A stretch of 20,933 nt of DNA, from the IMG/VR virus record IMGVR_UViG_3300037493_002936, positions 1 through 20,933 of that record, one strand, 5' to 3'. The notes beneath the pieces were generated by a model that was not told where the DNA came from, ran no database searches, and was given only the letters and a program-made list of their open reading frames with translations. Source of the DNA: a virus. Numbering within the stretch: position 1 is the first letter of the stretch; the number at the start of each line of letters is the position of its first letter. Positions 1 through 20,933 of the stretch are shown here, piece by piece. A program made the translations under genes and the position numbers.

Positions 1-594
1 CATATAGATATGGTTCACTGCAACCATAGGAATATCATACTTAACTAGATATGGAGTAATCATTCTAAAGATAGATTTCATTTGACGAGCTCTACTCATA
101 TCTTGAGTTGATTTACCATCAATAGCATCATCCATTTCTTTCTTTGATGACATATTACCAAGTGAATCTATAATGAATATAACTTTATCACCGCGTTTAA
201 TTTCTTGTAATTGGTGCATTACATCAAATTTGAACTCTTCCATATTCATAATGGGTGTATGTACTACGCGTTCTTTATCAATGCCAAGAGAATCGAAATA
301 AGATTCAGGTGTACCAAACTCACAATCATAGAATACTAGTACAGATTCTGGATACTTATCCATATATGACTTAGCAAGGATCAAAGAGAATAATGACTTG
401 AAATGCTTACTTGGTCCACAGAATAATGTAAGACCTGGAGTTAATCCACCATCAATTCTACCGGATAACGCAATATTGAGAGCTGGAATTGGGGTTGTTA
501 CCATATCTTTCTTAGTAAAGAACTTTGAAGATGATAATATTGAAGAATCTTTAATCGTACTATTCTTTTTAATTCGTTCTAATAATGCACTCAT
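1..594 (-). CDS. uvsX: UvsX-like RecA-family recombinase (3' end beyond window)
   Basis: This is the T4 UvsX homologue, the ATP-dependent strand-exchange protein of phage recombination and recombination-dependent replication. The first 198 codons are in the window; the gene runs off the left edge. Translation from the ATG at 594 gives MSALLERIKK, then a conserved FF.KKDMV.TPIPALNIALSG stretch. A Walker A loop reads GPSKHFKS, matching GPSKSFKS in T4 UvsX, and a Walker B-like strand reads FIIDSLGNMSSKKE. The last visible residues, VNHIYM, match the conserved 'NHTY' region. A good ribosome site (ATGAGG) lies 8 bases upstream, and an early promoter is at 625-654. It is the next gene downstream of the polymerase unit, as in T4-like core clusters, but has its own promoter. 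Identification is secure. Confidence 0.96.
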   Translation of the reverse strand, partial: MSALLERIKKNSTIKDSSILSSSKFFTKKDMVTTPIPALNIALSGRIDGGLTPGLTLFCGPSKHFKSLFSLILAKSYMDKYPESVLVFYDCEFGTPESYFDSLGIDKERVVHTPIMNMEEFKFDVMHQLQEIKRGDKVIFIIDSLGNMSSKKEMDDAIDGKSTQDMSRARQMKSIFRMITPYLVKYDIPMVAVNHIYM

Positions 595-606
595 TAATTA
601 CCTCAT
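592..606 (-). promoter_or_regulatory. uvsX ribosome site resembling a RegA operator
   Basis: The minus-strand sequence ATGAGGTAATTAATG holds the Shine-Dalgarno and the start codon of uvsX. From memory, the T4 gene 44 RegA operator is AATGAGGAAATTATG, which is nearly the same. A regA gene is in this window. Binding by RegA is an inference from similarity only. Confidence 0.4.
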
Positions 607-624
607 TTGTTAATTTATTCAACT

Positions 625-654
625 ATTATATTATAAATTATGAATATTGTAAAC
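625..654 (-). promoter_or_regulatory. Early promoter of uvsX
   Basis: On the minus strand GTTTAC (654-649) is followed after 18 bases by TATAAT (630-625). This is the T4 early (sigma70-type) promoter form, and the same GTTTACA box recurs at four other places on this strand. Transcription would start just before the uvsX ribosome site. Confidence 0.75.
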
Positions 655-659
655 TATTA

Positions 660-1217
660 TTATGGATTATTTTTAGAATGCGGTACATCGAATACAAAGG
701 TAATTCTTATACAATCACCTAAGTTTTCTGTTCCATGTTCTAACTTATTATTAAACCAAAGTAATGTTCCAGGTTCTACAATAACAGACTCATCTCCTAC
801 TGAATATCGATAAGTTCCTTGAATTGATAAATGATACCTATCTCTTGTAAGATAATAATCTCCAATATCAATATGTTTGCCTACAATACCTCCAATAGGT
901 AAAGATAGAAATCCACATCGACTATGGGATTTAAAATGTCGTTTCAAAAATCCTACAATTTCAGTATGTCTTTTATATGCAGGAGTCTCTATACAGATAT
1001 CTGTATCGCCAACATATTGATCAAGGTTTTCTACTCCGCCCATTACTAATTGAAGTACTCCTGCTTGAATTTCTGGAAAACCTCTATCAAGCATAGACAT
1101 TGATCCTTCTAACGTCTTTTGAGCACCCCAATCATTTGGGTATTTTTCTAATTGTTTTAATATCTTTGAGACATTAATTCCAGTTTTGATTATTCTAATA
1201 TTATCCAAAGAAGTCAT
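660..1217 (-). CDS. 2OG-Fe(II) dioxygenase, aspartyl/asparaginyl beta-hydroxylase-like
   Basis: This 185-aa protein looks like a 2-oxoglutarate/Fe(II)-dependent hydroxylase of the aspartyl/asparaginyl beta-hydroxylase (double-stranded beta-helix) family. The iron triad appears as H115 and D117 in GKHIDIG and H161 in LEHGTEN. R171 is placed to bind the 2OG carboxylate. The segment between, R.RYHLSIQGTYRYSVGDE with WFNN near residue 155, is the typical core of the family. The ATG overlaps the end of the polymerase gene by 17 bases, so it is probably translationally coupled to it. Such genes are common in T4-like marine phages, where substrates are unknown; a protein side chain is the family default. 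The enzyme class is well supported and the substrate is not known. Confidence 0.85.
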   Translation of the reverse strand: MTSLDNIRIIKTGINVSKILKQLEKYPNDWGAQKTLEGSMSMLDRGFPEIQAGVLQLVMGGVENLDQYVGDTDICIETPAYKRHTEIVGFLKRHFKSHSRCGFLSLPIGGIVGKHIDIGDYYLTRDRYHLSIQGTYRYSVGDESVIVEPGTLLWFNNKLEHGTENLGDCIRITFVFDVPHSKNNP

Positions 1218-3705
1218 CCAAGTTTGCCGAGTTATTTAATTTCCAACCAATAGGTTCAAGCATAATTTGCAAAGGGTTTATAAATACTTTTTCAAATTGT
1301 GTATCATAATCAATATATTTTTCTAATCCAAATTCTTCCGGTATTTTATCTTTGATGGATATTACATTTTGATTAATGGGATTTGGAGTTCTCAAGAATA
1401 CTACTTTAACTTTATCACTATCAAGTATTTTTTCATACGTCTTTGATAGTTTATATTTGTCTATTAAATGATTATACCAAAGAGCTCCGCGTACATGCAT
1501 GGGAGTACCTTTAGCAAATACATTAGTCTTATCACTAAACTTCTTAAGACCATTAATACCTGAAGGTCGACCGATACTTGCTGAGGCAAGAGATTCAAAT
1601 TCAATTTTAAAGTCATTGACATACTTATTGATTTGATCTTGATCACCATCCAATATAATATTCAATGAGTCTTTTAGTTTTTTCCTACATACCTGAGGTG
1701 TAGAAGACTTAACTAGTTCTAAACCGGTTACTTTTAGTTTAGGTTCTGCATATTGAACACCTTCAGAATTATACACTCGAAGAAAGTATCTTTTCTTGGC
1801 TACAAATACACCTACATCGGCTAGTACTTCACGCTTCATTTTCATTTTCTGTTCATAGGCATTCATATAGTCTGCCATTTTTATATATGAACGATCAATT
1901 AATGGTTCAACTATTTTAGCACAAAATGTATCCATGAATGCTATCTTTTGATCGACAGATTTATCTTTACATACAGATTCTACAACTGCTTCTAAAGTTA
2001 CATAATTAGAATCTGTATCACCGGCAATAACATATTGGATATCTTCAGTTTTATTTGCTTTATTAAAGTACTCATCCAACATAATAGCATTCCATCTATT
2101 GGATAACTGACCTGATAACGTAATACTTTCTGCCATTCTTAAGTCATAATACCTGAACCATGAATTACCTATTGCGCCATACACACTGTTCAATGCTTCT
2201 TTTACTGCTAATTGCATAGCATTAGAGGAACTTTGAGCATTCTGATATTCTTTATTGTACTTATCAGATTCAAGTAACTGCTCATACTTAAGCATTTCAT
2301 TTTTATAATTACTACGGTCGGCATATACCTCTTCCATAATTTCAGGTAGGAAGCCACGAACATCTCGACGATAACACCAACCATTTGCAGTTAGAGATAA
2401 ATTCTGCTCTTTAATATAGAAATTATCAAATGACTTTGATAATAGTTCATCTACAGTACAAGGGATTCTAGTATCAGTAAGAGTCTCAGGACTAATATTG
2501 TATTGCATAATCAAATGTGGATATAGAGATGCCAAATCGAATGATGCAATGTACTTATGCTTACCTACTACTGGAACTTGAACATATGCACCTTCATACT
2601 TACCAGTTTTGATTGAATTCTTCTTTGGTGGTATAACAATGTTCTTATTCTTTAATCGATTATAAATGATTGAGTCCCACATATTTACTGGTCCATACAC
2701 TTCATCTAGATTGATTTTAGAATAATATGCAAGTGATACCGCAATCTGAATCAGTTTAAGTTTTTCATCTAACTTATCGACAAGTCTAACGTCATGTCTA
2801 TTATAGTCTACAAATAAAGACCAATCTTTTGTATAAAAGTCTTTGAATGAATTATAAGGATTTTCAAGTTTCTTTTCACCAAGAACTGTATTGGCAACAG
2901 TATCAAGTTTCATATCATCTACTTGAATTTTACCAAACTTAGCAAATAGTTCTTTATAATCGAGCATGGCAATGCCTTCGATATTATAACCGATCTTCTC
3001 ATTACCATTCTGATCTTTATACAATCGTTCACGAACGCGACCCCAAGGAGATAGTTTATTAATGATTTGATCATCTATAACTCTTGACATTCTACGAATT
3101 AGATATGGAAAATCATATCCATTTGTATTCCAACCAGTTACAATATCAGGATAGTTTAGAGTCCAATGAGTCATGAACTCACGTAATAAATGTGCTTCAC
3201 TTTGGCATTTAATATATGGACCATCATCATTTACCTTGTCATAAGGTCTTGTACCAAAGGTTACGATATCAGTCGAATTTCTATTCTTTACTGATATAAG
3301 TGTGATCTCTTCTACAGGATCTTTAATCACCTCATCAATACTTAGACCGTGTTCAGTAGTAGTCTCAATATCAATAGTTGTGATATTCATTACTGATTGG
3401 TCATATTCTATTTCACCTGGATAATATTCAGATATGAATTGCTTTGTGAAGTCTTGCATCCCATATATTTTGAAGTTCTCTACTTCACCATAACTTTTGA
3501 TAAACTCTTTAGTGTCATGGATACTACCAGGTTGGATTTCACCTACATATTCATTAGTAAGAGTCTTCCATTTGGTTGGAGTCTTGGATGAGACAAATAA
3601 GGTAGGTTTGAAGTCAACCTTGGTATGGATTCGTTTGCCATCTTCATAACCTCGAAGTAAGATGTTATTAGATACTTGTAGTACACTTGTATAGAATTTA
3701 GACAT
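1201..3705 (-). CDS. 43: Family B replicative DNA polymerase (T4 gp43-like)
   Basis: This is the phage replicative polymerase with 3'-5' proofreading, 834 aa against 898 in T4. Exonuclease motifs are all present: Exo I with D112 and E114 (TIDIETT), Exo II with N195 and D198 (GWNTNGYDFPYL) and Exo III with Y301 and D305 (YNRHD). Polymerase motif A is FDLASLYPHLI with D390, motif B is KEALNSVYG near residue 502, and motif C is AGDTDSNYV with D563 and D565. A KKRYFL motif follows. The C-terminus ends in LDDFFG, which looks like the clamp-binding tail of T4-like polymerases. Its start overlaps the end of the DexA-like gene by 8 bases, and its end overlaps the dioxygenase start, giving one transcription unit from the promoter at 4289-4318. 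No intein, intron or split is seen. Confidence 0.98.
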   Translation of the reverse strand: MSKFYTSVLQVSNNILLRGYEDGKRIHTKVDFKPTLFVSSKTPTKWKTLTNEYVGEIQPGSIHDTKEFIKSYGEVENFKIYGMQDFTKQFISEYYPGEIEYDQSVMNITTIDIETTTEHGLSIDEVIKDPVEEITLISVKNRNSTDIVTFGTRPYDKVNDDGPYIKCQSEAHLLREFMTHWTLNYPDIVTGWNTNGYDFPYLIRRMSRVIDDQIINKLSPWGRVRERLYKDQNGNEKIGYNIEGIAMLDYKELFAKFGKIQVDDMKLDTVANTVLGEKKLENPYNSFKDFYTKDWSLFVDYNRHDVRLVDKLDEKLKLIQIAVSLAYYSKINLDEVYGPVNMWDSIIYNRLKNKNIVIPPKKNSIKTGKYEGAYVQVPVVGKHKYIASFDLASLYPHLIMQYNISPETLTDTRIPCTVDELLSKSFDNFYIKEQNLSLTANGWCYRRDVRGFLPEIMEEVYADRSNYKNEMLKYEQLLESDKYNKEYQNAQSSSNAMQLAVKEALNSVYGAIGNSWFRYYDLRMAESITLSGQLSNRWNAIMLDEYFNKANKTEDIQYVIAGDTDSNYVTLEAVVESVCKDKSVDQKIAFMDTFCAKIVEPLIDRSYIKMADYMNAYEQKMKMKREVLADVGVFVAKKRYFLRVYNSEGVQYAEPKLKVTGLELVKSSTPQVCRKKLKDSLNIILDGDQDQINKYVNDFKIEFESLASASIGRPSGINGLKKFSDKTNVFAKGTPMHVRGALWYNHLIDKYKLSKTYEKILDSDKVKVVFLRTPNPINQNVISIKDKIPEEFGLEKYIDYDTQFEKVFINPLQIMLEPIGWKLNNSANLDDFFG

Positions 3706-4264
3706 GTTTTCCCTTAATCAACATCATTACGTCATAGCAGATATCATGGACTGGATGGTGCTTGATTACTTTATCTTTACTAAAGTCTTCAACTTCACAA
3801 TATCCATTGGATGAACCATACATAATATCAATTGCAGTTCTAAGATCTCTATAGTTATTATATCTCATAATTGGTTCGGTGGATACTGCTTTAGATAAAC
3901 TATCAAACATTGGTTGGTCCATTGATCCTCTAACCCAGATGGTTTGATTGTCTGGATTTGGGAACATGTTAATATAGTCTTTTACTTTTTGAATAGCTTC
4001 TTCAGCTTTTAGGTCGTCGGGTTTTGGATGCAGACTAATATCTTGGAGATATTTGTGTTGCTTAGACCACCATTCTAGAGTACCTTTGTCCATTACTCTA
4101 TTAAGGCGTTTGACTTGATCTTTGACATCAAGTTTTAGGAACAAAGTTCTGTTCAATAGTTTATCATAATCCAATTCTTCGGCTGGATCAAAATAAACTA
4201 TAGCAACAGATAATACGACAGAGTTGGATTCAACTCCCAAACTTTCTAAATCAAATGAAAACAT
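3698..4264 (-). CDS. dexA: DexA-like 3'-5' exonuclease (DEDDh, RNase T superfamily)
   Basis: This 188-aa protein matches T4 exonuclease A in layout, though T4 DexA is longer at about 227 aa. The first catalytic pair lies at the extreme N-terminus in FDLESLG (D5, E7). A second block around residues 74-78 reads GTLEWWSKQ, like TIEWWKNQ in T4. Then come RGSMDQPMFDSL with a third acidic residue and the C-terminal HHPVHDICYD with the His and Asp of the DEDDh set. The enzyme would trim DNA or oligonucleotides from the 3' end. A clear ribosome site (GGAGGTGAA) precedes the ATG. It is the first gene of the unit that continues into the polymerase, an arrangement that ties it to replication. Confidence 0.87.
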   Translation of the reverse strand: MFSFDLESLGVESNSVVLSVAIVYFDPAEELDYDKLLNRTLFLKLDVKDQVKRLNRVMDKGTLEWWSKQHKYLQDISLHPKPDDLKAEEAIQKVKDYINMFPNPDNQTIWVRGSMDQPMFDSLSKAVSTEPIMRYNNYRDLRTAIDIMYGSSNGYCEVEDFSKDKVIKHHPVHDICYDVMMLIKGKHV

Positions 4265-4288
4265 TTCACCTCCAATTTATATAGATCT

Positions 4289-4318
4289 ATAGTATCATAT
4301 AATCTATAAAATGTAAAC
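4289..4318 (-). promoter_or_regulatory. Early promoter of the dexA-43-dioxygenase unit
   Basis: The minus strand has GTTTAC (4318-4313), then 18 bases and a weaker -10 box TACTAT (4294-4289), about 25 bases before the dexA start. The -35 box is the same as in the other early promoters here; the -10 box is the least canonical of the set. Confidence 0.6.
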
Positions 4319-4335
4319 CATTATAAAAATAATAT

Positions 4336-4482
4336 TTAAGAATGTGTTGGAACGTATAATCTACACACCATACTTTGGAATAGTTCAAATGCTTCCTTTG
4401 GTGTTGCTCCACTTCCTTGGCAATGGAATGAACCAAATTCGCAATACCATAATCCATTTTTATAGTAAAATTTATGTCGCAT
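4336..4482 (-). CDS. Small hypothetical protein, 48 aa
   Basis: A short reading frame from the ATG at 4482 gives a 48-residue protein beginning MRHKFYYKNGLWYCEFG and continuing with FHCQGSGATPKEAFELFQ. The composition (aromatic residues, a Gly-rich turn, then a 'TPKEAF' helix start) looks like a small alpha/beta domain of the kind that pairs strands with one helix, not random translation. It fills most of the 247-base gap between ligase and dexA. There is no good ribosome site and no promoter of its own, so it would depend on readthrough from the ligase transcript. Function is unknown. Confidence 0.5.
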   Translation of the reverse strand: MRHKFYYKNGLWYCEFGSFHCQGSGATPKEAFELFQSMVCRLYVPTHS

Positions 4483-4511
4483 TATTATAAGGTATTAATA
4501 TTAAACATTAT

Positions 4512-5852
4512 TTATTTAATTTTAATAGAACTATCAGCAATTTCTTTATCATTTCTTACTTCAAGAAAGATAGGAAGAAACAAAGATTCTTCACCTTGTA
4601 CATTCTTGATTCTAGCATTATACTTTACAGATATGATTTTGCCATAATAATCTGATGGAGGAGCATTTCTTTGTTCATCAGTAAATCCAGAACCAACATA
4701 TACCTTCAATAAACCATCGGCAGATTCACAGCATAATGAACCTATCATATCAGCATATTTACCAGTACCACCTATTACAGAAACTACTTTCAAATCACAA
4801 TCCAATTCTGCTTTGAACTTGATTTGACCTTTGGATCTTTTGTTTTCCCATAATGAATTAGGATCTTTAAGAATGATGCCTTCTTGATTTTCATCAAGAT
4901 AGTTTTGAAATATTCTTTGAGTTTGTTCTAAAGAATCTACCTCAAAAGTTTCTACTAAATCAAGTTTCCTTAATTTAAATTTACTTAATTTATAAATAAG
5001 ATTTTTTAATTGCCTAAATCTATAACTGTAAGGTTGGTCACATTTACCAGCAATGAAATCTTGATATGGAATTTGATCCCAAAGAGTAGCAAATACTCTA
5101 TCTGCTTCTTCTTTTGATATAGTTCCCTTTACTGCTTTGTTTAGAATACCATTACCAGTTTGACGATCACATATCTTACCGTTTGAATCTGTTTCAACTG
5201 TATCATATACCAGAAGTTCACCATCAAACACAGTGTCTTTATGATCTGCTAATTCGATAAATTCTTCTTCAAGACTACCTAGTAATGAAATCTCTTTACC
5301 ACTTCTAGAACGAAATTCAACCGTACCATAAAAATCATCATCGAATTTAACTATGGCATTAAACCTCATACCATCTTCTTTCTTTTGAACTATGGCAGGG
5401 AATGTAATCTTATCAACTAATTTCTGCTCGAAAGGAGAACATAACATACAAGGGAACTCTGGTATTAGATTCTTCCAGACTTTATTGACGGTAGAGGTAG
5501 AAACACCGCACTTCAGATCTTTTTGGATAATTCTCTCGACGACCTTGGCGTTGCTCTCGGATACATTCTCAAGGACGAATACGAGGTGAGAAATAGCATT
5601 GTTGCCAGTGATCTTGCGAGATGCTAACTGTTCAACCAATTCTTGGATAGCCCAATCGAGGTTGTCGTCGCTCAGGAGAAATGTGCTTGGAGTGTACGAT
5701 GGGATCTTGCGTTGGTAGAACTGAGTGAATGGATCGTTAGCAAGACGACATACCTCTTTCAGAAGATCGTTATCCTTGTGCTTGGTAAGCAAATCGATCT
5801 TGAAGTTTCTAGAGTTGTTCGATTCGAGTTCTTGTAGTATTTCTAGTATCAT
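4512..5852 (-). CDS. 30: ATP-dependent DNA ligase (T4 gp30-like)
   Basis: This is a T4-type ATP-dependent DNA ligase that seals nicks in lagging-strand and recombination intermediates. From the ATG at 5852 the protein is 446 aa and begins MILEILQELES, matching MILKILNEI of T4. A TTG six codons upstream is open but would remove this match, so the ATG is preferred; GAGAGAAA upstream can serve as ribosome site. The nucleotidyl-transfer motif is QKKEDGMRF, with the adenylated Lys at about residue 158 (K159 in T4). Other family blocks are FDGELLVYD, ASRKITGN, EGIILKDPNSLWENKRSKGQIKFK and the OB-fold ending FLPIFLEVRND. The part nearest the start (about 5400-5850) is visibly richer in G and C than the rest of the gene, possibly a trace of exchange. 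Confidence 0.96.
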   Translation of the reverse strand: MILEILQELESNNSRNFKIDLLTKHKDNDLLKEVCRLANDPFTQFYQRKIPSYTPSTFLLSDDNLDWAIQELVEQLASRKITGNNAISHLVFVLENVSESNAKVVERIIQKDLKCGVSTSTVNKVWKNLIPEFPCMLCSPFEQKLVDKITFPAIVQKKEDGMRFNAIVKFDDDFYGTVEFRSRSGKEISLLGSLEEEFIELADHKDTVFDGELLVYDTVETDSNGKICDRQTGNGILNKAVKGTISKEEADRVFATLWDQIPYQDFIAGKCDQPYSYRFRQLKNLIYKLSKFKLRKLDLVETFEVDSLEQTQRIFQNYLDENQEGIILKDPNSLWENKRSKGQIKFKAELDCDLKVVSVIGGTGKYADMIGSLCCESADGLLKVYVGSGFTDEQRNAPPSDYYGKIISVKYNARIKNVQGEESLFLPIFLEVRNDKEIADSSIKIK

Positions 5853-5888
5853 TATGTATGTTTCTCTCAATAATTAATTTATGGGTCT

Positions 5889-5917
5889 ATTATATACTGT
5901 TTTCTGGGAATGTAAAC
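5889..5917 (-). promoter_or_regulatory. Early promoter of the ligase gene
   Basis: The minus strand has GTTTAC (5917-5912), a 17-base spacer and a perfect TATAAT (5894-5889), about 37 bases before the ligase ATG. It shares long flanking similarity (AAACGTTTACATTCC and TATAATAGACCCATAAA) with the promoters at 6484-6512 and 8157-8185. Confidence 0.85.
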
Positions 5918-5919
5918 GT

Positions 5920-6129
5920 TTATATTAAATTAATATCAATTGTTTCACCAACTCTGAAGATTCTAACTTTATACTTCATTTCAAAAAATCGTTTTTCATC
6001 TCTAGTCAAAACTGCATTATAACCTTGAGCGCATTTCTTAGCATCTTCTTTCTTGTCGAAAGATTTTACCATAGTAGTACCTTCTTCGCCATTTGCACCA
6101 TTAAAACTATAAACACCATATTTAAACAT
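5920..6129 (-). CDS. Hypothetical protein, 69 aa
   Basis: A 69-aa basic protein of no recognised family. It begins MFKYGVYSFNG and has a helix-like middle (KKEDAKKCAQGYNAVLTRDEKRF) followed by a strand-like end (KYKVRIFRVGETIDINLI). The pattern suggests a small alpha/beta fold. GAGG 10 bases before the ATG is a good ribosome site. It is the last gene of the unit expressed from the promoter at 6484-6512, two bases after the 63-aa gene, and its stop touches the -35 region of the ligase promoter. Function unknown; it behaves like a typical early host-modifying or accessory gene. Confidence 0.7.
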   Translation of the reverse strand: MFKYGVYSFNGANGEEGTTMVKSFDKKEDAKKCAQGYNAVLTRDEKRFFEMKYKVRIFRVGETIDINLI

Positions 6130-6131
6130 AA

Positions 6132-6323
6132 TTAAACCTCTTTGTAGTAAGAAGGGTCGTCAAAAACGACTTCATTGATAATCCAAGCAATGATAGAATC
6201 TCTATCAGTTGGATCAATATGACGAGGGCGAACCCCATTAACATCTTTGAACCAGTCAGAGAATACTCCGAAAAGGTCTTCGATTGGCATTGCTTTGTAT
6301 TTTTCTACGATTTTATTGCTCAT
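6132..6323 (-). CDS. Hypothetical protein, 63 aa
   Basis: A 63-aa acidic protein starting MSNKIVEKYKAMPIEDLF, with Trp-containing helices (FSDWFKDVNG and IIAWIINEVVFDDP). No family is recognised. The leader reads GAGGAATTATATATAATG, almost the same as that of the gene starting at 8120, which argues for real translation. It lies between the 34-aa membrane peptide and the 69-aa gene in the same early unit. Function unknown. Confidence 0.72.
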   Translation of the reverse strand: MSNKIVEKYKAMPIEDLFGVFSDWFKDVNGVRPRHIDPTDRDSIIAWIINEVVFDDPSYYKEV

Positions 6324-6340
6324 TATATATAATTCCTCAA
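6321..6340 (-). promoter_or_regulatory. Ribosome site of the 63-aa gene, RegA-operator-like
   Basis: The leader GAGGAATTATATATAATG is one of four leaders in this window that combine GAGG with an AATTA-rich spacer, as in the T4 RegA target. RegA binding is inferred. Confidence 0.35.
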
Positions 6341-6344
6341 TAAT

Positions 6345-6449
6345 TTAAATGTTATCCAATGCAAGGATAACTGTTGGGATGATTAACTGAAACATAACTG
6401 GTATGCTTAGTAGTAAATCTGTTACGGGTTTTAATATTTCTTTATTCAT
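6345..6449 (-). CDS. Small membrane peptide, 34 aa
   Basis: A 34-codon frame from the ATG at 6449 encodes a peptide that begins MNKEILKPVTDLL and ends in a hydrophobic helix (residues about 11-31, LLLSIPVMFQLIIPTVILAL) with a short acidic end. It is the first frame after the early promoter at 6484-6512. Its leader (GAGATACTATATTATG) resembles the leaders of the genes at 6323 and 8120. A single-pass inner-membrane peptide is the likely product. Its size is below usual gene-calling limits; the evidence is position, leader and membrane-helix composition. Function unknown. Confidence 0.55.
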   Translation of the reverse strand: MNKEILKPVTDLLLSIPVMFQLIIPTVILALDNI

Positions 6450-6483
6450 AATATAGTATCTCAATTAATTAGTTTATGGATCT

Positions 6484-6512
6484 ATTATATCATACTTTCT
6501 GGAAATGTAAAC
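6484..6512 (-). promoter_or_regulatory. Early promoter of the small-gene unit 5920-6449
   Basis: The minus strand has GTTTAC (6512-6507), a 17-base spacer and TATAAT (6489-6484). Flanks are near-identical to the promoters at 5889-5917 and 8157-8185. Confidence 0.85.
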
Positions 6513-6524
6513 GTTTATTTTCAA

Positions 6525-7163
6525 TTATTTCATTAATTTTATTGATCCATCCTGACTAACAAAATATGCTTCAAATTTTATCTTCGGGAATAGTTTTTTT
6601 AATTCAAGGAACTTAGTCAAATTAGTTATTGCGTCGTCGAATAGACTTACTCGGTCAAATTGACCTGTCTTTAGATAGTTGTGTATGATTACAAACTTTT
6701 TATCGGCAGCTGCAGCAATATCAATTATATTACCCGCGCGTTCTACACGAACATCATCAATATTGAATTTATATTTTCTGAATGTATTTAGGAAAACTTC
6801 TTTATTATCGAAGTTTGCTCTTGCAGTAACAACTATGACTTTACTAAGTGGATTTTTAACTGAATGTGATAAGATTGCTTTTGCTCTATCAAACATTCTT
6901 GAGATGGGTTTAGATTCTTTATTAAACTTTTTAGCATCTTTGAATTCTCCAAAATCAAAAGATTCGCCTTTTTTTAATATGTATGTATTAAATTCTTGAT
7001 TAGATAGTTTTTTTAGAACTTTGCCATCTTTAATTAATGCAATTTGCGCAGTTGTATGAAATAGTGTATCGTCTATATCAAATATACTAAGTCTACCCAA
7101 TTTATTGTCTTCTGATAAAAACTTTTTAAATGATTCCATTCTCTTTACTTCTTTTATTAACAT
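6525..7163 (-). CDS. HAD-superfamily phosphatase
   Basis: This 212-aa protein is a haloacid-dehalogenase-fold phosphatase. Motif I is LSIFDIDDTLFHT, whose two aspartates are the nucleophile and the acid/base. Motif II is VIVVTARAN with the conserved Thr, a motif III lysine is likely in ADKKFVII, and motif IV is VSLFDDAITN with the metal-binding acidic pair. Related proteins in T4-like phages resemble the 3'-phosphatase half of polynucleotide kinase, so a nucleic-acid or nucleotide phosphatase is plausible; no kinase domain is present. The ATG at 7163 gives MLIKEVKRMESFKKFL. The internal ATG at 7139 (MESFKKFL) has a similar chance, with AAAGAG just upstream. It ends the unit that begins at 8120. 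Confidence 0.8.
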   Translation of the reverse strand: MLIKEVKRMESFKKFLSEDNKLGRLSIFDIDDTLFHTTAQIALIKDGKVLKKLSNQEFNTYILKKGESFDFGEFKDAKKFNKESKPISRMFDRAKAILSHSVKNPLSKVIVVTARANFDNKEVFLNTFRKYKFNIDDVRVERAGNIIDIAAAADKKFVIIHNYLKTGQFDRVSLFDDAITNLTKFLELKKLFPKIKFEAYFVSQDGSIKLMK

Positions 7164-7179
7164 TTACTTTATTTATCTT

Positions 7180-7641
7180 TTAACCTCTAGCAAATTTATT
7201 TGAAAATGCATTTTGTTCAGATATCATTTCTGCTTCAAAAACGATACGGTTCATTTCTCTATCATCTTCCTCTGCTTGTTCCTTTGCTTGAAGCAATGCT
7301 TTATCATTCATTCTAATAGCTTTTGCTGCATCAATTCTTGCTTTTTGTAAAGCTATTTCAAGAAGTTGATTAGCATATTTGCATATACGGGGAGTACCTT
7401 TAGCATTTGGTTTTTTCCAATAAGCTAATTGCTTTTCAGACAATTTACCCCATTTCTCAAAATAAGTTGCCATTGAAGTACCCATATGAGCATCTGCAGG
7501 AGTAAAACCACGACCATTTGCATTAATGGTTCCTAACAAAGTTTTCTCATCTTCAGTTTGTCTTTCGTTGATAACCACTAAAGCACGGCATATAGCTTTA
7601 TCATTAGTAGTTAAAAGTTTAATAATATCGTTTTTGTTCAT
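7180..7641 (-). CDS. Hypothetical protein, 153 aa, with GRGFTPADA / GKLSEKQ motif
   Basis: The frame is open from a GTG at 7653, but the ATG at 7641 is the likely start: GTGAGGAAT lies just before it and the upstream gene ends at 7650. The 153-aa product begins MNKNDIIKLLT. Its centre has an ordered motif, NGRGFTPADAHMGTSMATYFEKWGKLSEKQLAYWKK, then RICKYANQLLEIA. Similar blocks (a Phe-x-x-x-Asp-Ala stretch, then K-L-x-x-K-Q and K-Y-x-x-Q-L) recur in phage and plasmid proteins linked to DNA metabolism; I recall the pattern but cannot name the family with certainty. The C-terminal half is a charged helix (residues about 100-145), possibly coiled coil. Function unknown. Confidence 0.7.
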   Translation of the reverse strand: MNKNDIIKLLTTNDKAICRALVVINERQTEDEKTLLGTINANGRGFTPADAHMGTSMATYFEKWGKLSEKQLAYWKKPNAKGTPRICKYANQLLEIALQKARIDAAKAIRMNDKALLQAKEQAEEDDREMNRIVFEAEMISEQNAFSNKFARG

Positions 7642-7653
7642 TTTATTCCTCAC
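7639..7653 (-). promoter_or_regulatory. Ribosome site of the 153-aa gene, RegA-operator-like
   Basis: GTGAGGAATAAAATG places GAGG eight bases before the ATG and favours the ATG at 7641 over the GTG at 7653. The TGAGGAA core is shared with the T4 RegA target; binding is inferred. Confidence 0.4.
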
Positions 7654-8120
7654 TTTCCTAAATTAAATTTTTCTTCAAATTCAACCATTGATAAACTATC
7701 AAATGCAGTTCTTAAAATATTAATGTTATATTTAGATTTTAAAGAATCCATATCTGATTTATCATATTTTTTCCAGAACATTTGTCTAGCAGATTGTTCT
7801 TTTTTTACAGCTTTAGTTTTCTTTTCTCTTAAAACTTTAATATGTTGTATTGCATTGCATTCAGATGATTCAATAAATTCTGCAAGAGTTTCAACTGAAT
7901 AGAATATTTGAGCAATTTCTTCTTTTGGATTTGAAGAATATTTACGAATACCAATAGGACGATAGTTAGCATGTCCTGCGGCAGCATTAGCATAATCTAA
8001 AAGTTCTTCTGAAAGAACTAAGTTTATAGCATCTTCACCGGGTATGTACAAAGTAGGATTTGATTCTACTTTTGCATGGTAATGATTGTATAATTCTTTT
8101 ACTGCATTTAAATCTAACAT
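7650..8120 (-). CDS. Hypothetical protein, 156 aa
   Basis: A 156-aa protein of unknown family. It begins MLDLNAVKELYNHYH and has a Lys-rich middle (about residues 98-120, KVLREKKTKAVKKEQSARQMFWKKY) that could bind nucleic acid or acidic partners. The end (FDSLSMVEFEEKFNLG) is acidic. No signal peptide or membrane helix is seen, so it is likely cytoplasmic. The leader TGAGGAATTATATATTATG is a strong ribosome site. It is first in the early unit that continues into the 153-aa protein and the HAD phosphatase, with a gap of 8 bases to the next start. Confidence 0.72.
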   Translation of the reverse strand: MLDLNAVKELYNHYHAKVESNPTLYIPGEDAINLVLSEELLDYANAAAGHANYRPIGIRKYSSNPKEEIAQIFYSVETLAEFIESSECNAIQHIKVLREKKTKAVKKEQSARQMFWKKYDKSDMDSLKSKYNINILRTAFDSLSMVEFEEKFNLGK

Positions 8121-8137
8121 AATATATAATTCCTCAT
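8118..8137 (-). promoter_or_regulatory. Ribosome site of the 156-aa gene, RegA-operator-like
   Basis: The leader ATGAGGAATTATATATTATG begins like the T4 gene 44 RegA operator (ATGAGGAAATT). It is nearly identical to the leader at 6321-6340. RegA control is inferred. Confidence 0.4.
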
Positions 8138-8156
8138 TTATTTAATTTATGAGTCT

Positions 8157-8185
8157 ATTATATCATACTTTATAGGAATGTAAAC
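8157..8185 (-). promoter_or_regulatory. Early promoter of the unit 6525-8120
   Basis: The minus strand has GTTTAC (8185-8180), a 17-base spacer and TATAAT (8162-8157), followed by AGACTCATAAATTAAAT before the ribosome site. Confidence 0.85.
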
Positions 8186-8225
8186 GTTTTATTTTGGAAA
8201 TAGACTATTTCTTTTAAAGAAACAA

Positions 8226-8417
8226 TCAACGCGAAGCCTTTATGTATTCTAATTGAGTGTTCAAATACTCTTCGTAATCATCTAATAATTTAACTGATTT
8301 GATTTTACTATACATCTTTTCAAAATCACCTTGTCCATCTCCATGATAAAAGTATATAGGTTCACCATCAGATGTGGTATTAACAACACTAATTTCATTT
8401 ATAAAGTTTTCAATCAT
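8226..8417 (-). CDS. Hypothetical protein, 63 aa
   Basis: A 63-aa acidic protein beginning MIENFINEISVVNTTSDGEPIYFYHGDGQGDF and ending in a helix (LLDDYEEYLNTQLEYIKASR). No family is recognised. GAGG lies eight bases before the ATG. It is divergent from the plus-strand late operon, with 65 bases between the two starts. No GTTTAC-type promoter is visible for it in that gap. Function unknown. Confidence 0.65.
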   Translation of the reverse strand: MIENFINEISVVNTTSDGEPIYFYHGDGQGDFEKMYSKIKSVKLLDDYEEYLNTQLEYIKASR

Positions 8418-8446
8418 TAAAAGGCCTCAAGTAAAAGTAAATAAAT

Positions 8447-8454
8447 TATAAATA
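8447..8454 (+). promoter_or_regulatory. T4-type late promoter (TATAAATA) of the curli-like operon
   Basis: A perfect TATAAATA octamer, the -10 element used by T4 late sigma (gp55), lies 29 bases before the ATG at 8483. It is correctly oriented for the plus-strand operon and sits in an intergenic gap, unlike chance matches inside genes at about 1275 and 4990. No -35 box is needed at T4 late promoters and none is seen. Confidence 0.72.
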
Positions 8455-8482
8455 GGATATATATATTTAATGGATTAATTAT

Positions 8483-8914
8483 ATGGATATCGGATTTCCA
8501 AACCTTGACTTCTTCAGTCTTGTCCAACAATGTGGATTCCCTATAGCACTAGCAGTGGTATGTGGATGGTTCATAATGCAAGCAATTTCATTAGTGCTTG
8601 GATCAGTAATAAAATCAATCAAAAAAATTATAGGACTCATTAAGTCGATGGACGGCAGAGTGCGTCAAATGAATGTTGATATATTGGAATTAGATATATT
8701 AGTATCTAATTCACTTGATGTTGATTCACTTCCGTTAAAAGTTCATCATGAAGTTGCAGCAATAATGAATAATAACGGGGCTCCTCCTGTTACGCTTACA
8801 CCAAAGAAACAATCAACTATAATGAAAAAGATTTCTGATACTGTTGAAAAAGCTCAAGAAGTAGTTGATGATGCTACTAAAATAGTTGAGAAAGTAGGAA
8901 AACTTAAGAAATGA
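8483..8914 (+). CDS. Membrane-anchored protein, 143 aa (holin-like paralogue 1)
   Basis: First gene after the late promoter. The N-terminus has one membrane helix (residues about 16-40, CGFPIALAVVCGWFIMQAISLVLG), then a basic stretch and a long helical, probably coiled-coil tail ending TVEKAQEVVDDATKIVEKVGKLKK. The layout of an N-terminal FP.A-type helix, a following helix and a block resembling 'R.R.M..DILELDILVSNSL' is shared with the next two genes, so the three look like tandem paralogues. The architecture is like that of small holin-like proteins of the BhlA/UviB type. Its stop overlaps the next start (ATGA). A membrane role in lysis or in assembly of the curli-like secretion system is inferred. 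Confidence 0.78.
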   Translation: MDIGFPNLDFFSLVQQCGFPIALAVVCGWFIMQAISLVLGSVIKSIKKIIGLIKSMDGRVRQMNVDILELDILVSNSLDVDSLPLKVHHEVAAIMNNNGAPPVTLTPKKQSTIMKKISDTVEKAQEVVDDATKIVEKVGKLKK

Positions 8915-9195
8915 ATCCAGAATATATTAAATTCTTTTCTGACACATTAACTCCAATACTTGGTAGTTGTGTACTTGGAGCATTCATATTTACAGCATTA
9001 AAATTTGTTTTGGGCGATGTTATTACTTCAGTTAAAACATTAGCAAGTATTGTAATGGCTTTAGAGAATAGAGTTAAAACTTGTTCACATGAATTAATTA
9101 AAATTGATGTAACTATATCATCAGTATTAGGACTTAGACCAGATTTGGATAGAATATCCAGAATGGATGGCAAAAATGATGCTAGGAGAGACTAA
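8911..9195 (+). CDS. Membrane-anchored protein, 94 aa (holin-like paralogue 2)
   Basis: A 94-aa protein with an N-terminal membrane helix (residues about 14-35, TPILGSCVLGAFIFTALKFVLG) followed by VITSVKTLASIVMALENRV and the block HELIKIDVTISSVLGLR. That last block aligns with DNDLLRLTAKLNTVLQMR in the next gene and NVDILELDILVSNSL in the previous one. It starts inside the stop of the previous gene and ends in TAATG shared with the next, so the three are probably made in fixed ratio. Function unknown; holin-like or secretion accessory. Confidence 0.78.
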   Translation: MNPEYIKFFSDTLTPILGSCVLGAFIFTALKFVLGDVITSVKTLASIVMALENRVKTCSHELIKIDVTISSVLGLRPDLDRISRMDGKNDARRD

Positions 9196-9458
9196 TGGAC
9201 ATAACACAAATTGCAGAACTTATAAACAAATATGGTTTTCCAATCATAGCTGCAGGTTATATGTTACGCATGGTAAAGTATGTATGGTCATTTACCATTG
9301 AAGAAATTAATCCTGTATTAGGTGAAGCATCAAAAGAATTAATCACTTTGATTGATAGAATACGATTACTTGATAATGATTTACTTAGACTCACAGCAAA
9401 ACTAAACACTGTGTTACAAATGCGGGAGAATGCACATAAGCAAAAGGATATCGAATGA
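9195..9458 (+). CDS. Membrane-anchored protein, 87 aa (holin-like paralogue 3)
   Basis: An 87-aa protein beginning MDITQIAELINKYGFPIIAAGYM. The membrane helix covers residues about 14-34, and the rest is amphipathic helix (ELITLIDRIRLLDNDLLRLTAKLNTVLQMR). I recall very similar small proteins in marine T4-like phages, without known function. The start overlaps the previous stop (TAATG), and the end overlaps the CsgF-like start (ATGA). The BhlA/UviB-like layout suggests a holin or a small inner-membrane oligomer. Direct coupling to csgF makes a link with the secretion genes possible. Confidence 0.8.
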   Translation: MDITQIAELINKYGFPIIAAGYMLRMVKYVWSFTIEEINPVLGEASKELITLIDRIRLLDNDLLRLTAKLNTVLQMRENAHKQKDIE

Positions 9459-9883
9459 GAATTCTAATATTATTTTTATTATCAAGTAATGTATTAGCAG
9501 AACAAACTTTTTCATTTAAATCACCTGCATTTAGTGGTATAGGATATTCTTCACATGTTCAAACAATAGAGAATACTGAAACTACTAGAAAACAAGCATT
9601 AGAGGCACAGAAATTACAAGATGCCAAGGATGCTGCAGCATTAGTTAAGAACACGAATCTTTCGAAATTTCTGAATAACTTTGAGAGTCGTGTTTATGCA
9701 CAACTGTCAACTCAATTGATTAATAACTTATTTGGTGAAAATCCAAAGAATAGTGGAACAGTTCAGATTGAAGGTAATACTATAACATATACCAAGACAG
9801 CTGACCAAATATCAATGACTATTACTGGTGCAGATGGTAATGTAACACAAGTAATAATACCGGTCGGTAGTTTTACATTCTAA
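9455..9883 (+). CDS. csgF: CsgF-like curli assembly factor
   Basis: A 142-aa exported protein. The signal peptide is residues 1-15 (MRILILFLLSSNVLA), and the mature end starts EQTFSFKSPAFSG. This matches the N-terminus of E. coli CsgF (TMTFQFRNPNFGG), the segment that inserts into the CsgG pore. The middle is a helix, and the C-terminal part (NTITYTKTADQISMTITGADGNVTQVIIPVGSF) fits the CsgF beta-sheet domain, equivalent to DRKTGQTSTIQVSG in E. coli. CsgF caps CsgG at the cell surface and couples secretion to nucleation of the curli fibre. The stop overlaps the csgG start (TAATG), as expected of partners. The identification rests on the N-terminal match plus linkage to csgG. Confidence 0.87.
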   Translation: MRILILFLLSSNVLAEQTFSFKSPAFSGIGYSSHVQTIENTETTRKQALEAQKLQDAKDAAALVKNTNLSKFLNNFESRVYAQLSTQLINNLFGENPKNSGTVQIEGNTITYTKTADQISMTITGADGNVTQVIIPVGSFTF

Positions 9884-10671
9884 TGCGTATTATATTATTG
9901 TGCATATTATTAACTGGATGTTCTGGTGGTATATTAACTCCGTTTAATGTATTCACTAATGAACCTGAAGTATTGGCATTTAAGGAAAAAAGAGAAATAA
10001 TCTTACCTCCTCCTAAAGACGGTAAGGTAGTTGTTGCTGTATATTCATTTTTGGATAAGACTGGTCAACGAAAAGATTCTGCTACTATAGCAAAATTATC
10101 ATCCGCTGTAACACAAGGTGGTGAATCTATATTATTAAAATCATTGGAAGATGCTGGGGAAGGTAATTGGTTTAGAGTTGTAGAACGAGTAGGGCTAGAT
10201 AATTTATTAAAAGAAAGACAATTGATTAGGTCTGCTCGTGATGAAGCACAAGATGATAAACAAATAGGTTCGATTCTTTATGCTGGTATGATAATTGAAG
10301 GATCAATAGTATCATATGATACTAATATTAGAACTGGTGGTATTGGTCTTCGTTATATGGGAATTGGACCAGATACACAATATCAGGAAGATATGGTAAC
10401 TGTTTCATTAAGGGCAATTAGTACACAAACTGGTGAAGTATTACTCACTATTAATGTACAAAAGACGATCTTAAGTTATACGGTTGGTGTTGCTGTATTT
10501 AAGTTTTTTGATATGGGAACACAATCATTTGAAAATGAAGTTGGTGCTACTAAAACTGAGGCAGGAATATATGCATTGAAAGCAGCATTAGATTTAGCAG
10601 TAGAAGAATTAATTATTAAAGGTGAAAGAAAAAGATTATGGAAATTTTCATCCACTTTTAGGAATAATTAA
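9883..10671 (+). CDS. csgG: CsgG-like outer-membrane curli secretion channel (lipoprotein)
   Basis: A 262-aa homologue of CsgG, the nonameric outer-membrane pore of type VIII (curli) secretion. The lipobox is LLTGC, with the acylated Cys at residue 13. Conserved blocks include VVVAVYSFLDKTGQ, FRVVERVGLDNLLKERQLIRSARDE, MIIEGSIVSYDTNIRTGG, GLRYMGIGPDTQYQEDMVTVSLR and ISTQTGEVLLTINVQKTILSY, each close to E. coli CsgG (for example GARYFGIGADTQYQ and SKTILSY). The length is near the usual 277 aa. The loop that forms the pore constriction in E. coli (Y51, N55, F56) reads RKDSATIAKLSS here and does not keep those residues. It sits between csgF and the curlin-repeat gene. No csgE, csgC or csgD is visible. 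Confidence 0.95.
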   Translation: MRIILLCILLTGCSGGILTPFNVFTNEPEVLAFKEKREIILPPPKDGKVVVAVYSFLDKTGQRKDSATIAKLSSAVTQGGESILLKSLEDAGEGNWFRVVERVGLDNLLKERQLIRSARDEAQDDKQIGSILYAGMIIEGSIVSYDTNIRTGGIGLRYMGIGPDTQYQEDMVTVSLRAISTQTGEVLLTINVQKTILSYTVGVAVFKFFDMGTQSFENEVGATKTEAGIYALKAALDLAVEELIIKGERKRLWKFSSTFRNN

Positions 10672-11382
10672 ATGAACATCATAAGAAATATATTATTGTT
10701 TGTTATGCTTACAATAATAAACCAATCATCAATTGGAGACAGTGGCGGTAATTCTGTTTATATTGATCAAACTAATGCTGATAATTCTACTGTAAATATT
10801 ACACAAACAGGAGCAAATAATACTGTAGGTGACCCAGATTCTATTGGTTCACCGTCTTTTCAAATAGAAGGCAACTCTATGTTGTTTGATATTATACAAG
10901 ATGGTATGAATAATGCTATAACAGGTAATCTAATTGGCGGCGGAGCAACTGCTGATATTACTCAAACTGGTAATAGCAACTCTACCGATTTAAATATGGG
11001 TAATATGGGTACTGGTTCAGGTACTTTAAGTTTGAACTTCACTGGTAGTAATAACACATCAGTATTGAATATTGGTGTATTACATGATTCTGGAAACTAT
11101 TCATATCTTTCAAACATTACAGGTAGTAATAACACTTTAACGAGCACTATTAATAGTAAATATACTGAGAATAATTTTATTGTAACGGGGTCAGGTAATG
11201 CAATCACAACTACTCAAACTGGGGCTAATGGTACTAATCTTATTGCTGGTAATAATATCGCCATATCCAATATTGGAAGCAATAATACCATAGGGATTAG
11301 TCAAGATGGAACAACAAATCCAAATTCGGCCATTGTCAATCTTACTGGTTCTGATGCTACTGTTAATATCACGCAACATTAA
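10672..11382 (+). CDS. Curlin-repeat (CsgA/CsgB-like) amyloid-type secreted protein
   Basis: A 236-aa protein with an N-terminal hydrophobic export signal (residues about 1-22) and then Asn/Gly/Thr/Ser-rich imperfect repeats. Repeat cores resembling the curlin pattern (x-I-x-Q-x-G-x-x-N) are seen near residues 42-52 (NITQTGANNTV), 74-83 (IIQDGMNNAI), 96-104 (ITQTGNSNS), 122-129 (NFTGSNNT), 149-155 (ITGSNNT), 181-188 and 200-213 (IGSNNTIGISQDG), ending VNITQH. There is almost no Lys or Arg, and Cys is absent from the repeats. This is how CsgA and CsgB, the subunits of curli amyloid, look; the family is not exact, so no symbol is given. It is the natural substrate of the CsgG channel next to it. 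Its last 25 codons overlap the FecR-domain gene in another frame. Confidence 0.88.
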   Translation: MNIIRNILLFVMLTIINQSSIGDSGGNSVYIDQTNADNSTVNITQTGANNTVGDPDSIGSPSFQIEGNSMLFDIIQDGMNNAITGNLIGGGATADITQTGNSNSTDLNMGNMGTGSGTLSLNFTGSNNTSVLNIGVLHDSGNYSYLSNITGSNNTLTSTINSKYTENNFIVTGSGNAITTTQTGANGTNLIAGNNIAISNIGSNNTIGISQDGTTNPNSAIVNLTGSDATVNITQH

Positions 11383-12364
11383 TGCTGGTATTGGTACAGT
11401 AATAAATCATAAAGGCAATGCTTCTATTACACGTGATAAGACAGTAATAGAATCAAAGAAAGATGTTAGTATAGAATCATTAGATATAGTTGAAACAGGT
11501 AAAGGTGAAGTAGGTATATCTTTTGATGATGATACACAAGTAAAAGTAACAGATAATAGTAAGTTGGTGATAGATGATTTCGTCTATGATCCTAATAACA
11601 AGTCTGTCGGTAAGTTGGCATTGAAATGTGCTATTGGTACTGTACGATACGCCTCTGGTAATATTGCACATGCTAATAATAAGAATGTGGCTATTAATAC
11701 ACCTACAGCAACTATAGCGGTTCGAGGTACAGCATTCACTATGACAGTTGATGAAATTGGTCAGTCAATGGTTATATTGTTACCTAACTTAGATGGTTCA
11801 GTAGGTGAAATTGAAGTTAGAACCGCGGTAGGTTCTGTTGTATTGAATCAAGCTTTTCAAGCAACAGTAACTACTTCAAATGAAATTAAACCTATGAAGC
11901 CGGTGGTGTTATTAATAAATGAATCTGCTATCACTAATTTTATGATAGTTGCTCCACCGAAGGAAATAGCTCAAAAAATGATTGAGGATAATAAATCTGG
12001 TTCATCACTAGATTTTAATGGATTAGATAAAGATGCTTTATCTGTAAGAGTATTCATTGATCCATATGCAAAGTTTAATGAATTAAATGTTGATGCTTTA
12101 TTAATAGAATATTTGACAAATGGATTAGAAGATGCTTTTGCGGTAAGTACATTTGCTCCTGGATATAATTCACAGAATCAAGTTTACATATTTGATAAAC
12201 AGACTAATTGGATGATACAAAGATCAGTGAAACAGAGTGCTACATTATTAATCAACAAAGACCGAGGTTACAATATAACACTTGTACAGGATGGAACAAC
12301 AGTAAAATTGCAAAGTGCAGATACAACCACTAATAAAATTTTTATTAAACAAGGAGCAAATTAA
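11306..12364 (+). CDS. Secreted FecR-domain protein
   Basis: A 352-aa protein. The ATG at 11306 lies 77 bases inside the curlin-repeat gene, in the +1 frame, and gives a proper signal peptide (residues 1-27: Arg at 8, a hydrophobic core SILLVLMLLL, then RNINA before GIGTV). The ATG at 11354 would leave too little n-region. The mature part begins with a FecR-type beta domain: GIGTVINHKGNASITR, IVETGKGEVGISFDDDTQVKV, and AINTPTATIAVRGTAFT at about 129-145, the hallmark of the family. FecR domains occur in exported beta-rich proteins and in iron-signal regulators; no sigma-interacting N-terminus or inner-membrane helix is present, so a regulator is unlikely. An exported partner of the curli-like fibre is inferred. 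The C-terminal half is not recognised. Confidence 0.87.
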   Translation: MEQQIQIRPLSILLVLMLLLISRNINAGIGTVINHKGNASITRDKTVIESKKDVSIESLDIVETGKGEVGISFDDDTQVKVTDNSKLVIDDFVYDPNNKSVGKLALKCAIGTVRYASGNIAHANNKNVAINTPTATIAVRGTAFTMTVDEIGQSMVILLPNLDGSVGEIEVRTAVGSVVLNQAFQATVTTSNEIKPMKPVVLLINESAITNFMIVAPPKEIAQKMIEDNKSGSSLDFNGLDKDALSVRVFIDPYAKFNELNVDALLIEYLTNGLEDAFAVSTFAPGYNSQNQVYIFDKQTNWMIQRSVKQSATLLINKDRGYNITLVQDGTTVKLQSADTTTNKIFIKQGAN

Positions 12365-12365
12365 T

Positions 12366-12722
12366 ATGGCAGATATAGTAGTGAGAAAACCTAGAAAACC
12401 AGTAATTAAAAAGGAAATTGAACCAATGATTGATTTAGCAAAAGAACCTACACCAGTCACACCTGTAGCAAAAGAAGATTTTATGACTTCTAAATGGCGA
12501 CCAATGATGGCTATTAGTTATATGGCAATTTGTCTATTTGACTTTATGGTCGGTCCAATTCTATATAATGTACTTCAATATATGAATCCTGGACAACATT
12601 TAGAAATGTGGCAAGCAGTTACTTTACAGGGCGGCGGATTATATCATCTATCCATGGGTGCTATTATCGGTATTACTGCTTTTGGTAGAACTAAAGAAAA
12701 AATGGCTGAAGTTAAAGAATAA
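12366..12722 (+). CDS. Probable holin
   Basis: A 118-aa membrane protein, the last gene of the late operon. The frame is open from a GTG at 12315, but the ATG at 12366, two bases after the previous stop and with AAGGAG upstream, is the likely start. A charged, Pro-rich cytoplasmic N-terminus (residues 1-45) is followed by SKWRPMMAISYMAICLFDFMVGPILYNVLQY (first helix). A second hydrophobic part, GGGLYHLSMGAIIGITAFG, precedes a charged tail TKEKMAEVKE. The W-R-P...D-F...G-P arrangement resembles the gene-transfer-agent/phage 3TM holin family, with one helix fewer evident. A holin would release the GH19 endolysin encoded at 16991-17767, which has no signal peptide. Annotation by architecture. 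Confidence 0.72.
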   Translation: MADIVVRKPRKPVIKKEIEPMIDLAKEPTPVTPVAKEDFMTSKWRPMMAISYMAICLFDFMVGPILYNVLQYMNPGQHLEMWQAVTLQGGGLYHLSMGAIIGITAFGRTKEKMAEVKE

Positions 12723-12738
12723 TGTATTAAATATGATA

Positions 12739-12773
12739 CATAGTGTACATAATAAGTCTTTATGTACACTATG
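12739..12773. terminator. Hairpin terminator between convergent operons
   Basis: A perfect 12-bp stem (CATAGTGTACAT at 12739-12750 with ATGTACACTATG at 12762-12773) has an 11-base loop. It lies between the end of the plus-strand operon and the minus-strand operon. T-containing tracts flank it on both strands but there is no long U run. The 7-mer TGATACA occurs directly on both sides (12734-12740 and 12774-12780). A bidirectional terminator or mRNA 3'-end stabiliser is likely. The rest of 12723-12830 holds nothing else I can identify. Confidence 0.65.
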
Positions 12774-12830
12774 TGATACATTTACCTATTCAAAATATAA
12801 CAAGTAACTTCAAATCCTAATCTGATATCT

Positions 12831-12977
12831 TTATAAGTCGGGGTTTTCCACTTCATCTTCTTTTCCTAATTTATACATAAAGTCTAAGAATTCTTCAAAT
12901 GTTAGACCTCCTGGCATTGTATAGAATGTACATTCTATAGATTCTTTCATTCTTTCTAAATCGAACTGAGCTTCCAT
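12831..12977 (-). CDS. Small acidic protein, 48 aa
   Basis: A 48-codon frame starts at the ATG at 12977, which overlaps the stop of the preceding W-rich gene as TAATG. The product begins MEAQFDLERMKESIECTF, contains MPGGLTFEEFLDFMY and ends KEDEVENPDL. It is acidic, with no membrane helix or signal. The stop-start overlap, the same kind found throughout this operon, is the main evidence that it is real. Last gene of the minus-strand lysis/cyclase operon. Function unknown. Confidence 0.6.
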   Translation of the reverse strand: MEAQFDLERMKESIECTFYTMPGGLTFEEFLDFMYKLGKEDEVENPDL

Positions 12978-13162
12978 TATTCTCTTAATTTAGTCCAAGG
13001 TTTATCGTTACCTGCCCAATCTTGTACCTCGCTACTCCATCCCATCAACTTGTTATAAGTTGGATATAACCAACCCCAATCAAGATAAGACATTGGATAA
13101 CTAACCCAATCTCCAAGTAGAAATAATATCTCACTTACAATTCTTCCAAATACTTTTTTCAT
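12977..13162 (-). CDS. Small Trp/Tyr-rich protein, 61 aa
   Basis: A 61-aa protein beginning MKKVFGRIVSEILFLLGDWVSYPMSYLDWGWLYPTYNKLM, with five Trp residues, and ending DWAGNDKPWTKLRE. I recall similar short proteins in T4-like marine phages but no function. The N-terminal 20 residues are amphipathic or weakly hydrophobic and could associate with membrane. The ATG lies six bases after the stop of the cyclase gene. Function unknown. Confidence 0.72.
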   Translation of the reverse strand: MKKVFGRIVSEILFLLGDWVSYPMSYLDWGWLYPTYNKLMGWSSEVQDWAGNDKPWTKLRE

Positions 13163-13168
13163 AATATC

Positions 13169-15253
13169 CTACTTGCTTGTTGCGACAAATGTACCTTTCC
13201 AGTTCTTAGGGAAAGATGGATCACTCATATATCCATGAATTCTTTTACGCATCATATCATAATAGTAATCTAATTCACCATTGAATGAACCTTTCAAATC
13301 CATACAATGTGTAATGGCGTATGCCCATTCTTGTTTGCAATAATGTTTGAACATTTTCTTATGAATCGTTCTAGCGTTTGCAAATTCTAATCTATTATAT
13401 CTGTCTGGTTGTAATACTGTATAGATATCCAATCCAATTGTCTTACCTTTTACTGCAATGTTGTCTAACTTAATAACGAAATAATCATCTTTAACAAGTT
13501 TAGCAGTTTCTGGTCCAATGATTAATAATACACCATAAGACTTAGTTTGTCCTTCTAATCTAGCAGCAGTAGATACTGAGTCGCCTAATACATCATATCC
13601 AAATCTAGATTTAGAACCAATGTTACCTATAAGAGTTTGACCAGTATTAACACCAGCACCCATACCAATAATTGGTTTACCTTGTGCTACTAGAGTTTCA
13701 TTGAATCCATCAACAGAAGCAATCATTTCTAAGGCTGTTTTAACAGCATTCTTTGCATGATTGATATCATCTAAAGGTGCACCGTGAACGTGAAGACTAG
13801 CATCTCCAATAAACTTGATAAGACAACCATCATTCTTTAATACTGGTTCTGATATAGCAGTCATATAATCATTCATAATAGAAGTTAATCCTTCTACATC
13901 ATCACCATAAGATTCACCTAGAGTGGTAAAACCTCTGAGGTCGGTCATAACAATAGATAATTCTTTACGTTCACCACCAAGTTTAATCAGTTCTGGATTC
14001 TTTTGTAATCTTTCAACCATTACTGGAGAAACATAAGAACCAAATTGTTTTTTAATTTGGAGTTTCTGACCTAATTCAGTTAAGAATTTGACCGTATAAG
14101 TGTGACCATAAACTGCGACAATTGCGAATACAGGTACTGTAATATCGAAAAGATAATATAGGTTGGTATATAGATAATTAGAAATAGGATAAAGAGAGAT
14201 AATGATGCTACAAAATATAAGAATTCCATATTTCCACCGTGCTATTAAAATTGATATGATACTTAATACCAATACAGTAAGTAACTCTGCACCAGTGCTC
14301 CAATCGGGTCTTGATATATTTATACCTTTAGTAAGTGTGTCTAAAATTGCTGCTTGAACATGATGTGGAAAGACTGATCCAGCAGAAGTTGCAACGGGGT
14401 TATTGAGCCCTCTTCCAGTGAGTCCAACAATGACGATTGCTCCACTAAAGGACTCTGGGAGTTTGCTTGATGAATATTCACTAATGGTATTTGGTTTAAT
14501 CCAAATGCGACCGAGGGAGTCTGTATTGATTCTTCCGAACTTTGGTATTCTGACTGCTTCGATTGATCCATTGTTGACTTTGACTTGAAATGATGGATCT
14601 CCTGATGCCACACGCAAGGTTTCGAGACTGATACTCGGATACAATAATCCTTTGGAACTGACCACCATTGGGATTCTTCGGGTAACGCCATCAATTTCTG
14701 GGAGTGTATTAACAACCCCAATACCATTAGCATTATCATTGAAGACTTGTATATTCGGAAGTATGTTTTCATATTTTACTCCTACATCACCAGTACCTAT
14801 AACAGAAACTCCTGGTCTAAATGGTTTATATGTTTCGGTGAAAGGTTCATTAGTTCCAGTTTGAGGTAGAACAACTGGATATACCTGAAGAACTTGTGTT
14901 AATGTATCATCTTGACCAAATCTATCTGCTTCAGGCATAAACAGATTAAAAACAACAAGACCTGCGCCTCGAATATACAACTCCTTAATAAGATTAGCAT
15001 ATTCATTCCGAGGGAATGGGAATTGACCTTTTTCTTTAAGGGATGCGTCATCTATATTTACTATTTTTATATCTGATTGTTGAATATCTTGTGTAAGTAA
15101 AGTATCAAAATACCTCAACCTTACTGATTCTACAAAAGATGGGTCAACTACTCTTAACCCTATAATTAAACCTAATGTTACTAACGATAACCATGGAGAC
15201 AAGAGTAGTTTTTTCATATTATTGGTGTACTGGTATTGAAATGATTGGGTCAT
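13169..15253 (-). CDS. CHASE2-domain class III adenylate/guanylate cyclase
   Basis: A full-length receptor cyclase of up to 694 aa. Layout: a membrane helix near residues 16-34; a CHASE2 extracytoplasmic sensor domain (about 35-315, with VRLRYFDTLL, IKIVNIDDASL, NIDGVTRR-type IDGVTRRIPMVV and AIVIVGLTG); three membrane helices (about 321-386); and a class III cyclase domain (about 428-590). Metal aspartates D438 (VMTDLRGFT) and D484 (FIGDA) are present. K480 and D554 fit adenine recognition, so ATP to cAMP is favoured. R565 is kept, but the transition-state Asn is Ser561 (VSTAARLE instead of VN.AARLE). The ATG at 15253 overlaps the previous gene by 35 bases; the ATG at 15217 (MKKLLLSPW), one base after that stop, is an equally likely start (682 aa). 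The gene is intact and has local base composition. Confidence 0.93.
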   Translation of the reverse strand: MTQSFQYQYTNNMKKLLLSPWLSLVTLGLIIGLRVVDPSFVESVRLRYFDTLLTQDIQQSDIKIVNIDDASLKEKGQFPFPRNEYANLIKELYIRGAGLVVFNLFMPEADRFGQDDTLTQVLQVYPVVLPQTGTNEPFTETYKPFRPGVSVIGTGDVGVKYENILPNIQVFNDNANGIGVVNTLPEIDGVTRRIPMVVSSKGLLYPSISLETLRVASGDPSFQVKVNNGSIEAVRIPKFGRINTDSLGRIWIKPNTISEYSSSKLPESFSGAIVIVGLTGRGLNNPVATSAGSVFPHHVQAAILDTLTKGINISRPDWSTGAELLTVLVLSIISILIARWKYGILIFCSIIISLYPISNYLYTNLYYLFDITVPVFAIVAVYGHTYTVKFLTELGQKLQIKKQFGSYVSPVMVERLQKNPELIKLGGERKELSIVMTDLRGFTTLGESYGDDVEGLTSIMNDYMTAISEPVLKNDGCLIKFIGDASLHVHGAPLDDINHAKNAVKTALEMIASVDGFNETLVAQGKPIIGMGAGVNTGQTLIGNIGSKSRFGYDVLGDSVSTAARLEGQTKSYGVLLIIGPETAKLVKDDYFVIKLDNIAVKGKTIGLDIYTVLQPDRYNRLEFANARTIHKKMFKHYCKQEWAYAITHCMDLKGSFNGELDYYYDMMRKRIHGYMSDPSFPKNWKGTFVATSK

Positions 15254-15560
15254 CCCTCATTATTGCTTCAAGAACAACAATATCTTTTTTTAATACTTTC
15301 AAAGTTGCAGCAAGTTGTTGTTTGTATATTGGTTTTTTACATTTCTGTATAAAATTACACGGCATTGGAGCAAACCCATCAATAATTATTTTAGAATTTA
15401 ATAATGATGTTTCTGCTATATGTTTATTAAATATTTTAACTTCATCTATAAGATCAATATCACATTCAGGACATATTGCAGTAGGGTTTACTTGTATATC
15501 TCCAGCAGCAAACATAGGTATTGAAAATAATAGTATAGATAATAAGAGTAATTTTTTCAT
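15219..15560 (-). CDS. Small secreted protein, 113 aa
   Basis: A 113-aa protein with a clear signal peptide (MKKLLLLSILLFSIPMFA, cut before AGD). The mature part has four Cys (CPEC near residues 34-37 and CNFIQKC near 68-74), suggesting two disulfides in the periplasm. The rest is mixed helix ending DDPIISIPVHQ. Its start overlaps the previous stop (TGATG), and it lies directly before the CHASE2 cyclase, so a periplasmic partner or ligand-binding aid for that sensor is conceivable but unproven. No family recognised. Confidence 0.78.
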   Translation of the reverse strand: MKKLLLLSILLFSIPMFAAGDIQVNPTAICPECDIDLIDEVKIFNKHIAETSLLNSKIIIDGFAPMPCNFIQKCKKPIYKQQLAATLKVLKKDIVVLEAIMRDDPIISIPVHQ

Positions 15561-15829
15561 CAGATTGCTTTAGCTGCTGTGGCAGCAATAGTAATTGCCG
15601 TATCAATAATAAACTTCAATTGAGCTTTAGCATTCAAATCAGAAGCATCCATTGTAATAGACTTTTCTAATTGTAAATCAGATAACAGTTCTTGGTACTC
15701 AGAATCAGATATGCTCTTTTCTTCATACATCTTTGTTAATTCAAGTAGCATTGAAGCAATAGTTTCCAGTTCTTCATTTTCTTTAGCATCATAACCATTT
15801 AACTGGTTTAAAACTTCATTTATTTTCAT
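15560..15829 (-). CDS. Small acidic protein with hydrophobic C-terminus, 89 aa
   Basis: An 89-aa protein with an acidic helical N-terminal two thirds (MKINEVLNQLNGYDAKENEELETI..., SDSEYQELLSDLQLEKS) and a C-terminal Ala/Ile-rich segment (LKFIIDTAITIAATAAKAI). The end may be a membrane-active or tail-anchor helix. No signal peptide. The start overlaps the lipoprotein stop (ATGA) and the stop overlaps the next start (TGATG). Position within the lysis genes suggests an envelope role; function unknown. Confidence 0.72.
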   Translation of the reverse strand: MKINEVLNQLNGYDAKENEELETIASMLLELTKMYEEKSISDSEYQELLSDLQLEKSITMDASDLNAKAQLKFIIDTAITIAATAAKAI

Positions 15830-16227
15830 CGTGGCTTAGTTCCTAATACAGTTTGAATAGTTTTAGCAGATCGTTCAATAATGCTCATTTTAGTAGTACA
15901 ATATGTAACGGATGGTTCAGCAGTTTTATATCTATCTGACAATCCTTGAACTTCAAGTAAAAGACTCTTAGACATATTAGTAGCTTCTTCATTATGAGGA
16001 ATACTCGAAGTATAATTCTTGAACTCAGTTGCAACACTTAAGATACTACTAACATTACGTCTAGTTAATGCTACATCAGGACAATCTGTTTTAGATATTT
16101 CTGCCTTTGATCTAACTTTTGTTGCTAGTTGATATTCATTAGCATCAAACCCTGCCATATTATAAGCATCGAGCATTGCACAACCAGATAAGGTTGTAAA
16201 CATTAAAACCAATATTAATCTTTTCAT
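15826..16227 (-). CDS. Outer-membrane-type lipoprotein, 133 aa (candidate o-spanin)
   Basis: A lipoprotein: signal MKRLILVLMFTTLSGC with lipobox LSGC, Cys at residue 16, followed by AMLDAYNM. The +2 residue is Ala, which fits the outer membrane. The mature part is mostly helical, with two further Cys (TDCPD and VTYCTTK) that could form a disulfide. In a lysis region a lipoprotein next to an endolysin may be the outer spanin, but no i-spanin-type partner with an N-terminal membrane anchor and coiled coil is adjacent, so this is only a candidate. Overlaps both neighbours by ATGA. Confidence 0.8.
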   Translation of the reverse strand: MKRLILVLMFTTLSGCAMLDAYNMAGFDANEYQLATKVRSKAEISKTDCPDVALTRRNVSSILSVATEFKNYTSSIPHNEEATNMSKSLLLEVQGLSDRYKTAEPSVTYCTTKMSIIERSAKTIQTVLGTKPR

Positions 16228-16982
16228 TTATTCCAATCTTCGTAATTTGCGACAATAGTTTCCAAAGGTTTTAAATCTTTAGGAATTTTAGGTGAAAAAT
16301 CAATACCAGTTTTAGCCTCTATGTCCTTAACTGATACTACATATTTTGCAATTTGCTTTGGATCTAATTTTTCATTTGGATACCAAAAAGCAATCATACG
16401 TTTATTTTCTGGTTGAATAACAATCTTATAAACATGAGTAGGAATACCTACCTTATTACCCATTGTTTTATAACCTTTATCAAAGTGAGTACCTGTTATT
16501 GCATACACATCTGATTTGGTTGCCCAAGCTCGGACACGTTCTTCTGTTGACTTCCAAATACCTCGATTATTTCCTGGTGCTTGAGGCATCATATTAGATA
16601 AGAAAAAAGATTCAGACATTAACTTAGAGTCAGATACAAAATCTGCTGCCGGAGCCATATGTCCTCTATCCAAACCGGAACCTGTATAATCTTTTAAAGT
16701 TACTCTATACTGAGCGGGAACTTCTGTATCTTCTCGAAAATCATCTTTTCTAGAAGCAGATTTAACTGCAATTTCATCTTTAGTAATATGTTCAACTACA
16801 AAATAAGCTACTTTAGTCTTATAATCATAATTTATAGCATAATCAGATTTACATATGTATTGATTATTGCCTTCTTTAGTTATTTGAGGAGCACCCCAAA
16901 TAGCTACTTTAGGACATTTATCATCAATACCATTGGCAAATACATTACTAGATAACAATAGCAATAATAAAAATTTATTCAT
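16224..16982 (-). CDS. Secreted DNA/RNA non-specific endonuclease (DRGH family)
   Basis: A 252-aa nuclease of the Serratia NucA/EndoG (beta-beta-alpha metal) family. The signal peptide is residues 1-16 (MNKFLLLLLLSSNVFA). The catalytic motif is DRGHMAPAADF (D105-F115), with His108 the general base. The metal-binding region is FFLSNMMPQAPGNNRGIWKSTEERVR (residues 127-151), including the conserved Asn. A later strand block reads VYAITGTHFDKG. It would cut DNA and RNA in the periplasm or after lysis. It is eight bases downstream of the GH19 gene and overlaps the lipoprotein gene. Possible roles: breaking down released nucleic acid, killing competing incoming phage DNA, or feeding nucleotides; these are inferences. 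Confidence 0.92.
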   Translation of the reverse strand: MNKFLLLLLLSSNVFANGIDDKCPKVAIWGAPQITKEGNNQYICKSDYAINYDYKTKVAYFVVEHITKDEIAVKSASRKDDFREDTEVPAQYRVTLKDYTGSGLDRGHMAPAADFVSDSKLMSESFFLSNMMPQAPGNNRGIWKSTEERVRAWATKSDVYAITGTHFDKGYKTMGNKVGIPTHVYKIVIQPENKRMIAFWYPNEKLDPKQIAKYVVSVKDIEAKTGIDFSPKIPKDLKPLETIVANYEDWNK

Positions 16983-16990
16983 ATTATATC

Positions 16991-17767
16991 CTAAAACAAA
17001 TCAGAGAAGAAGTTACCAATTGAATCTAACCAATCATCATCTTTCTCTACTGCTTCGGCATCAGGTATAGCAACTTCAACTAATACAATAGGAGCAATGA
17101 TTGCAGCAGCCACAGCAGGTGCTACAGCAACAACTGGAACTGGTTTAGAAAATACATCTTCATCAATAGCACTTAATGCGATATCATAATGATGTTGTCT
17201 ATCTTTCAAACCAATAGTACCACCATTAATTCTTTTAGTTAATGTAGTAAACTCACTAGAATCACAATATTGATTTAGTTTATTAGTTTGCCAGAAGAAT
17301 GCACCTGAACAAATAGCACCCTCTAATGTTTCACAATATGCAACTGTTTCATCTAATGTTTTACCGATAGACTTTGCAAACTTTGAATAGTTATCTTTAC
17401 CAGTTAATTGAATACATCCTCGACCTCGGAATTTGAATCCATCACCTGAGGCTTCTGTACCATTACCCATTCTATCTGCATAAACCTTATTAGCAATCTT
17501 TTCTGGATTACGATTATAAGGAGCAGCCATTGCAACAGAGATAAATCTTTTTGGCCAAACTTTACAAAGACCATCGGCAGAATAATTCAAGTTTTCTTTC
17601 AAGGCAGTAAACTGAGCAGATTCGTGGCCACATTGTGCCAAGAAAGCAGCAACTCTTTTTCTTGTATTAATTTCATACAATGGTAGAACTTTATTAAGAA
17701 CCTCAAGTAGTGCTTCAGGTTGTTTATTGTTCGGGCATACCTTTTTCAGTTGATCTAATTTTATCAT
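16991..17767 (-). CDS. GH19 (chitinase-type) endolysin
   Basis: A 258-aa glycoside hydrolase family 19 protein acting as peptidoglycan-cleaving endolysin. The catalytic region reads FLAQCGHESAQFTALKENLNYSADGL, with E49 as acid and a second Glu near 58. The substrate groove motif FRGRGCIQLTG spans 113-123, and CSGAFFWQTNKLN and TKRINGG follow. There is no N-terminal signal peptide, so it needs a holin (12366-12722). After the catalytic domain comes an unusual tail: a Pro/Val/Ala-rich hydrophobic stretch (about residues 208-235) and an acidic amphipathic end (EKDDDWLDSIGNFFSDLF). The tail may hold it at the membrane. The start overlaps the preceding stop (ATGA). Confidence 0.93.
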   Translation of the reverse strand: MIKLDQLKKVCPNNKQPEALLEVLNKVLPLYEINTRKRVAAFLAQCGHESAQFTALKENLNYSADGLCKVWPKRFISVAMAAPYNRNPEKIANKVYADRMGNGTEASGDGFKFRGRGCIQLTGKDNYSKFAKSIGKTLDETVAYCETLEGAICSGAFFWQTNKLNQYCDSSEFTTLTKRINGGTIGLKDRQHHYDIALSAIDEDVFSKPVPVVAVAPAVAAAIIAPIVLVEVAIPDAEAVEKDDDWLDSIGNFFSDLF

Positions 17768-17952
17768 TTATTTTCTCCTTTACACGGGTTATTTGCGTCT
17801 TCTTCTATTACTAATAATATACAATCTTCTTCTTCACTAATTATACCTATAGCAAATCTATTAAATCCACATTGAATATAAATCGGTTTTTCAGAATCCC
17901 GAACTATTTCATTGAAATCTTTAAGAGATATTTTTATCCTAGGGAGTCGCAT
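17764..17952 (-). CDS. Hypothetical protein, 62 aa
   Basis: A 62-aa protein starting MRLPRIKISLKDFNEIV, with strand-like YIQCGFNRFAIGII and an acidic end. No family recognised. Its ATG lies 19 bases inside the end of the previous gene, and its stop overlaps the endolysin start, so it is part of the coupled operon. Function unknown. Confidence 0.7.
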   Translation of the reverse strand: MRLPRIKISLKDFNEIVRDSEKPIYIQCGFNRFAIGIISEEEDCILLVIEEDANNPCKGENK

Positions 17953-18206
17953 AAAGCTCTTAACGGTATCATTGGAATTAATTTATCATTCATCACACTA
18001 AATTCTAGATGTTTTTCATAAACAACAAATTCAATCTTTTCCAATACTGTAACACCTATAATAGGAACAGAATCTTTATTAAGTCTTGAGTATATAATTT
18101 TACCTTCAGCATATACTTTGCTTGCGACCCAACCTTGAAGTCGTATGTTTACAAATTTAACAGAATCTTCAAGTAACTTTTGATTGCTTAAATTATTAGT
18201 ATTCAT
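17934..18206 (-). CDS. Hypothetical protein, 90 aa
   Basis: A 90-aa protein beginning MNTNNLSNQKLLEDSVKFVN. It contains alternating strand-like segments (GWVASKVYAEGKIIYSRL and PIIGVTVLEKIEFVVY), suggesting a small beta fold. It has no signal or membrane helix. It lies nine bases after the LSm-like gene and overlaps the next gene by 19 bases. Function unknown. Confidence 0.68.
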   Translation of the reverse strand: MNTNNLSNQKLLEDSVKFVNIRLQGWVASKVYAEGKIIYSRLNKDSVPIIGVTVLEKIEFVVYEKHLEFSVMNDKLIPMIPLRALCDSLG

Positions 18207-18215
18207 TGTTAATTA

Positions 18216-18506
18216 CTATAAAATTATTTTTGAAGTTGGAACTACAATTGGACTAAATACTCGTTTATATTCAGTTACAAGTGCTTCAGCAGGAGTTGCT
18301 TCAATAGCTATTGAATGAAAGTATACTTTAATAGTACCTTGTGCAAAAGGCATCACAGGAGCTATAGCAACTCTTACACCTGATTCTGTTTCTTGAAGGA
18401 CAATATTGGCAGGATTCTTAATTTCATACCATATATTAGTAATATTAACTACTTCACCAATCATATCTTCCCCAATTTGGGATTTAAAAACTCTTATATC
18501 ACTCAT
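18216..18506 (-). CDS. LSm-like small beta-barrel protein
   Basis: A 96-aa protein beginning MSDIRVFKSQIGEDMIGEVVNI. The order of strands (DMIGEVVNITNIWYEIKNPANIVLQE, VRVAIAPVMPFA, TIKVYFHSIAIEATPAE) is that of the short Sm/LSm-like proteins I recall in T4-like marine phages. If correct it may bind RNA or be a capsid/structural accessory; the evidence does not decide. It is the first gene of the minus-strand operon, downstream of the structured element at 18532-18606. Confidence 0.7.
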   Translation of the reverse strand: MSDIRVFKSQIGEDMIGEVVNITNIWYEIKNPANIVLQETESGVRVAIAPVMPFAQGTIKVYFHSIAIEATPAEALVTEYKRVFSPIVVPTSKIIL

Positions 18507-18531
18507 TATATTCTCGCTTTAGTAAAAAGGA

Positions 18532-18606
18532 ACCTCCCATGGTGCGCTTCACGTCCCTTGTCATCCTAAGATGCTTCTATTATGGGCGTAGAGAGGCGTG
18601 GGAGGT
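18532..18606 (-). promoter_or_regulatory. Structured RNA element between hsp20 and the lysis operon
   Basis: On the minus strand an exact 8-bp stem (ACCTCCCA, 18606-18599, with TGGGAGGT, 18539-18532) closes a 75-base unit. Inside, ACGCCC pairs with GGGACGT through one bulged A, and CATC-TTAG-GATG forms a terminal hairpin. TTCCTTTTT follows the unit. It is much richer in G and C than its surroundings. It could end the hsp20 transcript, act as a leader of the next operon, or be a processed RNA. It does not fit a tRNA. Confidence 0.5.
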
Positions 18607-18614
18607 ATTATTAT

Positions 18615-19076
18615 TTATTCAGTCAATAATTCAACATCATACTTGCCATCACCAATAAGAATCTTTTTCGGTTTCTTATGCTCTGGAATAACATTTTCAA
18701 GATAAATGGATAAAATACCATCAATGAATTCCGCATCTTTTACGATTACGGTCTCTGCTAGTTTTATTGTTTTCTTGAATGGTTTTGCACTAATACCTTT
18801 ATGGAGGTATTCAACTTCATTATCAAATTCACCTTTAGTACCAGCCATAATAAGAACACAATCTTCAACGGTAATTTCTAGTTCTTCCCTGGAAAAACCA
18901 GCAACTGCCAATTCAACAACATATTCATTGTCATTGTATTTAATGATATTATGGGGAGGATACTTATTTGATAATTGATAGTCACTTGATACTCTTTCCA
19001 TATCTTTAAGTAGCCTTTCAATGCCTACGAATTGATTTAGGTGAGCACCAAAAGCCATATGTGCGGTTGTATTCAT
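18615..19076 (-). CDS. hsp20: Small heat shock protein, Hsp20/alpha-crystallin family
   Basis: A 153-aa Hsp20 (IbpA-like) ATP-independent chaperone that holds unfolding proteins. The alpha-crystallin domain spans about residues 40-130: YPPHNIIKYNDNEYVVELAVAGFSREELEITVEDCVLIMAG, then EVEYLHKGISAKPFKKTIKLAETV, and the closing DAEFIDGILSIYLENVIPE, equivalent to A.l.nGvL.i.lp. The I-x-I type C-terminal anchor may be KKILIG. Hsp20 genes are common in T4-like marine phages. A GGAG ribosome site lies 7 bases before the ATG, after a 185-base structured leader. Flanking non-coding elements on both sides suggest a self-contained cassette. Confidence 0.94.
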   Translation of the reverse strand: MNTTAHMAFGAHLNQFVGIERLLKDMERVSSDYQLSNKYPPHNIIKYNDNEYVVELAVAGFSREELEITVEDCVLIMAGTKGEFDNEVEYLHKGISAKPFKKTIKLAETVIVKDAEFIDGILSIYLENVIPEHKKPKKILIGDGKYDVELLTE

Positions 19077-19261
19077 ACTGCGTCTCCATTTCTGCGAGAT
19101 TAAAATTTTCTATCCTTACGGCATAGAAGGTTAGGTTCCAGTTACGAATCTGGAATACCTCTTACGTGGGTATCGATCTGCGGACATCCAGGTCCTTCAC
19201 GCACTATTATTTAAAGTCTATAGTGATAAAGACTACCTACCTCGGGAGAAGGAGTGTTCTT
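19077..19261 (-). promoter_or_regulatory. Structured 5' leader of hsp20
   Basis: This 185-base non-coding stretch can fold into a series of hairpins on the minus strand: 19215-19234 (AGTCT/AGACT), 19180-19202 (GGAC/GTCC), 19136-19155 (TTCCAG/CTGGAA, 8-base loop) and 19108-19128 (TTCTAT/ATAGAA with a CC-GTAA-GG tip, a GNRA tetraloop). GATACC (19174-19169) can also pair with GGTATT (19160-19155), which competes with the third hairpin. TCTC can pair weakly with the GAGA of the ribosome site. It looks like a regulatory leader; no known riboswitch class is recognised and no early promoter of the GTTTAC type is seen inside. Confidence 0.5.
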
Positions 19262-19477
19262 TTATTCTTCGTCAACAGTTTCAGGAATTTCAGCCAATAT
19301 GACTTTTTCAATTTCTGCAACTTGAGAAGTTCCTTGTGATCTAATTTCATTGATCAATTCTGCAACAACCTCATAAGATTGTTTTGCTAATGATGCTAAA
19401 ATTGTATTAACACCACGTACATTTAGTTTTAAATCAATAAAACTTTCTTCAATTTTCAATTTTTGTTCTTCATTCAT
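19262..19477 (-). CDS. Hypothetical helical protein, 71 aa
   Basis: A 71-aa acidic, all-helical protein beginning MNEEQKLKIEESFIDLKLNVRGVNTILASLAKQSYEVVAELI and ending AEIPETVDEE. No family recognised. It follows regA by two bases and so belongs to the clamp-loader/regA transcription unit. A short helix-forming partner of the replication proteins is possible but not shown. Confidence 0.68.
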   Translation of the reverse strand: MNEEQKLKIEESFIDLKLNVRGVNTILASLAKQSYEVVAELINEIRSQGTSQVAEIEKVILAEIPETVDEE

Positions 19478-19479
19478 AT

Positions 19480-19890
19480 TTATTTTCTCTTGTTTCCAAT
19501 GGTATATTTTGATGTTAAAGTCCAGTTCTTTTTGTCTTTATAAGAGACAATCTTAATCTGGGATAATGACGCCTTACTTTCTGCTTGCGCAGGATTTACT
19601 ATAGTTAAAAGTCCCCAGTCACCTAGCAGACTAGCTATAGCATTTCTTCTCTCAATATCATTATTAGTGATATTGGATTCTTTACCATCCAAAGCAAACA
19701 ACTCTTTGAAATGGACGATAAAATATTTGCCTTGCTTATGCAATATATGGCATGATTGATATAGTGTATTATCTTTTTTAGAAGCAATACCAATCCTAGT
19801 TAAAGTTTCACAGACTTTCAAAAATGCATCAGGGTCAGGTAACGTCACCTCAAGCATACTGTCATAATTCCAATCATAAAAAATATCCAT
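19480..19890 (-). CDS. regA: RegA translational repressor
   Basis: The T4 RegA homologue, an RNA-binding protein that blocks ribosome access to early phage mRNAs. It matches T4 RegA over its length: FLKVCETLTRIGIASKKDNTLYQSCHILHKQGKYFIVHFKELFALDG, then RRNAIASLLGDWGLLTIV and the end NWTLTSKYTIGN. The frame is open to 19941, but this would lie inside gp62. The ATG at 19890, one base after the gp62 stop, gives 136 aa with an 11-residue extension (MDIFYDWNYDS) before the T4-equivalent start MLEVTL (ATG 19857). The 19890 start is preferred because of its position. It is in the same 44-62-regA order as T4. Confidence 0.95.
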   Translation of the reverse strand: MDIFYDWNYDSMLEVTLPDPDAFLKVCETLTRIGIASKKDNTLYQSCHILHKQGKYFIVHFKELFALDGKESNITNNDIERRNAIASLLGDWGLLTIVNPAQAESKASLSQIKIVSYKDKKNWTLTSKYTIGNKRK

Positions 19891-19891
19891 T

Positions 19892-20269
19892 TTAATACCC
19901 GCCTTTATACAATTTCTTTTCAATAATAGCAAGTTGATCATTGGTTAGGATATCCAATACTTGTCTTGCCTTCTCATCGGAATATCTAAAGTATTCCTTA
20001 ACTAATAAAAATGATTTAGAGTCTTTATCTTTCTTTGCCCATTTACCAAATCGTTTCTTCTTAGCTATGGTATTTATTAAATATTTAAATTGCATATCAT
20101 TATCTAAATTATAAAATTTATTCATCTCATTAGCATATAAAATAGTATCTGAATGTTGCGACAATCCTCTATTTACCATAAATGAATTATAATCTTTAAG
20201 TGCCTGTGGATCAACAAACAGATTTTCTTTAGTTTGTGTAATTGCAGTAATAAAATCAAATGGATTCAT
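19892..20269 (-). CDS. 62: Clamp-loader small subunit (T4 gp62-like)
   Basis: A 125-aa protein corresponding to gp62, which works with gp44 to load the sliding clamp at primer ends. It is shorter than T4 gp62 (187 aa). Recognisable features are the start MNPFDFITAITQTKENLF, the central KFYNLDNDMQFKYLINTIAKKKRFGKWAKK and the helical end. The similarity is moderate; the position between gp44 and regA supports the call. The ATG overlaps the stop of the preceding membrane-protein gene as TAATG. Confidence 0.88.
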   Translation of the reverse strand: MNPFDFITAITQTKENLFVDPQALKDYNSFMVNRGLSQHSDTILYANEMNKFYNLDNDMQFKYLINTIAKKKRFGKWAKKDKDSKSFLLVKEYFRYSDEKARQVLDILTNDQLAIIEKKLYKGGY

Positions 20270-20601
20270 TATAAAATTCCTTCATCATCTAATGCAATAG
20301 CAAAAGTTTTATTTGGAAATCTATCTAACAATTTATCTTGTAAAGATTCTATAGAAGTTCCATGTGAAAGATATGTATGATCTTTTAATTTATACATGTA
20401 AATGATATTGTCATGTACTTCTAAGTACGCCAATATATCATTTACTATTGTTTGATTATCTTCATCTATATATTCATCTTCATCATATTCTATATATAAC
20501 TCTCCATTTTGAAATTTACTTATAGTTCTACGGACTCCATACCAATATCCTATTCCTCCATTCAATAATACTAATATTAAAGTTAGATAATCCATTTCCA
20601 T
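20269..20601 (-). CDS. Membrane-anchored protein between gp44 and gp62
   Basis: A 110-aa protein of unknown family with an N-terminal membrane helix (residues about 4-22, DYLTLILVLLNGGIGYWYG), a positive stop (VRRTISK) and an acidic soluble part (YIEYDEDEYIDEDN). A C-terminal domain includes HDNIIYMYKLKDHTYLSHGTSIESLQDKLLDRFPNKTFAIAL. In T4 the genes 44 and 62 are adjacent, so this is an insertion in a conserved pair. It overlaps gp62 (TAATG) and lies 8 bases after gp44, so it is coupled to the clamp loader. A second ATG is at 20595. It might hold replication proteins near the membrane; this is speculation. Confidence 0.78.
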   Translation of the reverse strand: MEMDYLTLILVLLNGGIGYWYGVRRTISKFQNGELYIEYDEDEYIDEDNQTIVNDILAYLEVHDNIIYMYKLKDHTYLSHGTSIESLQDKLLDRFPNKTFAIALDDEGIL

Positions 20602-20609
20602 ATTGTTGC

Positions 20610-20933
20610 CTATTTAAATTTACAAGAAGACATTATTTCAACCATTGCTGACATTGTATTTATCTCTTGATCTGCTACAAAGGCACTCTTATATTGATAG
20701 TCACCGATAATAATAATTAATTGTGGAATACTTGATGGATCTAAAACATTTAATGCATTATCATATAAATGTCTGAATAATGATGATGCATCTGCATCTG
20801 CACTAGCAACCCATTTACGCACAGTAGTAAAATCTTTTTCTTTAAGACCTTTAATTAATTCTTTATAAGAGTCTGCAGATACATTGACAAAAATTCCAGA
20901 GTCAATTTTACCCGCAACAGAATATCTTTGCAA
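20610..20933 (-). CDS. 44: Clamp-loader large subunit (T4 gp44-like), C-terminal part
   Basis: The last 107 codons of a gene that enters from beyond the right edge. The segment FTTVRKWVASADADASSLFRHLYDNALNVLDPSSIPQLIIIIGDYQYKSAFVADQEINTMSAMVEIM is the C-terminal collar domain of gp44-type AAA+ clamp loaders. The ATPase motifs lie outside the window. The TTG at the edge is not a start. The gp44-gp62-regA order supports the call. Confidence 0.9.
   Translation of the reverse strand: MQRYSVAGKIDSGIFVNVSADSYKELIKGLKEKDFTTVRKWVASADADASSLFRHLYDNALNVLDPSSIPQLIIIIGDYQYKSAFVADQEINTMSAMVEIMSSCKFK

Follow-up and report, generated by a model that had tools for sequence, protein, structure and literature searches.

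The window, that is, the whole stretch of 20,933 nucleotides that was analysed, represents part of a T4-like phage genome. It carries a set of curli-like genes on the plus strand and a convergent cyclase gene beyond them (Table 1); no Rfam families or tRNAs were found in it. An ORF check places the eight plus-strand genes where a previous sequence-only reading had put them. That reading had all eight overlapping, which fails for the last two: as judged by reading, the start codon of the holin is ATG 12366, preceded by AAGGAG (12351-12356), and not GTG 12315, so the FecR and holin genes do not overlap.

Table 1. Position and assignment of the features discussed in the window
Feature	Positions	Strand	Basis or remark
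T4-type late promoter TATAAATA	8447..8454	+	36 nt upstream of first gene
Small membrane paralogue 1, 143 aa, C-terminal extension	8483..8914	+	phrog_18771 E 1.6e-14
Small membrane paralogue 2, 94 aa, C-terminal end is the conserved DARRD	8911..9195	+	phrog_18771 E 2.5e-23
Small membrane paralogue 3, 87 aa	9195..9458	+	phrog_18771 E 6.5e-23; weak phrog_4898 holin match, E 1.8e-6
CsgF homologue, signal-peptide-like N-terminus	9455..9883	+	PF10614 58.5 bits (cut-off 25.8)
CsgG outer-membrane pore homologue, lipobox-like LLTGC	9883..10671	+	PF03783 183.9 bits (cut-off 20.8)
Curlin-repeat protein, candidate amyloid subunit	10672..11382	+	PF07012 25.7 bits (cut-off 20.7), 3 stretches
Curlin/FecR overlap, 77 nt, two frames	11306..11382	+	Curlin gene end and FecR gene start (signal peptide)
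Exported FecR-domain protein	11306..12364	+	PF04773 31.8 bits (cut-off 24)
Probable holin, terminal gene of the operon	12366..12722	+	PF11351 22.9 bits, PHROG 3427
CHASE2 adenylate/guanylate cyclase, transcribed towards the curli operon	13169..15253	-	PF05226 125 bits, PF00211 62.4 bits
GH19-type endolysin, upstream of cyclase on same strand; neighbour, not part of the module	16991..17767	-	PF00182 29 bits; phrog_181 E 9.6e-72

The CsgF-like, CsgG-like, curlin-repeat and FecR-domain genes recognised in that reading all score above their Pfam cut-offs. Profile comparison bears out the CsgG and curlin assignments, CsgG matching E. coli CsgG 3x2r (E 1.1e-71) and the curlin protein matching curlin 8c50 (E 4.5e-7) and the CsgA fibril 8enq (E 7.6e-6), and CsgF, assigned through PF10614, was detected in all seven records searched (the window and six long relatives). 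The curlin protein is modelled as a beta-solenoid (pLDDT 82.5), for which a Foldseek search found nothing at E 0.001 or below. A second-look fold comparison ranked 8c50 first (Z 19.8, rmsd 8.7, 194 residues), a match that is supportive only since unrelated solenoids reach Z 17.6, and the sequence profile is the better evidence. The solenoid model also resembles tailspikes, and together with the late promoter this would suit parts of a virion or tail fibre that have nothing to do with secretion. However, such an origin is scarcely credible given that the CsgG and CsgF homology spans the whole domain, that lipobox and signal peptides are present by reading, and that the curlin profile matches.

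The reported lack of csgE was confirmed, as PF10627 was found in none of the same seven records while the E. coli control was detected. The missing CsgE gate favours the proposal of an uptake pore, in which CsgG stays open and admits larger nutrients to the infected cell (PMC7029224, PMC9599517). We consider this very unlikely, as it leaves CsgF, curlin and late timing unexplained and as alphaproteobacterial curli loci are said to be devoid of CsgE too, this protein not being universal outside Gammaproteobacteria according to the available text of PMC9599517. The CsgG signature is kept, the inner loop of the pore resembles that of alphaproteobacterial CsgG adjoining curlin genes, and 78 of 85 records have a curlin gene, so the pore gives no argument for a changed use. 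The description of the system as minimal and perhaps re-purposed therefore stands for the absence of CsgE but not for the change of use.

The 77-nt overlap between the curlin and FecR genes is real and conserved, the FecR signal peptide being overprinted on the 3' end of curlin in 50 of 52 distinct loci. Two curlin ORFs are found in 26 of the 78 records with curlin, and the window has one. The modelled FecR-domain protein, of modest confidence (pLDDT 69.7, pTM 0.52), consists of a signal peptide, the FecR domain, a low-confidence linker and a C-terminal beta region. Its FecR domain matches the PupR signalling domain 6ovk (Z 15.5, rmsd 2.5, 133 residues) and, by reading, the protein is exported and devoid of a cytoplasmic anti-sigma part. 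It may also be a structural relative of a retention or anchoring domain of large adhesins, 5ix9 (Z 7.1, rmsd 2.4, 74 of 76 residues, 23% identity; Foldseek E 0.016), although a Z below 8 may reflect a common arrangement; a literature search for 5IX9 found nothing. Weak NCBIfam matches are to the leptospiral Lsa33 (30.6 bits, curated cut-off 420) and LipL45 (27 bits, cut-off 350). The tail of the protein (NKIFIKQG) looks like a curlin repeat by eye, and its role as a repeat or fibre nucleator was considered and is not supported: the curlin profile scored at best 6.7 bits on 28 real FecR tails against 8.6 on 1400 shuffles, and profile-profile comparison of tail and curlin gave E 0.015 over 21 columns with a probability of 2.9 (FecR-domain control, E 0.25).

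The three small membrane proteins at the head of the operon had been called paralogues, rightly, since all three match phrog_18771. This family is present in 82 of 85 records, with two copies in 75 and three in seven, and belongs to the curli module. Its members are 83-147 aa long and, among 24 scanned, no kinase domain of HisKA/HATPase type appeared in the Pfam matches at E 0.1. The available text of PMC9599517 calls the genes before csgF histidine kinases; from their place we infer that these are the same membrane paralogues, and the short size and lack of a kinase match suggest that the label is probably a misnaming. A bacterial origin of the pair was also considered and rejected: it was found in 0 of 289 alphaproteobacterial genomes, with the positive control giving two copies in each of six out of six phage records. 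It does occur in seven of 31 loci from genomes labelled bacterial, all seven from metagenome bins. Ten proteins scanned from four of these contigs included phage replication or packaging genes in L087, L089 and L115, and a single PHROG, of unknown function, in L090. All seven loci are likely phage, L085, L086 and L088 being outside the scan. The pair is a constant part of the module, and the name of kinase should be avoided for it.

Taken by itself, the window shows no enrichment of the promoter motif (4 copies found, 5.6 expected by chance), so the late-promoter claim depends on the comparison across phages. In the region formed by the 150 nt upstream of the first module gene (the first membrane paralogue) and its first 12 nt, TATAAATA is present in 38 of 62 distinct upstreams, or 26 of 45 by clusters, and its exact form is absent from the other 24. 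In a comparison set of 554 other ORFs, each 150 aa or longer, the same motif precedes 40; among the inner module genes it was found before CsgF in one of 82 cases, and never before CsgG (0/84), curlin (0/103), FecR (0/72) or the cyclase (0/65). It therefore lies at a conserved place, as in T4-type late genes, and the predicted promoter copy at the operon head is conserved across phages. Expression of the module would be expected late in infection. Pfam, profile matches and this comparison uphold the view of a type VIII (curli-like) export operon behind a late promoter in a phage.

Among the 85 records, many of which are cut contigs, CsgG is found in 85, CsgF in 83, the membrane family in 82, curlin in 78, FecR in 73 and the cyclase in 65. 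The same gene order in marine phages, for which a search had been suggested, was found: membrane pair, CsgF, CsgG, curlin and FecR, then the cyclase; the window has this order too, with the cyclase nearby. This is not the first phage curli module, such modules being already in print (PMC7029224, PMC9004378, PMC9599517). The sequence-only reading correctly pointed to CsgG/CsgF-like annotations in marine T4-like phages, but missed that a description of the whole gene set exists (PMC9599517). Two of the possible roles that it proposed (lysis, a barrier to superinfection, holding cells or virions together) had likewise been put forward as proposals (PMC9004378, PMC9599517).

In the clade of the window the cyclase is inverted, a holin gene ends the operon and an endolysin gene lies nearby. 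The holin is found in seven of the 85 records, all of this clade (the window and L005-L010), and is only probable because its score for GTA_holin_3TM is just below the curated cut-off of 24.8; PHROG 3427, a holin family, is matched with E 1.3e-4. For Melnitz it was proposed that CsgFG have been turned into a gated pore or pinholin which helps to time lysis (PMC9004378), which would agree with the late promoter, the terminal holin-like gene, the GH19 endolysin beyond the cyclase on the minus strand (window and L007-L010), and the phrog_4898 holin matches of one window paralogue and four of 24 family members tested. However, the linkage to holin and endolysin is confined to one clade, and CsgG is an outer-membrane protein, whereas holins work elsewhere. 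Moreover, curlin is retained in most records, contrary to the missing csgA/csgB given in the accessible part of PMC9004378, and the added FecR and cyclase would be left unexplained. We therefore judge a lysis device to be rather unlikely.

The minus-strand CHASE2-adenylate cyclase, uncounted in the sequence-only reading, accompanies the module in other phages. In an alignment of 60 sequences, both metal Asp and the Lys, Asp and Arg of what we take to be the catalytic motifs are conserved in all rows that cover them (49 or 50), and the predicted transition-state Asn is replaced by Ser in 20 of 50, including the window. No cAMP receptor domain (PF00027) was found in seven phage records, so a relay would need a receptor of the host. 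FecR and CHASE2-cyclase genes lie within 8 kb of each other in six of 20 alphaproteobacterial loci, with no curli gene there, and on this neighbourhood they are a separate bacterial pair. In Sinorhizobium meliloti, CHASE2 cyclases signal via the outer-membrane NsrA and a FecR-domain gene stands beside cyaD1 (PMC5498481, PMC7529298, PMC13001267), and in Campylobacterota such cyclases cluster with FecR proteins (PMC9239204). However, the accessible text of PMC5498481 describes the gene adjoining cyaD1 as dispensable for signal perception, which weakens a sensing step from FecR to the cyclase.

These components were interpreted in PMC9599517 as a regulated biofilm programme, with FecR as an iron-type regulator, histidine kinases upstream, and cAMP and kinase turning on the curli genes. 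The gene order and linkage are the same here, and the cyclase and the FecR domain are truly present. However, none of the 24 small upstream proteins scanned gives a kinase match, FecR is by reading exported without a cytoplasmic anti-sigma part, and a phage late promoter accounts for transcription, so we regard this programme as quite improbable.

The reading that we prefer, to which we would give about even chances, is that of a late phage module for curli-like amyloid export that also monitors its own pore in the outer membrane, or its fibre, through a FecR/CHASE2-cyclase sensor. Amyloid export would follow from the homology of CsgF, CsgG and curlin. The operon would be switched on late in infection; CsgG and CsgF would form a channel in the outer membrane, by which the curlin protein, after Sec export, would leave and then polymerise on the cell, and the small membrane pair may be the inner-membrane part of the assembly. 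The exported FecR-domain protein would sense pore or fibre from the periplasm, as FecR and PupR do for outer-membrane partners, and relay what it senses to the inner-membrane cyclase by way of the CHASE2 domain, which is periplasmic; the cAMP made by the cyclase would be read by a host receptor. Against this reading, the cyclase gene of the window's clade is found on the opposite strand, apart from the late promoter. The missing CsgE, the Ser in place of Asn in the cyclase, the need for a host cAMP receptor, the modest confidence of the FecR model and the 24 upstreams that do not have the exact promoter motif also weigh against it. Least certain is the use to the phage: a late surface coat might keep rival phages out and hold progeny, debris and new hosts near, and cAMP might adjust either the host or lysis timing. 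For Melnitz infection, PMC9004378 reports no cell clumping in cytograms or TEM, which counts against the preferred reading. A bolder version, which we find doubtful, has the phage fusing two unrelated bacterial systems, an amyloid exporter and an outer-membrane-to-cAMP sensor, into one device. FecR, which would have arisen with its signal peptide overprinted on the amyloid gene, would report on the pore or fibre (such as contact with a neighbouring cell or an incoming phage), and the cyclase would convert this into cAMP that governs the physiology of the host or the timing of lysis, giving the phage a second-messenger sense of the surface. If true, such a module would mean that phages make a fibre outside the cell and use it as a sensor. 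The module can now be tested, with its late timing, its constant parts, and cAMP as well as amyloid to measure.

The E. coli csgBAC-csgDEFG system has CsgG, CsgF and curlin repeats in common with the window, where CsgE was not found. To our knowledge, it has no FecR, cyclase or membrane-pair additions. Alphaproteobacterial type VIII loci (Pseudovibrio, Henriciella, Hyphomonas) share CsgF-CsgG followed by curlin genes and a similar pore loop, but they have several, often longer curlin ORFs and no membrane pair, FecR or cyclase; the membrane paralogues, FecR and cyclase are absent from the bacterial curli loci of eight named strains. The additions on the phage side are thus the small membrane pair, the FecR-domain protein and the CHASE2-adenylate cyclase. 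The FecR/CHASE2 pairs (CyaD1-SMc02177 of S. meliloti and the Campylobacterota clusters, as far as described) share with the window an exported FecR linked to a CHASE2 cyclase, whereas the 20 alphaproteobacterial loci examined have no curli genes within 8 kb, and the bacterial FecR proteins there are mostly larger than that of the phage (observed lengths 268 to 2991 aa, some truncated).

The modules of pelagimyophages, pelagipodophages and Melnitz have the same gene order as the window (PMC7029224, PMC9004378, PMC9599517), and its CsgG is 43-45% and its FecR about 40% identical to those of HTVC008M and Melnitz. Compared with them, the window has a third membrane paralogue, a holin as last gene, an inverted and convergent cyclase, and no second curlin between FecR and cyclase, a gene that is frequent though not universal in pelagiphage modules. 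Phages with a curli module are widespread in the sea, being found at all 65 stations examined (PMC9599517).

The 20,933-base virus record holds the curli-like (type VIII) operon that the sequence-only reading had placed behind a late promoter, and family matches confirm its eight plus-strand genes, with CsgF, CsgG, curlin and FecR among them (see table). In profile comparisons, CsgG aligns with its E. coli counterpart along its length and the curlin-repeat protein with solved curlins; structure prediction gives the latter, with confidence, as a beta-solenoid (pLDDT 82.5, pTM 0.78). Within the 15 top-scoring of 2279 records, the closest polymerases are those of T4-like Synechococcus phages (47% identity). 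On the minus strand, the cyclase is preceded by a GH19 endolysin and a nuclease of secreted type. Several other loci, such as L012, L013, L020 and L027, likewise have a NUC1-type gene close to the module, and Hsp20 is seen near it in others. The small lipoprotein-like protein adjoining the endolysin is possibly a spanin.

Features of the window
Feature	Position	Strand	Remark
Partial UvsX		minus	
Family B DNA polymerase		minus	
Exonuclease		minus	
ATP-dependent ligase		minus	
Late promoter TATAAATA	8447	+	ahead of eight-gene operon
Operon: three phrog_18771 paralogues, CsgF, CsgG, curlin-repeat protein, FecR-domain protein, probable holin	8483-12722	+	eight genes
CHASE2-adenylate/guanylate cyclase	13169-15253	minus	convergent to curli operon
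Small lipoprotein-like protein	15826-16227	minus	LSGC; no family match
DNA/RNA non-specific endonuclease	16224-16982	minus	PF01223, 186 bits; signal-peptide-like start; between endolysin and cyclase
Hsp20 small heat-shock protein	18615-19076	minus	PF00011, 53.7 bits

The module was compared across 85 records: the best 80 of 92 IMG/VR loci, together with three annotated records, the window itself and L001, which is a cut of the window. Family profiles recovered CsgG in 85/85, CsgF in 83/85, the phrog_18771 membrane family in 82/85, curlin in 78/85 (two copies in 26 of these), FecR in 73/85, cyclase in 65/85 and holin in 7/85, many of the missing genes corresponding to contig ends. The membrane family is present in two copies in 75 and three in 7 of its 82 records, and a membrane gene ends where csgF starts in 69/83. 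Most of the remaining 14 have the pair slightly upstream or, still linked, relocated beyond the cyclase (L028, L029, L033, L067, L068, L071 and L072); L044 starts at csgF. Six long records (81-168 kb) have exactly two copies each, both at one place. Given this linkage and co-location, the membrane pair belongs to the module.

Read from their sequences, these proteins (83-147 aa) consist of a single membrane helix with a tail that is amphipathic; all 24 scanned members match phrog_18771 and 4/24 a holin PHROG. In PMC9599517 csgF is immediately preceded by one or two genes labelled 'HK', and because of this position these are probably the same genes as the pair here. A kinase identity is contradicted by the size of the proteins and by the absence of any kinase-family match among the 24 members (Pfam, E 0.1), so that the published label is probably a misnomer.

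The promoter octamer TATAAATA occurs near the first membrane gene in 38/62 distinct upstreams (26/45 clusters when grouped by similarity), against 0.9% of random stretches and, as a stricter control, 40/554 (7.2%) mechanically called ORFs (150 aa or longer) that lie elsewhere in these records, outside the module; the 24 upstreams without an exact copy include some with a near copy. At inner module genes it is rare (CsgF 1/82, CsgG 0/84, curlin 0/103, FecR 0/72 and cyclase 0/65). From this distribution the module reads as a single late unit with the pair at its head; the clade of the window (the window and L005-L010) has its cyclase outside that unit.

FecR starts inside the curlin gene, with an overlap >15 nt in 68/73 records and in 50/52 distinct loci, 51 of these 52 using the +1 frame; the first in-frame start codon was taken, so that overlap lengths are upper bounds. 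Stop codons interrupt the same frame in 571/594 inner curlin-gene pieces, and the open overlap is therefore not due to chance. Read one base on, the polar curlin repeat yields the leucine-rich signal peptide of FecR. We know of no report of such overprinting, in a literature check confined to PMC9599517.

Residues Y, N and F of the E. coli CsgG channel loop, which we take to be numbers 51, 55 and 56, are S, K and L in the window versus S, T and L in alphaproteobacterial CsgG, so the phage pore looks like the alphaproteobacterial one. The earlier interpretation holds in part: a curli-like exporter behind a late promoter is supported by the profiles and the 38 upstreams, and the pore gives no sign of repurposing. 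FecR, modelled with modest confidence (pLDDT 69.7), resembles the PupR signalling domain in fold (Z 15.5). FecR relatives at E 1e-12 occur in 62/190 alphaproteobacterial genomes, and within up to 8 kb each side of 20 of the best such loci a CHASE2-cyclase-like gene was found in six and a curli gene in none. Of 31 bacterial curli loci, 24 lack all three of membrane pair, FecR and cyclase beside the curli genes, including all eight from named cultured strains (L093, L094, L096, L098, L099, L106, L107, L111). The seven with a membrane pair are all metagenome bins: L085-L090 and L115 carry the phage module and are filed under Flavobacteriales, Rhodobacteraceae, Sphingobacteriales, Flavobacteriaceae and Pelagibacter. 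The contigs checked (L087, L089, L115) bear phage replication or packaging genes, indicating contaminated bins, and all seven are likely phage. Gene content thus indicates that the phage module unites two bacterial systems found apart in the loci examined here.

Cyclase sequences fall into three motif classes, and that of L009 (7467-9536, minus strand) has active-site motifs unlike those of close relatives in the same clade. These differences point to exchange of the gene with its position kept. In bacterial examples from the literature, CHASE2 cyclases are tied to outer-membrane input, although an S. meliloti FecR-domain gene is reported to be dispensable for perception. We give even chances to the module being an amyloid exporter plus a sensor, the export half being the firmer part.

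A search of 50,697 annotated phage records gave the same six matches only for the membrane and FecR proteins (four Melnitz and two HTVC008M entries). The window cyclase matches these and two others over a third of its length, and CsgG these and one unannotated 1.5-kb contig. The latter (L004; OR851715.1, 1-1499) is a low-coverage wastewater contig of doubtful origin filed as Salmonella phage, its CsgG showing 40% identity to the phage ones. As the sequence-only reading had noted, CsgF and CsgG are reported from marine phages, in PMC7029224 (pelagimyophages) and PMC9004378 (Melnitz, with a proposed lysis role); for two phage families, PMC9599517 covers the entire set, including curlin, FecR, cyclase and a 'histidine kinase'. 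The phage curli module is already known as a kind, and the window represents a new variant of it.

Follow-up and report, generated by a model that had tools for sequence, protein, structure and literature searches.

A CHASE2 receptor cyclase of the phage curli module has a variant active site and an exchangeable catalytic domain

Curli genes of phages, which occur across ocean viromes, have posed a puzzle since 2020. They were reported by Zaragoza-Solas 2020 (PMC7029224), and Wittmers 2022 (PMC9599517) added FecR, a 'histidine kinase' and an adenylate cyclase to the set. Podophages described in the consulted part of the latter study carry the module sometimes without a cyclase, so the curli genes can apparently manage without it in some phages. 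A role in lysis was proposed for the pore of phage Melnitz (Buchholz 2022, PMC9004378), with no discussion of the cyclase in the sections of that paper available to us. The cultured phages Melnitz (OM43; L002) and HTVC008M (SAR11; L003) both carry curli genes and an annotated cyclase in one operon; since these isolates carry it and the module had been reported before, the cyclase gene as such is not new. The available sections of the papers on the phage curli module give FecR and adenylate cyclase, and contain nothing on CHASE2, active-site types or domain swapping.

Two bacterial systems are also related to the locus described here. In Sinorhizobium meliloti, CHASE2 cyclases raise cAMP when the outer-membrane barrel NsrA relays a signal to them (PMC13001267), and in Burkholderia the BiofilmReg operon encodes a FecR/LysM protein together with a CHASE2 histidine kinase and has a role in biofilms (PMC5192318). 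New in the present analysis are the presence of both FecR and the cyclase at every phage csgG locus with enough flank, a bacterial FecR-CHASE2 neighbourhood, a variant active site and swaps of the catalytic domain, of which the swappable catalytic domain is the freshest finding.

The window, by which we mean the whole 20,933-nucleotide stretch of DNA analysed, is a 20.9-kb piece of a T4-like phage genome, recognized by PolB and ligase (Pfam) and by UvsX (by eye). Its plus strand encodes s1 (8483-8914), a small membrane protein and paralogue of s2 and s3 (phrog_18771); s2 (8911-9195), a small membrane protein of phrog_18771 and a fixed partner of the module; s3 (9195-9458), a small protein of the same family with a weak holin match; CsgF (9455-9883; Pfam 1e-15); the outer-membrane curli pore CsgG, with a lipoprotein signal (9883-10671; Pfam 3e-54); a curlin-repeat protein (10672-11382; Pfam 1e-5); the cyclase's partner, a secreted FecR-domain protein with a signal-peptide-like N-terminus (11306-12364; Pfam 2e-7; true start probably downstream, near 11354); and a holin-like protein (12315-12722; true start probably 12366), which matched GTA_holin_3TM at 1e-4, just below the Pfam cut-off, as well as the holin family phrog_3427. 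A curlin-like C-terminus of the phage FecR was also considered, but neither a curlin profile nor a motif count supported it. A 15-bp hairpin (12738-12774), possibly a two-way terminator, lies between this operon and a facing one on the minus strand, which contains the cyclase gene. Because the convergent plus-strand genes at 9455-12722 read CsgF-CsgG-curlin-FecR-holin-like, the cyclase is assigned to the phage curli (type VIII secretion) module as its receptor cyclase. An Rfam search of the window found no riboswitch or other RNA; the Melnitz genome contains one at another location. In many related phages the cyclase has in its vicinity a homologue of the window's small heat-shock-like gene (18615-19076, labelled by eye).

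The reading frame at 13169-15253 lies on the minus strand and is at its longest 694 codons, the numbering used for all cyclase residues below. Since homologues align only from residue 13, translation most likely begins at 15217, one base past the stop of the upstream gene, which gives a gene of 682 aa (13169-15217, minus strand) beginning at codon 13 of the longest frame. The encoded protein consists of a confidently modelled CHASE2 extracytoplasmic sensor domain (residues 26-335; 14249-15178, minus strand; PF05226, 5e-36; 125 bits, cut-off 26.3) and a catalytic domain of the class III cyclases (residues 430-605; 13439-13966, minus strand; Guanylate_cyc PF00211, 5e-17, 62 bits against a cut-off of 21.9). 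A single N-terminal transmembrane segment and a hydrophobic transmembrane block at residues 320-383 were evident from hydropathy, and the AlphaFold model (pLDDT 92, from a 94-row alignment) placed three long helices at residues 319-405 and ended in a C-terminal extension; the N-terminal segment and the three helices make four transmembrane helices. The original prediction of an intact phage receptor cyclase with an extracytoplasmic sensor and four membrane helices was thus confirmed by Pfam, hydropathy and AlphaFold, though it had given no strand and had included neither Ser561, Asp554 nor the curli module. The catalytic part of the model matched Pseudomonas aeruginosa CyaB (3r5g_A) with Z 23.3 and an rmsd of 1.6 over 190 residues. 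For the CHASE2 part (pLDDT 95), the best VIA-align match to solved structures reached Z 3.7 over 99 residues, and a Foldseek search against solved structures returned zero matches at E<=0.001.

Both FecR and the cyclase were present at 59 of 59 phage csgG loci with enough flank, a figure that counts loci rather than independent lineages, as do the other linkage figures given here. These comprised 43/43 loci selected with the window's csgG (at least 7 kb of downstream flank) and 16/16 selected with the csgG of HTVC008M (at least 6.5 kb downstream), whilst s2 and s3 occurred in 70/70 and 61/61 loci of the two sets, respectively. The linkage of FecR, cyclase and s2-s3 survives gene inversions and moves, s2 and s3 being kept even when relocated 3' of the cyclase. 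A scan with the phage FecR retrieved only seven close loci. The cyclase has at least 124 relatives in IMG/VR; because of this number, the two cultured phage groups that also carry the cyclase and its fixed place in the curli module, the description of such genes as rare is unsupported. Contigs L084, L085 and L086, from Rhodobacteraceae and Pirellulales metagenome-assembled genomes, carry the phage curli module and are likely misbinned phage DNA; these hits, at 41-47%, were therefore rejected as bacterial homologues.

It had also been suggested that the cyclase belongs to a lysis-type operon and could time lysis. Such a reading, in which a gated pore in the envelope is built from CsgG/CsgF and small holin-like proteins while the cyclase sets the time of lysis by sensing envelope state, draws on the window itself, where the genes upstream of the cyclase (15219-17767, minus strand) encode a secreted protein of 113 aa, a protein of 89 aa, a lipoprotein of 133 aa, a secreted DNA/RNA endonuclease and a GH19 endolysin, and where the curli operon ends with the holin-like gene; s3 adds its weak holin match. 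The lysis role published as a proposal for the Melnitz pore (PMC9004378, as far as consulted) had been extended to the cyclase by the original prediction. However, a lysin was found within 4 kb in only 7/70 loci and a holin in 6/70, all of them from the window's lineage or L044, whereas the conserved linkage is to FecR and curlin. We know of no route from cAMP to lysis. The operon description therefore holds for the window and not for the related loci generally, and because lysis genes adjoin the cyclase only in the window's lineage and L044, a role in lysis timing is weakly supported and we regard it as unlikely. The further suggestion that the receptor senses envelope state is plausible and is favoured here, given that it is consistently accompanied by an outer-membrane pore and a secreted FecR protein.

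The genes that precede csgF also bear on published annotation. In position, the published 'histidine kinases' before csgF correspond to the s2/s3 proteins of about 93 aa. No kinase domain was found in the genes before csgF of the window, Melnitz or HTVC008M, all of which encode phrog_18771 paralogues of about 90-140 aa, and the consulted part of Wittmers 2022 itself calls the 'HK' genes short, diverged and/or paralogous (PMC9599517); on both grounds, the label appears doubtful and looks to be wrong.

Alignment with solved cyclases confirmed the register of the active site. The catalytic domain contains the class III set of two metal-binding aspartates (D438, D484), K480 and D554 for the base and R565 for the transition state; D438, D484, K480 and R565 show no variation among the phage homologues that span them, which upholds the earlier claim that both metal aspartates are present. 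The usual transition-state Asn is missing, its place being taken by Ser561 (codon at 13571-13573, minus strand) throughout the catalytic clade of the window. That clade combines Asp554, Ser561, His488 and His490, in contrast to Thr/Ser, Asn, Ala and Trp elsewhere, and this variant active site was found in 23/23 non-redundant clade members with data and in 0/77 bacterial sequences. Asn occupies position 561 in 52 other phage sequences and in the 77 bacterial ones.

Such a substitution raises the question of whether the domain is dead, or is a pseudo-cyclase that only relays a signal, a reading consistent with Ser in every one of the 23 clade members against Asn in 77/77 bacterial relatives, and with the reported essentiality of this Asn in mammalian adenylyl cyclase (Yan 1997, as cited in the consulted part of PMC4215837). 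Against it, the other catalytic residues are all invariant, Ser and Asn types swap behind the same sensor (see below), and Ma1120 of Mycobacterium avium, an active class III cyclase with the K/D pair, carries Ala at the position of the Asn, and its activity is lost once Asn is introduced (PMC4215837); given this active enzyme, the absence of the Asn is no bar to class III membership. In each of six pairs compared, dN/dS was lower for the catalytic domain (0.03-0.08) than for CHASE2 (0.12-0.27), and for this reason the variant domain is, as judged from sequence comparison, under strong purifying selection and not in decay. We consider an inactive domain decidedly improbable, and the window's protein is expected to be an active adenylate cyclase.

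On at least about ten occasions, a conserved sensor has had its catalytic domain exchanged. A catalytic-domain tree from which the trait columns had been excluded placed the Ser type in one clade, with a support of 99. On the CHASE2 tree the Ser/Asn label required 11 changes, 10 of them forced by well-supported branches, and the Ser type as a single clade was rejected (p about 5e-95). Individual pairs illustrate the exchange: L203 and L202 are 98% identical in CHASE2 and 90-97% in the other module genes, with a catalytic domain at 52%, and L167 and L168 are 91% identical in CHASE2 and about 52% in the catalytic domain, with identity returning at the C-terminus. Further swaps with the sensor kept were seen in L026/L009 and L054/L009, with breakpoints near the domain borders; breakpoints often fell at about residue 405 or in the transmembrane region. 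Melnitz is 58.5% identical to HTVC008M in CHASE2 and 35.9% in the catalytic domain, whilst relative to the window it is 36.6% and 55% identical, respectively. As two cultured isolates show swapping, misassembly cannot account for all of the swaps.

The catalytic domain is not the only mobile part of the module: CsgF-CsgG-FecR, s2-s3 and CHASE2 are each mobile blocks of their own. In a set of 16 loci the catalytic domain tracked PolB (r 0.87) and the curli block did not. Since other blocks swap too and the catalytic domain tracks PolB, no special pressure on the catalytic domain has been demonstrated. A matched divergence of FecR and CHASE2 was likewise not apparent across 16 loci with the phage backbone considered (r about 0.1), leaving the idea of a tight lock-and-key pair unsupported. 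It is conceivable, though on balance rather unlikely, that the exchanges represent mix-and-match signalling, in which one sensor lineage is refitted time and again with Asn- or Ser-type domains as hosts or rival phages select for another product or for escape from some factor that targets the cyclase.

Repeated swapping of alleles could also reflect conflict, if the variant domain made cGMP, cCMP or cUMP, perhaps as a means of targeting or evading a nucleotide-based host defence; the concerted substitutions in the active site, among them two His within the segment that follows the second metal Asp, would be compatible with an altered product. The K/D combination is the usual ATP-selecting pair, and K480/D554 fits it. 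The PycC models of PADLOC scored canonical CHASE2 cyclases at 83-97 bits but the window's protein at 37 bits, and, with other blocks swapping as well, no pressure specific to this domain is shown. We therefore consider another cyclic nucleotide highly improbable, and found no evidence for the earlier suggestion that the gene counters a nucleotide-based defence, matches to Pycsar models being generic to class III cyclases. Kinship with Pycsar was rejected on the weaker PycC score and on a search of 14 related phage records, which found no cNMP-binding protein (PF00027); the same control with canonical cyclases ruled out the different catalytic domain of L168 as a PycC import. That these models score ordinary CHASE2 adenylate cyclases so highly makes them a source of false Pycsar calls.

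The best true bacterial matches to the window's cyclase are mostly from Alphaproteobacteria and are about 30% identical to it. FecR lay within 1.5 kb of the cyclase in 30/60 bacterial CHASE2-cyclase loci from several phyla, the 60 being the 30 with FecR and a further 30 without FecR but with enough flank. Nine of the FecR proteins at bacterial loci passed the Pfam FecR cut-off, some of them within RTX or cadherin adhesins. In L087, L091, L114 and L120 the CHASE2-cyclase is beside, or within about 1.6 kb of, a very large FecR protein, with RTX/cadherin repeats in L087 and L120, the two that were scanned. Within the available flanks, CsgG, CsgF and curlin were found at 0/77 bacterial CHASE2-cyclase loci, and FecR, cyclase and s2/s3 were absent from three alphaproteobacterial csgF loci. 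Most simply, phages would have combined a FecR-CHASE2-cyclase pair with curli genes.

We favour, with moderate confidence, the reading that the window's gene supplies the phage curli module with its receptor, a homodimeric adenylate cyclase coupled to FecR and curli that acts through host cAMP regulators; here we infer the product, the activity, FecR as the input, the host receptor and the benefit to the phage. By analogy with the NsrA-linked cyclases of S. meliloti and the FecR-CHASE2 kinase operon of Burkholderia, FecR or curli export is most likely sensed by the periplasmic domain, and cAMP controlled. CHASE2 would read envelope state in the periplasm, most likely FecR and, via FecR, the export of curlin through CsgG/CsgF, and the four transmembrane helices and linker would relay the signal to the cytoplasmic class III cyclase. 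As a homodimer, the cyclase may then make cAMP from ATP, utilizing the K480/D554 pair, the two metal aspartates and R565, with Ser561 replacing Asn. Since no cNMP-binding protein was encoded in the 14 phage records, the cAMP receptor would have to be that of the host, also for the redirected carbon use that the original prediction had suggested as a possible effect of cAMP, and cAMP acting on host cAMP-binding regulators could tune the infected cell whilst the fibre or pore is built. The link of a receptor cyclase to FecR and a pore, together with the bacterial FecR-CHASE2 neighbours, turns the puzzle of phage curli genes into a testable signalling circuit, and the paired alleles with the same sensor and another catalytic domain are ready-made constructs for the effect of the active-site change. 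The bacterial linkage, moreover, suggests a general rule for CHASE2, an orphan sensor domain.

Among described systems, the modules of HTVC008M and Melnitz resemble that of the window in comprising two small proteins, CsgF, CsgG, curlin, FecR, in some cases a second curlin, and an adenylate cyclase of the same CHASE2-cyclase architecture. The window differs from them in that its cyclase is detached, convergent and preceded by lysis genes and in that a second curlin was not found; the catalytic domain is of the Ser type in the window and Melnitz and of the bacterial-like Asn type in HTVC008M. The second curlin of HTVC008M (L003:10610-11932) has a PA14 domain, possibly a sugar-binding tip on a phage-encoded fibre. 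Ma1120 shares with the window's cyclase the K/D substrate pair and a small residue for the transition-state Asn, and is active, but it has Ala rather than Ser and is not a CHASE2 receptor of a curli module. CyaD1, CyaD2 and CyaK of S. meliloti are, like the window's protein, CHASE2 receptor cyclases, there with NsrA as the envelope partner and cAMP as the product (PMC13001267), whereas bacterial CHASE2 cyclases differ from it in their identity of about 30%, in keeping the transition-state Asn (77/77) and in the absence of curli genes from the available flanks. In Burkholderia BiofilmReg, as in the window, FecR adjoins a CHASE2 receptor, the biofilm role being that of the Burkholderia operon, and its output is a kinase and response regulator rather than a cyclase.
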